This document shows positions 1-64,000 of a DNA stretch of 64,000 nucleotides, one piece after another. This DNA comes from Marivivens geojensis (GTDB taxonomy: Bacteria; Pseudomonadota; Alphaproteobacteria; Rhodobacterales; Rhodobacteraceae): the NCBI RefSeq assembly GCF_023540835.1, contig NZ_JALKCU010000004.1, positions 1 through 64,000 of the forward strand, read 5' to 3'. Below the pieces are notes generated by a model, which was given only the letters and a program-made list of their open reading frames with translations, made no database searches and was not told the DNA's origin. Numbering within the stretch: position 1 is the first letter of the stretch; the number at the start of each line of letters is the position of its first letter. The position numbers and the translations under genes are program-made.

Positions 1-165
1 GTCGCAATCCCGCATGATGAATCGCGCTATCGAAAACGCCACAAAATCGAAAACAGCTTCGCACGTCTCAAGGACTGGAGACGGGTCGCAACCCGCTACG
101 ACAGGTGCCCAAAGGTCTTCCCCTCCGCCTGCGCCTTGGCCGCCGTGGTCATGTTCTGGTTATGA
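1..165 (+). pseudogene. IS5-type transposase, C-terminal end (cut by window edge)
   Basis: Frame 1 reads open from base 1 to a TGA at 163-165. It gives the C-terminal signature of IS5/IS427-like DDE transposases: KRHKIENSFARLKDWRR, in which the Glu of KIEN is the third catalytic acid, then RYDRCPKVF and a hydrophobic tail ending in MFWL. Only about 54 residues are in the window, so it cannot be said whether the gene is intact to the left. The motif GAATCCTGACCCTAGG just after the stop (164-179) is where the right inverted repeat of such elements usually lies. The element borders the AT-rich mobile segment that follows. Confidence 0.8.
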
Positions 166-471
166 ATCCTGACCCTAGGATCCCTACCCTCTTCGACCTC
201 AGCCCTCAAAAGGTTTAAAACCTCTGAATAACCGTCAAAACATCTCATATTGAGTCCCGAGAACTTGTATTAAAGGAATGTCACTTTTCGTAACCTCTTA
301 GAGCGTACAAAAAGCTTATTAGATTTACTTAAAGTTAAAATAATTTGTGCACATGTGTTACATAACTATATAAAAACGTTACTTTTTCTGACTTTGGCCA
401 TTCGTGTGCTGTGGTCAACGCACGCAGGGGTACGTGGCTATCCATACCCCTGCCCGCACGTCGAACGCGTC
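166..471. other. Gene-free AT-rich stretch after the IS5 end
   Basis: No credible gene is seen. Two short overlapping open frames (355-561 and 411-629) have no family resemblance and overlap the 3' end of the AAA+ gene on the other strand. The first part probably holds the right end of the IS5 element. The last part holds the hairpin at 424-453. Confidence 0.5.
424..453 (-). terminator. Hairpin downstream of the AAA+ gene
   Basis: GCAGGGGTA at 424-432 and TACCCCTGC at 445-453 form a perfect 9-bp stem with a 12-nt loop, 19 bp past the stop of the minus-strand AAA+ gene. There is no T-run after it on the minus strand, so a factor-independent terminator is plausible but not proven. Confidence 0.4.
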
Positions 472-1467
472 TTAATGGAGAGCTTCAGAGGGGCTTGGCC
501 AAAGGATCAAAGTATTTTCCTTGGCCTCATCGTGATGCATTACAGGCAAAACTTCTTGTAAGGCCTTCTTGCGAAGTAAAGCAGCGAAGGTCTGTTGCAT
601 TTTTCGGATGCTCCCGTCTTTTGACTTAAGGACTTGTTTGATTTTGTGTCGCTCTAATTGTGAGATAGCGGGGCATCCCTGAGAGCCAATCGCAGACAGA
701 TGATCCGCCACGATACTATCCAAAATTAGGTCACTAAACTCAGCCCCAGGGCTCGGCATCTGCACCACAATGAAACGGTCGATAAGCGGTCTTGGCATCT
801 CAGAAATGTCGTTTGCTGTGGCCCAAAAGTTCACAAACCGAAGATCGACATTCGCCATAAGGCAACCGTCATAAAACTGACCATCACCATTTAACATCGA
901 CAATAAGGTGGTCCAAATATGACCGTTGCTTGCTCCATCTTTGGCCTTATCAATCTCATCGATCAAAATGACAGGGTTTGCACACTTATGACGGTGCATC
1001 GCCAAAAAGGGACCACATGGTAGTGTAGAAGACCAACCGCGCGACACCGCCTGCAAGCCACCTGAATCAGCGACACCTCCCGATAAAATGTCCATGGGAA
1101 GCCCCAGGATTTGACTAAGTTCAGTTGCAAACTTTGTTTTGCCACTGCCCGGCTGCCCTACAAGCAAGAACGGTTTTAGAACGGATGACAATCGAGGATC
1201 ACCGTAAACTTGCTTCAGTGCAATTTCGCCGAGGACTAATTCGACAGCGTCTGACGCCCATGGGAACTTGCTATTTAAACTGTCTGCGATCGCCTTAAAA
1301 TCAACATTAGGTTGGCGTACAAGAGTAGGGTGCCCGATCAAATCCCCGTAGGCGCGATGTAATTTTTGAGCGTCATTGGTCTTTGGGTCACCGAGTTCTT
1401 CACAGACTGTGACTTCTAAAGCGGATTGAATACCTTCCAGGCGGGAGGAAGTGGGAGAGAGGCTCAT
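472..1467 (-). CDS. Stand-alone Lon-like AAA+ ATPase
   Basis: 331 residues. Walker A GQPGSGKT is at 104-111 and Walker B VILIDEID at 166-172. A sensor-1 Asn lies in FWATAND near 219 and an arginine-finger candidate in PLIDRF near 231. The AAA+ core resembles that of Lon-family ATPases, but no protease domain with a Ser-Lys dyad follows, and the N-terminal 100 residues are not a recognisable LAN domain. It therefore looks like an ATP-driven remodelling protein whose substrate is unknown. The start is supported by AAAGGACC 6-8 nt upstream of the ATG. It is monocistronic as far as can be seen, between an IS5 end and two unknown genes on the same strand. The ATPase fold is certain; the role is not. 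Confidence 0.75.
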   Translation of the reverse strand: MSLSPTSSRLEGIQSALEVTVCEELGDPKTNDAQKLHRAYGDLIGHPTLVRQPNVDFKAIADSLNSKFPWASDAVELVLGEIALKQVYGDPRLSSVLKPFLLVGQPGSGKTKFATELSQILGLPMDILSGGVADSGGLQAVSRGWSSTLPCGPFLAMHRHKCANPVILIDEIDKAKDGASNGHIWTTLLSMLNGDGQFYDGCLMANVDLRFVNFWATANDISEMPRPLIDRFIVVQMPSPGAEFSDLILDSIVADHLSAIGSQGCPAISQLERHKIKQVLKSKDGSIRKMQQTFAALLRKKALQEVLPVMHHDEAKENTLILWPSPSEALH

Positions 1468-1803
1468 TTTTAGGTCCTTTTGATTTAAGTGATGGATAAA
1501 TGCGTTGGGAATTGAGCCTCATATGCCCAAACACACCGTGACACGTACTGAAAGCTCAGATTGTGCACACGACCACAGCCGGCCAAAGGACTTTAAAATT
1601 CTGCAAACACAGAATGGATTGAAATATAGCGGAAACATTGACTTTTCTTCTCTATGAACAACGCAAGAAAGCCGCCCTTATCAAGGGCGGCAAGGCTTGG
1701 CATCATATGATAAAGAAAACCTTCATAAACTTCTCTTTATCAATTAAACACCGCAATGTCAATGACTTATCGGTAAGATTGGGGGATGATACCCCCCCCT
1801 ACC
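1468..1803. other. Intergenic stretch between the AAA+ gene and the 185-aa gene
   Basis: No gene is supported here. An open frame of 81 codons at 1638-1883 runs antisense into the next gene and has no family features. The stretch contains the promoter side of the AAA+ gene (its ribosome site lies just upstream of 1467) and two hairpins that fit termination of the minus-strand gene pair at 1804-2737. One is the stem at 1671-1691. The other is a G5/C5 hairpin at 1781-1796 within a run of eight C. Confidence 0.5.
1671..1691 (-). terminator. Terminator of the 128-aa/185-aa gene pair
   Basis: GCCGCCCTT at 1671-1679 and AAGGGCGGC at 1683-1691 make a perfect 9-bp GC-rich stem with a 3-nt loop. On the minus strand it is followed by TTTCTTGCG, a weak T-rich tract. 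It lies about 110 bp beyond the stop of the 185-aa gene. Confidence 0.6.
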
Positions 1804-2361
1804 CTACTCAGGTTCAGGTTCGGGACCTGTGTCTAATCCCAATGAAGGTAAGACGTCATGCCTGTTGGTTAAGAGTAACTTGATAAACTCTAGTCGAATT
1901 TCCAGGGTTTTGCGAATAGCACCATCGTACGGTCCAAACTTGAGCAGATCAGCAGCGACAACATCCAGTCGATTTCTAATTTGATCGAGAGCCACCTGCT
2001 CGTCACTTGCCGGACCGTCGTAATCTTCTCCTAGCCTGACTTCGTCTTGCCTTAAATCAGCAGCAAAAATAGATGTCATCACCGCCGAAAAAGCTTCGCA
2101 TTGGCTATCAGTGATAAAATCACGATCAAAGTCTGTCTCTCTAGGATCTGGATCATAGATTACGTTGTCTGTCCAACCTAAGTCCTTGGGGCAGATCGCA
2201 TAAAAACACCAGGGTCCTGTTTTGACCCCGTCTGGATTTACATCAAAAAACTCTGGCTGAAGCGCATCCACCTGGAAGCGCTCGAAGAGCAACCAAAAAC
2301 CGTAGTCAACGTAATCAGCGTCGTTGATTGCTTCACTTAGTTTAATTCTATTATTTTTCAT
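1804..2361 (-). CDS. Unknown acidic protein, 185 aa
   Basis: No family is recognised. The protein is acidic, Asp/Glu-rich, with no membrane segment and no signal peptide. It ends in a GPEPEPE tail. Residues 25-75 are aromatic-rich (DYGFWLLFERF, GPWCFYAICPKDLGW), which suggests a folded small domain, and the second half is helical and charged. Its start overlaps the end of the upstream 128-aa gene by 11 bp on the same strand, so the two are probably translationally coupled. It sits in the AT-rich mobile segment upstream of mobilisation genes that are read the other way. Confidence 0.6.
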   Translation of the reverse strand: MKNNRIKLSEAINDADYVDYGFWLLFERFQVDALQPEFFDVNPDGVKTGPWCFYAICPKDLGWTDNVIYDPDPRETDFDRDFITDSQCEAFSAVMTSIFAADLRQDEVRLGEDYDGPASDEQVALDQIRNRLDVVAADLLKFGPYDGAIRKTLEIRLEFIKLLLTNRHDVLPSLGLDTGPEPEPE

Positions 2362-2737
2362 CTTGATCTCCGTTAATAATAAAAATTGATTCTGTATTAT
2401 ATTCTATATTTTGACTTTCCGCGGTCATCTCTAAAATTAAGCCAGAAAGACGCAGGAGATCGTTTTGCAAACTCTCATTTTCCGTAAAATCTGCTGGCCT
2501 AGAATTTACAATAACCGCAATGACATGTTTAATTACCTTGTGAAAATCATGAGATACTATTTCAAATTTTATATCTTTCAATTTGCCTTGATTTTTTATC
2601 TCTTTATTCTCATCTTGGAAATCAAACTCTAATTGCCTAGGATCCTTCTTTTTCGCTAATAAGTTTGCTGCGATGTTTTCATTCATATTTTCCGTATCAA
2701 AAAATTTTGACAATTCGTTTTCTAAATAATTTTTCAT
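2351..2737 (-). CDS. Unknown protein, 128 aa, first gene of a two-gene operon
   Basis: No family is recognised. It is a Lys/Asn/Glu-rich soluble protein with an LEFDF patch near residue 37 and a helical C-terminal half. Codon use is strongly AT-rich, unlike the catabolic genes to the right, which points to transfer. The 185-aa gene overlaps its last 11 bp. Its upstream side faces the MobC-like gene across 236 bp of very AT-rich DNA, so the two operons are divergent. A small two-gene accessory module, for example toxin-antitoxin or anti-defence, is possible by layout only; nothing in the sequences supports a specific role. Confidence 0.6.
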   Translation of the reverse strand: MKNYLENELSKFFDTENMNENIAANLLAKKKDPRQLEFDFQDENKEIKNQGKLKDIKFEIVSHDFHKVIKHVIAVIVNSRPADFTENESLQNDLLRLSGLILEMTAESQNIEYNTESIFIINGDQDEK

Positions 2738-2913
2738 AAAAACTCCTATATTAATTATTTATAAAATAATAAATAACATAAAATAAATAATAGTCAATAA
2801 TTAATTTAAATATTCAAAGAAAATAAATTAAATTTTTAATATTTTGTTAATATTTCAAATAATTAACTAGAAATTAATTTTTGTGATTTATAATAGCAAT
2901 ATCAATTTACGGC
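2738..2913. other. Very AT-rich divergent promoter region
   Basis: This 176-bp stretch between divergent operons is almost entirely A and T, with many ATTAAT/TAATAA words. It is typical of plasmid promoter or origin-proximal DNA. No iterons are evident by eye. Confidence 0.45.
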
Positions 2914-2955
2914 AAAAAGTCGTATTTCAGCAAGCCATTCAAGGCACGACTTTTT
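2914..2955 (+). promoter_or_regulatory. Candidate oriT or attenuator: 10-bp inverted repeat before the mob operon
   Basis: AAAAAGTCGT at 2914-2923 and ACGACTTTTT at 2946-2955 are perfect inverted repeats separated by 22 nt. They end 18 bp before the MobC-like start codon. An inverted repeat immediately upstream of mobC is where oriT lies in many mobilisable plasmids. The right arm ends in a T-run, so a bidirectional terminator is the alternative. Confidence 0.45.
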
Positions 2956-2973
2956 ATAAAACAAAGGAAAGAT

Positions 2974-3306
2974 ATGAAGAAACAAAAAACAAGAGACATT
3001 AAAATTCGATTTACGATCGAAGAGTATCAGGAGGTTTGGAAACGGAAGGAGGCGCATCAACTGTCGTTTACTGATTACGCACGCATTACAATGCTCGGCA
3101 GAGATGCTGCGCGGAAATTTCCGGATCGCAAAGTGCTCGGAGCGATCTTGACGGAACTGGGTAAGATAAGTTTCAGCATGCAGCAGGTCGCCGCGCTATA
3201 TCTTTCGGATCCCGCGTCACAGCACCTGTCGCTGAAAGACTTCGAGCGCGTGCAGCATAATATAGAAACTATACGCGACTATATAGCAAAGGCCGTACGG
3301 CTGTGA
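2974..3306 (+). CDS. MobC-like relaxosome accessory protein
   Basis: 110 residues. The N-terminus (KTRDIKIRFTIEEYQEV) has the basic beta strand and following helix of ribbon-helix-helix DNA-binding proteins. The rest is helical (SFTDYARITMLGRDA, then QQVAALYLSD) in the style of MobC proteins, which bind oriT and help load the relaxase. The ribosome site AAAGGAAAG precedes the ATG. The end overlaps the relaxase start by 4 bp. Assigned from layout and fold pattern, not from a strong motif. Confidence 0.65.
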   Translation: MKKQKTRDIKIRFTIEEYQEVWKRKEAHQLSFTDYARITMLGRDAARKFPDRKVLGAILTELGKISFSMQQVAALYLSDPASQHLSLKDFERVQHNIETIRDYIAKAVRL

Positions 3307-4187
3307 TCCTTAAACAAACGCGCGTACGTGTGGGAGGCGCCGGGAACCTTCTCGCTCATATTACAAGTCAGCACGATAACGAGCACGTCGAAATCCTGCA
3401 TGGGCACCCAAACCTACCATTATCAGGCGATATCATAGCGCGGATGAACAACAGGAAATATGGCAATAGGCATGTCATTATCAGCCCTGAGTTTGATTTA
3501 AACTCAGAGCAATTACATTTTGCCCTCACCCTAATTTTTAGAGAGATAGACCCAAAACATAGGAGAGCTGATAATTATTTACTCATCAAACACGAAAAGA
3601 GCCGCCATGATAAAGAACATGAAGCAGCTCACTTTCACCTCATTCTCAATGAAACTACACTTTCAGGTCATCAGCTTGATCACAGGATGTCGTTTTTAAA
3701 AAATGAGAAGATTGCTCGCCTCTGCGAACTAAAATTTGGACATCCGGTTATAAAAGGACGGCACAACAAGGCAGTTGTCCGTCAGTTACAAAGTGAGGGG
3801 TTTCACTCGGAAGCGGCGTCACTTATCGACCTCACAAAAGGACCGCCAGCCCGAGCGGCTTTTAACAGTAAGCAACTACGCACTGCAGAGCGCTTGGGTG
3901 TTGATCTGCCAAAGATCTATTATCAGATTTCGAGGGCACCAGATGCAGATGAATTACAACAAACGCTTCTCAAAATTTCAAAAATGAGCGGTATATCATT
4001 TAAACATTTATCCACCCTCAACGTGTTACTATTACAATACGAAGGGCAAACAATCGTAAACATATTTAAATTTATTAAAAACTTGGAGATACAAAATGAC
4101 TACATCAAAAAATATGGAACAGCGCAATTTAGAGTTTCAGAATCTTACAATCAAAACCCTGGCACAAATTCACGAACAAATTTGTGA
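3303..4187 (+). CDS. Mobilisation relaxase, MobA/VirD2-like, with His at the motif I position
   Basis: 294 residues. The metal-binding three-His motif is present: H102 in KSRHDKEHE, then H110 and H112 in AHFHLILNE. The strand NRHVIISPE (55-63) matches the conserved H-x-x-x-S-P segment. Motif I, which normally carries the nicking Tyr in a context like NLxxY, reads AGNLLAHITSQHDNEH: the expected Tyr is His19, and the first Tyr is residue 53. At under 300 residues it is a compact relaxase with no primase or helicase domain. It overlaps the mobC-like gene by 4 bp and the 113-aa gene overlaps its 3' end. It would nick at oriT and pilot DNA through a type IV system encoded elsewhere. Confidence 0.75.
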   Translation: MILKQTRVRVGGAGNLLAHITSQHDNEHVEILHGHPNLPLSGDIIARMNNRKYGNRHVIISPEFDLNSEQLHFALTLIFREIDPKHRRADNYLLIKHEKSRHDKEHEAAHFHLILNETTLSGHQLDHRMSFLKNEKIARLCELKFGHPVIKGRHNKAVVRQLQSEGFHSEAASLIDLTKGPPARAAFNSKQLRTAERLGVDLPKIYYQISRAPDADELQQTLLKISKMSGISFKHLSTLNVLLLQYEGQTIVNIFKFIKNLEIQNDYIKKYGTAQFRVSESYNQNPGTNSRTNL

Positions 4188-4437
4188 GTTAAACGCCCTC
4201 AGCTCTAAAGATCAAACAGATCATCCGATCACGAGTGTTCTTAATAATCTATTACGCCTCGAAGCTGCGGAAATCGACACACAGGAAAAGATCATCGAAC
4301 TTCTTAAAGCTCATCAAAATCTGCTCGTCGAAAATGAGAAGGACAATCAAAGAATAAAAAAATCCATTTACTACCTAGGCATCGCGCTAAAACAGTTGTC
4401 TGATAAACTAGAGAACTTCATTAGAAATCAAAATTAA
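4096..4437 (+). CDS. Unknown coiled-coil protein, third gene of the mob operon
   Basis: 113 residues, almost entirely helical, with heptad-like Leu/Ile spacing (IKTLAQIHEQICELNALS, VLNNLLRLEAAEIDTQEKIIELL, IALKQLSDKLENFI). It starts 92 bp inside the relaxase gene in another frame, preceded by TTGGAGATACAAA, a good ribosome site. The long overlap and strong site make it credible. A relaxosome or coupling partner is possible from position. Confidence 0.6.
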   Translation: MTTSKNMEQRNLEFQNLTIKTLAQIHEQICELNALSSKDQTDHPITSVLNNLLRLEAAEIDTQEKIIELLKAHQNLLVENEKDNQRIKKSIYYLGIALKQLSDKLENFIRNQN

Positions 4438-4476
4438 TAGTGATGAATTTGGCTTTATTATAAAAAGTACGAATCA

Positions 4477-5943
4477 TTACCGCATCACAAACGGATCAGG
4501 AATCGGGTCGTCGCTGGTGCGCAGCCAGACAGCCTTGGTTGTGGTATAGTCCAGCGCAGCTTCAATCCCGCCTTCGCGACCATGTCCGCTAAGCCCGTGC
4601 CCCCCGAATGGGGCCATGGGGCTGACAGCGCGGTAGGTGTTGACCCAGACAATCCCAGACCGAATGCCACGTATCATGCGGTGGGCGCGGGTAAGGTTTT
4701 GAGTAAAGACCCCTGCCCCAAGGCCGAATTCGGTATCGTTCGCTATGGCGAGAGCCTCGGCCTCTGTATCGAACCCGATAACGGACAGGACGGGCCCAAA
4801 GAATTCATTGCTGAGGCAAGGCGCGTCCTTAGCCGATGAACAGTCGATGATTGTGGGCGGGAAATAATTGCCTTCACGATTGAGAGGCGCACCGCCCGTC
4901 AACACCTTTGCCCCACACTCAACAGATTGGCGGATCAGGTCGACAGCCGTTTCAATTTGGCGCGTAGAACAGAGCGGGCCGACTTCGGTTTCCATAAGGT
5001 CAGGTGCACCAATCACAACGGCTTCGGCCTTTTGTGTGAGACGCGCGAGAAAGGTATCTTTGATTGCGTTCTGCACGATCAATCTAGAGCCCGCGACGCA
5101 GCTCTGACCCGTGGCGGCGAAAATACCTGACACTTGTGCATTCACCGCGCTTTCAATGTCCGCATCGTCAAACACGATGAACGGCGATTTTCCCCCGAGT
5201 TCGAGAGAGGTCGAGGCGAGGTTTTCAGCCGAATTCCGAACGATTTGGCGGGCCGTAGATGGACCGCCTGTAAACGCAACGTGCGCTACCTTAGGGTGCG
5301 AGGTTAGCACCGCGCCGCATTCAGCACCAAAGCCAGTGATGACGTTCAGAACGCCCTTGGGGAACCCTGCCTGATCAAAGATTCGAGCAAACTCTAACAA
5401 GGGTGCAGGACCCTCCTCGGACGCCTTGAGTACGACAGTGCAGCCTGCCGCTAATGCGGGTCCGACCTTGACCGCCGACAGGAAGAGTTGCGAATTCCAG
5501 GGCACGATTGCGGCGACGACACCTATTGGCTCGCGGCGTAGCCACACCTCCATATCAGGTTTGTCGATGGGCAGGTGCGCGCCTTCGATTTTATCAGCGA
5601 GGCCTGCATAATAGCGATAATATTCAGCGACATAGGCGATCTGCGCCGATGTTTCGCGAATGATCTTACCTGTGTCTTTGGTCTCTAGTTCGGCAAGTTT
5701 AGGCGCATTTTCTGCAATCAAATCTGCCAGACGATACAGAAGTTTACCTCTCGCCGTTGCGGTCATAAGTGACCATTCAGGCGAATGGAACGCATCATGT
5801 GCAGCCTCAACAGCACGGTTCACGTCCTCGGCGCGCGCTTCGGGCATGGTAGCCCAAACCGAGTTGGACGCTGGATCGCGGCTTTCGAACCGAGCAGAGG
5901 CATCGTCAAACGTACCGCCGATATATTGCTGAAACTGCTGCAT
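4477..5943 (-). CDS. NAD(P)+-dependent aldehyde dehydrogenase
   Basis: 488 residues, full length for the ALDH superfamily. The catalytic Cys is C282 in ATGQSCVAGSR, and the general base is E249 in LELGGKSP. The cofactor-binding PWN motif (148-150) and FTGG (224-227) are in place. The protein oxidises an aldehyde to an acid. It is the last gene of a five-gene minus-strand operon, after a monooxygenase, a flavin reductase, a hydrolase and an AA_synth protein, so its substrate is probably the aldehyde released by that pathway. AAAGGACG upstream of the ATG supports the start. Substrate unknown. Confidence 0.9.
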   Translation of the reverse strand: MQQFQQYIGGTFDDASARFESRDPASNSVWATMPEARAEDVNRAVEAAHDAFHSPEWSLMTATARGKLLYRLADLIAENAPKLAELETKDTGKIIRETSAQIAYVAEYYRYYAGLADKIEGAHLPIDKPDMEVWLRREPIGVVAAIVPWNSQLFLSAVKVGPALAAGCTVVLKASEEGPAPLLEFARIFDQAGFPKGVLNVITGFGAECGAVLTSHPKVAHVAFTGGPSTARQIVRNSAENLASTSLELGGKSPFIVFDDADIESAVNAQVSGIFAATGQSCVAGSRLIVQNAIKDTFLARLTQKAEAVVIGAPDLMETEVGPLCSTRQIETAVDLIRQSVECGAKVLTGGAPLNREGNYFPPTIIDCSSAKDAPCLSNEFFGPVLSVIGFDTEAEALAIANDTEFGLGAGVFTQNLTRAHRMIRGIRSGIVWVNTYRAVSPMAPFGGHGLSGHGREGGIEAALDYTTTKAVWLRTSDDPIPDPFVMR

Positions 5944-5953
5944 GTGTCGTCCT

Positions 5954-6991
5954 TTAGGAAAATGCTGGCATTACGTCCTGAATGAACCGTTCGAGTGACG
6001 CCTTTTTCCGATCAAAACTCATTCCGCTGTCAATCCAGAGCGAGTACTCATCATAGCCCATTTCCTCATATCCTTTGATCCGTGCGATAGCGTCTTCGGC
6101 CGTAGCTATAACGTTGTCTCGTATCATGGCCTCGGGAGTGTAGAAGGGGTGGGCCGCGATATCCTCATCCGACAGGGTTTCAATCAAGCCCTGAGACACA
6201 GGGCGTTCGTTTTTGAACCATGCCCCGAAATAGCAGTAGAACCTATTGATTTCTTCTGCCGCCTGCTGTGCGTCTGCGGCATCAGATGCAATGTATGTGT
6301 GGTTCAACAACATGATTTCTGGTCGAGGAACATCTGGGAACTTCGCGCAGGCCGCGTTGAAGGTTTCCATCAGTTTGATGATCTCTGCCTCGCCCTGCCA
6401 GAGCGGTGTAACCTGAACGTGGCAGCCATTCGATACCGCAAATTCATGACTGTTCGGGTCGCGAGCTGCGATCCAGATCGGTGGGCCGTCTTTTTGAACG
6501 GGCTTGGGCGACGATGTCGTGGCAGGGAATGAATGGAATTGCCCGTCTTGCGCATAATCCCCTTTCCATAGGCCCTTAATCGCGGGCACCAATTCGCGCA
6601 TCCGCAGGCCCGCTTCCCACGCATCCATGCCGGGCATCATGCGTTCGTATTCGTAGCTATACGCGCCGCGTGCAATGCCAAGGTCGAGCCGTCCATCAAC
6701 AATCATATCCGTCATCGCGGCTTCACCAGCGAGGCGGATAGGATGCCAAAACGGTGCGATCACAGTGCCCGTGCCGAGCCGCACATTCTTGGTCTGTCGT
6801 GCGAGGTCGATCAGGTTAAGAAAAGGGTTCGGTGAAATGGTGAAATCCATTCCGTGGTGTTCACCCGTCCAGACGGCATGCATCCCACCTTCGTCAGCCA
6901 TTTTCGCCAGCTCAACAAACTGATCATACAGCTCTCTCTGATCCTGATCAGACGAGACGCGCTCCATATGAACGAATAACGAAAAACGCAT
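5954..6991 (-). CDS. LLM-class flavin-dependent monooxygenase
   Basis: 345 residues from MRFSLFVHMERV. The bacterial luciferase-like TIM barrel is visible in GEHHGMDF (about 44-51), LGTGTVIAPFWHPIRLAGEAA, and DGRLDLGIARGAY. Such enzymes use FMNH2 and O2 to insert oxygen into a carbonyl or ring, the reduced flavin coming from a partner reductase, here the gene just upstream. The open frame extends 43 codons further, but that part overlaps the flavin reductase gene. The start at 6991 has GGGAGA before it and lies 1 bp after the reductase stop. Substrate unknown. Confidence 0.88.
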   Translation of the reverse strand: MRFSLFVHMERVSSDQDQRELYDQFVELAKMADEGGMHAVWTGEHHGMDFTISPNPFLNLIDLARQTKNVRLGTGTVIAPFWHPIRLAGEAAMTDMIVDGRLDLGIARGAYSYEYERMMPGMDAWEAGLRMRELVPAIKGLWKGDYAQDGQFHSFPATTSSPKPVQKDGPPIWIAARDPNSHEFAVSNGCHVQVTPLWQGEAEIIKLMETFNAACAKFPDVPRPEIMLLNHTYIASDAADAQQAAEEINRFYCYFGAWFKNERPVSQGLIETLSDEDIAAHPFYTPEAMIRDNVIATAEDAIARIKGYEEMGYDEYSLWIDSGMSFDRKKASLERFIQDVMPAFS

Positions 6992-6992
6992 T

Positions 6993-7913
6993 TTATTGTC
7001 TCCCGTGGGAAATAGGGCGGACCTCGCCGCTCTTGGTGTCGCCGTAATAAATACCGTAGGTGCCCAGTTGTGCTTCGGCCGCGAAACGGCGGAGCATCGT
7101 GACGATAGCAGGGTCGCCAACCTTGGCTAATGTCTCCTCGGTCAATGGGACGAACTCACCCTGTTGAGGGGTGTGTGCATCCGTTTGACAGAGGAAACAG
7201 ATATGCTGGCGCTTGCGATCACTGTCATCGAACACAGAATAAAGGAACGATGGTTGTGCTTCGACACCGACGGCGTCAAACAAACCACGTAACGTTGCCG
7301 AGGCGCCGTTATCTTTGGCTGCTTTTTCAGGCAAGGTTAACCCGCCTGACTCATCATTGACCAAGAGCACCTCACCATCGCGTTCAATGAGCGCCGAAAC
7401 GATCAGGTTACCGCTATGTTCTAGTGCATCAGCGGCAGTAGACGGGGTGACATAGGCGCCCCGCGCATACCCAAGGCCTGGAGCGGTATTGGCATCAAAG
7501 GCTTTTACCTCGCCAATAAGAATAACGTGGTCGCCTGCCTCAACGATCTTAAACATCGCGCAATCGAACCACGCACTTACATCTGCCAAAATAGGACTGC
7601 CGTTTGGACCATCTCTCCAATCCACATCGGCAAAGCGATCCTCGACGCGACTAGCAAACGTGTTCGACAGGGCGATTTGCGTCTCCGCAAGGATGTTCAC
7701 TGCAAAGCCGTTTGCGCCGATAAACGTGTCATAGTTCTTCGACGAATTTGCGAGGCAGACCAACACCAGTGGCGGGTCGAGCGATACAGAGGTGAAAGAG
7801 TTCGCGGTAAAGCCCAATGGCGTCCCGTTTCCGTCCTTTGCCGTAACTACGGTCACGCCTGTCATAAAGGTGCCAAAAGCATTGCGCAGGGCACGAGGAT
7901 CAATGTCGGTCAT
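6993..7913 (-). CDS. Flavin reductase fused to a Nudix-like domain
   Basis: 306 residues. Residues 1-160 are a flavin reductase of the HpaC/DIM6-NTAB type (AFGTFMTGVTVVTA, GFTANSFTSVSLDPPLVLVCL, NILAE). It supplies FMNH2 to the adjacent LLM monooxygenase. Residues 165-290 look like a Nudix fold (IVSALIERDGEVLLVND, GGLTLPEKAA, LRGLFDAVGVE), but the catalytic REUxEExGU box reads RGLFDAVGV, so the metal-binding Glu residues are lost. The extra domain may sense a nucleotide or the substrate. It overlaps the hydrolase stop by 4 bp, which suggests coupled translation. Confidence 0.87.
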   Translation of the reverse strand: MTDIDPRALRNAFGTFMTGVTVVTAKDGNGTPLGFTANSFTSVSLDPPLVLVCLANSSKNYDTFIGANGFAVNILAETQIALSNTFASRVEDRFADVDWRDGPNGSPILADVSAWFDCAMFKIVEAGDHVILIGEVKAFDANTAPGLGYARGAYVTPSTAADALEHSGNLIVSALIERDGEVLLVNDESGGLTLPEKAAKDNGASATLRGLFDAVGVEAQPSFLYSVFDDSDRKRQHICFLCQTDAHTPQQGEFVPLTEETLAKVGDPAIVTMLRRFAAEAQLGTYGIYYGDTKSGEVRPISHGRQ

Positions 7914-8722
7914 TGCAGTTCCTTTTGGCTGACGGGGGCATGGAGCCAGTCCAGCAGATGAGTGTTCACCTCATCGGCCGCTGTTAAGTTTACCATGTGA
8001 CGATGCCCACGAATGACCACTGCCCGACCGTTTTTAGCCAGTGCTGCCATCGCATGAGACATCTCAGGGGTCGAATTTTGGTCGCCATCGGCTGTTAGGG
8101 CGAGGAACGGGCATTCGATTTCGGAAATCCGATCCGCGTAGGTGGCATCACCGTAAGCGAAAGCTGTATATGCAGTTGCATATCCATCTAGATTAACATC
8201 AGACAGCCATCCTGCGACTTGATTTCGTGCAGCCTGATCAACTGCACTGTCACCAAACCAACGATCTAATGGTGTTTTCAGGTCTATTTCGCCATCTCGA
8301 AGGGTTGATGCGCGCGCTATGACCGCATTGCGCGCGGCAGAATTACGCTTGAAGACCCCGTTTAGAAGGGCAACGCGGGTCACGCTTGAAGGATGCTCAA
8401 TCGCAAACCCAGCGGCAATAAGCGCCCCCATAGAATGTCCCACCAGCGCGACAGGACCAAGCCCCAGTTCCTCAATCACTTGGCTGCACCACGCTACATA
8501 ATCCGTCAACGAACTGCCTTCAGGCAACGGGTCGCTACCGCCATGACCAGGCATATCAACCGCAATCACGCGATAGTCTTTCGCCAGCGCATCGATCTGT
8601 GGCCCCCAAGCGGCGGATTGCATTCCAACGCCGTGGACTAGAACCACAGGATCGCCCGCGCCATGGTCACGCAGCGCAACCGTTCGGTCTGACTTAGACA
8701 GCCGCAGGGTTGTCGACGTCAT
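7910..8722 (-). CDS. Alpha/beta-fold hydrolase
   Basis: About 270 residues from MTSTTLRLSKSD. The oxyanion motif VLVHGVG, the nucleophile elbow GHSMGA, a catalytic Asp candidate in LALTADGDQN and the C-terminal His in RGHRHMVNL are all present. It probably hydrolyses an ester, lactone or enol-lactone, fitting a step after Baeyer-Villiger-type oxidation by the LLM enzyme. An upstream in-frame start at 8791 would overlap the AA_synth gene by almost 100 bp. The start at 8722 leaves a 29-bp overlap and is preferred. Confidence 0.85.
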   Translation of the reverse strand: MTSTTLRLSKSDRTVALRDHGAGDPVVLVHGVGMQSAAWGPQIDALAKDYRVIAVDMPGHGGSDPLPEGSSLTDYVAWCSQVIEELGLGPVALVGHSMGALIAAGFAIEHPSSVTRVALLNGVFKRNSAARNAVIARASTLRDGEIDLKTPLDRWFGDSAVDQAARNQVAGWLSDVNLDGYATAYTAFAYGDATYADRISEIECPFLALTADGDQNSTPEMSHAMAALAKNGRAVVIRGHRHMVNLTAADEVNTHLLDWLHAPVSQKELQ

Positions 8723-9296
8723 TGCCCAACTCCTTGAGGTCTTGATAGCGATCACCGATGCGATGGTGTGGGCGGCCACCGATGGATGCACCCAGTGCGA
8801 TCAAAATTTCATCCGCCGCTGGCGCATCACAGACCGAGGTTTGGATCGTTAGGTAGTGCGACCGACGCCCACCGTCATTTTTATCCATAAGAGGGATCAA
8901 CAGGGGCGCATTCGCAGGACCCCGTGTATTGCAGAAAGAGAGATAGGATTTAGCACCAACCGCGTTGCGGTAGTGGTTCCCGAAATGCAGTGTATGGATC
9001 AGCGCCGAAGCATGTTCGACTTCACCATTCAGACCAACAATGGCGGATTTACCGTATCCTTCGACACGGTCACCGCCCCCAGCGGCCTCAATAATCATCT
9101 TTGTTAGCATTTCACCCAATCCGGGCGCGCAATCGCGGATTGCTGGAGATAAATCCTCAACAAACCCCTGCCCTGCCCATGGGTTCCGAATGACAGCCAT
9201 TGCCGCAATCAGGGTTAAAGGCCGCTCTGCCGCCTTGCCGCCTTCGATCAGCGTATTTTCGACATGGAGAAGCGTCTTTCTGACTTCAGCTGGCAT
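8694..9296 (-). CDS. AA_synth (DUF1185) family protein
   Basis: 200 residues matching the so-called amino acid synthesis family: RKTLLHVENTLIEGGKA at the start, AAMAVIRNPWAGQ, SAIVGLNGEVEHASALIH, GNHYRNAVGAKSYLSF, and GRRSHYLTIQTSV. The family name is not backed by a firm activity. These proteins are often beside LLM monooxygenases and may act on acyl or amide intermediates. First gene of the minus-strand operon, with AAGGAATC as ribosome site. The operator palindrome at 9330-9343 lies just upstream. Confidence 0.85.
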   Translation of the reverse strand: MPAEVRKTLLHVENTLIEGGKAAERPLTLIAAMAVIRNPWAGQGFVEDLSPAIRDCAPGLGEMLTKMIIEAAGGGDRVEGYGKSAIVGLNGEVEHASALIHTLHFGNHYRNAVGAKSYLSFCNTRGPANAPLLIPLMDKNDGGRRSHYLTIQTSVCDAPAADEILIALGASIGGRPHHRIGDRYQDLKELGNDVDNPAAV

Positions 9297-9329
9297 GGCA
9301 GATTCCTTTTTCGGCTGTGTTGGGAAATT

Positions 9330-9343
9330 TATGGTATACCATA
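9330..9343. promoter_or_regulatory. Operator palindrome for the FadR-type GntR regulator
   Basis: TATGGTATACCATA is a perfect 14-bp palindrome between the divergent AA_synth operon and the GntR gene. Its core TGGTATACCA fits the TNGT-N2-ACNA pattern known for FCD-type GntR regulators. Its position suggests control of both directions by the neighbouring regulator. Confidence 0.7.
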
Positions 9344-9400
9344 ATACAATATGTCAATCATATCTTGTGAGAACCTTTCACGATTGCTAACCTCGCCCCT

Positions 9401-10099
9401 ATGACCGAACCCAAAACCGCACTTCTGAAAGTCGCCAAAGCGCCGCAAACCCTGCGTGATATCGTGCAGGAGCGGATGAGAGAGGCAATAATTTCAGGAC
9501 ATTTTGCACCAGGCGAACGGTTGGTGGAGCGTCCTTTGTGTGAACAACTCGGCGTAAGCAGAACCGTCATCCGTGAAACGATACGGTTCCTTGAGGCCGA
9601 GGGTTTGGTAGAATTGGTGCCTAATCGCGGACCAACGGTTGCTTCACTCGACTGGGATCAGGCAAGGCAGATCTACGACATTCGTCGCCAACTCGAAGGA
9701 TCAGCCGCCGCGGCCTGCGCTGAGAGGCACGATACCGACTGCGCCAAGTCATTAGGCGATGCGCTGAAACGCATTGGTGAAACCACACAAACTGGCGAAT
9801 GGTCGGAACTGCGTCGGACAACCACACAGTTTTATGAGATCATTTTTGATGCCGCCGGACACAGTGTTGCATGGGACATTGTTCAGCGGCTCAACGGGCG
9901 GATCAGCCGTCTGCGTGCCCTCACGCTTTCTGCTACAGATCGGCCTGTCTCGGGCCTCTCTCGCATGACCGCAATTTATGAAGCAATCCTAAGCCGCGAC
10001 CCCGAAGCCGCGCGATCTGCCGTACACAATCATATCGATGACGCGTCGCAAACTGCACAACGCTACCTCAAAGCTGAAATAGGAACAGACAATGCCTAA
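9401..10099 (+). CDS. GntR-family (FadR/FCD) transcriptional regulator
   Basis: 232 residues. Residues 15-80 form a GntR winged helix (RDIVQERMREAIISGHFAPGERLVERPLCEQLGVSRTVIRETIRFLEAEGLVEL). The rest is an all-helical FCD ligand-binding domain (YDIRRQLEGSAAAACA). It most likely represses the divergent catabolic operon and is relieved by a pathway acid. It starts the plus-strand run GntR - DUF1330 - CMD-like - transporter, and its last 8 bp overlap the DUF1330 gene. Confidence 0.9.
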   Translation: MTEPKTALLKVAKAPQTLRDIVQERMREAIISGHFAPGERLVERPLCEQLGVSRTVIRETIRFLEAEGLVELVPNRGPTVASLDWDQARQIYDIRRQLEGSAAAACAERHDTDCAKSLGDALKRIGETTQTGEWSELRRTTTQFYEIIFDAAGHSVAWDIVQRLNGRISRLRALTLSATDRPVSGLSRMTAIYEAILSRDPEAARSAVHNHIDDASQTAQRYLKAEIGTDNA

Positions 10100-10385
10100 G
10101 GCTTACTGGATTGCCCTCGTCACCGTCACTGATCCCGATGCGTATAAAGGGTATCAGGCCATCGCGCCCGTTGCCTTCAACAAATACGGCGGCCGTTTTA
10201 TTGTCCGTGGTGGCCCCTCAATTACGGTCGAGGGGGATGAATGGCAGCGCCATGTCGTGATCGAGTTCGACAACATGGAACTCGCGACGGCTTGTTATCA
10301 TTCCGCTGAATACCAAGAGGCGCGCGGCCATCGTGATGCGGCCGCCGACGCATCCATCGTGATCGTCGAAGGTATGCCCAGTTAA
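10092..10385 (+). CDS. DUF1330 protein (dimeric alpha-beta barrel)
   Basis: 97 residues with the DUF1330 pattern: AYWIALVTVTDPDAYKGYQAIAPVAFNKYGGRFIVRGG, and VVIEFDNMELATACYHSAEYQEA. This is a small ferredoxin-like fold seen beside catabolic oxygenases. No catalytic residue is established for the family. It overlaps the end of the GntR gene and is followed 18 bp later by the carboxymuconolactone-decarboxylase-like gene, so it is part of the same transcript. Confidence 0.85.
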   Translation: MPKAYWIALVTVTDPDAYKGYQAIAPVAFNKYGGRFIVRGGPSITVEGDEWQRHVVIEFDNMELATACYHSAEYQEARGHRDAAADASIVIVEGMPS

Positions 10386-10403
10386 TCCGCAAAGGACACC
10401 ACC

Positions 10404-10793
10404 ATGACAGCATTCGACGAAGACCTGTTCCTCAAAGGGCTAGAGCAGCGCAAAGCAACTCTTGGCGCAGAATATGTAGAGAAAAACCTCGCAGACGCAG
10501 ATGATTTCACCCGCCCATTCCAAGAAGCTATGACCGCGTGGTGCTGGGGCTTTGGTTGGGGCGACGATGTCATCGATGCGAAAACGCGCTCGATGATGAA
10601 CCTGTCGATGATCGGCGCCTTGGGCAAAATGCACGAATGGGAATTGCACTGTCGCGGCGCTATCAATAATGGCGTCACCAAAGAGGAAATTCGCGCCATT
10701 ATTCATGTGATTGCTATCTATTGCGGTGTTCCTCAGGGGCTTGAATGCTTTCGTACCGCCCGCAAGGTTTTTGACAGCCTTGAGGCGGAATAG
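10404..10793 (+). CDS. Carboxymuconolactone decarboxylase-like protein
   Basis: 129 residues, the usual length for the CMD family. The core helices are recognisable (TRSMMNLSMIGALGKMHEWELHCRGAINNGVTKEEIRAIIHVIAIYCGVPQGLECFRTA), with the Glu-His-Cys cluster in EWELHC. There is no CxxC peroxidase motif, so a decarboxylase or gamma-lactone isomerase-type role is likelier than AhpD-like activity. It fits the ring or lactone chemistry suggested by the divergent operon. Confidence 0.85.
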   Translation: MTAFDEDLFLKGLEQRKATLGAEYVEKNLADADDFTRPFQEAMTAWCWGFGWGDDVIDAKTRSMMNLSMIGALGKMHEWELHCRGAINNGVTKEEIRAIIHVIAIYCGVPQGLECFRTARKVFDSLEAE

Positions 10794-10830
10794 AGTCTGA
10801 TTTCGCGGCGTAGGGCTAGGAACGACAAAT

Positions 10831-11736
10831 ATGCTGACGGCGATCTGGACGATCTTTGCCTTGATTTGCTGCGGCTTTGTTCTGGCCCGCAAAGGCTTTC
10901 CGTCTGACGCATTTTGGCCATCGGCGGAGCGTTTGAATTACTACATTCTGTTCCCTGCGCTATTGGTGTCGAACCTCGCCAATGCGCCGATCCGCGACCC
11001 ACAAATATTGCGGCTCGGGGCATCGGCAGTCACGACAATCATGATTGGGGCTGCAGTTCTCTATATATTACGTGCGCTCAGACCAACACCGACCGCACGA
11101 TTTGGCCCCGCGCTCCAAGGTGTGCTGCGGTTCAACACCTACCTTGCCCTGTCCATTCTTGCGATGGTGGCTGGGGTTCAGAGCCTCGAACGAGCGGCCG
11201 TATACCTCGCGATTTCGGTCCCTTTGGTCAATATCCTCGCTATCATTGCGCTCAGTGACGGGTCAGTTTGGCGGTCCCCTACAATGTTGGTCAAGAAGGT
11301 TGGCATGAACCCATTGGTTTTGGCCTGCATCACTGGCGCAGTCTTGGCGATCACGAACATTGGGTTGCCCTTCGGGTCGGAACAAGTGTTGAAATTACTC
11401 GCCCAAGGCAGCCTACCCCTCGGCCTACTGTGCGTCGGGGCAGCACTCCGTCCCTCAGCCCTCGGTCAAGACATTCTCCCGCTCATAGGCAACGCTCTAG
11501 CGCGCCTTAGTCTCATGCCCTGTCTAGCCATTGGTGTCGCCTACATCTTTGACTTATCAAGCGCTGAGACCCTCGTCCTATTGGTGTTTTTCGCAGTCCC
11601 AACCGCGCCTTCATCGTATGTTTTGACGCGCCAAATGGGAGGGGATGGAACATTCATGGCGGGGATAGTGACGCTGCAGACGGTTGGCGCGTTGATCACG
11701 ATCCCAGTGGTGCTTCACCTTTATGGCGCGTCCTAG
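10831..11736 (+). CDS. AEC-family transporter (auxin efflux carrier type)
   Basis: 301 residues with about ten hydrophobic segments, beginning MLTAIWTIFALICCGFVLARKG. The centre has GMNPLVLACITGAVLAITNIGLP, and near the end there is FFAVPTAPSSYVLTRQMGGD, all typical of AEC/malonate-type permeases. It would move an organic acid across the inner membrane, probably the substrate or product of the neighbouring pathway. The stop is immediately next to the stop of the convergent LuxR-type gene. Confidence 0.88.
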   Translation: MLTAIWTIFALICCGFVLARKGFPSDAFWPSAERLNYYILFPALLVSNLANAPIRDPQILRLGASAVTTIMIGAAVLYILRALRPTPTARFGPALQGVLRFNTYLALSILAMVAGVQSLERAAVYLAISVPLVNILAIIALSDGSVWRSPTMLVKKVGMNPLVLACITGAVLAITNIGLPFGSEQVLKLLAQGSLPLGLLCVGAALRPSALGQDILPLIGNALARLSLMPCLAIGVAYIFDLSSAETLVLLVFFAVPTAPSSYVLTRQMGGDGTFMAGIVTLQTVGALITIPVVLHLYGAS

Positions 11737-12723
11737 TCAGAACCAAACGCCACTCCCCATTATCCGCCTGATCATCGCAGGCTGCCCCGACACACCAAGA
11801 CGCGCAAAGATCACTTTTGAGGTACTGCGCGCTGTTTCTTCGGTCCAGCCTAACGCCTCAGCCGCGCTGCGCAGGGTATGACCATCACAGAGTTGCGCCA
11901 ACAATCGCGCTTCGCTGCGGCTCAACCCGAAGTGCCCTGCAATTCTATCATTCGATATTGCGCTGGCGGTCAATACATTGCGAAGAAACCCAACCACCTT
12001 CGGTCCGTCGGATTGATCCTGACGCGAAAGCACCAGTTCGGCACTGGACAGCTGTACCGTAACAGGATCATCACTGACCAACGCCGTCGCAAATCCAGAA
12101 CGAAACACCTGAGCCGCGTCGGCATCGCGAAGTTCCAAACGCCGACGGTCCATAATTCGAAGTCCTTCTCGGTCACTCCAATCCTGCGCCGTTTCGGATA
12201 GCGACTGCACAACACCCGACCGATCAAATACGATCCAACCCGCGCCGAGCCGCCCTGCAATCGTGTCAGATAGCGCAGCTTCAGCGCGTTCGTCGCCTAG
12301 CGTCAGCGACATTTGCGCCGCCTGTCCCAAGAATGGGGTGAGGGCGGAAAGAAGCTGACCATCTGCGCTGCGAAAATCTTTGCGATGCACCCCGCGATGA
12401 AGCCAGACCGTCACATGCGACGCCGCATCAATCCGAGCCTTTACCACCCGCAGGAAACCTTTGGTCCATTCGGTCAGAGGCAAGCCATCCTGCGCGTAGA
12501 CACGGTCAATCCGAAGCCGTCCACGGAGGGCTGCATCAATAACAGGACAATCACCACGCGTCCAAAGCTCTCCGCTTTCTCTATCAATACAAAGCCCCGC
12601 ACCATCCGCCTGTGTGATGGTGCAAAACTGATCCAGGAACATCGCCCAAGGTTGTTCACCCTTTGCCGCTGCGTCGGCAAAGAGCGATTTCGTCAGCTCT
12701 ATCTGGTCATCAAAACGGGCCAT
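11737..12723 (-). CDS. LuxR-type transcriptional regulator with N-terminal sensor region
   Basis: 328 residues. The C-terminal 65 residues hold a LuxR-type helix-turn-helix (LSRSEARLLAQLCDGHTLRSAAEALGWTEETARSTSKVIFARLGV). Residues 1-250 have no clear receiver domain and look like GAF/PAS-type sensing folds (GAGWIVFDRSGVVQSLSETAQDW is PAS-like). It ends against the transporter gene and is divergent from cysD. Targets are unknown; both neighbours are candidates. Confidence 0.8.
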   Translation of the reverse strand: MARFDDQIELTKSLFADAAAKGEQPWAMFLDQFCTITQADGAGLCIDRESGELWTRGDCPVIDAALRGRLRIDRVYAQDGLPLTEWTKGFLRVVKARIDAASHVTVWLHRGVHRKDFRSADGQLLSALTPFLGQAAQMSLTLGDERAEAALSDTIAGRLGAGWIVFDRSGVVQSLSETAQDWSDREGLRIMDRRRLELRDADAAQVFRSGFATALVSDDPVTVQLSSAELVLSRQDQSDGPKVVGFLRNVLTASAISNDRIAGHFGLSRSEARLLAQLCDGHTLRSAAEALGWTEETARSTSKVIFARLGVSGQPAMIRRIMGSGVWF

Positions 12724-12809
12724 AATATAAGTTACCCCCCATTTGGGAGGTCCACCAGCACAATCTTACGTTTATCGCTGAACAAAACTTGCACCAAAGC
12801 GATTCGAGT

Positions 12810-13715
12810 ATGACCCAAAAGACTTTGACCCACCTGCAGCGCCTTGAAGCTGAAAGCATTCACATCCTTCGCGAAGTTGTCGCGGAAGCTGAAAACCCCG
12901 TAATGCTCTATTCTGTCGGCAAAGACTCTGCCGTCATGCTGCATTTGGCTAAGAAGGCATTTTACCCTGCCCCGCCGCCATTTCCGCTCCTGCACGTAGA
13001 TACCACTTGGAAATTCCGTGACATGTACGCGCTACGCGATAAAGCCGCGAAAGACGCAGGCATGGAACTGCTGGTTTACCAAAACCCCGAAGCGGCTGAG
13101 CGTGGCATCAACCCGTTCGATCACGGCGGACTTCATACCGATATGTGGAAGACCGAGGGTCTGAAACAGGCCTTGGATAAATACGGTTTCGACGTTGCTT
13201 TTGGTGGCGCACGCCGTGACGAAGAGAAATCCCGCGCCAAAGAGCGTGTGTTCTCTTTCCGCTCGGCCAACCACCGTTGGGACCCGAAAAGCCAACGTCC
13301 GGAACTTTGGCGTCTCTACAATGCGCGCAAAGCCAAAGGCGAAAGCGTCCGCGTGTTCCCGATCTCGAACTGGACCGAGTTGGACATCTGGCAATACATC
13401 CACCTCGAAGGGATCGAGATTGTGCCGCTGTATTTTTCGGCTCCTCGCCCGACTGTCGAACGTGACGGCCTTACCATCATGGTAGACGATGATCGCTTCC
13501 CGCTGCGTGAAGGCGAGACCCCTGTGACGAAATCCGTAAGGTTCCGTACACTGGGTTGTTATCCGCTGACTGGCGCAGTTGAGAGCACCGCAACGACCCT
13601 ACCCGAAGTTATTCAAGAAATGCTTCTGACGACGACATCCGAACGTCAGGGCCGCGCGATCGACCACGATCAAGCTGCTTCGATGGAGAAGAAAAAGCAG
13701 GAAGGCTACTTCTAA
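12810..13715 (+). CDS. cysD: Sulfate adenylyltransferase subunit 2
   Basis: 301 residues from [19 protein letters not shown]. The PP-loop motif [13 protein letters not shown] binds ATP, and [30 protein letters not shown] and [11 protein letters not shown] are standard CysD segments. With CysN it forms adenosine phosphosulfate from ATP and sulfate. An in-frame start 7 codons earlier (12789) exists, but the family's N-terminus favours 12810. cysNC follows after 54 bp. Confidence 0.95.
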
Positions 13716-13769
13716 GCCCCTGCCCGTCAGTCCGTTTCAACACATTTCACACCCCAAAGGTGCCCCGCT

Positions 13770-15674
13770 ATGACGACCGAACCTATTTATAAAACAGACG
13801 CGCTTATTGCCGAAAACATTGATGCCTATCTTGAGGCGCACCAGCACAAAACCATGCTGCGTTTCATCACCTGTGGCTCTGTTGACGATGGTAAATCCAC
13901 GCTGATTGGACGCCTGCTCTATGACAGCAAGATGATCTTTGAAGATCAGCTTGCAACGCTTGAAGCAGACAGCAAACGTGTAGGCACCCAAGGCGGCGAG
14001 ATTGACTTTGCCCTCCTCGTCGACGGCCTCGCAGCGGAGCGCGAACAAGGTATCACCATCGACGTCGCCTATCGTTTTTTTGCTACTGAAAAGCGCAAGT
14101 TCATCGTAGCCGACACCCCTGGGCACGAACAGTATACGCGCAACATGGTCACTGGCGCATCAACCGCAGACCTCGCCGTTATTTTGATCGACGCACGCAA
14201 AGGCGTTCTGACCCAGACCCGTCGTCATAGCTATTTGGTGAACCTCATCGGCATTCGTCACGTCGTCCTTGCCGTGAACAAGATGGACCTTATCGGTTAC
14301 GACAAAGCGACCTTTGACAACATCGTCGCGGAATACGGCGAATTCGCACGTTCTATCGGTATCGAAGACTTTACGGCCATTCCGATCTCTGGCTTCAAAG
14401 GCGACAACATTACTGGGCCGAGCGAGTTTACCCCGTGGTATTCGGGCCCTGCCCTGTTGCCATTTCTTGAATCCGTTGAGGTCGATGTTACCGCGGATCA
14501 AGAGCAACCCTTCCGCCTTCCAGTTCAGTGGGTAAACCGCCCGAACCTCGATTTCCGCGGGTTTGCAGGCATGATCGCAAGCGGCACCGTCCGCCCTGGG
14601 GATCAGGTGCGCGTTTTGCCGTCGGGCAAGACATCCACCGTTTCGCGGATCGTGAGCCTCGAGGGTGATCGCGATCTTGCGGTTGCAGGTGAATCCGTGA
14701 CCATCACGCTGGCCGATGAAATCGACTGTTCTCGTGGTCAGGTGATCGTGGCAGCGCAAGCGCCATTGGAAGTCGCTGACCAGTTTGAATCCACCCTCGT
14801 TTGGATGGACGAGACAGAGATGGTCCCGGGTCGTGCCTATTGGCTCAAGATAGGCACTCAGACCGTTTCGGCGACCATTCATCAGCCGAAATACGAGGTG
14901 AATATCAACACCCAAGAGCATCTGGCGACAAAAACGCTGGACCTAAACGCGATTGGTGTGGCGAACATCACCACCGACCGAGAAATCCCATTTGCAGCAT
15001 ATGCAGATAACCGCGACCTCGGCGGGTTCATTTTGATCGACAAGATCACAAACCATACCGTTGCGGCTGGCATGATCCACTTTGCGCTGCGTCGTGCACA
15101 GAACATTCATTGGCAAGCAACTGACATTGGCCGTGATCACCACGCTTCAATGAAGCACCAGAAACCTGCGGTTCTCTGGCTGACGGGTCTGTCAGGGTCG
15201 GGCAAATCGACAATCGCAAACATCGTTGAAAAGAAACTCGCTCGGATGAACCGTCATACCTTCTTGTTGGATGGAGACAACGTACGCCACGGGTTGAATA
15301 AAGACCTTGGCTTTACCGAAGCGGACCGGATCGAAAACATCCGCCGCGTAGGTGAAGTGGCGAAACTCATGACTGACGCGGGTCTGATCGTCATCACTGC
15401 ATTTATCTCTCCGTTCCGATCAGAGCGCGACATGGTGCGGGGCATGATGCAGCCAGGCGAGTTCGTTGAAGTGTTCGTTGATACTCCGCTCGAAGTGGCT
15501 GAAGCACGCGACGTCAAAGGTCTTTATGCCAAGGCTCGCTCTGGCCAGCTGAAGAACTTCACGGGCATCGATAGCCCATATGAAGCACCTGAAAATGCCG
15601 AAATGCGGATCGATACAACGCAGATGACCCCCGAAGAGGCCGCTGATCTCATCATCGCGCGTTTGATCCCGTAA
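13770..15674 (+). CDS. cysNC: Bifunctional sulfate adenylyltransferase GTPase / APS kinase
   Basis: 634 residues. Residues 1-445 are CysN, a GTPase with G1 GSVDDGKS (36-43), G3 DTPGHEQY and G4 NKMD. From about residue 455 there is an APS kinase with P-loop GLSGSGKST near 473 and the [15 protein letters not shown] segment. The fusion makes APS and then PAPS. No PAPS reductase (cysH) or sulfite reductase is in the window, so PAPS could feed assimilation elsewhere or sulfation. It ends at a clear terminator. Confidence 0.95.
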
Positions 15675-15696
15675 GCAGATCACAAAAACCAATAAA

Positions 15697-15727
15697 AAAG
15701 GGCGGCCCGAACGAGCCGCCCTTTCTG
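15697..15727 (+). terminator. Rho-independent terminator of cysD-cysNC
   Basis: AAAGGGCGGC (15697-15706) pairs perfectly with GCCGCCCTTT (15715-15724) over an 8-nt loop, and the T-run is partly in the stem, followed by CTGTTT. It lies 23 bp after the cysNC stop. Confidence 0.85.
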
Positions 15728-15846
15728 TTTGGGAGGACGAGAGATTATTCTGATAGTTTGATCATGAGACTTTGTTCCCATCGCGCATCGTAGTTTGAAT
15801 TCAAAATCAAACTGCTATGGTGCCTCTCAAGAAAGAGGAGATACCC

Positions 15847-16692
15847 ATGAAACTTTTGCGTGTCGGTCCGGTTGGACACGAAAAACCCGCCATTCTGGAC
15901 GACAAAGGCGCGATCCGCGATCTAAGCGAGCATGTATCCGATTTCGCGGGACCATCGGTAGGTTTTGAAGCGTTGAACGCGATCCGGGCTATTGATCTCA
16001 GCACTCTGCCCGTCATCGAGAACCCTAATCGCATCGGGGCCTGCCTCGCCTCGGTTCCAAACTTTTATTGTATTGGACTAAACTACGCCAAACATGCCGC
16101 TGAGGCGGGAATGGACGCCCCCAAAGAACCAATCATTTTTAGCAAGGCCTCATCAGCGCTTTCGGGCCCGTTCGATCCTGTCATCATCCCGCGCCAGTCT
16201 ACCAAGAGCGATTGGGAAGTCGAATTGGGCGTGGTGATTGGCAAGGCGGCATCTTACGTCTCAGAGGCTGATGCGCTGAATTATGTTGCGGGCTACTGCA
16301 CCGTAAACGACGTGTCGGAACGCGCGTTTCAAATCGAAAAGGGTGGCCAATGGATCAAAGGTAAATCCGCGCCAAGCTTTGGTCCAATTGGCCCCTATCT
16401 TGTGACTGCGGAAGAGGTACCTGATCCGCAGAACTTATCTCTCTCGCTTTCGCTCAACGGCGCGACTGTGCAAGATTCAAATACCTCTGACATGATCTTT
16501 GACGTCGCTGAAATCGTATCCTATATGAGCCAGTTCATGACGCTCCTGCCGGGCGATATTATCGCCACCGGTACCCCATCAGGCGTCGGAATGGGTATGA
16601 AGCCACAACGGTTCCTTGTTGAAGGCGATGTGATGGAGCTGGAGGTCGAAGGCCTTGGTCGTCAACGGCAACAGGCGGCAAACGCGCAGTAA
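15847..16692 (+). CDS. Fumarylacetoacetate hydrolase (FAH) family protein
   Basis: 281 residues from MKLLRVGPVGHEKPAILDD, with ribosome site AGGAG 7 nt before the ATG; the open frame's first 10 codons are leader. FAH fold motifs: FYCIGLNYAKHAAEAG, EPIIFSKASSALSGPFDPV, SDWEVELGVVIGK, GYCTVNDVSERAFQ and TGTPSGVGMG. The Glu/Asp metal ligands (EVELGVV) are kept. Members hydrolyse or hydrate acylpyruvates and 2-keto-4-pentenoates. The DsbA/FrnE-like gene follows after 25 bp, as in aromatic-compound degradation sets. Confidence 0.9.
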   Translation: MKLLRVGPVGHEKPAILDDKGAIRDLSEHVSDFAGPSVGFEALNAIRAIDLSTLPVIENPNRIGACLASVPNFYCIGLNYAKHAAEAGMDAPKEPIIFSKASSALSGPFDPVIIPRQSTKSDWEVELGVVIGKAASYVSEADALNYVAGYCTVNDVSERAFQIEKGGQWIKGKSAPSFGPIGPYLVTAEEVPDPQNLSLSLSLNGATVQDSNTSDMIFDVAEIVSYMSQFMTLLPGDIIATGTPSGVGMGMKPQRFLVEGDVMELEVEGLGRQRQQAANAQ

Positions 16693-16717
16693 CATTGAAC
16701 CTTAAGGGACAACCCAG

Positions 16718-17350
16718 ATGTTCAAACTAGACGTGATTTCAGACCCGATTTGCCCGTGGTGCTATATCGGCAAAACCCACCTTGATCGTGCCTTGGCGGA
16801 CCGTCCTGACCATGGGTTCGTGATCGAATGGCATCCGTTCCAATTGAACCCCACCATGCCGCCTGAAGGCATGGATCGCCGTGCCTATCTCGAGACTAAA
16901 TTCGGCGGACCCGAGGGCGCAACACGCGCTTATGCGCCCGTCGTGCAAGCGGCCGCCAAGGCAGGACTGTCGATAAATTTTGACGCCATCAAGACGACAC
17001 CCAACACGATAGACGCCCATCGGCTTATCCACTGGGCAGGTCTCAAAGGCTGCCAAACTGAGGTCGTGGATAGGCTCTTTGACGCTTATTTTGTTGCGGG
17101 CAAAAACATCGGGGACCACGCGATCTTGGCCGATATTGCAGAGGCCAGCGGGATGGATCAGTCAGAGATTATGGGTAATCTCGATAGCGATCACGACCTT
17201 ACTGAAACCCGCGCACGCGATAGCCATGTTCGCAAATTGGGCGTGAGTTCTGTTCCGACATTCATCGTCTTGAACCAACATGTAGTTTCGGGCGCACAAC
17301 CGCCCGAAACTTGGATCTCAATCATCGACCAAATCGCGGCTCAGACCTGA
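16718..17350 (+). CDS. DsbA-family (FrnE-like) oxidoreductase
   Basis: 210 residues. CPWCYIGKTHLDRAL puts a CxxC motif at 12-15 in a thioredoxin/Kappa-class fold, and residues 180-195 carry the cis-Pro loop (GVSSVPTFIV). It has no signal peptide, so it is cytosolic, unlike true DsbA. FrnE relatives are thiol oxidoreductases or isomerases such as 2-hydroxychromene-2-carboxylate isomerase. It shares a transcript with the FAH gene, so a glutathione-linked isomerase step is possible. Confidence 0.88.
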   Translation: MFKLDVISDPICPWCYIGKTHLDRALADRPDHGFVIEWHPFQLNPTMPPEGMDRRAYLETKFGGPEGATRAYAPVVQAAAKAGLSINFDAIKTTPNTIDAHRLIHWAGLKGCQTEVVDRLFDAYFVAGKNIGDHAILADIAEASGMDQSEIMGNLDSDHDLTETRARDSHVRKLGVSSVPTFIVLNQHVVSGAQPPETWISIIDQIAAQT

Positions 17351-17353
17351 AGG

Positions 17354-18475
17354 TCAGAGCACCTGATCGACCACACCCCGCAGGCGTTCAACTGTGCCTG
17401 ACACGTCGTAGAGTTTGTCCAGACCAAAGAGGCCCAAACGGAAGGTGCGGAAATCTGCCGGCTCGTCACATTGGAGCGGTACACCTGCCGCAATCTGCAT
17501 GCCGAGGGCGGCGAATTTCTTACCGTTCTGAATGTCCGGATCGTCGGTGTAACTCACCACCACACCAGGCGCGCCAAAGCCGTCCGCCGCAACAGATTTG
17601 ATACCCTTTTCGCGCAGCATATCGCGAACCGCAGTCCCCAATTCCCATTGAGCGTCACGCAGTTTTTCAAAGCCATAATCGCGGGTTTCCAGCATGGTGT
17701 CTCGAAACGCCCGAAGCGCATCTGTCGGCATGGTCGCGTGATAGGCATGGCCACCATTTTCATAGGCTTCCATGATAGACGACCACTTCTTGAGATCGAT
17801 GGCAAAGGAGTTTGAGGTGGTCGCATCCAACCGCTCCTTCGCGCGGTTCGACATCATGACCAAGCCAGCAGACGGCGAAGCCGACCAGCCCTTTTGCGGG
17901 GCCGAGATCAACACATCGACACCCGTCGCCGCCATGTCGACCCAAACACAGCCCGAGGCGATACAATCAAGGACCATCAGCGCCCCAACCTCATGCGCGG
18001 CGGCCGCCAATTGCGTGATATAGTCATCGGGCAAGATAATCCCTGCGCTCGTCTCCACATGGGGTGCAAAAACCACATCGGGACGCGCCTCGCGGATCGC
18101 TTGAGTTACCTCTTCTATCGGTGCAGGTGCAAAGGGCGCACGGGTTTCATTCCCTGCCTGACGCGCCTTGAATACGGTCGTTTTCGCGGTGAATTGGCCC
18201 GCGTCGAAAATCTGGGTCCAACGATAAGAGAACCATCCATTACGCACGATCAGCGCATGTGCGCCCGCTCCAAACTGACGCGCCACGGCCTCCATGCCGT
18301 AGGTCCCGCCACCCGGCACGAGGGCCACGTGATCGGCCTTGTAGACATCCTTGAGCATGCCGGAAATGTCGCGCATCACCTGCTGAAACACCGCCGACAT
18401 GTGATTGAGCGACCGATCGGTAAAGACCACCGAGAATTCCATCAAGCCATCGGGATCTACGTGGGTATGTGCCAT
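17354..18475 (-). CDS. Class V PLP-dependent aminotransferase
   Basis: 373 residues. The PLP lysine lies in SAPQKGWSASPSAGLVMMS, with the Asp of VLDCIASG upstream, as in serine-glyoxylate and 2-aminoethylphosphonate aminotransferases. The N-terminus (LMEFSVVFTDRSLNHMSAVFQQVMRDISGML) matches this group. The exact substrate pair is not clear. AGGAGG sits 6 nt before the ATG. It is convergent with the FrnE-like gene, with only 3 bp between the two stops. Confidence 0.88.
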   Translation of the reverse strand: MAHTHVDPDGLMEFSVVFTDRSLNHMSAVFQQVMRDISGMLKDVYKADHVALVPGGGTYGMEAVARQFGAGAHALIVRNGWFSYRWTQIFDAGQFTAKTTVFKARQAGNETRAPFAPAPIEEVTQAIREARPDVVFAPHVETSAGIILPDDYITQLAAAAHEVGALMVLDCIASGCVWVDMAATGVDVLISAPQKGWSASPSAGLVMMSNRAKERLDATTSNSFAIDLKKWSSIMEAYENGGHAYHATMPTDALRAFRDTMLETRDYGFEKLRDAQWELGTAVRDMLREKGIKSVAADGFGAPGVVVSYTDDPDIQNGKKFAALGMQIAAGVPLQCDEPADFRTFRLGLFGLDKLYDVSGTVERLRGVVDQVL

Positions 18476-18675
18476 AAGTGCCTCCTATATTGCGCAGAAG
18501 GTATGGGACCTTGCTGGCCAGTGGCAAGGGGGCGCGGCACTTTGGCTGTCAGTGACGGGCCGAGGGCTCATGTTATCGGGCATTTGGACCTAATTTCGAG
18601 TGCAATACACACGTGAGCCACCTGGAGTTGTGTTGGGTGTCTCAGCTCTAACCGATCGCGCCGCTTCTCAGAATT

Positions 18676-19581
18676 CTAAGACGGGTCTGGCGTCTCCTCA
18701 CATTTAATTCGGATCTGAAATTGACCCTCTTCCTCGGCATAGCCCTCGGGCTCTCGCTCCTCCTTATTTTTGGCGGCTATCTCATGGACCTCGGCGCGGT
18801 CATCGGCGGCGTCGACGGGGCCACAGGTCTGCCGATTTTTGTGCTCTCGATGATCTCGTTCATCGGGTCCTTCCCCGTGCCCATACTCGCCTGGATTTTT
18901 GGCGGCTGGGACTACGCCTGGCCGATTATCCTCGGCATCTCTCCCTATCACCTCGGGCTCGTGTTTCTCCTCGTCAAGCACCTCGAATTCATCGCACGCC
19001 GCAAGAAACGCAGGAAAGAGGCGTGCTTTAGCAGGAAGTGAACTCGTCCCAGGGTAGATATTGGGTTTGTTTCGGGATTTGAGGTAATTCGCGTATCGGT
19101 GTCGAGCTTTTGAGGCCTGCGCATCGGCCTCTGACAGGTATCGGAGGGCGAGGCGATGTCTCTCGGCGCGGGCCTCTGACGTGGTGCGCTTCAGGCTCGC
19201 AAGGAGGCGCCTACCCTCACGTTTTGTTTCCCCTCCAACATCTGCCATGATGGCCTCCACGCGCCGGCTCACGTCATCAACTTCGGGATCAGGACTGGTC
19301 AGGCCTTCTTCGACGTGTCTCAGGTGTTGCGCGGCATGCCTGCGCCTCACCTCTGCCGCGGCGAGTTCCATGCCCACGGCATAAAAGTCCGTACCCACCT
19401 CAGGCCAAACGCCGTCGAATATCACCTCGGCCATGGCGGAGATATCTTCCGCATTTGGCTCGCCCGACAAGCCGTGGCGCCGCGCGTTCTGGGATGACTT
19501 ACGCCGCCCACCCACCGAGGTCGGGCCCGTGAACTGGATCGCGTTTACCCGATTGGACTGGAGTTGGGCTGTGGTTGTCAT
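18676..19581 (-). CDS. Unknown protein of the integrase island (C-terminal third doubtful)
   Basis: 301 codons. The first 200 residues look real: GGRRKSSQNARRHGLSG matches the NARRHGL-type N-termini found in mobile-element proteins, followed by long basic and acidic helices. It starts inside the stop of the 187-aa gene (ATGA overlap), a sign of an operon. The last 100 residues are a monotonous Glu/Asp/Arg stretch lying exactly antisense to a strongly hydrophobic plus-strand frame (18721-19041). One of the two readings in that overlap may be an artefact or mark a deletion junction. Confidence 0.5.
   Translation of the reverse strand: MTTTAQLQSNRVNAIQFTGPTSVGGRRKSSQNARRHGLSGEPNAEDISAMAEVIFDGVWPEVGTDFYAVGMELAAAEVRRRHAAQHLRHVEEGLTSPDPEVDDVSRRVEAIMADVGGETKREGRRLLASLKRTTSEARAERHRLALRYLSEADAQASKARHRYANYLKSRNKPNIYPGTSSLPAKARLFPAFLAACDEFEVLDEEKHEPEVIGRDAEDNRPGVVPAAKNPGEYGHGEGPDERDHREHKNRQTCGPVDAADDRAEVHEIAAKNKEEREPEGYAEEEGQFQIRIKCEETPDPS
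18721..19041 (+). CDS. Possible small membrane protein, antisense to the 301-codon gene
   Basis: 106 codons from a TTG. Residues 1-90 contain about three membrane segments (FLGIALGLSLLLIFGGYLM, FVLSMISFIGSFPVPILAWIFGG, PIILGISPYHLGLVFLLV) and a basic KKRRKE tail. Third codon positions are almost all C or G, and Trp and Gly are placed as in genuine membrane proteins. There is no ATG and no good ribosome site, so the gene may be a fragment with a lost 5' end. It overlaps the minus-strand gene throughout. Confidence 0.4.
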   Translation: MTLFLGIALGLSLLLIFGGYLMDLGAVIGGVDGATGLPIFVLSMISFIGSFPVPILAWIFGGWDYAWPIILGISPYHLGLVFLLVKHLEFIARRKKRRKEACFSRK

Positions 19582-20141
19582 TGGCTGACGGGCGTCGCCA
19601 TCTGGGCGCGGGCACTCACCAGCCGGTCAAAGTCTTGATGCAGGCGGCGGCGCCTCACCTCGAGCCTTTCGATGGCGTCATTGTGCGCGGCAATCCCCGT
19701 GGCCGCTTGATAGGCCCGCGCGGTGAGGAGGGCGAGATCTATGCCGCGCTCTGTCAGTTGGGACTTGGCGTGGGCCACGCAGGCGGGATCGACTGAGTTT
19801 AGGTCGCCTGCAATCGACTTGGCCTGGGCGCGCTTTGGATCATGGATGGCTTTTATGTCCAAGACATCAGGGGTGCGAGACCCCGACAACCGATGGCCGG
19901 TGAGAGCTACGATTACCTCATTGCCAAGCTCGTTCTTGATAAGCGCGTTGGACATCTGTCGGTGTCGGTGGATCTCAATGTCGAGCTCTGCAATCTGCCC
20001 CGCGAGGTATGCCTCATAGGCCGTAGCAGGCTTTAGGGCGTCAGACACAGCCTCACTGAGAAACCCGAAGAGGGTATCGGGATCGGTGGGCAGTTGAGCT
20101 GCGTAAAAATCAATCGACGGGATGATGTGCGTCTCGGTCAT
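19578..20141 (-). CDS. Unknown protein of the integrase island, 187 aa
   Basis: No family is recognised. It is mostly helical and soluble, with an N-terminus like a short peptide-binding or scaffold protein (MTETHIIPSIDFYAAQLPTDPDTLFGFLSEAVSDAL) and an Arg-rich coiled-coil C-terminus (NDAIERLEVRRRRLHQDFDRL). It is the first gene of a pair with the 301-codon gene. It lies 80 bp downstream of the XRE regulator on the same strand, so it may be in the same transcript. Confidence 0.6.
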   Translation of the reverse strand: MTETHIIPSIDFYAAQLPTDPDTLFGFLSEAVSDALKPATAYEAYLAGQIAELDIEIHRHRQMSNALIKNELGNEVIVALTGHRLSGSRTPDVLDIKAIHDPKRAQAKSIAGDLNSVDPACVAHAKSQLTERGIDLALLTARAYQAATGIAAHNDAIERLEVRRRRLHQDFDRLVSARAQMATPVSQ

Positions 20142-20220
20142 GTGAAAACCCTCCGTGGTGGTTGGGTTCCATTATCCGAGCGATGACGGGGTTGCGTCCA
20201 GTCCCCGCGGAAAATGAGTT

Positions 20221-20469
20221 TTATTTGCGATGAATGCGGATCCCCGGCGCGTCGTCGGGCGTGCCGATGAACTCTATACCTTCATTTTCGAAGGCCTGCT
20301 TTATCCGAAGTAAATTGTCCTTTCGGGAAGGTGGGATGCCATTTAGCTCTTCGTAGCGAACGATTGTGGCAGTCCCAACACCCGTCGTATCTGACAGCTT
20401 CTTCACAGACCAACCCAGCACGCCTCGAGCGGCTCGGATTTGATCACCAGTTAAATCAATCACTTGCAT
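20221..20469 (-). CDS. XRE-family transcriptional regulator
   Basis: 82 residues with a Cro/CI-type helix-turn-helix: LTGDQIRAARGVLGWSVKKLSDTTGVGTATIVRYEELNGIPPSRKDNLLRIKQAFENEGIEFI, the classic single-domain layout. Its start codon lies inside a 25-nt perfect palindrome that also abuts the divergent integrase gene. It probably represses itself and the integrase. Confidence 0.9.
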   Translation of the reverse strand: MQVIDLTGDQIRAARGVLGWSVKKLSDTTGVGTATIVRYEELNGIPPSRKDNLLRIKQAFENEGIEFIGTPDDAPGIRIHRK

Positions 20470-20492
20470 TATGATAAAAATTTTATCATAAT
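20468..20492. promoter_or_regulatory. Operator palindrome between XRE regulator and integrase
   Basis: ATTATGATAAAA (20468-20479) and TTTTATCATAAT (20481-20492) are perfect inverted repeats around one central A. The left edge covers the XRE start codon and the right edge ends 6 bp before the integrase ATG. A protein bound here would block both genes. The natural candidate is the XRE protein. Confidence 0.75.
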
Positions 20493-20498
20493 TGAAGG

Positions 20499-21404
20499 AT
20501 GAATATGCATGTCACACCTTTCGACTGGCGGTCTGAATTTGATCGACTTGAGGGCGCATACGCCCCCTCGACAATGCGTGCATATTACTCAGACGTTCAG
20601 GCCTTTGTCGACTGGTGCCTACAACATGGGCACCAGCCCTTCCCCGCAAAGGTCGATACCGTCTGCGCCTTTATCGAGGATCAGGGACGCGAGAAGTCGG
20701 CATCAACCGTCCGGCGTCGCCTATACGCCATCCGAAAAGTCCATCGCCTTCTACGCCTTGAGGATCCTACATATGATGAGGATATCAACCTCTCCCTCCG
20801 GCGCGTGCGGCGTTCAAAGCTGACGCGACCAAAGCAAGCACGCGGAATTACCGCCGACGACCTTCAGCTATTCCTGACGTCGGAGCCGGATACGCCAACC
20901 GGGCTCAGAAACCGGGCGATGCTGGCGCTCGGCTTTGAACTACTTACCCGCCGATCCGAACTCGTCGCCCTACGCGACGAAGACCTCACTGTCCGTCCCG
21001 ACGGAACCCTTCAGGTCATTGTCCGCAGGAGCAAGGCAGACCCGTTTGGCCAGGGTCGTATCGCATTCACGTCACGACGAAGCGCAGAGCTGATAGCTGA
21101 ATGGCAAGCTTGGCGTGGCTCAGAAATCTCATGGCTCTTTTGTCCAATTTACAAAGACAAGCCGATCAACAGGGAATTGGAGACAACCACGGTGCGGCGC
21201 ATGATTAAGGCGGCGGCACTGCGGAGTGGATACACTCACTTCGCTGCACAGGAATTTAGCGGTCACTCCCTTCGTGTGGGCGCAGCGCAAGAGTTACTCA
21301 AGCGCGGGCATGATACTGCTGCTATTATGCGCGCAGGTGGGTGGAAGTCCGTGCAAGTCTTGGCGCGGTATCTGGAAAAGGCGGAGCATAATGTTTGGGG
21401 ATGA
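20499..21404 (+). CDS. Tyrosine recombinase / integrase
   Basis: 301 residues. The N-terminal SAM-like domain (1-110: APSTMRAYYSDVQAFVDWC, STVRRRLYAIRKVH) is followed by a catalytic domain. It has the Arg of LLTRRSELVALR, a Lys in VRRSKAD, HSLRVG (H-x-x-R), the GGW motif and the C-terminal Tyr in VLARYLEKAEH. All catalytic residues are present, so it could be active. It is divergent from the XRE gene. No tRNA or obvious att repeats were found nearby. Confidence 0.9.
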   Translation: MNMHVTPFDWRSEFDRLEGAYAPSTMRAYYSDVQAFVDWCLQHGHQPFPAKVDTVCAFIEDQGREKSASTVRRRLYAIRKVHRLLRLEDPTYDEDINLSLRRVRRSKLTRPKQARGITADDLQLFLTSEPDTPTGLRNRAMLALGFELLTRRSELVALRDEDLTVRPDGTLQVIVRRSKADPFGQGRIAFTSRRSAELIAEWQAWRGSEISWLFCPIYKDKPINRELETTTVRRMIKAAALRSGYTHFAAQEFSGHSLRVGAAQELLKRGHDTAAIMRAGGWKSVQVLARYLEKAEHNVWG

Positions 21405-21634
21405 GCACATCGATCCACAAAGAGATAGGTTACGATGCATGCCTTTATTTCTAGCCTAGATCGAAGCCACCATTAAAGCAGAAAAACACCTAAACAGCAC
21501 TAGATTTGCCTTGCCCGCAGCTTTTCCGTGCACTAATGCTCAATACTGAACGATGGTAAATGAATCTTTACGTCCACTTGCCTCCAACAAGGCGCCACAT
21601 AGGCAGCCCTTGCGCGGTAGCTTGAAAACTCCCC

Positions 21635-21923
21635 GTGACCAGCAAACGCACCAAACTGGCTGAAGACACGCATTTTCGCGTATTACGTCTTCTTCACGAA
21701 AACCCTGAAATGTCTCAGCGGGAATTAGCGGAAGCTGTGGGAGTGAGCGTCGAAGGATAAACGCCGATATGCATACATCCTGACCCCAGACGGTATTCTG
21801 AAAAAAATTACTCTCGCAAGAGATTTTTTTGCTCGGAAGATGTTTGAATATGAGGCGTTGAAGGCTGAAATAGAGGCTTTAAGGGCAGAAGTCGACATAG
21901 ACGCCATCAATTCAAAACAATAG
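21635..21923 (+). pseudogene. Broken EPS-associated MarR-type regulator
   Basis: The first frame (GTG at 21635 to TAA at 21760) encodes the N-terminus of the EPS-associated MarR-like family: EDTHFRVLRLLHENPEMSQRELAEAVGVSVEG. The family's C-terminal part continues in another frame from about 21759 to TAG at 21923 (RRYAYILTPDGIL, then RDFFARKMFEYEALKAEIEALRAEV). The middle of the winged helix (about 25 residues) is missing, so a deletion removed it and shifted the frame. In relatives this gene stands upstream of an exopolysaccharide locus, as it does here, 2 kb before gmd. Confidence 0.8.
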
Positions 21924-22372
21924 CCTCACTAGTCTGCAAAATCAGTCCTTTGGACGGGAGAGCCATCACGAAATCGAGGTTTTGGATGAATTTCAGCTTC
22001 AAAGTGCCGCGAAAAATAGTGAAACGTTAGCGGCTGACAGAAAAGCTGATCGAAGTTCCCGTTTATGACAAAAATTGCAAGAGCCTTGTCTCCACAACCG
22101 ATGTCCCAACAGATCCACCAAAGGCATCTCCCACGGATCAGCGACAAGCCAAGAGTTCTCAAGACATGAGATTAAGCTCAGAATTGATCGCCAGCGTGGC
22201 GTTGAAGATTGCGAACGCTTTACTCGTTCTATCAATAAGTGTTATTTTGGCTTGATGGCGAGGCCCCTACAGCTTTGGCACATACTCATTTTATCTATAG
22301 ATATCAACCGCTGTAGGTATTCAGTTATTGTTATCTCTACCAATGATTGTGGTTCGCGATGTTTCAAAGAAC
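21924..22372. other. Gene-poor decayed stretch between the broken regulator and the IS3 element
   Basis: No intact gene. A plus-strand frame around 22035-22250 reads PVYDKNCKSLVSTTDVPTD and ends in a hydrophobic helix (ELIASVALKIANALLVLSI) before a stop. It could be the tail of a decayed polysaccharide-export or membrane gene, but it cannot be named. The area looks like the remnant of the EPS locus start. Confidence 0.4.
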
Positions 22373-22453
22373 TGAGCTACCCCCCGAAATTTGGACACTG
22401 ACGTAAGCTACGATTTGTTGTCTGCTGATCTTCGACGAGAAGGAGATCAGAGA

Positions 22454-22746
22454 TATCGAAACGGAAACAACACGCGCCTGAGTTCAAGGCGAAGGTGGCG
22501 CTTGAAGCGCTGAAGGGTGAACGGACGGTGGCCGAGCTGGCGAGCCGGTTCAGTGTGCATCCGACGATAATCCATCAGTGGAAGCGGGCCTCGCTTGAAG
22601 GCGCTTCCGGGGTGTTCGAGCGCGGCGGCAAGAAAGCCGCAGAGATAGACGAAGAGCAGGTGAAGGAACTCCATGCCAAGATCGGGGAGCCGGCTGTGAC
22701 CAACGATTTTTTGTCACGAAAGCTCAAACCGTGGACCGGCAAGTGA
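22454..22746 (+). pseudogene. IS3 orfA (HTH), start codon lost
   Basis: The frame reads SKRKQHAPEFKAKVALEAL, a typical OrfA helix-turn-helix beginning, then VAELASRFSVHPTIIHQWKR and a leucine-zipper-like tail ending in LSRKLKPWTGK. The codon where ATG is expected is ATA (22454-22456). The next usable start is GTG at 22495, which would cut off the first 13 residues. Confidence 0.7.
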
Positions 22747-23606
22747 GGCGCGACATGATTGAGCCGAACAATTCCACTTTGTCCATTGGGCAGCAATGCA
22801 GGTTGCTGTCGATCTCGCGCTCGTCATTCTATTACAAGCCTAAGGGCGAGACGGAGCAGAACCTTGGCCTGATGCGGCGGATTGATGAGCAGTTTCTCGA
22901 GAAGCCGTTCTTCGGTGTCCGACAGATGACTTGGCATTTGCGCAACGACGGCAATTTGGTGAACGAGAAACGGATACGCCGCCTGATGCGCCTTATGGGG
23001 CTGATGCCGATCTACCAAAAGCCCAACACCAGCAGGCCGGCGAAAGGGCACAAGACCTATCCCTATCTGCTGAGAGGTCTGCGGGTGGAGCGTCCGAACC
23101 AAGTTTGGTGCTCAGACATCACTTATCTGCCGATGCGCAGCGGGTTCCTTTAGCTCGTGGCGATCATGGACTGGCACACCCGCAAGGTTCTGTCCTGGCG
23201 GATCTCGAATACACTTGAGGTCGATTTCTGCGTGGAAGCGCTGAACGAGGCCATCCACAAGTTTGGACCGCCCGACATCATGAACAACGATCAAGGATCG
23301 CAGTTCACATCTTTTGCTTGGACAGATCGGCTCCGCCGAACGGGCGTGCGCATCTCGATGGATGGCAAGGGACGCTTCTTAGACAATATCTTCATCGAGC
23401 GGCTGTGGCGAACCCTGAAGTACGAGTGCGTCTACCTGCATGCCTGGGAGACCGGATCAGAAGCGAAGGCAGGCATCCGGAAATGGATGACTTTCTACAA
23501 TCACCAACGCCGACACTCAGCTCTTGGCGGTAGGCCACCAGCTGTGGTCTATTGGCCGAGGAAAAATGAAACCCAACCCGATCAGCAGGTGCAACGAGTA
23601 GCTTAA
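22731..23606 (+). pseudogene. IS3 orfB transposase with in-frame amber stop
   Basis: The DDE transposase frame starts at a GTG overlapping the end of orfA. It has SDITYLP (first Asp), a TAG at 23151-23153 just after RSGFL, then continues in the same frame with LVAIMDWHTRKVLSW, NDQGSQF (second Asp) and DNIFIERLWR (Glu). In intact relatives a Tyr codon stands where TAG is, so one base change broke it. The two halves would not make an active protein without readthrough. Confidence 0.85.
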
Positions 23607-23646
23607 TCTACGCCAGATCTTGTCCAAACATCGGGGAGTAGCTCAG

Positions 23647-23706
23647 TTTGAAGCACCAGTTACTCTATTAGATGGATTGGATCGGGCACTTGAAAAAGAA
23701 TTCTAA
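23647..23706 (+). pseudogene. Possible gene remnant right of the IS3 element
   Basis: Right after the element a frame reads FEAPVTLLDGLDRALEKEF and a stop. It resembles the C-terminus of sugar-nucleotide epimerases/dehydratases (T-x-L-x-x-G-L-x-x-A/T). At 19 codons this is only suggestive of an EPS gene cut by the insertion and a deletion. Confidence 0.3.
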
Positions 23707-23883
23707 AACCAGACACTCGGATCGGTATATTCTTTACTGAATAAGTGCAGATATGAGAGCCTCTGATAATAGGATTTGATTCTCCCCAGTTAGACTTCCA
23801 TGTTTGACAAAACCACGTTCGTTCGCGCTTCACAATAATTTGCGCAGGATAGAACAATTCATACCAAGGACAATATTTCATCC

Positions 23884-25005
23884 ATGACCAAGACCGCCCT
23901 TATCACCGGCATTACGGGCCAAGATGGCTCCTATCTTGCAGAGTTTCTTCTGGGGAAAGGCTATGTTGTACACGGAATAAAGCGACGCGCCTCTTCGTTG
24001 AATACCCAGAGGATTGATCACATCTATCAGGACCCGCACACAGCCGATGCGCAGCTACACTTGCACTATGGAGATTTGGCCGACACCTCGAACCTGACCC
24101 GCATCATTCAGGAGACCCAACCTGACGAGGTATATAACCTTGGTGCGCAGAGCCATGTCGCTGTCAGTTTCGAATCCCCCGAATACACCGCGGACGTCGA
24201 CGCGATGGGTACGCTGCGCCTACTTGAGGCGATCCGCTTTCTCCGCCTCGAGAAAAAGACGCGGTTCTATCAGGCCTCGACCTCTGAACTCTTCGGCCTC
24301 GTCCAAGAAACCCCGCAGCGCGAGACGACACCGTTTTACCCGCGCTCGCCATACGCCGTGGCCAAGATGTACGCCTATTGGATCGCCGTGAACTACCGCG
24401 AAAGCTACGGCATGTATGCCTGCAACGGCATCCTCTTTAACCATGAATCCCCCCGCCGTGGTGAGACCTTCGTGACTCGCAAAATCACCCGCGGCTTGGC
24501 GAACATCGCACTTGGCCTTGAGGAATGCCTCTACATGGGCAACATCGACAGCCTGCGCGATTGGGGCCACGCCAAAGACTACGTGCGGATGCAGTGGATG
24601 ATGCTGCAACAGGACGCGCCAGAGGACTTTGTTATCGCGACAGGCGTTCAATATTCGGTGCGGGAGTTTATCACATGGACCGCCGCAGAGCTGGGCATTT
24701 CGGTCGAGTTCACAGGCAAAGGCGTCGATGAGGTCGCGACTGTGACTGGCATCACAGGCGACTTGGCACCCGCGCTGAAAGTGGGCGACGTGATCATGCG
24801 CATCGATCCACGCTACTTCCGCCCCGCTGAGGTTGAAACGCTATTGGGTGATCCGACCAAGGCGAAGGAAAAGCTCGGCTGGGTGCCAGAAATCACCGCC
24901 CAACAGATGTGCGCTGAAATGGTCGCTGAGGATCATAAATCCGCACGGCGATCCAAGCTCTTAAAAGAGCACGGGCTCGAACTTTCCGTCTCGCTCGAAA
25001 ATTGA
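23884..25005 (+). CDS. gmd: GDP-mannose 4,6-dehydratase
   Basis: 373 residues. NADP-binding [12 protein letters not shown] (9-20), the SDR Ser/Thr in STSELFG (132-138), and the [15 protein letters not shown] segment with Tyr157 and Lys161. [16 protein letters not shown] is a hallmark of GMD. It converts GDP-mannose to GDP-4-keto-6-deoxymannose, the substrate of the next gene. First gene of the run gmd-fcl-manC, which together make GDP-L-fucose. Confidence 0.95.
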
Positions 25006-25014
25006 GGGCCTGCC

Positions 25015-25974
25015 TTGACTAAGTACTATATTGCAGGTCATCGCGGCATGGTCGGTGGAGCTATTTTACGTCAGCTTCAGGCTCTCGGTGAGACTGACAT
25101 TCTCACGCAGCCCCATGCGGAATTAGATTTAACCGATCAGGTTGCGGTTCGTGAATTCATGCAGTCGGAGCGGCCCGACGTCGTAATCCTTGCCGCCGCA
25201 AAAGTGGGTGGCATTCATGCTAACAACACTTATCCTGCTGAATTCATCTACGAAAACCTAATGATCGAATGCAATGTCATTCACCAAGCTTTTGCGGCTG
25301 GTGTGACAAAGCTATTGCAGCTTGGATCCTCCTGTATTTACCCAAAGGCAGTACCGCAGCCGATGCGCGAAGACGCTCTTCTAACGGGCACCCTCGAACC
25401 CACCAACGAGCCATATGCCGTCGCAAAAATCGCGGGGATCAAACTCTGTGAAAGTTATAATCGACAATACGGCGTCGATTTCAGGTCTGTGATGCCGACG
25501 AACCTCTACGGCCCCGGTGACAACTTCCACCCAGAGAACAGTCACGTCATACCCGCGCTCATTCGTCGCTTTCACGAAGCTGCCCGGGATGGCATAGATG
25601 AAGTTGTTATCTGGGGCAGCGGGGCCCCTCGGCGCGAGTTTCTGCATGTAGACGACATGGCGGCGGCTTCGCTCTTTGTGCTGAACCTTTCAAAAGAGAA
25701 ATACGATGCAAATACCGATCCGATGCTGAGCCACATCAATGTTGGCTCGGGCACTGACGTATCTATTCTCGAACTTGCGCAAATTGTCGCCAAGGTGACT
25801 GGGTTCTCGGGTAAAATCACCACCGATCCGACAAAACCCGATGGAACCATGCGTAAGCTGATGGATGTCAGCCGACTGGCAGACATGGGTTGGACTGCTC
25901 TTATCGAGCTCAAGCAAGGCCTCCGCGATACCTATAAGTGGTATCTCGAAAATGCGCAGCACGCCCGAAGCTGA
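25015..25974 (+). CDS. fcl: GDP-L-fucose synthase
   Basis: 319 residues from a TTG 9 bp after the gmd stop. NADP-binding [10 protein letters not shown] (8-17), GSSCIYP (104-110) and the catalytic Tyr134-Lys138 pair in [33 protein letters not shown] is typical of the 3,5-epimerase/4-reductase. It yields GDP-L-fucose, matching the GT11 fucosyltransferase gene at 28399. Confidence 0.94.
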
Positions 25975-25986
25975 GGAACAAAAAGA

Positions 25987-27435
25987 ATGACCCACTTGAT
26001 ACATCCAGTCCTCCTTTGTGGTGGATCAGGCACACGCCTGTGGCCCCTATCTCGCAAGTCTTATCCCAAACAATTCGTGAAGCTCATTGGCGAAGAGAGC
26101 CTCTTCCAGGCATCAGCCCGCCGCCTTGCAGGCGATGAATTTGCGTCGCCATCTGTAGTGACGGGATCTGACTTCCGATTTGTCGTCGTTGAACAGCTCG
26201 CCGCGCTAGAGATTGCACCACAAGATATCCTGATCGAACCATCCGCGCGCAACACCGCCGCTGCGATTTGCGCTGCAGCGGTTGTTCTTGAGGCTAAATC
26301 GGGCGACAGTCTGATGCTCATCGCTCCCTCGGACCATGTTATTCCTGACGCAGAACGGTTCCGCAACGCAGTAGTGGCAGCAACCCAAATCGCACTTGAT
26401 GGTCAGATTGTGACCTTTGGCATTCGGCCTGATCGGGCGGAGACCGGTTATGGTTGGCTCGAACTCTCGGTCAAAGCTTCCGATGACTTTGCACCCGTCG
26501 CTCAGCGGCTACTCTCGTTTGTCGAGAAGCCAGACACCGTAAAAGCGCAGAAGCTTCTCGATGGTGGAATGCACTTATGGAATGCAGGTATATTTCTCTT
26601 TTCAACATCAACAATTCTTGACGCATTCGCACGATTTGCTCCAGATACGCTGACCAAAGTTCGCGCCGCATTTAAAAACGCCGAGAATGACCTTGACTTC
26701 ACTAGACTTGCATCGGAACCGTGGGCAGAGCTTGAGGATATCTCAATCGACTACGCCGTCATGGAACGTGCGCCGAACCTATCCGTGGTGCCCTACGGAG
26801 GGACTTGGTCTGATCTTGGTGATTGGCAGGCCGTTTGGCGCGAAGGCGAGCCCGATACCGCAGGCGTTGTGACCACAGGTCCCTCGATGGCCTTAGACTG
26901 CAAGGATACACTTCTTCACGCCACGAGTGAAACGCAAGAAATCGTCGGGATCGGTCTTGAGGACATTATCGCCGTCGCGATGCCCGACGCCGTGCTCATC
27001 GCACACAAAGATCGCGCGCAGGATGTTAAAACGGCTGTTGCAAAGCTCAAAGCCAAAGGCGCATCACAGGCAGAGACCCTGCCCCGCGACTATCGACCCT
27101 GGGGTTGGTATGAAAGCCTCGCCCTCGGTCCCCGCTTCCAAGTGAAACGCATCGTTGTGAACTCCGGCGCGGCCCTTTCACTCCAGTCGCACCACCACCG
27201 CTCAGAACACTGGATAGTAGTCGCGGGCACCGCCAAGGTCACCATCAATGACGAGGTTAAACTCGTCACGGAAAACCAATCAGTCTACATACCCCTAGGC
27301 ACAGTACACCGCATGGAAAATCCAGGCAAACTGCCACTAACCCTCATCGAAGTGCAAACCGGAAGCTACTTCGGTGAGGACGATATCATTCGATACGAGG
27401 ATGTCTATTCACGGGGTCAGAGTGCTAAGGGATAG
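25987..27435 (+). CDS. manC: Mannose-1-phosphate guanylyltransferase / mannose-6-phosphate isomerase
   Basis: 482 residues, type II bifunctional layout. The N-terminal nucleotidyltransferase has LLCGGSGTRLWPLSRKSYPKQF and FVEKPD. The C-terminal cupin (about 365-475) carries the isomerase motif LQSHHHRSEHWIVVAGTAKVT and EVQTGSYFGEDDIIRYED. It makes GDP-mannose for gmd. AT-richer intergenic DNA follows, marking the end of the sugar-nucleotide block. Confidence 0.94.
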   Translation: MTHLIHPVLLCGGSGTRLWPLSRKSYPKQFVKLIGEESLFQASARRLAGDEFASPSVVTGSDFRFVVVEQLAALEIAPQDILIEPSARNTAAAICAAAVVLEAKSGDSLMLIAPSDHVIPDAERFRNAVVAATQIALDGQIVTFGIRPDRAETGYGWLELSVKASDDFAPVAQRLLSFVEKPDTVKAQKLLDGGMHLWNAGIFLFSTSTILDAFARFAPDTLTKVRAAFKNAENDLDFTRLASEPWAELEDISIDYAVMERAPNLSVVPYGGTWSDLGDWQAVWREGEPDTAGVVTTGPSMALDCKDTLLHATSETQEIVGIGLEDIIAVAMPDAVLIAHKDRAQDVKTAVAKLKAKGASQAETLPRDYRPWGWYESLALGPRFQVKRIVVNSGAALSLQSHHHRSEHWIVVAGTAKVTINDEVKLVTENQSVYIPLGTVHRMENPGKLPLTLIEVQTGSYFGEDDIIRYEDVYSRGQSAKG

Positions 27436-27547
27436 GTCTAAAACAATGCCATTCGATCAATTCCACCTACAAAACTTTCTATATCGCATGACAAGCGCAC
27501 ACGCTTAAGATAAAGAATACCCAAAATACAACAAAAGAAAAAGACAT

Positions 27548-28372
27548 ATGACTATTGATAAAGTGATTTGCACGTGCACCCATGCGGACTTACATACCTT
27601 CGCAGTCACCTCAACATTTATTACTAAATTCATTGAAGCAAATCATTATATAGTTTATGTTCCGGAAGACACTGTCGAAGAAGCCAAGACATTGGTTAGC
27701 GGTGCTTTTAACATTCTCTCGGAGAAAGATTATTATCATATTTTAGAATACATCAAATCCAAAAACAATATAAAGCCAGAACGAAACGGCTGGTATTTCC
27801 AACAATTCATTAAAATTTCAGAACTTAGCAAAGGTGAGGATTCCTCCGTAAACCTAATCTGGGATGCGGATACAGCACCATTAAGGAAAATAATTTTTTC
27901 TAGAAATAGCTTAATTTTTTACTATCAAGGAAAAGAACATCATCAACCATATTTTGAATTAATAAAAAATATTTTAGGAATGGAAAAAATAATAGACAGC
28001 TCATTCATTGCTCAATGCTTTCCAGCTCGCACTACTTGGGTCAAGAATCTAATACTGGATGTAGAAAATATACACAAAAAAGAATGGTACAAGGCGATTA
28101 TAGACAAAATAGATTTCAATAATAGTTCTGGATTTAGTGAATATGAAACCCTTGGAACATATATCTCCCACAAATATTCTAATGAAATTAGTATAAATAA
28201 AGATTGGAAAATCTGGTCCAGGGATGGATCAAAATATATCGGAAAAATCGACGATCTTTACAAAGTTGCAGCGCTTTTATCAAAGCACCTTGATCATATC
28301 AGCTTCGAAAAATGGCAAAAAAGAGACAAAAATATTCTTCGTAGAATAAAATTTAAATACTTTGGCAGATAG
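27548..28372 (+). CDS. DUF6492-like putative glycosyltransferase
   Basis: 274 residues. The pattern VICTCTHADLHTFAVTSTFI, then NGWYFQQFIKISELSK, then NLIWDADTAPLRKI with a DxD-type motif, resembles DUF6492/GT-A proteins near capsule loci. No membrane segment. Codons are much richer in A and T than in manC, a sign of separate origin. It is convergent with the fucosyltransferase. Acceptor and sugar unknown. Confidence 0.65.
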   Translation: MTIDKVICTCTHADLHTFAVTSTFITKFIEANHYIVYVPEDTVEEAKTLVSGAFNILSEKDYYHILEYIKSKNNIKPERNGWYFQQFIKISELSKGEDSSVNLIWDADTAPLRKIIFSRNSLIFYYQGKEHHQPYFELIKNILGMEKIIDSSFIAQCFPARTTWVKNLILDVENIHKKEWYKAIIDKIDFNNSSGFSEYETLGTYISHKYSNEISINKDWKIWSRDGSKYIGKIDDLYKVAALLSKHLDHISFEKWQKRDKNILRRIKFKYFGR

Positions 28373-28398
28373 AAATAGCCAATCAAGAGCAAAAACAG

Positions 28399-29208
28399 TC
28401 AACAGTCAATCGGACGCCAACTATCAGGATAAATGTCTTTGGCCTCCTCAAAATTGGGACCATACCATCTATTTGGACATATCACTTTCTTGTTTTTTGA
28501 CATATTCAAGTAAGCACCCCACCAGGAAAAAGTAGAGTTAGCAATAATATTAACTCGACATAGCGACATAAGATATATTTCCTCCAATGCAGTCAAACCC
28601 AAATCATCAGCAAAAGACGCATTCTTAATATCAATATTTTTCTTCACCCAATCAACATCATCGCTAAAAACAAGAAATCGATTTATTCCAGCAACAGAAG
28701 ACGCTATAGCCGCTGCTTTATTGAAATACTTAGAGCCCACAGGAAAATACTTCTCGTTTTCCAAGTAATCACCCCGGCGAATATGAATTGAAGCTGTTTC
28801 CTCTCCATCGACTAAAAAGTGGCTAACATTTTGGTAAATGTCATTATCAGTTAAATCCTTTATGAGCTGAGCGCTATGTCGATTAAAATATTTATCTGTC
28901 TGCCAGAATCCTTTTAGATACTTAGTTTTGTTTATCTTTGCTGCGTTACTACAAAAATTCACAGACGTCTCTTTGACTGAAAAAAATGTTGAAGCTATAA
29001 CATCTCCAAAGCGCAAATCTTCTTCATTACTAATCAATCTATCATAGGGGGCGCCAATCTGATTCAAAACAAAATCACGATGCCCCCGAGATAACAAATG
29101 ACGAATATCCAAAACTAATTTAACATTTGCATCAATACTTAAAGAACGAGCAAAAGCGTATTGAAAGAACTGGTTCCCAATACCGCCGTCAATCCTAGCC
29201 ACGATCAT
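28399..29208 (-). CDS. Alpha-1,2-fucosyltransferase (GT11)
   Basis: 269 residues. The GT11 signatures are clear: RIDGGIGNQFFQYAFARSL at 5-23, the donor-binding HIRRGDY at 142-148, and FLVFSDDVDWVK, ANSTFSWWGAYLN. It transfers fucose from GDP-fucose to a galactose-type acceptor. The donor is made by gmd/fcl upstream. It overlaps the GT2 gene by 14 bp and uses AT-rich codons. Confidence 0.9.
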   Translation of the reverse strand: MIVARIDGGIGNQFFQYAFARSLSIDANVKLVLDIRHLLSRGHRDFVLNQIGAPYDRLISNEEDLRFGDVIASTFFSVKETSVNFCSNAAKINKTKYLKGFWQTDKYFNRHSAQLIKDLTDNDIYQNVSHFLVDGEETASIHIRRGDYLENEKYFPVGSKYFNKAAAIASSVAGINRFLVFSDDVDWVKKNIDIKNASFADDLGLTALEEIYLMSLCRVNIIANSTFSWWGAYLNMSKNKKVICPNRWYGPNFEEAKDIYPDSWRPIDC

Positions 29209-30109
29209 TACTGAAACCTATCATAGAGCGTACCACACTTAGCAAGCCTCTTCTAAATTTTTTTTCCAGAACAACTTTTGGATAACATAAATATGCATCA
29301 ACCAAACTATTTACAGAATCTTTAATTGAAATATCCGCTATTTCACCGGCATGACCTGCCAATACAAGTGATTTCGCATGGAAGTACAGCTCGTGATTTT
29401 TAAACTTATCCAGAACCTTTAGTCTATAATTATGATTGAGATCAATATTTTTTGACATATTTGAACTGTGGCGCCGATATTTTGTCACTACACTATCATC
29501 TATTACAATGGCTTTTCCACCAAGCGTTAAATTTAGCAACATTATCCAATCTTCGCTAACAAAATTCTTATCAAATCCGCCAATTCGTCTAAGTTCCGAA
29601 GTCCTGATAAGCTGAGTCGGAGTTTGATATGGACATTTTTTAAGAAATATTTCGTCGAAACCATAGCGCCCTGCCCTTGGACTTATTTTTCTAACATGCT
29701 TCCCAAACTCATCTATAATTTCTACGCCAGCATACGCAGCAACAACGTCTGTGCCTTCTCGAGATAATGTCTCAATCATTCGACTAGTCTTAAATGAAAG
29801 CAGACAATCATCCGAGGCCAAAAGAGCAAAGTATTCGCCTTTGGCCCACCCAAGTCCTTCATTGAGGCTGTATACAAAACCCTTATTCTCACGAGAAACT
29901 ATACAAAACCTTTCAAATCTCTCACGACAAGACACCTCGAGATCAAAGATTACATTTTCGGTACAATCAGTCGAACCATCATTAATTACAATCAATTCGA
30001 TCCTATCATAATCTTGAGCAATAATGGATTTGATGGCCTCCTCTACATATTGCCCCTGATTATAACACGGTATCACATAGGTTACCAAAGGTTGGTTCGA
30101 TGTATTCAT
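29195..30109 (-). CDS. Family 2 glycosyltransferase
   Basis: 304 residues. The GT-A start VTYVIPCYNQGQYVEEAIKSIIAQDYDRIELIVINDGSTDCT is classic GT2, followed by the DxD-like ASDDCLL and the acceptor-side ED in VSEDWIMLL. It probably adds one sugar to the repeat unit. It is in the same operon as the fucosyltransferase (14-bp overlap) and 2 bp from the 2OG-type oxygenase gene. Confidence 0.9.
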   Translation of the reverse strand: MNTSNQPLVTYVIPCYNQGQYVEEAIKSIIAQDYDRIELIVINDGSTDCTENVIFDLEVSCRERFERFCIVSRENKGFVYSLNEGLGWAKGEYFALLASDDCLLSFKTSRMIETLSREGTDVVAAYAGVEIIDEFGKHVRKISPRAGRYGFDEIFLKKCPYQTPTQLIRTSELRRIGGFDKNFVSEDWIMLLNLTLGGKAIVIDDSVVTKYRRHSSNMSKNIDLNHNYRLKVLDKFKNHELYFHAKSLVLAGHAGEIADISIKDSVNSLVDAYLCYPKVVLEKKFRRGLLSVVRSMIGFSNDRG

Positions 30110-30111
30110 TT

Positions 30112-30978
30112 TTACAAACGGTATCCATATTGTGTATTGCTGCCTGAAAGAATGAGCGATTGATCAACTAACGGGTGGGAGCTGTTTTGCGCTGCATAAT
30201 AATGGGGAAGTCGGATGGGCTTCTTTCCCTGACCGGGCCCGCAGGGCGCCTTGCCCCGAAGAGCATCTGCCTTTTCGCTATCAATAAACTCAGCAATCAC
30301 ACAATACCTCACGCCTTCAGCAGCACTGTAGTCACCTCGGTGTGGAATATTTGTATCAAATAACAAGCAATCACCTGCCTGGTATGATACCCGCTGTTCC
30401 TGCTCACGATTTTCCTTTTTAGGTTTTCCTAGCATTCGACCCAGCTCATCCAAAAGGCTCACTGTGTAGAGGTGAGGCCGTTCGGTTGGAATGACTACTG
30501 TCCCAGATGGATGCCCATCCGCGTCAAAGACCATAAATAGCTTTAGACGGTAGCCAACGTTATCATCGTGCCAACCTTCGGATACGCTGTCCAATCCATC
30601 ACGCACAGTTTTAATGTAAAGGTCATCTAGACGTGCATTAGGTCCCAAATAATCAAATACCATCTGTTCCAGCCGCTTGCTGCCAAGGATAGCCTCCCAA
30701 AGAAAGTCTGGAATATCCCAACTTAAGTGTATCCGCTTCGATCTTTCAGGCGTCACACGGAGCTCTGACTTCTGCATGCGTTCAGTAAGTCCGTCGACGC
30801 CTAACAGTTCATCGATGCGCCCAATATACATTCCACCCTTCAAGCCGCTCTTCGAAGGTTTCGATAGACGATCAGCCTTTCTGTCAAAGGCAGTTATTTT
30901 CTTTCCTACAAGATAACGCCGCACCAAAAGTTTGGGTAATTTAAAGATCTTTATCATTTGTGTTTCCGCATGTATCAT
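30112..30978 (-). CDS. Phytanoyl-CoA dioxygenase-like (2OG-Fe) protein in the polysaccharide locus
   Basis: 288 residues. A facial triad can be proposed: H137 and D139 in GWHDDNVGYRLKLFMVFD, and H213 in FDTNIPHRGDYS, with R224 in GVRYCVIAEF for 2-oxoglutarate. The cupin-like core spans 115-235. This suggests an iron/2OG oxygenase, perhaps modifying a sugar or lipid carrier. It is expressed with two glycosyltransferases. Function not established. Confidence 0.65.
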   Translation of the reverse strand: MIHAETQMIKIFKLPKLLVRRYLVGKKITAFDRKADRLSKPSKSGLKGGMYIGRIDELLGVDGLTERMQKSELRVTPERSKRIHLSWDIPDFLWEAILGSKRLEQMVFDYLGPNARLDDLYIKTVRDGLDSVSEGWHDDNVGYRLKLFMVFDADGHPSGTVVIPTERPHLYTVSLLDELGRMLGKPKKENREQEQRVSYQAGDCLLFDTNIPHRGDYSAAEGVRYCVIAEFIDSEKADALRGKAPCGPGQGKKPIRLPHYYAAQNSSHPLVDQSLILSGSNTQYGYRL

Positions 30979-31011
30979 AAGACGCTGGAACGATCACATT
31001 GTGAATACTAA

Positions 31012-32487
31012 TCACAAATGTTGTGTCGCCGAAAATGAATACTCAACATCACCAGTGAGCAACCCTAAACTCGCCCTTGCCACCATCTCTGTATTTTTCT
31101 CATGATCCAGATCTGGCGTCAAAGGGAAGAACAGTTGCTCAATGATGCCCTCATGTGTCCGCGATAGAAGAGCGCCAGTCGCCGCCTGAAGAGCATCGTG
31201 ATCAATTGTCATGGCGGCGATCTCTTCAAAGTCTAAACCCTCACGATACGGAACAACGCCTGGCAGAGACCCATACCACGCAGCACCAAACACCATTGCC
31301 GGCGTCCCAACACGGACCGCCTCCCAGCCGACGGTTCCGGTAACAGATGCCACAAATTGTGCATTGGCAGCCAGTGCGTAAGTGCTCGCGTTGGACGGCA
31401 TAAATTCGACCTGCGGAATACGCGCGAGACGATGAAAGAACATCGGGCCTCGTGCATAGGCTCCCTGCCGCGGGTTTTCTTTTACAAAGATCTTCCAACC
31501 TTTGGGCAAATTGCGCGCTAAGGTCTCAATGAGAAGAGCCTGATCGCGGAATTTTCCACCTAACGCCGAGGTCGACATCTCAGGCTGGTTATGCAGAGGT
31601 ACGTAAATGTACTTCCCTGATAGGTCGACACTTCGACCCTCAAAATTGGCTAGATGCTCAAAGTATTCCATTTCATTGGTATGGAAGAACTTCGCGAAAG
31701 GATCGCGCCAATCGGGCAACTTGCCATAGATCGCACTCATTCGCGCCAGCGTCTTGCTGATATACAACGGATTGGCCAGTTTCAGCGGATCGTGACGCAC
31801 CAAGTGCTTTACAAAATTCAGAACAGCTTTCTTTGAAAGCTGGCCCGTCTTACCTTCCTGCTGCCAGCTATCGCTCATGTAAAAGAGCTCAGGAACGCTG
31901 CCCTTTTCAATCGCATAAGGCTCACCAGTGAAGCCCGACGGATCAAAACGTCCAAGATCATGGACATTCTGCATCGAGAAGAAACGGCCAGGAAATTGGC
32001 TCCAACTCAACACCGTCACCTTAACCCCCAAGGCGCGAGCGACTTCATAGAAAACCGTGTCGTAAAAAAGATGCGGCACACAGTAAAAGAGCGCATGGGT
32101 AATCTCACGCTCAGTAATGATTGAAGCAGCCGCGTCGCACACAATGTGGAAGTAGTCCAAATAGTCTTGGACGTGCCGAATGTTGTGAGACTTAAAATTG
32201 TAGTCAGGCGAGGTGCGATACAACTGCTCGACTGCCGTCTCGAGGATCTGACCATAATCCTCTGACGCAATGAGAGAAAAATTATCACCCGTTTGCGGAC
32301 GCCCTACAACGACTGGACCGAGCTTGCCTTCCTTCAAATTTAGCCATTGAAGTGAGGGGCCATGGACATCAGCATCATCGTATCCGATGTGGCACGCCAA
32401 CTTAATCTCACCAGACCCCAGTTCGAGCATGCGCTCCATAAATTTACGACGAAAATCGCCGCGCGCGTCACACATAAGTTGGATCAT
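31012..32487 (-). CDS. Capsule-polysaccharide-type (KpsS/KpsC-like) protein
   Basis: 491 residues. The C-terminal half resembles the Caps_synth GT-B domain: YIYVPLHNQPEMSTSALGG, GWKIFVKENPRQGAY, and FVASVTGTVGWEAVRVGTPAMVFGAAWYGSLPGV. This is the pattern of KDO/surface-carbohydrate transferases. The N-terminal half (1-200) is a second Rossmann-like unit. It is likely involved in linking or starting a capsule chain. It is in line with the three minus-strand genes before it. Confidence 0.75.
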   Translation of the reverse strand: MIQLMCDARGDFRRKFMERMLELGSGEIKLACHIGYDDADVHGPSLQWLNLKEGKLGPVVVGRPQTGDNFSLIASEDYGQILETAVEQLYRTSPDYNFKSHNIRHVQDYLDYFHIVCDAAASIITEREITHALFYCVPHLFYDTVFYEVARALGVKVTVLSWSQFPGRFFSMQNVHDLGRFDPSGFTGEPYAIEKGSVPELFYMSDSWQQEGKTGQLSKKAVLNFVKHLVRHDPLKLANPLYISKTLARMSAIYGKLPDWRDPFAKFFHTNEMEYFEHLANFEGRSVDLSGKYIYVPLHNQPEMSTSALGGKFRDQALLIETLARNLPKGWKIFVKENPRQGAYARGPMFFHRLARIPQVEFMPSNASTYALAANAQFVASVTGTVGWEAVRVGTPAMVFGAAWYGSLPGVVPYREGLDFEEIAAMTIDHDALQAATGALLSRTHEGIIEQLFFPLTPDLDHEKNTEMVARASLGLLTGDVEYSFSATQHL

Positions 32488-32695
32488 AGTTTGTTAAGCC
32501 CCATAAACTTTACTATCGTATCAATATACGACTTACTTCACCCAATAAACCCACAAACACCACGTGTCATAACTCTAAATGTCTTGCCGCATTCGCTTCC
32601 TAACATACCTAAGTTAAATGTGTTCAACTGTGGTGACGCGATGGACAACTCCGGACGCAAGTCATACCTTGTGACGGAATTACTTGGAGGCTCCA

Positions 32696-33457
32696 TTGGA
32701 ACGCGTCGTTATTTGCATGAAATGGGGCAAACTCTACGGCCCCGACTACGTTAACGTCCTCTATTCGGCTTGTCGGAACAACATCTCAGGTGACTTCCGT
32801 TTTGTATGCCTGACAGACGACGCAGACGGACTGGACGCAGCCATTGAATATTTCCCCATTCCAGACCTCGGAATTCACGAATTTGACTGGATCAAAGGGG
32901 GCTGGCCAAAAATTTCGGTCTTCAAACCCGACCTTTACGGCCTCACCGGGCGATGCCTCTTCATTGACCTAGACACAGTCATCTGCGGCCCGCTTGACGA
33001 GTTCTTTGAAAACGGCGGAGACTTTGTCGGCATCGACACAGGGCCAACCTGGGGACGACCCACTTCGGACCAAAAGCCCCTGCTTGGCACGGGCATCTTT
33101 GCGTTCACCCTTGGCGCATATTCCGAAATTTACGATGAATTTATTATGGACCCGCAGGCCGTGGTCACAAAGTACCGCATCGAACAGATCTATGTACAAG
33201 ATCGTATCGAGAATATCACGTACTGGCCGCGTTCGTGGGTGGAAAGCTTCAAGTATCATTACCGGAAACCCGCGCTTGTCGGCCTCGTCCTGCCGCCCAG
33301 AACACCAAGTCCCGAAAGCCGGGTAATCGCGTTCCACGGTGAACCTCGTCCAATCGATCTGGTCAAAGGTGGCCTTTGGGGTATATTCCCGAACGTTGGT
33401 CTTGGACGCGTTAGATGGGCAGTCGACTACTGGAAGCGCCACGGCGGTTCGGTATAA
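32696..33457 (+). CDS. GT8-like glycosyltransferase
   Basis: 253 residues from a TTG with GGAGG 5 nt upstream. CMKWGKLYGPDYVNVLYSACRNNI at the start and the metal-binding DxD in LFIDLDTVICGPL are typical of GT8/nucleotide-diphospho-sugar transferases. The later part has LLGTGIFAFTLGAY and a conserved aromatic stretch. It overlaps the next gene at TAATG. Sugar unknown. Confidence 0.75.
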   Translation: MERVVICMKWGKLYGPDYVNVLYSACRNNISGDFRFVCLTDDADGLDAAIEYFPIPDLGIHEFDWIKGGWPKISVFKPDLYGLTGRCLFIDLDTVICGPLDEFFENGGDFVGIDTGPTWGRPTSDQKPLLGTGIFAFTLGAYSEIYDEFIMDPQAVVTKYRIEQIYVQDRIENITYWPRSWVESFKYHYRKPALVGLVLPPRTPSPESRVIAFHGEPRPIDLVKGGLWGIFPNVGLGRVRWAVDYWKRHGGSV

Positions 33458-34098
33458 TGAACCTATCTAAGCTGAAATCTTGGCCACGGCGCTACCTCTA
33501 CCAGGCGCCACGTGGCTGGCTCCTGAAACTGACCCGAAACTCAGACCGTAAGATGGCGGAGTTACTGTCGGGCAAGTCGATAGCAATCGTTGGTAACGCT
33601 AAGTCGATTCTTGAGACGAACTATGGCGAACAGATAGAGACGCACGACGTAATCATACGCCTCAACAAGGGTTATGTGACGCAACCAGACGCCCAAGGCA
33701 CGCGCACCGATATGGTTGGCCTGACGCCCGAATTGTCCGAAGACGAGACGGTCGCGCACTTTGAGCCATCGTATTTCCTGATGCTTATCCCGAAGATGCG
33801 GCACTACAAGCTCTTTGGCAAAGATGCTATTAAGAACACCCTCTTCTATAAGTTCCGGTATTGGCTCGCAGACCGAAACTTGATCGGGAGAAGGCCCTCG
33901 TCAGGCTTTATGGCAATTAGTTGGATAGTGAGGCTTGGCATCGCAAAATCGATCACACTTTACGGGTTCGATTTTGGCGCGACACCGACCTACTACAATC
34001 CCAACGGCTACAAGACGCCACACAACTATGATCGAGAGCGAGAGATCGTCCTTGATTGGGAGAGCAAAGGTCTAATCCGAATTGTTCGGTCTATCTGA
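33457..34098 (+). CDS. Sialyltransferase-like (GT29-type) protein
   Basis: 213 residues from the ATG that shares its A with the previous stop. SIAIVGNAKSILETNYG followed by THDVIIRLNKG (41-72) copies the large sialyl motif of GT29. RPSSGFMAISWIVRLG and YGFDFG resemble the small motif, and a His lies in TPHNYDRER as in motif VS. No sialic acid synthesis genes are nearby, so the donor may be another sugar acid. The fold call is good; the specificity is open. Confidence 0.75.
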   Translation: MNLSKLKSWPRRYLYQAPRGWLLKLTRNSDRKMAELLSGKSIAIVGNAKSILETNYGEQIETHDVIIRLNKGYVTQPDAQGTRTDMVGLTPELSEDETVAHFEPSYFLMLIPKMRHYKLFGKDAIKNTLFYKFRYWLADRNLIGRRPSSGFMAISWIVRLGIAKSITLYGFDFGATPTYYNPNGYKTPHNYDREREIVLDWESKGLIRIVRSI

Positions 34099-34240
34099 CC
34101 GTAGCTAAGTCTAAATGCCCGATAACACCCACCCCCGGCCACCCAACGCATCGCGTGACCCAGCGCAAAGCGATCAATCAATGGAGCCAAAATCAAAGCC
34201 TAACTATGAGAATGACGCAGCCAGCGCGACAACGCCCAGG

Positions 34241-35203
34241 TTATGTCGGACCAACTTGCGTTAACCGCTTAACCTCAGACTTCGCCCCGAGGATCAGCCC
34301 CACACGCTGGTGGTGATCCTCGGGCTGCAGGTCGAGGATATCGCTCACGCCGTTCGTCGCTGCAGCGCCCGCCTGTTCCATGATCATCGCCATCGGGTTC
34401 GCCTCATACATCAGACGCAACCGACCGCCCTTATCCCGCAGCTTTGCATCGACGGGATACATGAACACGCCGCCCCGCATCAGGATGCGATGAACCTCAG
34501 CCACGAGGGAGGCAATCCAGCGCATGTTGAAATCCTTGCCGCGCGGACCGTCTTTGCCAGCGAGGCAGGCCTCAACATACTCCCGCACAGGCGCATCCCA
34601 GAACCGCATCCGCGACATGTTCACCGCGAACTCAGCCGTTTCTTCGGCCACGCGAATATCGCCGTGGGTCAAACGGAAATCACCCGTCCCCTGCCGCGCA
34701 GAGAACCCGTGGACCCCCTGCCCCATCGTCAGAACCAGCATCGTCGACGGGCCATAAATCGCATAGCCAGCCACGATCTGATCGCGCCCTTTACGCAGAA
34801 CCGTCCGATCGCCGTCCGCCTGTACCTGCATGACCGAAAAGATCGACCCGACGGTCATGTTCACGTCCAAATTGGACGACCCATCCAGCGGGTCAAAGTA
34901 GAGGATGTAATCCCCCGCCTTCGGCTTCTTGAGCCACTGAACCTCGTCCATTTCCTCGGACACCAACGCGGCCACATGGCCACTGTTACACGTTTCAAGG
35001 AAGATATCATTCGCCACGATGTCGAGCGGCTTTTGCATCTCGCCCTGAACATTCGTCTCATCCGTCTGCCCAAGGTTTCCCTCAAACGCCATGTCACGCA
35101 CATGACTGGCAATACGGGCACAGCTCGCCGCGATATCTTCGATCAGGAAAACAAGTGACGGATCGGTGTCCGTAGCCGTAAGGAAATGACGCAAGCTCTG
35201 CAT
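34241..35203 (-). CDS. fbp: Fructose-1,6-bisphosphatase class I
   Basis: 320 residues. The signature YFDPLDGSSNLDVNMTVGSIFSV holds the metal ligands, and the substrate side is seen in RMRFWDAPVREYVEACL, RWIASLVAEVHRILMRGGVFMYP and PMAMIMEQAGAAATNG. It removes phosphate from fructose-1,6-bisphosphate in gluconeogenesis or the Calvin cycle. Alone here rather than in a cbb operon. A housekeeping function on the repABC side of the genome. Confidence 0.95.
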   Translation of the reverse strand: MQSLRHFLTATDTDPSLVFLIEDIAASCARIASHVRDMAFEGNLGQTDETNVQGEMQKPLDIVANDIFLETCNSGHVAALVSEEMDEVQWLKKPKAGDYILYFDPLDGSSNLDVNMTVGSIFSVMQVQADGDRTVLRKGRDQIVAGYAIYGPSTMLVLTMGQGVHGFSARQGTGDFRLTHGDIRVAEETAEFAVNMSRMRFWDAPVREYVEACLAGKDGPRGKDFNMRWIASLVAEVHRILMRGGVFMYPVDAKLRDKGGRLRLMYEANPMAMIMEQAGAAATNGVSDILDLQPEDHHQRVGLILGAKSEVKRLTQVGPT

Positions 35204-35264
35204 GACGGGACCTTTCGAATGCAGGGCAGATGTACCGCCCTGCAGCTTTGGTCACAAGCGACGA

Positions 35265-35876
35265 TCAGTCGTCGTCGTGGTCCGAACCGTGATCATCGTC
35301 ATGGTCGTCGTTCGAGTCATGATCGGAACCATGATCATCATCGTTACTGTCGTCGTCATAACCACGAGAGTGATCGTCTGACCCGCCTACATGATCGTTG
35401 TCATCGTTCGAACCGTGATCATCTACTTCGACGTAAACCGTCTCGCCGGCTGCTGTAGTTACGGTCGTATATACATCATCGCTACCAGCTTTTGGCACGC
35501 TGCGGAGTTCCCCAGCTTCAACCAAAATCACTTCGCCAGTTGCAGTCGTAACTTCGACCATAACGTCGTCAGACCCAGCAACTTCACCAAGGTGCTTCTG
35601 TTCGATCTCTTGGATCGTGCCCGCAACAACTGCTGCATCATTGGTCTCGACGCGCTGGCTCACAACTTCGCCGGTCGAGTTATCGAGGACGACAGTCGTT
35701 TCCAGACCAGTCGGCGAATACGCCTCAACCGAAGAGTTCAGAACGCCGCGGCGAACCGAAAAGTGTGTGTAGCCTTGCGCAAACAGGCTGTCGATCTGCG
35801 CTTGAACAAAGTCCTGAGCAGAAGCTGCAGAAACCGAAAGTGCGAGCGCGATGGCGGCAAACGAAAGTGTTTTCAT
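35265..35876 (-). CDS. Exported protein with Asp/His-rich repeat tail
   Basis: 203 residues from MKTLSFAAIALALSVSAASAQ, a clean Sec signal with an AxA cleavage site; the upstream 83 codons of the frame are not coding. Residues 22-140 contain PepSY-like strands (GYTHFSVRRGVLNSSVEAY, TVVLDNSTGEVVSQRVE). From about 145 to the end the chain is nearly all Asp, His, Asn, Gly and Ser in DDDHGSDHDSNDD-type repeats. Such tails can bind divalent metals or calcium in the periplasm. No known family name. Confidence 0.75.
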   Translation of the reverse strand: MKTLSFAAIALALSVSAASAQDFVQAQIDSLFAQGYTHFSVRRGVLNSSVEAYSPTGLETTVVLDNSTGEVVSQRVETNDAAVVAGTIQEIEQKHLGEVAGSDDVMVEVTTATGEVILVEAGELRSVPKAGSDDVYTTVTTAAGETVYVEVDDHGSNDDNDHVGGSDDHSRGYDDDSNDDDHGSDHDSNDDHDDDHGSDHDDD

Positions 35877-36066
35877 GTCTAGTCTCCGAGTGTTCGACGC
35901 AACGTTGTCTACTGCGCCTTCGATGGGACCGTTATGACCGCCGCATCCCCACCCCCAAATATGCCAAAGGTGTATTTTGAGCTGTTTTTGGCCTCTATAC
36001 CGATGGTTTATGGCAATTTCAGTAGGTTTAGCCCTAAGTCTACACCATATAAAAAAGGGCGATCCA

Positions 36067-36606
36067 ATGTATTCCACCACCAAATTCGAAAATGCGACCT
36101 TCGCGACCATCATTTTTTGGGGCATGGGGATTTCTGGACTTTTCTTCGCTCAGGATGTCATCGTTGACCTGCGCGAGCACCTCAGCGAAGGCCGCGGCTA
36201 TCAATTCGGTGACCTCTCACACCTCATTTTCGAGGTTCTCGCCGTCACCGTCCTTGGATTCGGCATGGTTCTCTTGTCGGTCTACATCACCGAGCTAAAG
36301 ACAAGGAACGCCCGCCAACGCGAAACGCTCCATTCCCTTCGCAACGATTTCGACAGCCACGTTCACGCGCAATTCAACGAATGGTCCCTCACCCCGTCCG
36401 AGTCTGACATCGCGCTTTTGCTCATGCGCGGGCTGGCATCCAAAGACATCGCTGAACTGCGCAATTGCACCGTCGGTACGGTCAAGGTTCACTCGCACAA
36501 CGTCTTTCGCAAGGCAGGCGTAACGTCGCGCGTCGAACTCATGTCGCTATTCTTGGATGAATTTATGGATGTTGGCATGCAATCGGCACCGACCGCTTCC
36601 AGCTAA
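36067..36606 (+). CDS. Membrane-anchored LuxR-type regulator
   Basis: 179 residues from MYSTTKFENATF. Two hydrophobic segments (ATIIFWGMGISGLFFAQDV and LIFEVLAVTVLGFGMVLLSVYI) flank a short loop. The C-terminal 65 residues are a LuxR helix-turn-helix (LTPSESDIALLLMRGLASKDIAELRNCTVGTVKVHSHNVFRKAGVTSRVELMSLF). The DNA-binding domain thus faces the cytoplasm from a two-helix anchor, with no receiver domain. Its stop abuts the stop of the convergent hybrid kinase. Confidence 0.85.
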   Translation: MYSTTKFENATFATIIFWGMGISGLFFAQDVIVDLREHLSEGRGYQFGDLSHLIFEVLAVTVLGFGMVLLSVYITELKTRNARQRETLHSLRNDFDSHVHAQFNEWSLTPSESDIALLLMRGLASKDIAELRNCTVGTVKVHSHNVFRKAGVTSRVELMSLFLDEFMDVGMQSAPTASS

Positions 36607-39123
36607 TCACCCAGCCAGAAACGCAATCAGCGCGTCGCTATCCAGTGGCTTGGACATCACCAGATCGGCGCCCGCGTCCCTGAACCGCCCCATATCGTTG
36701 CCCACAGCCGCCGCTGTCAGGCCGATCATCACGTAATCATGGCCCAACTCTTTCAGAGCGCGGATCAACTGGTCGCCCTCCATCTTGGGCATGAATAGGT
36801 CCGTTATCAGCAGGTCGGGCTGATTTTCCCGCGCCATCATCAGCGCCTCCTCACCATTCCGCGCCAAGGTCACATCGGCGAAAACCTTGGCCAACCGTGA
36901 TTGCGTCACCTCAGCGACGAGCGGGTTATCTTCGACCAACAGGACATGCAGCATCGACAGATCAATAGCTTCGTGATCTGTCGATTCCTCTATCACAACA
37001 TCAGTCGCGAGGTCCTCTGGCAGCCTTATCTGGTAACACGCCCCCCGCGCCCGTTCGATATATGTGATCGACCCGCCCAGCAGCTCCACCGCCGTCTTCG
37101 CGATATATAGACCAAGCCCGCTGCCATCCGCCTGATTGCGGGGGTCTTTGCCGCCCCTCTCGAACGGTTCGAACAGCCGATCGACCTCATCGGGCGGAAT
37201 CCCGATCCCATCGTCACGCACAGTCCAAACGGACCACATTTGCCCATTTTCCTCAGGCTGCGCCTCAAAGATAATCTCGACCGTCCGCCCCCGCGAATGC
37301 AGCAACGCATTGCGCACAAGGTTCCCAACCAACTGCTTTGTTCGCAACTGATCCCCGATCCGCTGAACATGCGCCCCCGCGCCTAGCTTGAGCTTGATGT
37401 TCATGTGGTTCTTCTTGGCCTGTGCTTGATAGGTATTGCGCACCGCCTCGGCCAATTCCGCAGGGACATAGGGCGACTTCACCACGGCGAGGTTTTCTTC
37501 GGGGTTCACCGCTTGCCGCATATCGCTCAGCACACCCAACAACTGGTTCGACGCCTCGGCGAGTTTTGGCTTCATCGCCGCGGTCTGCAACGGCTCCAAA
37601 TCCTCGATCAACATCGCCATCACCGATGCTGGCGTGCGGATTTCATGCGAGATGATCGAGAACATCCGCCGCTGCTTTTCATCCCGCGCCTCTAGGTCGG
37701 TCAACGCATGACGCAGCGCCGACTCTGTCGCTTGTTCGTCGGTAATATCCAGCACCAACCCGTAGGCCAGCTTGGCACCATTTTCAGCGTATTGCGCCCA
37801 GATGAAAACGCGGATCATGCATTCGTCGCCGGGTCCGCGAATGACCCGCAGAACATGCTTATACGTTTGCCCCGGCTCAACGATCCCCATCTCAGCCATC
37901 CGCTGACGGGACTCGGGCGCGAACCGAGCATAGATGTCCCTCACCGGCGTATATACAGTATCTACACCCATCACCCGCATGCTCGTCGGGTCAAGCTGCA
38001 CCATGCCGAGCTTCTGATTGACCTGAAAAATCCCGACGCCTGCGAAATCGCGCGCCGCGTCGAGCCGTTCGATACTGTCCCGCACCAACTGCAACCGACG
38101 TTCCATATAGCCGCGAAGCGCCAGAATGTAGGTCCCCAAATTTAACAGGACCGTGCCGTAGTAATCCATCGCATTTTCATGCGCGGTCTCGGGCACCAGA
38201 TCGGTTAGGAATGTGCCCGTCAATACAGCGTAAAACCCGACCCCAACCACAAGGCTCAGCGGTGCGATAGACTGCGGCATAAGGAGCGCCAAAGCCATAA
38301 TCACAAAGCCGGCTTCCATCTGGTTACTTTGCCCAAAGCCAGACGCGTGAATAACGCCAAGCGTCGAGAACACAAAGATTGAAGGCAGCAGGTAGAGCAG
38401 CTCTAGCTTCTGCGGGCGATGTAGAAACAGCAGCAAAAATACCAAAATCACCGCGCACCCGCGCAGCACACGTTTCAGCGCGAGGTCAAAGTAGTGTTCG
38501 TCGTAACCAACCAAACCCTGAAGATCCGCAGGCAGCGACTTCATCACGTTCACGAAAATCGCGATCATGATCAGGTTCACAATCAAATACACGGCCTGCG
38601 CCAGAAGCGCGTGAAGAAGATCCGCCGTGTAAGGTAAGAGCCTGCTTCGGAATAACCCGATCGTCTCTCTCGTGACCACCCCAACGATCAACGCCGCAAT
38701 CAGGTTCACCACAAAAAACGCGATGACCACTTGCGGCGCACGCACCAGCAATTCGTGCCAAACCGACATATCGACAAAGGGTAGGAGGAACGGCGCGCAA
38801 AGGGCGAATAGAAACACCAGCGCAGGCACCCAGATCAGTCTGGTTGGGTAGATCAGAACACCAAGGGCGAGCACATAGAACGAGATCGAGGGGGAGTATT
38901 GAACTGCAAAGGCATTATGACCGAAAATCGCAGCCCCATAGGACATCGGATATGTCCACAACAGGATAACCGGCAGGAAATACAGCAAAAACCCAAGGGG
39001 TTTTCTGCGCGCAAACCGACGCATACGGTATAGCCGTGATACCGCAAATCCATCGTGCAACGGCTCCGACGCCAGCGGCCCGCCACCAACATTGATGCGC
39101 ATGTTGTTTAGTATTCCGACCAC
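36607..39123 (-). CDS. Hybrid sensor histidine kinase with membrane domain, PAS and receiver
   Basis: 838 residues. About ten membrane segments in residues 40-340 form a sensory or anchor domain. A PAS-like region follows (about 355-470: FAGVGIFQVNQKLGM, RPEDxxI-type strands). The HisKA box is IISHEIRTPAS near 490, then ATPase boxes LVGNLVRNALLHS, DDGIGIPPDEV and GSGLGLYIAK, and a C-terminal receiver with phosphorylatable Asp in LLITDLFMPKMEG. GTG start; ATG at 39102 is an alternative. No cognate output gene in the operon; the LuxR protein across the stop codons is the likely partner. Confidence 0.9.
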   Translation of the reverse strand: MVGILNNMRINVGGGPLASEPLHDGFAVSRLYRMRRFARRKPLGFLLYFLPVILLWTYPMSYGAAIFGHNAFAVQYSPSISFYVLALGVLIYPTRLIWVPALVFLFALCAPFLLPFVDMSVWHELLVRAPQVVIAFFVVNLIAALIVGVVTRETIGLFRSRLLPYTADLLHALLAQAVYLIVNLIMIAIFVNVMKSLPADLQGLVGYDEHYFDLALKRVLRGCAVILVFLLLFLHRPQKLELLYLLPSIFVFSTLGVIHASGFGQSNQMEAGFVIMALALLMPQSIAPLSLVVGVGFYAVLTGTFLTDLVPETAHENAMDYYGTVLLNLGTYILALRGYMERRLQLVRDSIERLDAARDFAGVGIFQVNQKLGMVQLDPTSMRVMGVDTVYTPVRDIYARFAPESRQRMAEMGIVEPGQTYKHVLRVIRGPGDECMIRVFIWAQYAENGAKLAYGLVLDITDEQATESALRHALTDLEARDEKQRRMFSIISHEIRTPASVMAMLIEDLEPLQTAAMKPKLAEASNQLLGVLSDMRQAVNPEENLAVVKSPYVPAELAEAVRNTYQAQAKKNHMNIKLKLGAGAHVQRIGDQLRTKQLVGNLVRNALLHSRGRTVEIIFEAQPEENGQMWSVWTVRDDGIGIPPDEVDRLFEPFERGGKDPRNQADGSGLGLYIAKTAVELLGGSITYIERARGACYQIRLPEDLATDVVIEESTDHEAIDLSMLHVLLVEDNPLVAEVTQSRLAKVFADVTLARNGEEALMMARENQPDLLITDLFMPKMEGDQLIRALKELGHDYVMIGLTAAAVGNDMGRFRDAGADLVMSKPLDSDALIAFLAG

Positions 39124-39242
39124 CCCGTTGATTTACGCGCCAGCTTAGGAACCAAGCCTATGCCGACGAGCGCAGAAATCAACCCGATCCCGCGCCCGCC
39201 CGACAAACAAACCACGAATGTTCAAGGTGATAGGCCGTCGGC

Positions 39243-39407
39243 CTAGTTCGGTAGCGCCCCGCAGAACCCGCCAGCCGCCGATAGCCCCGACCCAATAGCG
39301 AGGATCGGCGGTGCCGCGTAGGGATTCGGAGGGCTGGCCTTTAGGTCCCAGCCAATCAAACCAGCGACGGCCAGAACGGCGATACCTGCTGTAAAACGTC
39401 TGGTCAT
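39243..39407 (-). CDS. 54-residue exported or anchored microprotein of the YedE operon
   Basis: MTRRFTAGIAVLAVAGLIGWDLKA is a membrane/signal segment, followed by PNPYAAPPILAIG and a C-terminus GGFCGALPN with a single Cys. The ATG overlaps the YeeE/YedE stop (ATGA), which argues for translation. No family known to me. A small partner of the sulfur transporter is the simplest reading. Confidence 0.55.
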   Translation of the reverse strand: MTRRFTAGIAVLAVAGLIGWDLKASPPNPYAAPPILAIGSGLSAAGGFCGALPN

Positions 39408-40534
39408 GACCGTGCCTCCAATCCCAGAATGGGACGCAGTTTGATCCCATAGACCGACCCGACAAAGGCAGCGCCGAACCAGACCCAGCCGTGCAGGCTC
39501 CCTGTCGAAATCCCTGAAAAGAACGCGCCCACATTGCAACCAAAGGCCAACCGCGACGAATACCCTAACAGAAACCCCGCAACGATTGTCCCGACCCACG
39601 CCCGCGCGGGCAAGGATGGCAGTTTCGCGGACAGTCCCCCTACCCTCCAGCTCGCGACAAAGAACGCGCCAAGAATGATGCCGATATCGGTCAACGACGT
39701 ATAGTCGGTCAGCAGAGAACTTGTGACACGTTCTGCCGTCGCCGGTGCCGCCCAGAACGCAGAGCCAGACAGGTCCACGCCAGCGGCCACCGGGCCCTTC
39801 GCCACCCAAAGGCCGAGCCCGTAAACCACGCCCCACGGCTGGCCAGAGATCAACAGGTTCGCCAGCGCCAATGCCGCGATCACAACCGCAGCAATCACCA
39901 ATCGACGCGGCAAAACCCGTGTCTGTGGCGTTGCGAATTTCCATGCCACCATCGCGACCGAAAACAACAGGCCAAGCGTGATGAGAACACCGCTCCACCC
40001 TTCAAAGTTCATGATCGGCAGCGCCCCCAAACCAGTCCACCAGAACAGGTGATAGGCGCCCGCGAAACTCCCGATGGCAAAGAATGGCAGCGCGACCAAC
40101 GACACGGGGTTCCCAGACCCGGCGTTAACCAATGTGCCCGACCCGCAGCCCAAAATGACCTGCATCGCAACGCCGAACACAAACGCTCCCGCGATCATCG
40201 CAAAGCCAATCGGGGCCTGAGCGCCGTTCAGTTCGCCACCGTGGTTCGCAATCAACGGCAGGGCAAAGACGGTGACGATCCCAATCGCCAGCAACTGCGC
40301 CCACAATCCCGACGGCTCGCGCCGCAGGATCATCGCTCGCCACGGTCCCGCAAATCCGAACCGCAACCCTTCGAGGGCGAGGCCAAAGCCCAAACCCACC
40401 GCCAGCATCAGCCCATATCGAGCCCCCGCAAGCGCAGCCACGGCCAAAACGACGAACACGGCAGCCACAATCAGGCCACCGCGCTTTAGGATCGGACGGG
40501 GGGCCAAAGCCCCCGCAATCACTTGGTCAGACAT
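39404..40534 (-). CDS. YeeE/YedE-family sulfur-compound transporter
   Basis: 376 residues with nine or more hydrophobic segments. The two conserved Cys-containing motifs are GCGSGTLVNAGSGN and FGCNVGAFFSGISTGSLHGW, the hallmark of YeeE/YedE (TsuA-type) channels that move thiosulfate or sulfane sulfur. The ATG at 40534 is chosen over a TTG four codons upstream because it leaves no overlap with the rhodanese stop. Its operon partner is a periplasmic rhodanese. Confidence 0.88.
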   Translation of the reverse strand: MSDQVIAGALAPRPILKRGGLIVAAVFVVLAVAALAGARYGLMLAVGLGFGLALEGLRFGFAGPWRAMILRREPSGLWAQLLAIGIVTVFALPLIANHGGELNGAQAPIGFAMIAGAFVFGVAMQVILGCGSGTLVNAGSGNPVSLVALPFFAIGSFAGAYHLFWWTGLGALPIMNFEGWSGVLITLGLLFSVAMVAWKFATPQTRVLPRRLVIAAVVIAALALANLLISGQPWGVVYGLGLWVAKGPVAAGVDLSGSAFWAAPATAERVTSSLLTDYTSLTDIGIILGAFFVASWRVGGLSAKLPSLPARAWVGTIVAGFLLGYSSRLAFGCNVGAFFSGISTGSLHGWVWFGAAFVGSVYGIKLRPILGLEARS

Positions 40535-40535
40535 C

Positions 40536-41459
40536 TTAGAAACCAATCTGGTTCAACAGGTTACGGAACAGGCCCGGAGTATTTTCCATCGCAAGACCCG
40601 CGTTGGAATATTCCACCATCGACCCTGCGTAGAGTTTCACGTTCTCTAGCTCAGCCAGCTCCGAGAGCGCAAACCAGTTCGTTGCCCCCCAGTGACCCGT
40701 GTTGCAGAAGGACACAATGTCCTTGCCCTCTTCGACACCCAAGGCCACCTTCAACTCATCCACATTCGACGCCCCACGGATCGCCGCAGCACCGTCATCA
40801 AAGAACGATGTGTAAACGTAGTTAATCGCACCCGGCAGCGTGCCCGGACGGTCCGCCGCGTCATGACCCTTGCGACCCAGATAGAAATCTTCGGGACGCG
40901 CATCGACGAGGATCGCCTGTGCTGCACCTGTGGTCACAGCCTCAACATCCGAGGTTTCCGCCAGCCACTCATGGCTGAACGTCAGATCCAATTCCGACGG
41001 GATCGACGACTCGACCGTCGCGTTGATCGGCAGACCCGCAGCGGCCCAAGCCGCCTGACCACCGTTCAGGACCGACAGATCGGTAAAGCCTGTAGACTTC
41101 AGCGTCCAATAAACCCGCGCCGCAGCCCCGAAATCAGTGTCTGTTTTGCCTTCAGTGATGATCACGATCGGCAGATCATACTCCAGACCCAACTGCTCAA
41201 GGTTCCCCTCGAGCGCAGTCACATCAACCAACGCACCTGGGTTTTCCTCAGGGCCACGGAACATACGATACGGCGCCCAAAGCGCACCATCGACGTGGGC
41301 CTCTGCATAACCATCGTTACGAATATCAATGAGGATCGGTTGCACATCATCAATCGACGCCGCCAGTTCAGCAGGCGTCACGAGAGGCCCATACGTGTTC
41401 GCTTCAACAGCAGAGGCAAAGCCAAGAGCGGCTACAAAAGCAGGAGCAAGGAATTTCAT
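40536..41459 (-). CDS. Exported two-domain rhodanese sulfurtransferase
   Basis: 307 residues. Residues 1-20 are a Sec signal (MKFLAPAFVAALGFASAVEA). The first rhodanese domain (25-150) lacks its Cys, as usual. The second has the active Cys252 in FCNTGHWGAT. It would carry sulfane sulfur in the periplasm, from thiosulfate or mercaptopyruvate, and hand it to the YedE transporter encoded 1 bp downstream. The start is supported by a purine-rich stretch and the signal peptide. Confidence 0.9.
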   Translation of the reverse strand: MKFLAPAFVAALGFASAVEANTYGPLVTPAELAASIDDVQPILIDIRNDGYAEAHVDGALWAPYRMFRGPEENPGALVDVTALEGNLEQLGLEYDLPIVIITEGKTDTDFGAAARVYWTLKSTGFTDLSVLNGGQAAWAAAGLPINATVESSIPSELDLTFSHEWLAETSDVEAVTTGAAQAILVDARPEDFYLGRKGHDAADRPGTLPGAINYVYTSFFDDGAAAIRGASNVDELKVALGVEEGKDIVSFCNTGHWGATNWFALSELAELENVKLYAGSMVEYSNAGLAMENTPGLFRNLLNQIGF

Positions 41460-41667
41460 TTCGACACCTTTAAGTCTTGTTCGAAACCGCAGGTAGTTGG
41501 AATTATTTTCTCCTTCAAGTGCCGAATTCCACCTAAATTTAGAAAAAAATTCTCACAAAGCGTGGGCTTAAATGCAAAAATCCACAACTAACCCAAAAAA
41601 CAGAAAAAGCCGCCTAGCAGCGCCAGACGACTCAAAACTCTGATCTTAATTTACGCGGCCCAAAGAA

Positions 41668-41693
41668 AAATGGCGGGCCAAAACCCGCCATTT
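41668..41693 (-). terminator. Terminator of the SapC gene
   Basis: AAATGGCGGG (41668-41677) pairs perfectly with CCCGCCATTT (41684-41693) around 6 nt. On the minus strand it is followed by TTCTTT, and it starts 12 bp beyond the SapC stop at 41706. Confidence 0.85.
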
Positions 41694-41705
41694 AACTTTT
41701 AGCAC

Positions 41706-42443
41706 TTATCCACGAATTGCTGTCCACCGTTGCTGCGAAACGAGGTGCATATAGACCACGGGCAGCGCTCCAGTCTTGCGCATGGCGAGGAAATCACCGT
41801 CGGACAGGGCAGACAGTTTCGACTCGTTCACAACGCGGAAACCACCGATGCGGGACTTGGCTCCGTTGGCGAGGGTCACTTCAACCTGACGCTCGTCGAG
41901 GAGGTCCAGCGTTTCCAACTGGCGGATGATGGTCGCAGTCCGCTCCATGTCCATGATGAAGGATTTGCTGAGCGCCAGCATCCGCTCGGTCGCCTTGGAC
42001 GGCTGATCGCCATCGAACAGTGGATCGCCGATTTTCGCATGGATCATCTCGGACTCGGGATCGATAGCCATGTTGTAGGTGGTGCCGTCTGGCGACTTCA
42101 CCAGCATGAAGGGATAGCGGCGGACATAGGCGGGAACATACGCGCCTTTCTTCCAAGCGCCGTCTTTCGACACGAACATGTTCTCGCCCGTTTTACGACC
42201 TGTCACCGCAAAGGCAGTCGGCTCTGCGCCCTTCCCGCTGAACACGATCGGGTAGTCATGGCTAGCCGACGCAAATTCGGACCCTGCCAGAACGATCGAG
42301 TTTGCTTTCGCCGCAAAGCTCATCGATTTCGCAGGTCGCAAACGCAGGTCGCCGTGGGCCGCTTTGTTCAGCAGCGCGAGCGATTTGTAGAACATGGGCA
42401 GCTGCGGTGCTGCGGTCTCTGCTTTGGGGGTTTCGGTCGCCAT
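41706..42443 (-). CDS. SapC-family protein
   Basis: 245 residues with the SapC pattern: PMFYKSLALLNKAAHGDLRL, NSIVLAGSEFASASHDYPIVF, YVPAYVRRYPFML, LFDGDQPS and GGFRVVNESKLSALSDGDFLAMRKTGALPVVYMHLVSQQRW. SapC proteins are found with surface-layer or TonB-dependent sugar uptake genes, but their action is not known. Single gene with its own terminator. Confidence 0.88.
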   Translation of the reverse strand: MATETPKAETAAPQLPMFYKSLALLNKAAHGDLRLRPAKSMSFAAKANSIVLAGSEFASASHDYPIVFSGKGAEPTAFAVTGRKTGENMFVSKDGAWKKGAYVPAYVRRYPFMLVKSPDGTTYNMAIDPESEMIHAKIGDPLFDGDQPSKATERMLALSKSFIMDMERTATIIRQLETLDLLDERQVEVTLANGAKSRIGGFRVVNESKLSALSDGDFLAMRKTGALPVVYMHLVSQQRWTAIRG

Positions 42444-42533
42444 AATCGTCCTCAGTTCAAAATACGTTACAGGCCCCAGTGGCCCGCGTTGCGCATAGTT
42501 TTAACTGAAACGACAGAAGCCTAAAGCCGAAAA

Positions 42534-43079
42534 TCAGGTGGACAGTTCCGCTTCGATCAAATCGAGGATCTGGCGGTTGTCAGGTTTCGTGGTGCTGCCC
42601 CATGTGCCCTTGACCCGACCATCGGCACCAATCAGCACTTTGTTGAAATTCCACTGCGGGACAAAGCCATGATCCGTGGCGAGCCATTGATAGAACGGAT
42701 GCGCCTCTGGCCCTTTAACATGGGTGATATCGGTCATCAGCAGGGTCAGGTTAAAGTTCAGCTCGCAGAACTCTTTGACCTCATCAATCGACGACAACTC
42801 TTGGCGGAAGTCGTCGGACGGCACGGCGAGGACGATCAGACCGCGATCTGCATAGGCATCGTAAACCGCCTGCATCGCGTCATACTGCGGCGTGAACCCG
42901 CAGCGGCTGGCCGAGTTGATCACCAGCACAGGATGCCCCGCCCAATCGGCGCTGTCGTGCATCCCACCATCCGCATTTACAAAGCTTACCCGTGGAAGAG
43001 GGCTATCACCCGCCGCAAAAGACGGCAGCGCAGCAGTGGCGCAGAGGGTGCCCAGAATAGAACGGCGCGTCAGGGTCAT
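42534..43079 (-). CDS. Exported glutathione peroxidase-like protein
   Basis: 181 residues. The N-terminus has a twin-Arg-like RRSILGTLCATAALPSFAAG leader, so it may be exported by Tat or Sec. The peroxidatic Cys60 is in NSASRCGFTPQYDAM, and FNKVLIGADGRV and the Trp-Asn pair in PQWNFNK complete the GPx active site. It reduces hydroperoxides, most likely with thioredoxin in bacteria. Single gene. Confidence 0.9.
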   Translation of the reverse strand: MTLTRRSILGTLCATAALPSFAAGDSPLPRVSFVNADGGMHDSADWAGHPVLVINSASRCGFTPQYDAMQAVYDAYADRGLIVLAVPSDDFRQELSSIDEVKEFCELNFNLTLLMTDITHVKGPEAHPFYQWLATDHGFVPQWNFNKVLIGADGRVKGTWGSTTKPDNRQILDLIEAELST

Positions 43080-43185
43080 GGTGTCCTCCGATTGAGGTGT
43101 GCAACCTAAGATGGGGGTGAATGTAGCGCAGCCCGCGGCGTCGGCAACTCTGGTCCGATAGAGAGGGTTGCGCTATGGATTGGTC

Positions 43186-44364
43186 ATGTCCATCGCCACC
43201 GCCCCCCTGCGCCTCGCGCCATCACCGACTGCCCGATTGCTCTGCAACGGGGTTGAGGTGCCGCGCCCCTATGTGGCCCGCGCCAATGGTGGCCCTGTCG
43301 ATGTGATCGCACCGTCACCATTGGCGACCACCCTACCCCGCCTCCTTAACGCGTTATGGAGCGGTCAGAGCTTCTGCATTTCACCCCGCCCGTTCGAGGC
43401 CGATGACGATCCAGAGTATATACACACGCTCACCTCTGGATCGACGGGCGCGCCGAAACGGATCCGCCGTAGCTACGCCAGTTGGGTGAGTAGTTTCGCC
43501 GTGAACCGCGACCTCTTTGGAATTACTCCTGACGACCGTTCTGCGATCCTCGGCAGCTTGGATCAGTCGCTCGCGCTCTACGCGCTCTGCGAAGGTCTGT
43601 GGCAAGGCATCACCGTCGATATCCTTAGCGAACTGCGCCCCGACCGTCAGGTTACCGCAATGGAGCGGACGACGATCCTTTACGCGACACCCACGCAATT
43701 ACGCAGCGCCCTCCTCCGTCCCCTGCCCGCCTTGCGGCTGATCCTCGTCGGTGGCGGTCATCTAGATGCAGCGACCAAAGCACGCGTCGCTCAGATGGCA
43801 CCGAACGCGCGGCTGCATGAATTCTATGGCGCGGCAGAGACGAGCTTTATCACACTCTCGGATGCGACCACGCCCGAGGGGTCCGTTGGCGCGCCCTACC
43901 CTGGTGTTGAGATCGATATTCGCGATGGCCTCGTTTGGGTCCGTTCACACTACCTCTTTGACCACTACGTCGAGGGCTCCAGCGCCACCACGCAGACCCG
44001 CAAAGGCTGGGTCACTGTTGGCGAGATGGGAGAGATGCGCGACGGCCACCTCTTCCTCACAGGTCGCGCGGATCGCATGTTCACCGTCGCAGATCGCAAT
44101 TACCACCCCGAAGCCGCAGAGGCCGCTCTGTCCCAGATCGACGGCGTGCATGGGATCGCTGTTTTGCCGATACTGGACGACATGCGCGGGGCGGTTCCCA
44201 TCGCGCTCTATCACGGGATGATCACGCCCGAGGACCTCCAGACCGCCGCCCGTGCCAATGGCATCCAGATCCGCCGCGCCTACCGTCTGTCGGACTGGCC
44301 CGCCTTACCCTCGGGCAAACCGAACCTCACCGCATTGGCCGCTTTGCTGAGGAACCTCACATGA
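43186..44364 (+). CDS. Short AMP-binding acyl-CoA/acyl ligase
   Basis: 392 residues from MSIATAPLRL, well below the usual 500-550. The ATP-binding TSGSTGAPK is at 83-91, then EFYGAAETSF, GRADRMFTV and the C-terminal Lys loop LPSGKPNL. All catalytic motifs are kept, so the N-terminal substrate part is the trimmed region. It overlaps the thiolase gene at ATGA. The pair could activate and condense or cleave a short acyl group. Start uncertain: an in-frame TTG lies 18 nt upstream (43168). Confidence 0.8.
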   Translation: MSIATAPLRLAPSPTARLLCNGVEVPRPYVARANGGPVDVIAPSPLATTLPRLLNALWSGQSFCISPRPFEADDDPEYIHTLTSGSTGAPKRIRRSYASWVSSFAVNRDLFGITPDDRSAILGSLDQSLALYALCEGLWQGITVDILSELRPDRQVTAMERTTILYATPTQLRSALLRPLPALRLILVGGGHLDAATKARVAQMAPNARLHEFYGAAETSFITLSDATTPEGSVGAPYPGVEIDIRDGLVWVRSHYLFDHYVEGSSATTQTRKGWVTVGEMGEMRDGHLFLTGRADRMFTVADRNYHPEAAEAALSQIDGVHGIAVLPILDDMRGAVPIALYHGMITPEDLQTAARANGIQIRRAYRLSDWPALPSGKPNLTALAALLRNLT

Positions 44365-45434
44365 CCCCCCACATCATCGCCGCCCGCCGCACTATCGTCG
44401 CCCCCAAGGGTGGCGCATTGTCGGGATACGCGCTGCACGACCTAGCTGCACCTGTGATACTGGCCTGCCTCGCGGACGCTGGATTACGCCCCGAGGACGT
44501 GGACGAAGTTATCCTATCGAATGCCATTGGCGGCGGTGGCAATCCCGCCCGTGTCGCCGCACTCGCCGCTGGTCTGCCTACGCGCGTTGCTGGCCTGTCG
44601 ATTGATCGACAGTGCGCGGGTGGCCTCGATGCGATTGGGATTGCGATGGCGTTGGTGCGCTCTGGTCAGGCCAAGGTCGTTTTGGCGGGCGGCGCAGAGT
44701 CTCACTCGCAACGCCCGATCCGCATGGCGCAAACGCCCGATGGTCCCGTGGCCTACGACCGCCCTCCATTCACCCCATGGCCCGACCGTGACCCTGACCT
44801 AGCCGAGGCCGCGAATGCGCTGAACGTGCCTCGTGAACGGCAAGATGCTTGGGCCATTGATAGCCATGAAAAAGCGGTCTCTGCCCGCACGGCGCTTCGG
44901 TTTGAAATCGTTCCCTTGGGCAACGAACTGGACGATCCGTTCACGCGCCGCCTCGCCCCGCGTTTGGTTGCCCGCGCCTCCGTGGTCACCGGAGAGTTGA
45001 CAGCTGTCAACACCGCCGTGGCTGCCGATGCTGCCGCCTTCTGCCTTGTCGTCGCAGAGGACGTTCTGCCCGACCGCAACGCGCTGATGCTCGCTGACTA
45101 CGCCTGCGTTGGCGGCGATCCGATGAACCCCGCACTGGCTCCGATTTCAGCGATTAAAGCCGTCACAGATGCCGCCGTCGATCAAGTCGAGATGATGGAG
45201 GCCTACGCGGCCCAAGCCATAGCGTGCGTTGAGGGCGCAGGGATAGACCCACGCACCGTCAACCTCAAAGGTGGCGCGTTGGCTCGTGGTCATCCGATTG
45301 GGGCCTCTGGCACGATCCTCATGGTCCGCCTTTACCACGACCTTGCGGGGACAAATCGCACAGGATTGGCCGCAATCGCAGCGGCGGGCGGCATCGGGTC
45401 AGCGATCAAAGTGCAGGGTTTTGGAAAAAGTTGA
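44361..45434 (+). CDS. Degenerate thiolase-family protein
   Basis: 357 residues against the usual 390. The nucleophile is kept as C85 in DRQCAGGLDAIGIA, and the His in ARGHPIGASGTIL. The NEAFA motif reads MEAYA, and the C-terminal C-x-G-G-G segment reads AAIAAAGGIGSA, so the Asn and the second catalytic Cys are missing. It may not act as a normal biosynthetic or degradative thiolase. A parS-like palindrome (44996-45011) lies inside the gene and another covers its stop. Confidence 0.8.
   Translation: MTPHIIAARRTIVAPKGGALSGYALHDLAAPVILACLADAGLRPEDVDEVILSNAIGGGGNPARVAALAAGLPTRVAGLSIDRQCAGGLDAIGIAMALVRSGQAKVVLAGGAESHSQRPIRMAQTPDGPVAYDRPPFTPWPDRDPDLAEAANALNVPRERQDAWAIDSHEKAVSARTALRFEIVPLGNELDDPFTRRLAPRLVARASVVTGELTAVNTAVAADAAAFCLVVAEDVLPDRNALMLADYACVGGDPMNPALAPISAIKAVTDAAVDQVEMMEAYAAQAIACVEGAGIDPRTVNLKGGALARGHPIGASGTILMVRLYHDLAGTNRTGLAAIAAAGGIGSAIKVQGFGKS
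44996..45011. repeat. parS-like palindrome 1 (inside the thiolase gene)
   Basis: GTTGACAGCTGTCAAC, a perfect 16-bp palindrome, identical to the core of the copies around repABC. Here it encodes LTAVN within the thiolase. Its exact match and closeness to the others suggest a real centromere site rather than chance. Confidence 0.6.
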
Positions 45435-45448
45435 CAGCTGTCAACTTT
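45427..45448. repeat. parS-like palindrome 2
   Basis: A perfect 22-bp palindrome: the 16-bp core GTTGACAGCTGTCAAC with AAA and TTT arms. The thiolase TGA stop (45432-45434) lies inside it. Probable RepB/ParB binding site. Confidence 0.8.
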
Positions 45449-45461
45449 CGGATCGGCTGGC

Positions 45462-45483
45462 AAAGTTGACAGCTGTCAACTTT
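45462..45483. repeat. parS-like palindrome 3
   Basis: A second perfect 22-bp copy, 35 bp from copy 2 centre to centre, in the same orientation-neutral form. The TGA stop of the nitroreductase on the minus strand (45476-45478) lies inside it. Confidence 0.8.
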
Positions 45484-46147
45484 CAAACCCACGGAAGGTC
45501 GCAAAGACATCCAACGGGTCACGTTCTGTCCTGAAATCGTTCACTGGGTGGTGCGCCGCATAGCCAATCGCAACGCCTGCGACGACCATTTCATCGGCAT
45601 CCAACCCAAGATGATCATGGACCAGATCACCGTAGTTCGCCATCGCACCAATCCCACAAGCTGCCAACCCCGCATCATGCACGGCGAGCAACATCGTCTG
45701 GATCGCCATCCCGAGGTCCATAAAGCACCCCGCGCCCATATCGCGATGGATCGTAACGATCATACCGACGGGCGCTCCAAAGAAACGGTAATTGTGCTGA
45801 AACTGCGCCTTTCGCCCTTCAAGGTCGCGCTTTTCGATACCCAAAGCATCATAGAGCGCGAAACCAGCCGCTCTCTGACGGGCTTTTAGATCGGCGGGCA
45901 TGGGGCGCGGGAAGTAGCTGTATTCACTGACTTGAGGCCGACCTGCGGCAATCCCGTCGAGGAGTGCATCAGATAAGGACTTCAACGGCGCGCCCGTCAG
46001 GGCATGGAACCGACCAGGCTGAAGGTTCGCACCCGAAGGCGCACAACGGGCCAAGGTCAAAATCGTCTCTAATACAGCGCGATCCACGGGTTTATCCGTG
46101 AACGCACGAACCGAACGACGATCCTCTATGGCCCGCCGCGTTTCCAT
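45476..46147 (-). CDS. Nitroreductase-family FMN protein
   Basis: 223 residues. The N-terminal RRAIEDRRSVRAFTDKPVDRA binds FMN phosphate, and ARCAPSGANLQPGRFHAL and GLAACGIGAMANYGDLVHDHLGL are standard for the fold. It reduces nitro or quinone compounds with NAD(P)H. The ATG shares its A with the bioY stop (TAATG), so it is the last gene of the bioMNY operon, an unusual partner. Confidence 0.88.
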   Translation of the reverse strand: METRRAIEDRRSVRAFTDKPVDRAVLETILTLARCAPSGANLQPGRFHALTGAPLKSLSDALLDGIAAGRPQVSEYSYFPRPMPADLKARQRAAGFALYDALGIEKRDLEGRKAQFQHNYRFFGAPVGMIVTIHRDMGAGCFMDLGMAIQTMLLAVHDAGLAACGIGAMANYGDLVHDHLGLDADEMVVAGVAIGYAAHHPVNDFRTERDPLDVFATFRGFES

Positions 46148-46698
46148 TACTGACGCGACAAAAGGCTCTGCGGACGGGCCTTAACCAAGGCACCAATCAC
46201 AATGGCCGTCAGGACAACTTTGACCAAATCACCGGGGATGTAGGTAGCCATGATGGTGATAGACGCCATCAAACCCTTGTCCGTGAGCATCCAAAAACCG
46301 CCGATGCCCATAGCATAAAGCACCACAATCCCACCGATCAGCGATGCGATGCCGGATGAAACCATCGCATCAATGCGCAGCGACTGCATCACGAGGCCCG
46401 TTACAAAGGCAGCCACCGGAAAACCAACAACAAATCCTGCAGTCGGCGAGACGAACACACCCAAACCGCCGCGTCCGCCAGCCAGCAATGGAAGCCCCAA
46501 AGCGACGAGGCCGATGAACAACAGCATCGACAAACCACCGCGTTTTGCGCCCAAAACGGCACCAGCGAGCATCACGCCAAGGCTCTGCGCTGTCACAGGA
46601 ATGCCCCACGGCATCGGAATCGCAGGCAGAAGCCCTAAAACCGCAACGAGCGCAGCAAAAAGCGCGATCATCACGAGGTCGTTTTCTTTGGTTTGCAT
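46147..46698 (-). CDS. bioY: Biotin transporter S component
   Basis: 183 residues with six hydrophobic segments. The BioY pattern is seen in LGLLPAIPMPWGIPVTAQSLGVMLAGAVLGAKRGGLSMLLFIGLVALGLPLLAGGRGGLGVFVSPTAGFVVGFP. It binds biotin and works with the BioM ATPase and BioN transmembrane unit encoded just upstream. It lies 30 bp from the bioN stop. Confidence 0.94.
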   Translation of the reverse strand: MQTKENDLVMIALFAALVAVLGLLPAIPMPWGIPVTAQSLGVMLAGAVLGAKRGGLSMLLFIGLVALGLPLLAGGRGGLGVFVSPTAGFVVGFPVAAFVTGLVMQSLRIDAMVSSGIASLIGGIVVLYAMGIGGFWMLTDKGLMASITIMATYIPGDLVKVVLTAIVIGALVKARPQSLLSRQ

Positions 46699-46728
46699 GA
46701 TATATCCCCCTATTTGCGGGCTGACATA

Positions 46729-47343
46729 TCAGGGTTTGAACGCCCCATCTAGTCCACCACGCGCCCGCAGAGCGAGCGCCACATGGTCCGCATCCTCCAG
46801 AACGCTAATGATCAGCGGTAGAATGATGTAAAACGTCGGCCGTTTGGTCGAACGCGCACGGAAGGCATCCGACATATGATTGGCCCGTTCCAACAGGACA
46901 GGCACAAACCGAACGACCAACGCGATAGAAAGAGCTAGAGGCTTGGGTGACAAACCGACAAAGCGGGCAGGGGAGGCGAGCCAGATCACGAGGTCAATCA
47001 GATCGTCCAATCGGGTCGAAAGCGTCACTAAATTGGCCAAACTCACAGCAGTTGCCAACCGCAACACAATCGCAAATCCTGTCACGGGATCACCCAGAAC
47101 AATCTGCCAGAGCAGGATAAACCCAAGGAAAAACCGCAGCGGCTTTAGCATCCTGAGCCCGTGGGCAGCAAATTTAGTCCCAAATGCAAAGTAGAGTAGG
47201 GCAGTGAGACCCGCGGCGCCGGATAGTAAAATAGGTGAATTCAGCAGGAATAGGGTCACAATTGCGATAGATAACAAGCCTAGTTTGATGCCCGCGCGCC
47301 AGTCATGCAGCGGTGTACGGATTTCAGAGGTGAGTGTCAGCAT
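46729..47343 (-). CDS. bioN: Biotin transporter T component (EcfT type)
   Basis: 204 residues with four or five hydrophobic segments and the ECF coupling motifs with Ala-Arg-Gly near the C-terminus (ARSTKRP and ALALRARGG), which contact the ATPase. Its start overlaps the end of bioM by 20 bp. Together with BioM and BioY it makes a dedicated biotin ECF transporter, as is usual in Rhodobacterales. Confidence 0.9.
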   Translation of the reverse strand: MLTLTSEIRTPLHDWRAGIKLGLLSIAIVTLFLLNSPILLSGAAGLTALLYFAFGTKFAAHGLRMLKPLRFFLGFILLWQIVLGDPVTGFAIVLRLATAVSLANLVTLSTRLDDLIDLVIWLASPARFVGLSPKPLALSIALVVRFVPVLLERANHMSDAFRARSTKRPTFYIILPLIISVLEDADHVALALRARGGLDGAFKP

Positions 47344-48022
47344 CCTCAGCCTCCATCACACGCAAATAGTCGGGCAAAACGGTATAGGGGGTACCATCAG
47401 CGATGACTTTACCCGCTTCGATCCAGATCACACGATCATAATCAGCAATAATTGAAGGATCATGAGTGATATGAATCAGTGTCTGATCTAGCTGATTTAG
47501 TCTCTTTTGGAGCGCTCTCGTGGTCGGAATATCCAACCCGCTGAATGGTTCGTCTAAAATGATCACAGCTGGGGCCATGGCGAGGACCGACATAAGGCAC
47601 ACAAGGTGGCGTTGCCCCTGACTTAGGGTCGAAACAGGCCGCTTTGCCCAATCCGATTTGCCAAAATTAGCCAGAAGATTGGACGTTTCTTCTGCCGCAT
47701 CCGGTTTCGAACGGCCGAGCTGTCGCAGTCCGAAAGATATTTCCTCTTCAACGGTCGGGAAAATGATCTGATGATCTGGATTCTGGAACAAAATGCCCAC
47801 AGCAGACAGCGCTGCCTTTCGATCCTTCAGAACATCAACACCATTTATCAGAATTCGACCCTGTTCTGGACGTATTAGACCCGAAATTGCCTTTGCCAGT
47901 GTCGATTTTCCCGATCCATTGCGTCCTACAATTGCCACCCGCGCCTCCGATAGTTCGAGGGTTACCGTGTCGAGGACAGCTTTGTCGCCGTAGTGGCATG
48001 AGAGGGATTGAATTTGGATCAT
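47324..48022 (-). CDS. bioM: Biotin transporter ATP-binding component
   Basis: 232 residues. Walker A GRNGSGKS, Q-loop in FQNPDHQIIF, signature LSQGQRHLVCLM and Walker B VIILDEPFSGLD are all in order, with the H-loop in LIHITHDPS. First gene of bioMNY-nitroreductase, 55 bp after the repC stop. A parS-like palindrome lies between repC and bioM. Confidence 0.93.
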   Translation of the reverse strand: MIQIQSLSCHYGDKAVLDTVTLELSEARVAIVGRNGSGKSTLAKAISGLIRPEQGRILINGVDVLKDRKAALSAVGILFQNPDHQIIFPTVEEEISFGLRQLGRSKPDAAEETSNLLANFGKSDWAKRPVSTLSQGQRHLVCLMSVLAMAPAVIILDEPFSGLDIPTTRALQKRLNQLDQTLIHITHDPSIIADYDRVIWIEAGKVIADGTPYTVLPDYLRVMEAEDADTHL

Positions 48023-48065
48023 ATGGCTAAGGGGTCATAGCTGGTTAACGATGTAAAGAGGCGAG

Positions 48066-48083
48066 AGTTGACAGCTGTCAACT
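48066..48083. repeat. parS-like palindrome 4
   Basis: A perfect 18-bp palindrome with the GTTGACAGCTGTCAAC core. The repC TGA stop (48078-48080) lies within it, so it marks the end of the replication gene and sits upstream of bioM. Confidence 0.8.
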
Positions 48084-49199
48084 TTGTCGGCGAGCGAGGG
48101 CAATGATCATGGGCATTGGTGAAAATCCGCCTTCTTCGGCCTTTTGAGTTAATCGGCGAAGATAACCACCAGGGGATTTTATTTCCCCCATGCGCTGTAG
48201 AATACCCGCACAGACCACAGAGGTGTTTTTAGGCCCCATGATTTTCATGGCATGTTCCCACGTTTCGGCAGAGATACCCATCATGGCTTTGATGACTGAC
48301 ATTGCCGAAATGAAATCGTGCCAACTGCGGAGCGGTCTATTGGTAAAATCCGCGACGTCTGGACAAGCAGTTAAGACCATGGGCAATGGTACTGTGCTTT
48401 GTTCAGATTCATTGGAAGTGTTATTTGAATTAGATTGGTGGCGTTCATTTTGGCTGTCGGTGCCGCTCATTTCTGGTGTTTTACCAACAGCCATTCCCAG
48501 CAATTGATGCAGGTTTTCCACAAGAGCATGGAGTCGTGTTTTAAGCGAAGTTAGTGTCGAAATGTCCAATTTTCGGCGGAGCATTTTACCAAGTTCGATC
48601 AGGGCTTCTCGAGGTTTCGTCCAGCGTTCGTCGGCGTGATCTTCCATGCCGAAACTGATCAATTTGTCAGCGTCGCGTTTTAGGATAACGACTGTATCGC
48701 GCAGTTCTTTTTTTTGCGCGTCTTCTTCGCGAATTTTGCTGGCTGTTTCGATGATTTCGTCAGCGCGCACCAAAAGAGGTCGCAGATCAAAGCCGTAGGC
48801 TCGTAGAACACCCGTTCTGCTTTTTACGGCGTAGCGTTTACCATTCGGGCTATCATTGCGCAGAATGATACCGGCCTCGACCAGCGCCGCGATATGACGG
48901 CGCAACGTGCTCTCTGGCATTCCATGAGCACGGGAAGACAGCGTTTCGTTGGACGGAAACACAATCAATTGTTCAGACGTGGAAAGGTCATCACCGCGGT
49001 GAAAGGTTAACAGAGCGTTCAAGACCGTCAGATCGCGGTCAGAGAGCCCAAATTCCTTACGTGCGGTGCACAGTTCGCGGAAAAGTTCCCATTTATTGGC
49101 GGTCGGAAGGGCAGGGGCCTGTTGGCGAAGGGCGGCGCGTTCAATCAAACCAGCCGTTACCGGTCGCCGCCCGAAAGGCGTCGTTGCGTAAATGTCCAT
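48078..49199 (-). CDS. repC: Replication initiator RepC
   Basis: 373 residues. The N-terminal half has the RepC winged-helix layout (FGLSDRDLTVLNALLTFHRGDD, LIVFPSNETLSSRAHGMPESTLRRHIAALVEAGIILRNDSPNGKRYAVK). The C-terminal half (SWHDFISAMSVIKAMMGIS, GGYLRRLTQKAE) matches the family. RepC starts replication, usually at an origin inside its own gene. It is last in the repABC operon, 186 bp after repB, with the ctRNA region between. Confidence 0.94.
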   Translation of the reverse strand: MDIYATTPFGRRPVTAGLIERAALRQQAPALPTANKWELFRELCTARKEFGLSDRDLTVLNALLTFHRGDDLSTSEQLIVFPSNETLSSRAHGMPESTLRRHIAALVEAGIILRNDSPNGKRYAVKSRTGVLRAYGFDLRPLLVRADEIIETASKIREEDAQKKELRDTVVILKRDADKLISFGMEDHADERWTKPREALIELGKMLRRKLDISTLTSLKTRLHALVENLHQLLGMAVGKTPEMSGTDSQNERHQSNSNNTSNESEQSTVPLPMVLTACPDVADFTNRPLRSWHDFISAMSVIKAMMGISAETWEHAMKIMGPKNTSVVCAGILQRMGEIKSPGGYLRRLTQKAEEGGFSPMPMIIALARRQS

Positions 49200-49245
49200 A
49201 GTTTATCACGGAGCAAAACTTTTTTGCCCGCCAGATTCGACGCCT

Positions 49246-49261
49246 GTTGACAGCTGTCAAC
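49246..49261. repeat. parS-like palindrome 5 (repB-repC intergenic)
   Basis: GTTGACAGCTGTCAAC, perfect 16-bp copy, 47 bp upstream of repC. Its TTGACA on the plus strand also serves as the -35 box of the predicted ctRNA promoter. Confidence 0.8.
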
Positions 49262-49275
49262 TTTAGCCTGATATT
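49247..49275 (+). promoter_or_regulatory. Predicted ctRNA promoter
   Basis: TTGACA at 49247-49252 and GATATT at 49270-49275 with a 17-nt spacer, on the strand opposite repABC. A start near 49282 would give an RNA ending at the hairpin below. The -35 is part of a parS-like palindrome. Confidence 0.6.
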
Positions 49276-49281
49276 CGGAAG

Positions 49282-49337
49282 TGCTAAAACACGAATAGGG
49301 CTCTCTGAGGTATCTGCTTTGGGGGGCCTTTTTCTTT
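49282..49337 (+). ncRNA. Predicted counter-transcribed RNA (ctRNA, incA type) of repABC
   Basis: In repABC plasmids a small antisense RNA from the repB-repC gap lowers RepC synthesis. Here, on the antisense strand, a hairpin (AGGGCTCTC at 49297-49305 with GGGGGGCCT at 49321-49329, one bulged G and some G-U pairs, 15-nt loop) is followed by TTTTTCTTT. With the promoter above, the RNA would be about 56 nt, the size known for this class. The hairpin would act both as terminator and as target loop. Confidence 0.65.
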
Positions 49338-49385
49338 GGGTTTTGCTGGGTCGTGCCTCCTAAGTTGTTGTTGCTGCTCTATTAT

Positions 49386-50282
49386 TCAGCCGTTCGATTG
49401 TTTCCAATCGCGGTGAATTTCTTTCAGATGCTCTACCAACCAATCGTCAAAGCCGTCTTTGGGGAGGGTGAGCACTGTTTTATTCGGTTTACGGGCAACC
49501 TGCGCGATCTCTGCACCGTTGGCGGTGATCCGGTTCGGTTTGGCTGCGGGCGTTTTGGGCAAGGTTAGAGACTTAAAAACCGCCTCGAACCGTTCATCCG
49601 ATCCTTCGCCAACCGCGTTGGCGGTGAGATCCCGACCGTTGAGCTGATCGGCAAGTTTGCTCCACCGATCGCGGCCGATAGAGGGCGCTGCACCGATGGC
49701 TTCGATCAGGGACAGGGGAATCGAGTCGACAATCGACAGCATCCGCGAAATCACGGTTTTATCGACGTTGAGCGCGTCGCAGATCACCTTGCGTTCGTAA
49801 CCAGCGTCCCGCATCTGGCGGGCAAAGTTGGCGCGTTCGATGAATGACAGATCGCGACGGGCAGAGTTTTCCTGACCCTGAGCAATCACCAGTTCACGGT
49901 CGTTTAAGACCCTAACCATAGCCGCGATGGGCTGTTTTAGCAGTTTCAGAGCCGCAACACGCCGCCGACCATAGACCACCTGATAGCGTTCGGGGTCATT
50001 CGGGTTTGGGCGCAGCAGAACGGGGACTTGTTGCCCGTAAAGTTTAATACTTTCGGCGAGGGCAGGGATGTCATCTGTTTCCAGACGGTCCTGCATTCCC
50101 GCATCGTCGATCATCCGCGGATCAACCTGAATGATCGAGCGGGATTTGAGTTCGGCGATGGATTGGCTGACCGCGCCGATAGCACCTTTGCCGTATCGGG
50201 GTTTGGACGGATCAACGCGGGTTTCAGTCGCGGGTGCGGCGGTGTTGTCCATTAAGTCGGTCAAAATACCTTTACGCGCCAT
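49386..50282 (-). CDS. repB: Partition protein RepB (ParB type)
   Basis: 298 residues from MARKGILTDLMDN. The ParB/RepB nuclease-like domain has GQQVPVLLRPNPNDPERYQVVYGRRRVAALK and QGQENSARRDLSFIERANFARQM, followed by the helix-turn-helix ICDALNVDKTVISRMLSI. It binds parS palindromes. It overlaps repA by 11 bp. The longer frame from 50309 is less likely. Confidence 0.94.
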   Translation of the reverse strand: MARKGILTDLMDNTAAPATETRVDPSKPRYGKGAIGAVSQSIAELKSRSIIQVDPRMIDDAGMQDRLETDDIPALAESIKLYGQQVPVLLRPNPNDPERYQVVYGRRRVAALKLLKQPIAAMVRVLNDRELVIAQGQENSARRDLSFIERANFARQMRDAGYERKVICDALNVDKTVISRMLSIVDSIPLSLIEAIGAAPSIGRDRWSKLADQLNGRDLTANAVGEGSDERFEAVFKSLTLPKTPAAKPNRITANGAEIAQVARKPNKTVLTLPKDGFDDWLVEHLKEIHRDWKQSNG

Positions 50283-51471
50283 TGGTCCGCCCCCATGCCT
50301 CTTGAACAAGTGTCTCTATTTCACCGCAAACGGCTGAAATACTCTCAATCGCGCGGTCATAGGTCGACCGCGTGAACTGGGCCTTTTCAATCTCCCACAA
50401 GGTTTGTTTTGTCAGGCCAGCGTCCGAAATCGCGGTCGACTTCAGCATGGTGTGGTTCAAAACATGCTCTCCGAACATGGAGCGCATGAAAGACACCATT
50501 TGGTTTTGCGGACCATCGCCCGGTTCGTAGCGGGTCACCACATAACGCAACCAGTCGTAGGACATGTCACCGCCTGCTTCGGCGACAACGCCAAGCAGGT
50601 TTGATGTCATCAATAGGAATTGACACATCGACATAACGTCGAGCATCTGCGGGTGAACCGTCACTAATACGGCGGTAGCGGCCGATAGGGCCGACATTGT
50701 TAAGAACCCCAACTGGGGCGGGCAGTCTACGATAACCACGTCATAATCCTCTTCCACATCAGCGAGCGCGTCGCCCACTCTAGTGAAAAAAAGGTTACCA
50801 TCCCGTTGGGCCAGCGCGCGGGGGGTATCGTGCTCGAACTCCATGAGGTCGAGGTTGCCCGGAATAATGTCCAGATTTCGGAAGTAAGTCTTTTGAATCA
50901 CGTCACGAATTGGAACGGGGTTGTCATAGCGGATCGCGTCATAAAGCGTTCCACCGTCCAGAAGGTCGAATTCTGGCTGGAACCCGTGCAACGCCGAGAA
51001 TGACGCCTGAGGGTCGATGTCGATTGCCAAAACACGGTAACCGTCCAGCGCCATCTTCTGTGCGAGGTGGGCCGAGGTCGTTGTTTTACCAGAGCCACCT
51101 TTGAAGTTGATGACCGAAATCACCTGCAGGTGATCGCCATCGCGGCGACCGGGCATATAGGTGCCGGGAGCCTTAGCGCCTTTTTCGAGGTATTCGCGAA
51201 GAGCGACGATATCGTCTGGCGAATAATAGCGGCGTCCGTTGCCGCGGATCTCAGGCTCTGGTCCTTTGGAATCGAGACTAAGCTTGCGCAAATAGGCATC
51301 TTTGACGCCAAGAAGGTCGGCGACTTCACCACTGGTGAACTTGCGCAGCTCTTTGGTCGCGTTCGGCGGGAAAAGCTGGGCACGGTGTGCTTGCAACCGC
51401 TCTGACAGCATCGCGGCGTGTTGACCAACGATGGTATCAATACGTAGGTTTGTCTTGGGTTCTTGACCCAT
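50272..51471 (-). CDS. repA: Partition ATPase RepA (ParA type)
   Basis: 399 residues from MGQEPKTNLRID, with GAGAGGG 4 nt before. Residues 35-95 are an N-terminal DNA-binding region. The deviant Walker A is FKGGSGKTTTSAHLAQKMA, with IDIDPQASFSALHGF and VIVDCPPQLGFL following. RepA drives partition and, with RepB, represses its own operon. A GTG 30 nt upstream is an alternative start. Confidence 0.94.
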   Translation of the reverse strand: MGQEPKTNLRIDTIVGQHAAMLSERLQAHRAQLFPPNATKELRKFTSGEVADLLGVKDAYLRKLSLDSKGPEPEIRGNGRRYYSPDDIVALREYLEKGAKAPGTYMPGRRDGDHLQVISVINFKGGSGKTTTSAHLAQKMALDGYRVLAIDIDPQASFSALHGFQPEFDLLDGGTLYDAIRYDNPVPIRDVIQKTYFRNLDIIPGNLDLMEFEHDTPRALAQRDGNLFFTRVGDALADVEEDYDVVIVDCPPQLGFLTMSALSAATAVLVTVHPQMLDVMSMCQFLLMTSNLLGVVAEAGGDMSYDWLRYVVTRYEPGDGPQNQMVSFMRSMFGEHVLNHTMLKSTAISDAGLTKQTLWEIEKAQFTRSTYDRAIESISAVCGEIETLVQEAWGRTNGA

Positions 51472-51509
51472 CTGACCCTCTCTTCTCGCCTCTGTGGCCA
51501 CCGTTTGTT

Positions 51510-51523
51510 ACGGTTTTTGCCGT
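51510..51523 (-). promoter_or_regulatory. Possible repABC operator
   Basis: ACGG (51510-51513) and CCGT (51520-51523) form a short inverted repeat with a 6-nt T-rich spacer, 39 bp upstream of repA. TAATATA is nearby (around 51541-51547 on the minus strand) as a -10 candidate. RepA/RepB autoregulation acts on this kind of site. The match is short. Confidence 0.3.
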
Positions 51524-51691
51524 TATTTTCGTATTTTGCGTATATTACTGCGACAGGATTTGGATTTTGGCAAGAGTTTTCCACAGATTTTGTGCAAACT
51601 TCTTTTTAGGTTGAGTGGTTGCACTTCGCCCAGAGTTGAGACCAAAGTCGCGACGTTGCTCGATATGACTATATGTTAAGGCTTTTGCGAC

Positions 51692-52663
51692 ATGACTCGT
51701 AGTTCACATATCGACCGCGTGATGCAGTCCCTTTCGTCCGGATCGGCGGCGGCACGGTCCCGTTTGGCAGCATCATGGCTGCGGTCGGCAAAGAACTACG
51801 GACTCGACCCTGCGATGCGCGAAATGCGCGACTCGCTCGATTCGACATCGTTAAAGGATCGTTGCACCGCGATGGAGCGTGTGTTGCACGTGGCGGCACC
51901 GAAATTGGACAACCTGTTTGGTTTGATCGGGCATTCTGGTTGCGGCGTTCTACTGACGGACGCGGATGGGATCGTTTTGGAAAAACGCTGTTCCGATGGC
52001 GATTCCGAAGTGTTCAAGGAATGGGGCCTCTGGCCCGGTCACGATTGGAGCGAGGCGGCCGAGGGCACAAACGGCATCGGCACCTGTTTGGCAGAGCAAC
52101 GTCAGATCACAATTCACCGCACAGACCATTTCATGGCGAAGAATATCGCGATGAGCTGCATGGATGCGCCGATTTTCGGACCTGACGGCGCGTTGATTGC
52201 CGCGCTTGATGTGTCGTCGGCGCGTGCGGATCAGACCGAAGGTTACAACCGTTTGATCGGTGCGATGGTGGTTCAGACCGCCCAGCAGATCGAGGCCGAG
52301 GTGTTTCGGTCGTCGTTTGCCGGAAAACGTATCCTCGTCGCCGAAGGTGACGCGACGGGTGCGGCGCTTTTGGCGGTGGATGGCGACGATATTGTCGTCG
52401 GTGCAACGCGCGCGGCACGTAAGGCCTTTGGTCTGAACGCTATGGGTCATCTTGCGCCACGTCCTGCGGTCGACCTTTTGGGGCGTGACGGGCAGGAAAG
52501 AGGCTTTGACCGTGGGGAAAAGGCTGCGGTGAAACGCGCGCTTGTCCGTGCCGAGGGCAATGTGTCCGCTGCCGCCCGTGCCTTAGGCATTGGGCGCGCC
52601 ACGATGTATCGCCGTATGAAACGCCTCGGCCTCAGCGAAAGTGGCGCTGACCTGTCTCAGTAG
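51692..52663 (+). CDS. GAF-Fis transcriptional regulator without AAA+ domain
   Basis: 323 residues. The N-terminus (SLSSGSAAARSRLAASWLRSAKNYGLDPA) is typical of AcoR-like regulators. A GAF domain follows (about 75-210: GVLLTDADGIVLEKR, AEGTNGIGTCLAEQRQITIHRTDHF). The C-terminal Fis helix-turn-helix is VKRALVRAEGNVSAAARALGIGRATMYRRMKRLGL. The central sigma-54 ATPase of AcoR is absent, so it cannot remodel sigma-54 polymerase. It probably senses a small molecule and controls the aldehyde dehydrogenase gene downstream. Confidence 0.9.
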   Translation: MTRSSHIDRVMQSLSSGSAAARSRLAASWLRSAKNYGLDPAMREMRDSLDSTSLKDRCTAMERVLHVAAPKLDNLFGLIGHSGCGVLLTDADGIVLEKRCSDGDSEVFKEWGLWPGHDWSEAAEGTNGIGTCLAEQRQITIHRTDHFMAKNIAMSCMDAPIFGPDGALIAALDVSSARADQTEGYNRLIGAMVVQTAQQIEAEVFRSSFAGKRILVAEGDATGAALLAVDGDDIVVGATRAARKAFGLNAMGHLAPRPAVDLLGRDGQERGFDRGEKAAVKRALVRAEGNVSAAARALGIGRATMYRRMKRLGLSESGADLSQ

Positions 52664-52693
52664 TGAGACAGGTGGGGCAGGGCGGCTGAGACA
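52650..52693 (+). promoter_or_regulatory. TGAGACA repeats between GAF-Fis gene and aldehyde dehydrogenase gene
   Basis: ACCTGTCTCA (52650-52659) and TGAGACAGGT (52664-52673) are perfect inverted repeats spaced by 4 nt, spanning the GAF-Fis stop. A third TGAGACA lies at 52687-52693. Lack of a T-run argues for an operator rather than a terminator. It is the likely target of the GAF-Fis protein. Confidence 0.55.
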
Positions 52694-52773
52694 CCCCCCT
52701 GCACAAGACCCCGTGATTCCAGTCATCTCTTTTGCATACCGCGGCACACGCGGTTCTTAGGAGGAGAAATCAC

Positions 52774-54294
52774 ATGAACCAGATGACCCAAGTCGTCGAC
52801 TATTTCGTTAACCCATTCAAAGACCGCTACGACAACTTTATCGGCGGTAAATGGGTAGCCCCTGTTTCCGGCAAATACTTTGACAACATCACCCCGATCA
52901 CTGGTGAGGTCGTGTGTCAGGTTGCCCGTTCTGACGCTGCAGACATTGAGCTCGCACTGGACGCTGCACATGCTGCAAAAGACGCATGGGGCAAAACATC
53001 CCCTGCAGAGCGTTCGAACATCCTGCTGAAAATCGCGGATCGTCTCGAAGAAAACCTGCACCAGCTCGCATCCGCTGAAACCTGGGATAACGGTAAGCCG
53101 ATCCGTGAAACCGTAAACGCTGACATTCCGCTGTCGGTTGACCATTTCCGTTACTTTGCCGGCGTTCTGCGCGCCCAAGAAGGCAACATGTCGGAAATCG
53201 ATCACGATACCGTTGCGTATCACTTCCACGAGCCGCTCGGCGTTGTTGGTCAGATCATTCCGTGGAACTTCTCGGTTCTGATGGCGGCATGGAAACTGGC
53301 ACCTGCGCTGGCTGCAGGTAACTGCATCGTCCTGAAACCAGCAGAGCAAACCCCTGCTGCGATCATGGTTCTGATCGACATCATCGCAGACCTTCTGCCC
53401 GCTGGCGTCTTGAACATCGTGAACGGCATGGGCGCAGAAGTTGGCGCGCCGCTGGCACGTTCGCCGCGCATCGCAAAAATCGCCTTCACAGGTTCGACCG
53501 AAACGGGCCGCAAAATCATGCAGGCCGCGACCGAAAACCTGATCCCTGTGACTCTGGAACTCGGCGGTAAATCCCCGAACATCTTCTTCTCGGACGTTAT
53601 GGCCGAAGACGACGCATTCCTCGACAAAGCAGTCGAAGGTTTCGTTCTGTTTGCCTTTAACCAAGGCGAAGTTTGCACCTGTCCATCGCGCGCACTGATC
53701 CAAGAAGACATCTACGATCGCTTTATCGAGAAGTGCATCGAGCGTGTAAAAGCGATCAAACAGGGCGACCCGCGCGACATGAACACCATGGTTGGTGCGC
53801 AGGCCTCCCAAGAGCAGCAGGACAAAATCATGTCCTACCTGCAAATCGGTCGTGACGAAGGTGCAGAAGTTCTGGTGGGCGGCGATGCGGCTCGTTTCAA
53901 CGGCGACATTGCGAACGGTTTCTACGTTCAGCCGACCGTTCTGAAAGGCCACAACAAGATGCGCGTGTTCCAAGAAGAAATCTTTGGACCCGTTGTTTCT
54001 GTCACCACCTTCAAAGACGAAGCAGAAGCGCTGCAGATCGCAAACGATACCATGTATGGCCTTGGCGCTGGTGTATGGACCCGTGATGCGACCCGTTGCT
54101 ACCGCTTTGGCCGCGCCATCGAGGCTGGCCGCGTCTGGGTGAACAACTACCACGCATACCCTGCACACGCTGCATTCGGCGGCTACAAACAGTCGGGTAT
54201 TGGTCGTGAAACTCACAAGATGATGCTGGACCACTACCAGCAAACCAAAAACATCCTGATGAGCTACAACCCGAACAAGCTGGGCTTCTTCTAA
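52774..54294 (+). CDS. Aldehyde dehydrogenase (AcoD/Adh-type)
   Basis: 506 residues from [27 protein letters not shown], with AGGAGGAG before the ATG. PWNF (163-166), FTGSTETG (238-245), the base E262 in LELGGKSP and the nucleophile C301 in GEVCTCPSR. This subgroup oxidises acetaldehyde and similar aldehydes and is often governed by an AcoR-like regulator, as here. Acetate formed could feed Acs encoded 2 kb downstream. Confidence 0.93.
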
Positions 54295-54310
54295 GCCTTG
54301 CTTCCTCCAG

Positions 54311-54337
54311 CTGCGGACCCTTAGCCGGGGTCCGCAG
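54311..54337 (+). terminator. Terminator after the aldehyde dehydrogenase gene
   Basis: CTGCGGACCC (54311-54320) pairs perfectly with GGGTCCGCAG (54328-54337) around a 7-nt loop. It is a very stable stem 17 bp past the stop. No T-run, so it may need Rho or act on both converging genes. Confidence 0.65.
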
Positions 54338-54343
54338 TCCCTG

Positions 54344-55276
54344 CTATCTCAAGCGTTCTTTGGGAATGTTATTGAAATAGCGATTGATCACGTCCTCAGT
54401 GATCACCGACCGTTCCACCAGAATATCGAGCGCGTAGAGCGTTACATCGAACAGGCCCATGATCGCGTCGCCGATGATGGCGAGCTTTTTGAGCTGTTCG
54501 TCGGTATAGCTGTCCACGTGCCTCAGATCCCGAACGAAGAATGCGTCACCATCCACCGCTTGCGCAAAGTCGTGACGGCGGATGCGACCGCGATGACGAC
54601 GGGCGAGGCTGACGTGTTTCATTGAAGCAAAGCGCAAGAATTCGAACCCTTGCGTGACGATTTCAGCCTCTAGCTCTCCGTATCGGGGTTCGTTGCGGTA
54701 GAGCGGGAACATGCGCACTTCGGTTTGGAGTGCGATGGCGTTGGAGAGCTTCTTTTTCCCGTGTTCGAGGATTGTTTTCTCGCTGCCTTGGACATCGATT
54801 TTTAGAAAATCGACGGTGGGGATTTCTTTGAGGCTATCCAGTTTCCGCGTTTTGATTTTGATAGCGTCTTTTTCGGTCATGCCCTTCTCAAAGCCGAGGT
54901 AGCGGGCGCTGGACTCATTGGCTGGAAAAATCGATGTAAAGCCGCCTTGTTGATAGAGGTGTAAAGTTTTCTCCTTACCGTCGCCGAGCGCGTGCGGAAG
55001 GTAGGTTTCATTATCCGATTTGCGGTCGTTCAACGCTGCGAGGGCGTCCTCTTGGGGTTCAAAACCAAAAACCTCCGCATGTCCGTGATCGAGGAGCGGT
55101 TTGTAGGATACGTCCCCTTCGATCAGGGGGTTTGCGCCGATATCGAGGACACGCAGGGGTTCAATTGGTCGCAGATCCGCGACGAGCGTGTTCATGCGAC
55201 GAATATCGGCAGGTTTCATGTAATTGTCCGTTACCTCAGTCGTGAACAGGGTGACCCGTTCAAGCCGTGAGTTCAA
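54344..55276 (-). CDS. FkbM-family methyltransferase
   Basis: 310 residues. The SAM-binding motif LRVLDIGANPLIEGDVSYKPLLDHGHAEVFGFEPQEDAL and the later TVDFLKIDVQGSEKTILEHGKKKL are classic FkbM features. Such enzymes methylate sugars, lipids or secondary metabolites. TTG start 3 bp after the GntR stop; an ATG at 55219 is an alternative. It is in line with the GntR gene, so it may be under its control. Confidence 0.88.
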   Translation of the reverse strand: MNSRLERVTLFTTEVTDNYMKPADIRRMNTLVADLRPIEPLRVLDIGANPLIEGDVSYKPLLDHGHAEVFGFEPQEDALAALNDRKSDNETYLPHALGDGKEKTLHLYQQGGFTSIFPANESSARYLGFEKGMTEKDAIKIKTRKLDSLKEIPTVDFLKIDVQGSEKTILEHGKKKLSNAIALQTEVRMFPLYRNEPRYGELEAEIVTQGFEFLRFASMKHVSLARRHRGRIRRHDFAQAVDGDAFFVRDLRHVDSYTDEQLKKLAIIGDAIMGLFDVTLYALDILVERSVITEDVINRYFNNIPKERLR

Positions 55277-55279
55277 CAG

Positions 55280-55954
55280 TTACTTCCGGCCCAATCCTGC
55301 CTCAACCGCGCTGGCGTGTTTGCGGAAGTGACGGTCGATAAGGCGTGCGGCGTCATCGGCTTTGCGCGCTATGACCGCGTCAAAGATGTCTTGGTGTTCG
55401 GCGCGGCTGTCGATGGGCATTTTGCGCCATGGGGCCGCGATTTGGATGTAACGCATCCAGTGGGTCTGATGCAGATCGCGCATGTCGGCCAGCCAACGGT
55501 TGCCGTGGGCGGCGACAGTCGCATCGTGGAAATCACGGTTGGCTTGTTCCCAGTGTTTTGCACGTTCGGCGGGGATCGACTCTTCAACACGGGCGAGGCG
55601 GTGGTGCGCGACGACCAGTCCGCTTTCCCAATCTTGATCGCCCCGTTCGATAGACAGGCGGACGCCCTGCACTTCGATCATGCAGCGCATATCGACCAAT
55701 TCGCGGAAGTCTGACAGAGACACAGGCGCGGCTTTGAACCCCCGTTGACCTTCGGTCGTGACGAGGTTTTCAACGAGCAGCCGCGATAGCGCCTCGCGCA
55801 CGGTAGAGGATCCGACGCCATAGCGCGCGCGTAGCTCTTCGACTCGCATTTTGGCCGACGGCGCGATGGCCCCCGTGAGAAGGGAGTCGCGCAGGTCAGC
55901 GTAGACGCTTTCGATGGCGGTCTTGAAACCGTCTATGTCGCGTTGAAAAGCCAC
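55280..55954 (-). CDS. GntR-family (FCD) transcriptional regulator
   Basis: 224 residues from a GTG. Winged helix SVYADLRDSLLTGAIAPSAKMRVEELRARYGVGSSTVREALSRLLVENLVTTEGQRGFKAAPVS, then an FCD domain with the metal/acid-binding His residues (NRDFHDATVAAHGNRWL, EHQDIFDAVIARKADDAARLI). It is divergent from acs with 294 bp between. It may regulate itself, the FkbM gene or acs. Confidence 0.88.
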   Translation of the reverse strand: MAFQRDIDGFKTAIESVYADLRDSLLTGAIAPSAKMRVEELRARYGVGSSTVREALSRLLVENLVTTEGQRGFKAAPVSLSDFRELVDMRCMIEVQGVRLSIERGDQDWESGLVVAHHRLARVEESIPAERAKHWEQANRDFHDATVAAHGNRWLADMRDLHQTHWMRYIQIAAPWRKMPIDSRAEHQDIFDAVIARKADDAARLIDRHFRKHASAVEAGLGRK

Positions 55955-55979
55955 CGGCCCGTTTTTCCCATTCTTTGGT

Positions 55980-55994
55980 CGTATATGCGTATAT
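55980..55994. promoter_or_regulatory. CGTATAT direct repeat upstream of the GntR gene
   Basis: CGTATAT occurs twice (55980-55986 and 55988-55994). Together they also make an imperfect palindrome TATA-N4-TATA, 26 bp before the GntR start. A self-operator is plausible. Confidence 0.35.
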
Positions 55995-56248
55995 CGGTTG
56001 TCCGGTCGCGTCTGTCAAAGGTCTGAAAGTGCCGTTGCGTCAAACTGCCGAAAAACAAAGGAAAATTCGCTGATTTGCAAAACGGTTTACTGATTTTCAA
56101 GCATTCTGGTAAAAGATTTTACAAAAAAATACTGTTAGCGCTTATGTTTATGAGGCCGTTGACAGAAAAATGGTGTATGACCACAGTCAAGTAAGCTTGG
56201 GGAGAGGAGCCCCAAGCCGAGATTTACAAAATGCTCGGGAGGAATTTC

Positions 56249-58201
56249 ATGACTGACAAGATTTATCCGCCGTCCGAAGAGGTGGTGAAGCGCGCACATA
56301 TTGATGCCGCTAAATACAAAGAGATGTATGCGGCTTCGGTGAACGATCCCGTCGCATTCTGGGGTGAGCACGGTAAGCGTCTGGACTGGATGCAGCCTTA
56401 CTCTCGGGTAAAGAACACATCGTTCGAACACGGCAAGGTCGACATCAAGTGGTTCGAAGATGGCGTTATCAATGCAGCATATAACTGTGTAGATCGTCAC
56501 CTCGCGACCCGTGGCGATCAGACCGCGATCATTTTCGAGCCGGACTCGCCAGATGAGCCTGCACAGCACATCACCTATAATGAGCTGTCCGAAAAGGTGA
56601 ACCGTTTTGCGAACGTCCTGCTGAGCCAAGGCGTGATGCGCGGCGACCGCGTTGTGATCTATCTTCCGATGATCCCAGAAGCAGCTTACGCTATGCTCGC
56701 TTGTGCGCGTATCGGCGCTGTTCACTCGATCGTTTTCGCGGGCTTCTCGCCTGACGCGCTGGCAAACCGCATCAACGACTCTGGTGCGAAAGTGGTTATC
56801 ACTGCTGACACAGCACCGCGTGGTGGCCGTCGGACAGCCCTGAAGTCCAACTGTGACGCAGCGCTGTTGCACTGCTCTGACAAGGTGCGTTGCCTTGTTG
56901 TGAAACACACTGGTGATCAGACCACTTGGATTGATGGCCGTGACGTTGACGTGAAATACCTCATGTCCCACGCATCGCCAGAGTGCCCTGCACGTCCGAT
57001 GAACGCAGAAGACCCGCTGTTCATTCTCTACACGTCGGGTTCGACTGGTAAACCGAAGGGCGTCGTCCATTCGACCGGTGGTTATCTGGTCTATGCAGCG
57101 ATGACCCACGAATACACCTTCGACTACCATGAAGGCGACGTATACTGGTGTACCGCTGACGTGGGTTGGGTGACTGGACACTCTTACATCGTCTACGGTC
57201 CTCTCGCTAACGGCGGCACCACCCTGATGTTCGAAGGCGTGCCGACCTATCCAGACGCTGGCCGTTTCTGGGCTGTTTGTGAAAAGCACAAAGTGACCCA
57301 GTTCTACACTGCGCCGACTGCGATCCGTTCGCTGATGGGCATGGGTAAAGAGTTCGTGGAAAAATACGACCTGTCGTCGATCCGCATCCTCGGCACCGTA
57401 GGTGAGCCGATCAACCCAGAAGCCTGGAACTGGTACAACGATGTTGTCGGTAAAGGGAATTGCCCGATCGTCGATACATGGTGGCAGACCGAAACGGGTG
57501 GTCACATGCTGACACCGCTTCCGGGTGCGACGCCGACCAAGCCGGGCTCGGCAACCACGCCGTTCTTTGGTGTGCAGCCGGTTCTGCTTGATGCGACGAC
57601 TGGTAAAGAGATCGACGAAGTTGAGGCAGAAGGCGTTCTGTGTATCAAAGACTCTTGGCCGGGTCAGATGCGCACCGTTTACGGTGACCACGAACGCTTT
57701 ATGCAGACCTACTTCTCTGACTTCAAAGGCTACTACTTCACAGGTGACGGCTGCCGCCGTGACGCAGACGGTTACTACTGGATCACTGGCCGCGTCGATG
57801 ACGTGATCAACGTATCGGGTCACCGTATGGGCACCGCCGAAGTGGAATCCGCACTGGTGGCACACGCTGCTGTCGCTGAGGCTGCTGTTGTTGGCTACCC
57901 GCACGACATCAAAGGTCAGGGCATTTACTGCTACGTCACCTTGATGAACGGTGTGGAGCCGACCGCCGAACTTCAGAAAGAGCTCGAAGTTTGGGTTCGC
58001 ACAGAGATCGGTCCGATTGCAAAGCCGGACGTGATCCAGTGGGCACCTGGTCTGCCTAAGACCCGTTCGGGTAAAATCATGCGCCGCATCCTGCGCAAGA
58101 TCGCAGAAAACGACACCGGAAGCCTCGGCGATACTTCTACGCTTGCCGATCCGTCTGTTGTAGACGATCTTATTAAGAATTCGGTCCACAATAAGGGCTG
58201 A
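56249..58201 (+). CDS. acs: Acetyl-CoA synthetase
   Basis: 650 residues from [19 protein letters not shown], with GGGAGGAA 5 nt upstream. ATP motif [34 protein letters not shown], and the C-terminal acetylatable Lys loop [11 protein letters not shown] are all intact. It turns acetate, ATP and CoA into acetyl-CoA. It heads the block with DUF4212 and a symporter, an acetate uptake and use unit. Confidence 0.96.
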
Positions 58202-58208
58202 ACCGTAT

Positions 58209-58310
58209 GAACGCGGGAACTTCACCCGCGTTCTACTTAAACCCCGAAAGGGGGGAGGGAGCAGGGCGTACGCGCCCTGTTATATTACCCTTCGGTTGAG
58301 GGACCGAAGG
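58209..58310 (+). promoter_or_regulatory. Structured leader between acs and the DUF4212 gene (four hairpins)
   Basis: Perfect stems: GAACGCGGG/CCCGCGTTC (58209-58233), CCCC/GGGG with GAAA loop (58242-58253), CAGGGCG/CGCCCTG (58262-58279) and CCTTCGGT/ACCGAAGG (58289-58310). There is no long T-run, so it may set mRNA stability or partial readthrough between acs and the transporter genes. Confidence 0.55.
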
Positions 58311-58333
58311 TGGGGTAACTTGGAGGAAATTCA

Positions 58334-58591
58334 ATGGCTAACAATGGCGACAACAACGCCTACTGGGCAGCCAACAAGCGGATCATCGGCATCAGCCTCG
58401 TGATCTGGTTTGTTGTTTCGTTCGGTTTTGGCATCCTGCTGCGTCCGGTGCTTTCGGGCATCGCAATCGGTGGCACCGATCTGGGCTTCTGGTTCGCACA
58501 ACAAGGTTCGATTCTTGTCTTTCTTGTTCTTATCTTTGTCTACGCTGCAAAGATGAACAAGCTCGACAAAGAGCACGGCGTGGACGAGTAA
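58334..58591 (+). CDS. DUF4212 small subunit of the solute symporter
   Basis: 85 residues. YWAANKRIIGISLVIWFVVSFGFGILLRP and FWFAQQGSILVFLVLIFVYAAKMNKLDKEHGV are the DUF4212 pattern with two membrane helices. These proteins pair with the VC_2705-type sodium:solute symporter, encoded 12 bp downstream. GGAGG precedes the ATG. Needed partner rather than independent transporter. Confidence 0.94.
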   Translation: MANNGDNNAYWAANKRIIGISLVIWFVVSFGFGILLRPVLSGIAIGGTDLGFWFAQQGSILVFLVLIFVYAAKMNKLDKEHGVDE

Positions 58592-58603
58592 GGAGCATTA
58601 CCA

Positions 58604-60358
58604 ATGGATCAGTTTACGCTTAACCTGCTTGTTGTAGGTGCGACTTTCGCGCTCTACATCGGCATCGCGATCTGGGCACGCGCCGGATCTACATCTGAAT
58701 TCTATGCTGCAGGCCGTGGTGTTCACCCGGTTCTGAACGGCATGGCAACCGGCGCTGACTGGATGTCGGCAGCATCGTTCATCTCGATGGCTGGTATTAT
58801 CGCATTCGGCGGCTACGACACCTCGGCTTACCTCATGGGTTGGACCGGTGGTTACGTTCTGCTCGCAATGCTTCTGGCACCTTACCTGCGCAAGTTCGGT
58901 AAGTTCACCGTGCCGGAATTCATCGGCGACCGTTTCTACAGCCAAACTGCACGTACCGTTGCAGTTATCTGTCTGATCATCGCGTCGGTCACCTACGTTA
59001 TCGGTCAGATGACCGGCGTTGGCGTTGCGTTCTCGCGCTTCCTCGAAGTGTCGAACTCGACCGGCCTGTTCATCGGTGCGGCTATCGTATTCATGTACGC
59101 TGTTCTCGGCGGCATGAAAGGCATCACCTACACTCAGGTTGCTCAGTACGTTGTTCTCATCATCGCATACACCATTCCGGCTGTGTTCATCTCGCTCCAG
59201 CTGACTGGTAACCCGATCCCGGGTCTGGGTCTGTTCTCTGACTCTGTTGCGACCGGCCAGCCGATCCTTCAGGACCTCGAAGGTCTGCTGAGCGATCTCG
59301 GCTTCAAGTCCTACCTTGAGCAGTCTGACACCACCCTGAACATGTTCCTGTTCACCGTATCGCTCATGATCGGTACCGCAGGTCTGCCACACGTTATCGT
59401 TCGCTTCTTCACGGTTCCGACCGTTAAGGACGCACGTTCGTCGGCTGGTTGGGCACTGGTGTTCATCGCGCTGCTGTACCTGACTGCTCCGGCTGTTGGT
59501 GCAATGGCTCGTCTGAACCTGATCAACACCTTCTACCCGAACGGCACTTCGGAAGCTGCGCTTTCGCTGGCTGAAATCGAAGCTGGTGTAGACGCACAGG
59601 GCAACGATGTGAACTGGGTGAACAACTGGGCTAAAACCGGTCTGTTGTCCTTCGACGACAAAAACGGCGACGGCGCAATCACCTACGCAAACGGCGACGC
59701 AAACGAGCTGACCGTTAACCGTGACATCATGGTTCTGGCTAACCCAGAAATCGCACAGCTTCCGGGCTGGGTGATCGCGCTGGTTGCTGCTGGTGGTCTT
59801 GCTGCCGCGCTTTCGACCGCTGCGGGCCTTCTGATGGCTATCGCATCGGCTGTTTCGCACGACCTGATCAAATCTCAGATCAACCCGAACATCTCGGAAA
59901 AAGGCGAACTGATGGCTGCACGTGTTGCAATGGCTGTTGCTATTGCAGTTGCAACCTGGCTCGGCCTTAACCCTCCGGGCTTCGCTGCACAAACCGTTGC
60001 TCTCGCATTCGGTCTGGCTGCTGCGTCGATCTTCCCTGCGATCCTGATGGGCATCTTCTCGAAGCGCATCAACAACAAGGGCGCAGTGGCTGGTATGCTC
60101 GCTGGTCTGATCACAACCATCATCTACATCTTTCTGCACAAAGGTTGGTTCTTCGTCGCATCGACTGCGTCCTTCTCGGATGCTGACCCGCTGCTTCTGT
60201 CGATCAAATCGACCTCGTTCGGTGCTGTAGGTGCTCTGATCAACTTCATCGTAGCTTACATCGTGTCCAACGCGACCGACGAAGTTCCGGCTGACGTTCA
60301 AGAGCTGGTTGAAAGCATCCGCATTCCGCGCGGTGCAGGTTCGGCTGTTGACCACTAA
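58604..60358 (+). CDS. Sodium:solute symporter, acetate permease (ActP/VC_2705) type
   Basis: 584 residues with about 13 membrane segments. The SSS motifs are visible in EFYAAGRGVHPVLNGMATGADWMSAASFISMAGIIAFGGYD and in GTAGLPHVIVRFFTVPTVKDARSSAGWAL, and the end has FIVAYIVSNATDEVPADVQELVESIRIPRG. A hydrophilic loop at 300-380 has a DKNGDG-type calcium-like sequence. Fits acetate/pyruvate uptake next to acs. Confidence 0.93.
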   Translation: MDQFTLNLLVVGATFALYIGIAIWARAGSTSEFYAAGRGVHPVLNGMATGADWMSAASFISMAGIIAFGGYDTSAYLMGWTGGYVLLAMLLAPYLRKFGKFTVPEFIGDRFYSQTARTVAVICLIIASVTYVIGQMTGVGVAFSRFLEVSNSTGLFIGAAIVFMYAVLGGMKGITYTQVAQYVVLIIAYTIPAVFISLQLTGNPIPGLGLFSDSVATGQPILQDLEGLLSDLGFKSYLEQSDTTLNMFLFTVSLMIGTAGLPHVIVRFFTVPTVKDARSSAGWALVFIALLYLTAPAVGAMARLNLINTFYPNGTSEAALSLAEIEAGVDAQGNDVNWVNNWAKTGLLSFDDKNGDGAITYANGDANELTVNRDIMVLANPEIAQLPGWVIALVAAGGLAAALSTAAGLLMAIASAVSHDLIKSQINPNISEKGELMAARVAMAVAIAVATWLGLNPPGFAAQTVALAFGLAAASIFPAILMGIFSKRINNKGAVAGMLAGLITTIIYIFLHKGWFFVASTASFSDADPLLLSIKSTSFGAVGALINFIVAYIVSNATDEVPADVQELVESIRIPRGAGSAVDH

Positions 60359-60403
60359 GGTTGACGTAGGTCAGTGCAAAACCTGACCCGTGACAATATG
60401 ATC

Positions 60404-60434
60404 GGGCGCGGGAGTATATCCCGCGCCCTTTTTT
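60404..60434 (+). terminator. Terminator after the symporter gene
   Basis: GGGCGCGGG (60404-60412) pairs perfectly with CCCGCGCCC (60420-60428), 7-nt loop, then T6. Textbook rho-independent terminator separating the transporter genes from the DUF294 gene. Confidence 0.92.
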
Positions 60435-60449
60435 GATCACGAGGCTCCT

Positions 60450-62261
60450 TTGGAACACGCAGATATAATCCGGTTTCTCGCAACCACTCACCCTTATGAC
60501 GGACTAGAGCGGCACGACCTCAAAACGGTCGGTGCGGGGCTGATCCGACGTGATGTGGTGACGGGCGAAACGATCTACAGCCATGATGATCCACTCGACG
60601 GGGTCTATCTGATTGAGGACGGTACGGTTGAGATCACGGATGCCTCTGGAGCATTGGTGTCAATTTTGGGCGCACGGAACCATTTCGGTGAACGTGGGCT
60701 TTTGCGTGACGGGAAGGCCGCAACCAATGCCCGCGCAGCGAGCGACTGTGTGCTCCATCTTTTCCCTGCCGAAGCGTTCCTGAATGCAGTTAAACACTTC
60801 GCCACCTTTAACCGATATTTCACCCGCGGCGGTGCCCGTGGCATCACCCAAGGCGGGATTTTAACGCTGCATGTCGCTGACATGCTGGCTCATGAACCGA
60901 TCACGTGCGCGCCCGATCTTCCGATCAAGGATGCTGCGCGACTGATGCGGGATGAACGTATTTCATCGCTCGGGATCGAGGAAAACGACCAGTTGATCGG
61001 TATCCTCACCGTGCGCGATATGAATAACAAAGTGCTGGCAGAGGGTCTAAATCCCGACCTGCCAGTGTACACCATCATGACCCGAAATCCTGTGACGCTG
61101 GACCCGTCCGCGTTGGGGTCGGACGTGATGCACATGATGATAGACCACCGCATCGGTCATTTGCCCATCGTTGAAAACGGCAAGTTCCGTGGGATGATCA
61201 CCCAAACTGACCTGACACGGTTCCTCGCGACCTCGCAGGCGCATATGATCGCTGACTTAGGGCGGGCAACGAGTGTCGAGGAAATGGCAGAGGTGACCAA
61301 ACGCCTGCCTGATTTCCTGATGCAGTTGGTCGGTAGCCACCTCGCTCATGATGTTGTCACTCGCAAGGTGACGGATGTGGCCGATATCGTGACCCGCCGA
61401 TTGCTCAAGATGGCTGAGGTGAAATTCGGTCCTGCGCCCGTTCCCTATTGCTGGGCGGCCTGTGGTAGCCAAGGTCGTCGGGAACAAGCGGGTGTGTCGG
61501 ATCAGGACAACTGTCTGATTATCCATGACAGCGCAACCGATGACGATATGCGTTATTTTGCGCAGCTTGCGACTTTTGTCTGCGATGGGTTGAACGCCTG
61601 CGGTTATGTCTATTGCCCCGGTGATATGATGGCGACGGCGGATCGTTGGCGGCAGCGTCTATCGGTCTGGCAGAGCTATTTCCGCATGTGGATCGCAAAG
61701 CCGAACGAAGAGGCGCAAATGCTCGCCTCTGTCATGTTTGATTTACGACCGATCGCGGGGGACGAAACGTTATTTGCGGACCTTCAGGGTGATACTCTGG
61801 CGATGGCGGTCAAGGACTCGATCTTTGTCGCACATATGGCCTCAAACTCGTTGAAACACGTACCACCGCTGTCGCTATTCCGTGGGTTTGCGACGATCAA
61901 ATCGGGTGAACACCGCAATACGCTCGACATGAAACATAACGGCGTGGTCCCGATTGTTGACCTTGGGCGGATCTATGCGCTCAAGGGTCAGATCGGTGCG
62001 GTGAACACGCGGGCACGGATCGACAGCGCGATTGAGGCGGGTATCGTGTCCGAGGCAGGGGGCGCGGACCTTTTGGCGGCATATGACACCATCGCCAGCG
62101 TGCGCCTCAACCATCAAGCGGCACAGGTACGTGCGGGGCAAAAGCCCGATAACTACCTGACGCCATCATCGTTACCAGCATTCGAACGGTCGCACCTTCG
62201 CGATGCGTTCGTCATCGTAAGAACCATGCAAAGCGCTCTGTCGTCATCGGCAGCGCGTTAA
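60450..62261 (+). CDS. cNMP-binding / CBS / DUF294 nucleotidyltransferase-like signalling protein
   Basis: 603 residues from a TTG with GAGG upstream. Order: cyclic-nucleotide-binding-like domain (1-120: GVYLIEDGTVEITDASGALV, FGERGLLRDGKAATNARA), paired CBS domains (145-270), then DUF294 with the nucleotidyltransferase-type CGSQGRREQAGVSDQDN near 337 and its C-terminal helical domain. Such proteins occur beside acs in Proteobacteria and probably sense energy state to tune acetate use. Confidence 0.92.
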   Translation: MEHADIIRFLATTHPYDGLERHDLKTVGAGLIRRDVVTGETIYSHDDPLDGVYLIEDGTVEITDASGALVSILGARNHFGERGLLRDGKAATNARAASDCVLHLFPAEAFLNAVKHFATFNRYFTRGGARGITQGGILTLHVADMLAHEPITCAPDLPIKDAARLMRDERISSLGIEENDQLIGILTVRDMNNKVLAEGLNPDLPVYTIMTRNPVTLDPSALGSDVMHMMIDHRIGHLPIVENGKFRGMITQTDLTRFLATSQAHMIADLGRATSVEEMAEVTKRLPDFLMQLVGSHLAHDVVTRKVTDVADIVTRRLLKMAEVKFGPAPVPYCWAACGSQGRREQAGVSDQDNCLIIHDSATDDDMRYFAQLATFVCDGLNACGYVYCPGDMMATADRWRQRLSVWQSYFRMWIAKPNEEAQMLASVMFDLRPIAGDETLFADLQGDTLAMAVKDSIFVAHMASNSLKHVPPLSLFRGFATIKSGEHRNTLDMKHNGVVPIVDLGRIYALKGQIGAVNTRARIDSAIEAGIVSEAGGADLLAAYDTIASVRLNHQAAQVRAGQKPDNYLTPSSLPAFERSHLRDAFVIVRTMQSALSSSAAR

Positions 62262-62271
62262 GGGAGGACGC

Positions 62272-62760
62272 ATGTTATATGAATTAGTCGCGGTCGTGAT
62301 CGCGGGCGTGGGTATGGCAGGGATTGCTTTTGGTCTGCGAAAATTGACCGGCAATCGCGCGCCCCAGTGGATCGTGCCTGTGATGGCTGGCCTCGGTATG
62401 TTGGGGCTGAGCATCTACAATGAATACGCGTGGTATGGTGTGACGTCGGGCGGTCTGCCTGAGGGTGCAGAAGTCATCGATACCGCCGAGGTAAAGGCGT
62501 TTTACAAACCTTGGACCTATGCATGGCCCCAAGTCGAAGGGTTCTTGGCCGTTGCTGATATCACTGACATTGCAACGACAGGCGAACGCGAGGCGGACCT
62601 CTATCGTATGATGCGTTGGCAACCGGCGCAGATCATCTCTGTTCGGTTCAAGTGTGAAACTTTGGAAATTGCGCGGGTTTTGACGGATGGAAGTGCAGAG
62701 CCTTTTGCACCGCTTGATCCCCAAGACCCAATGATGCGGGCGGTTTGTTCCCGCTCTTAA
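62272..62760 (+). CDS. Small membrane-linked conserved protein
   Basis: 162 residues. Two hydrophobic segments at the start (LYELVAVVIAGVGMAGIAFGLRKL and PQWIVPVMAGLGMLGLSIYNEYAW), then a globular part with TYAWPQVEGFLAVADI and RMMRWQPAQIISVRF. The globular part probably faces the periplasm. It lies 10 bp after the DUF294 gene and 6 bp before the response regulator, so it is in the same operon. No function known to me. Confidence 0.75.
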   Translation: MLYELVAVVIAGVGMAGIAFGLRKLTGNRAPQWIVPVMAGLGMLGLSIYNEYAWYGVTSGGLPEGAEVIDTAEVKAFYKPWTYAWPQVEGFLAVADITDIATTGEREADLYRMMRWQPAQIISVRFKCETLEIARVLTDGSAEPFAPLDPQDPMMRAVCSRS

Positions 62761-62766
62761 TAGTGT

Positions 62767-63162
62767 GTGGAGAGTACAATGGGTGAGAAGAAAGTCCTCT
62801 TGGTCGAAGATGAACGGCCAATAACCAAGGCAATCGCGACGATGTTGGGTGCGGATGGTTTGGTGGTCGACATTGCATCGACAGCGGAAACTGCGCTCAC
62901 CCATATTGCCTCTCACAGGTATGACCTTCTGATCATTGATGCGAGCTTGCCCGACCAATCGGGCTTTGCTCTCTGTCAAACCATGCGCCTGTGCGACGAT
63001 TTCGACGAATTGCCGATCATCCTGATGACCATTCGCAATACCGACATTGAGGCCCGCAAGGCCAAGGCGGTGGGTGCTACCGCGACCCTGACCAAACCCT
63101 TTGGGCCTGCAGAATTGCGCGCAACACTGGCGCCATTTGTAGAGTTGGAGAGCCTGCAATGA
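62767..63162 (+). CDS. Single-domain response regulator
   Basis: 131 residues. Acid pocket E10-D11, phosphorylated Asp54 in LLIIDASLPD, Thr84 and Lys106 in TLTKPFG are all in place. No output domain. It overlaps the next gene by 4 bp (ATGA). It probably acts by protein contact with a partner kinase, perhaps linked to the acetate block. Confidence 0.9.
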   Translation: MESTMGEKKVLLVEDERPITKAIATMLGADGLVVDIASTAETALTHIASHRYDLLIIDASLPDQSGFALCQTMRLCDDFDELPIILMTIRNTDIEARKAKAVGATATLTKPFGPAELRATLAPFVELESLQ

Positions 63163-64000
63163 AGCTAGACCGCTTGCATCTGCGTCTTAGGATTTTGCTG
63201 TTCTTCGTGCTTATGACCCTCGGGGGTCTTGGGGTTTTTGGCGTCGGGCTCTGGCTTGGCAGTCAGCGTGAACAGGACGGTTTCCTTTTTGCAGAGATCA
63301 TCGGCGGTTTTGGTTTTCTGGGGCTGATGACGTGGATTTGGTATCTGTTCGATGAAAACCTCGCCAAGCCGATGCAATGGTTGGCTGGCGCATTGACCGC
63401 TCGGGCGCATGCGGACATCGAAGAGGAATTAGACCCGAAAACGGCGCGATATCTGGGCGATCTTGCTCCTGCCGCACGTGAGGTCACACGGCACCTTGCG
63501 CAAACGCGCAACGCCTTGGCCGAGACGGTCGCGCAGGAAACCACGCGTTTGATCACCGAAAAACAGCAGCTTGTCGCGATGGCCGCTGACGTGCCGTTTG
63601 GTGTGGTGCTCTGTTCTGGCACGCATAAAATTGCGTTCTACAACAGTGTCGCGGCAGAGATGCTGGACGAGGACCATCATCATCCTGGCTTGGACCATTC
63701 GCTATTCGATTTCCTTGAGCCTGAACCAATTTTGGATGCTTACAATCGTCTTTGTGCATACGGGCAGGGGCCCGATATGGTCATTCCGACCTTAGTCACC
63801 ACGGTATTGGGTCATCGAACGTTGAGCGCGCGTATGCGTTTGACTCACGCCGCCGACGAAAGCGATGTGACACCCGGTTATGTGATGTCGATTGATGATG
63901 TGACCCATGATTTGGCCGTGGTTGGACAATCGACGACCCTTCTCACGCGCGTTTTTGCTGATTTGCGACCGCATATGGCGTCACTTCGTACGGCGATTGA
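63159..64000 (+). CDS. Membrane PAS protein, start of an exonuclease/polymerase-epsilon-like or kinase gene (cut by window edge)
   Basis: The frame is open from the ATG to the end of the window (280 codons). Two hydrophobic segments (LRILLFFVLMTLGGLGVFGVGLW and IIGGFGFLGLMTWIWYLF) lead to a HAMP-like linker, a coiled coil (REVTRHLAQTRNALAETVAQETTRLITEKQQLV) and a PAS-like domain (AMAADVPFGVVLCSGTHKIAFYNSVAAEMLDED). In relatives of this cluster the C-terminus is often a DNA polymerase III epsilon-type exonuclease. That part is not in the window. Confidence 0.7.
   Translation, partial: MKLDRLHLRLRILLFFVLMTLGGLGVFGVGLWLGSQREQDGFLFAEIIGGFGFLGLMTWIWYLFDENLAKPMQWLAGALTARAHADIEEELDPKTARYLGDLAPAAREVTRHLAQTRNALAETVAQETTRLITEKQQLVAMAADVPFGVVLCSGTHKIAFYNSVAAEMLDEDHHHPGLDHSLFDFLEPEPILDAYNRLCAYGQGPDMVIPTLVTTVLGHRTLSARMRLTHAADESDVTPGYVMSIDDVTHDLAVVGQSTTLLTRVFADLRPHMASLRTAI

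Follow-up and report, generated by a model that had tools for sequence, protein, structure and literature searches.

RepABC is described as the most abundant replicon type of alphaproteobacterial plasmids (PMC5613091). An antisense RNA (ctRNA, or RepE) and its effect on RepC have been published for other repABC replicons, and the A. tumefaciens chromid offers a precedent for a regulated ctRNA promoter (PMC11514494). The repABC centromere, parS, has the consensus GTTNNCNGCNGNNAAC according to PMC9040568. The same paper describes the closest case to the one reported here, the site parSBC in the repB-repC gap of pAMI4, which is identical in its 16 letters and lies in the same gap as ours. It is bound in vitro by pAMI4 RepB (EMSA) and stabilises a test plasmid carrying repAB; alone, it is reported to be insufficient for RepB foci or for full stability of the natural plasmid. 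A coupling of partition to replication via this site was already put forward there in 2022, and sections 5-8 of that paper and its term matches do not mention a -35 overlap. In a literature search by title and abstract, mainly of open-access papers, we found neither the exact -35 overlap nor its restriction to one parS specificity, although either may be described elsewhere.

A parS-like palindrome on the -35 of a predicted ctRNA promoter

The window analysed is a 64,000-nt stretch of Marivivens geojensis DNA (NZ_JALKCU010000004.1, positions 1 to 64,000). It contains a complete repA-repB-repC operon, with all genes on the minus strand and each product above its profile cut-off (Table 1). RepB shares 98% identity with its counterparts in M. 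donghaensis KCTC 42776 and on plasmid NZ_CP018573 (Marivivens sp. JLT3646), and is 55% identical to RepB of pAMI4. A BioY / CbiQ-type / ABC ATPase set (biotin ECF transporter, 46147-48022) separates repC from the three distal parS copies. On inspection by eye, no clear Shine-Dalgarno sequence was seen ahead of the repC ATG used here, and a minus-strand hairpin, GGGCAAAA...TTTTGCTCC, would be possible at 49210-49229, in the leader directly before repC.

Table 1. Features of the repABC region, in window coordinates
Feature	Coordinates	Strand	Evidence or remark
parS-like copy 1	44996..45011	.	exact match; inside thiolase ORF
parS-like copy 2	45430..45445	.	exact match; overlaps thiolase ORF stop codon
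parS-like copy 3	45465..45480	.	exact match
parS-like copy 4	48067..48082	.	exact match; overlaps repC 3' end
repC (initiator)	48078..49199	-	NF040974, 432.2 bits (cut-off 150)
GATTC (GANTC, CcrM-type site)	49234..49238	.	just upstream of palindrome copy 5
parS-like copy 5, GTTGACAGCTGTCAAC	49246..49261	.	exact match; repB-repC gap; equals parSBC of pAMI4 (PMC9040568)
-35 box TTGACA, predicted ctRNA promoter	49247..49252	+	within palindrome copy 5; in relatives at the same position relative to -10 and ctRNA
-10 box GATATT	49270..49275	+	spacer 17 from TTGACA; register uncertain by about 1 nt on alignment with relatives
Predicted ctRNA (RepE-like)	49282..49335	+	hairpin fold, stem changes in the clade, sub-threshold RF00489; both ends estimated
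ctRNA terminator hairpin, then T-tract	49297..49330	+	fold and terminator scan
repB (ParB-type)	49386..50282	-	TIGR03454, 294 bits (cut-off 201.5)
repA (ParA-type)	50272..51471	-	TIGR03453, 639.5 bits (cut-off 348.45)

Five exact copies of the 16-bp palindrome GTTGACAGCTGTCAAC, all fitting the repABC parS consensus, lie near the operon, versus 0.31 expected in the window (shuffles, with up to three mismatches allowed). A scan for GTT..C...G..AAC that allowed one mismatch gave 28 matches versus 25.6 expected, a chance result; this pattern is a 15-mer and the real motif is one base longer. Since copies 1 and 2 lie within, and at the stop of, a thiolase ORF, centromere copies there would constrain the coding sequence. 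The 3.18-Mb genome has a sixth exact copy on a different contig (L202:4874, or G000:C14:98873), within an ORF (L202:4485-5129) whose NGIGVWTAE stretch we take as suggesting a DNA glycosylase; this copy is perhaps unrelated to the plasmid.

We confirmed that copy 5 lies over the -35 of the predicted ctRNA promoter. The plus-strand TTGACA of this copy stands 17 nt ahead of GATATT exactly as the preliminary description had it, and the pair, with 10 of 12 consensus letters, is the sole sigma-70-like match on either strand between 48900 and 49700 (0.3 expected). Downstream, the predicted hairpin folds at -24.2 kcal/mol (z -3.5), and none of 200 shuffles folded equally well; the terminator scan by itself is at chance (one found versus 1.0 expected). 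The hairpin and its T-tract end about 48-56 nt past the estimated +1 near 49282, which agrees with the distance proposed earlier. Rfam gave no match at the gathering threshold. At a lax E-value, ctRNA_p42d (RF00489) aligned to 49294-49340 on the plus strand with 19.0 bits (E 0.12), below the gathering score of 50 bits that marks members of this family, and an unrelated snoRNA model scores 19.7 bits in the same stretch. Judged by its sequence, this plus-strand promoter-hairpin unit is a predicted ctRNA of the RepE kind: it is antisense to the repB-repC leader, ends in a terminator hairpin, and has a sigma-70-like promoter at a place that is conserved in relatives.

Distribution and register of the gap palindrome in relatives

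We compared the locus with RepB matches listed from 390 genomes of the order, plus further fetched loci; the matches reach down to about 258 bits, with weaker RepB groups outside the set. With the window included, 159 sequences gave 153 operons with a repB-repC pair (6 of the 159 had none under the pairing rule), and these rows do not form an independent sample, L035/L104 and L036/L110 being the same contigs under two names each. According to the perfect palindromes found within the operon or downstream of it, rows were typed as GAC (TTGACAGCTGTCAA, 40 rows), GTC-AGCT (33), CCAC-CGCG (21), CAC (18), GTC-CGCG (11) and GCCC (1), and 29 received no type. One of the 40, L084 (G169:C26), is a doubtful GAC row: its RepB falls in the GTC-AGCT clade and agrees with it at 15 of 16 discriminating columns. 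There are two GAC palindromes, at a distance of about 3.5 kb downstream of its repC; the contig also carries a second repB and is possibly a composite plasmid.

Among the matches listed, a perfect parS in the repB-repC gap was found in 28 of the 153 rows, all of GAC type with the half-site GTTGACAG. These are 28 of the 40 GAC rows; 4 more have a gap copy within two mismatches. Among the same matches, the own-type core did not occur in the gap within three mismatches in any of 84 rows of other assigned types (three rows at four mismatches). Three of the other 125 rows have another perfect 12-letter palindrome in the gap, none of parS type.

The -35 itself is far more widespread. A TTGAC -35 was found in the gap of all GTC-AGCT (33/33), GTC-CGCG (11/11), CCAC-CGCG (21/21) and GCCC (1/1) rows and of 26 of 29 untyped rows, one of them doubtful (in L161 the chosen -35 looks spurious); the picking rule gives a small bonus for right-half letters and so favours a palindromic TTGAC in gaps that contain several. 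It reads GTTGACAG in 25 of 33 GTC-AGCT and 24 of 26 untyped rows. In these rows outside the GAC type, the -35 is followed by the ctRNA hairpin and carries no palindrome, except for L038, an untyped row inside the GAC clade with a one-mismatch palindrome on its -35. The preliminary description held that the palindrome supplies the -35. The overlap stands, and because most other repABC groups have this -35 with no palindrome, it is more apt to describe the palindrome as overlying a -35 that other groups possess in its absence. For the same reason, the -35 seems to be the older element, onto which the palindrome was added in the single group with half-site GTTGACAG. The CAC rows have a different promoter at the ctRNA position, with no TTGAC -35. 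In most of the 17 distinct CAC sequences (e.g. L135, L149) a block like CCGCGAATCAC...GACTTGCG was seen upstream, which may mark another kind of promoter or the binding site of a regulator.

The overlap noted in this one plasmid recurs across a single RepB clade: all 28 gap-parS rows fall within a clade of 42 rows (28 perfect of 42, among the matches listed; SH-aLRT 99). The first branch of this clade is L054 plus L078; deep placement is unsure, since the tree was built quickly and has branches flagged as long, including L078. A single gain plus inheritance explains the distribution of the gap palindrome, with only five changes of gap state within GAC rows on the RepB tree. Since TTGACA is given by construction in the 28 perfect rows, the informative part is its constant placement: every one of the 28 copies coincides with the ctRNA -35, across gap lengths of 133-320 nt. 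Accompanying -10 boxes score at least 4 in 20 of the 26 distinct sequences of these rows versus 10% of shuffles. Mean -10 scores are 3.77 on the antisense side and 1.31 on the sense side versus 2.12 in shuffles, i.e. above shuffles on the antisense side only.

The right half of the palindrome lies in the promoter spacer and is unnecessary for a -35. Over the 39 distinct clade sequences, the eight letters around the -35 show 99% pairwise identity, the right half shows 72%, and the remaining spacer shows 32%. The same right-half columns in three other groups give 35%, 52% and 47%, versus 40%, 72% and 85% for their remaining spacer, the last two groups being closely related sets. All eight right-half letters are present in 29 of the 42 clade rows, six or seven in 4, and one to four in 9. 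Of the 14 clade rows without a perfect palindrome, 5 keep at least six of the eight letters and 9 only one to four, so the feature can be absent. When GAC rows are typed by parS copies downstream of repC only, all eight letters occur in 27 of 38, versus 0 of 92 other TTGAC rows (L200, from Ketogulonicigenium, has no repC beside repB and was excluded from this comparison). A pattern of palindrome followed by ctRNA end matched in 21 of 390 genomes with no control matches; of these, visual inspection accepted 20 as ctRNA promoters and rejected one (G094:C5), and the genomes overlap those behind the RepB matches, so the sample is not independent.

The ctRNA structure is conserved as well. Among 32 distinct clade segments folded, 31 had z below -2, the exception, L047, being a mis-cut segment. 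Pairing in the 13-bp consensus stem holds in 393 of 401 cells, and 8 of its 13 pairs show two-sided changes (6 clade rows failing the terminator pattern were left out). A helix-turn-helix stretch, which we take to be the recognition helix of RepB, has T in 40 of 42 GAC-clade RepBs versus P in 33 of 33 GTC-AGCT RepBs, and the window and pAMI4 proteins both have T. Seven named plasmids have a usable gap. In four of them the -35 carries the exact palindrome (pAMI4, where the overlap is the same as in the window, the JLT3646 plasmid, pPZ04 and pcai42C), and in two a near one (Rhodovulum sulfidophilum plasmid 2 and Thioclava p4). The seventh, Cereibacter sphaeroides plasmid d, has the -35 alone in its gap and two parS copies elsewhere.

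We also looked at GANTC sites. GANTC overlaps the -10 region in 15 of 40 distinct clade ctRNA promoters, the window's promoter not being among the 15, versus 0/33, 0/21 and 0/11 in three other groups and 3/24 in untyped rows. In the A. tumefaciens chromid, GANTC is likewise described over the RepE -10 (PMC11514494). Across the whole gap GANTC is not clearly enriched (42 seen versus 36 expected from mononucleotide shuffles).

Possible roles of the overlap

We suggest, as the probable explanation, that the gap palindrome is a RepB-binding parS placed over the ctRNA (RepE) -35, through which RepB would control RepC. RepB on copy 5 would compete with sigma-70 RNA polymerase for the -35, less ctRNA would be made, and the repABC leader would escape attenuation, yielding more RepC. 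Repression of an inhibitor by RepB amounts to positive feedback, which is awkward for copy control, and for this reason we add titration to the model. RepB would also be drawn to the further parS copies around the operon, of which the window has four; as replication doubles the number of parS sites, RepB would be diluted, the ctRNA promoter freed, and RepC would fall. Titration would make the link between partition and replication a brake on copy number and not a runaway. In favour of the model are the constant register of the palindrome with the ctRNA -35 and -10, the conserved right half and ctRNA stem, and the binding of pAMI4 RepB to the identical site; against it count the clade rows and the named plasmid that lack the palindrome, and a distribution for which one gain with inheritance is enough.

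The palindrome may instead be just another centromere copy, bound by RepB for partition with an occupancy too low or too brief to carry regulatory weight at the -35. The stabilisation of a test plasmid by the gap parS of pAMI4 (PMC9040568) fits such a role, and since partition alone could maintain a gap parS, this point weighs against our model too. RepABC parS half-sites also resemble TTGACA by nature, which would make a match to the -35 in one group not very unlikely. Nevertheless, we consider a purely centromeric role unlikely: other parS types are absent from the gap (the 0 of 84 rows above, among the matches listed), and the 28 gap copies keep to the ctRNA -35 in gaps of 133-320 nt. RepB might also lower repC transcription mainly by forming a roadblock, or a spreading complex, on the repABC message, an effect opposite in sign to that in the preliminary description. 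Copy 5 does lie within the transcribed leader, and RepB bound at the repD region of pTiR10 is reported to lower repB and repC expression (PMC6090056). However, a roadblock would need no register with the -35 and -10 and leaves it unexplained, and we rate it somewhat lower still than the centromere-only role.

Two further readings are weak. In one, the palindrome would work at the RNA level, as a hairpin belonging to the attenuator of the repABC leader: the predicted fold of the leader contains it as a 6-bp stem, four clade variants (L038, L186, L064, L112) differ at the centre only with the arms kept, and the centre AGGA (L064) is absent from clade copies outside the gap. Yet the centres AGCC and AGAT do occur in copies outside the gap, 10 times and once, no two-sided arm changes were seen by eye, and the 6-bp stem is present in 0 of 67 distinct segments of other groups versus 27 of 37 in the clade (CAC rows were outside this comparison). 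We rejected a conserved RNA hairpin as the main explanation, and it is very improbable. Slimmer again is the chance that the minus-strand TTGACA, which exists since the palindrome is symmetric, serves as the -35 of an internal repC promoter. The scan of 48900-49700 found no minus-strand promoter, and we rejected this candidate on the sense-side -10 scores, which lie below shuffles.

Were occlusion of the ctRNA promoter by RepB to hold, segregation could directly adjust the rate of copying, parS incompatibility would gain a replication component, and it could be explained why one parS type alone, of those seen here, occurs in the repB-repC gap. The link between centromere and promoter is open to test by separating the halves of the 16-bp element, since the right half can be altered without touching TTGACA. 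A bolder and rather doubtful idea is that the parS specificity of the whole group was captured from the promoter. The ctRNA -35 (GTTGACAG) would predate the group, and a change of one letter per half from the sister type (TTGTCAG to TTGACAG) would have given RepB a half-site of exactly this sequence and converted an antisense promoter into a centromere that reads the RepB level and sets replication.

Comparison with known systems

KorB of RK2 is a ParB homologue, and we know of no antisense RNA in the KorB system. According to PMC11790492, this DNA-binding protein forms a CTP-dependent clamp and acts with KorA to occlude RNA polymerase at its target promoters. Unlike the action proposed for RepB, that of KorB reaches its full strength only with KorA at the core promoter. 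Omega, the ParB of pSM19035, has a parS that overlaps promoters, including that of copS, so that there a partition protein controls a copy-number gene (PMC9499535). The window shares with this type of switch the overlap of site and promoter, whereas repression by RepB is proposed. The two differ in other respects, pSM19035 being a streptococcal plasmid with an RHH-type ParB, 7-bp repeats and a different control gene, and we claim no homology between them.

Nearer to the window system, the RepE promoter of the A. tumefaciens chromid is likewise a regulated ctRNA node that sets repC, with control proposed via GANTC methylation and GcrA (CcrM/GcrA) and not via RepB (PMC11514494). The predicted ctRNA resembles RepE of pTiR10 and the ctRNA of p42d (RF00489), described as antisense RNAs of about 50 nt in the repB-repC gap with a terminator-like stem-loop, but differs in scoring below the Rfam gathering score (19.0 versus 50) and in a predicted promoter whose -35 lies inside parS. 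As in the repD region of pTiR10, a RepB site would lie inside the operon; the repD sites are between repA and repB and are reported to lower repB and repC (PMC6090056), whereas the site in the window is on the predicted ctRNA promoter. The closest match is parSBC of the Paracoccus aminophilus megaplasmid pAMI4, with the identical 16-mer in the repB-repC gap and the same arrangement of -35 and -10. The two differ in the spacing of the remaining parS copies: those of pAMI4 are found 11.5 kb downstream of repC, and in the window all four fall within about 4.3 kb of copy 5.
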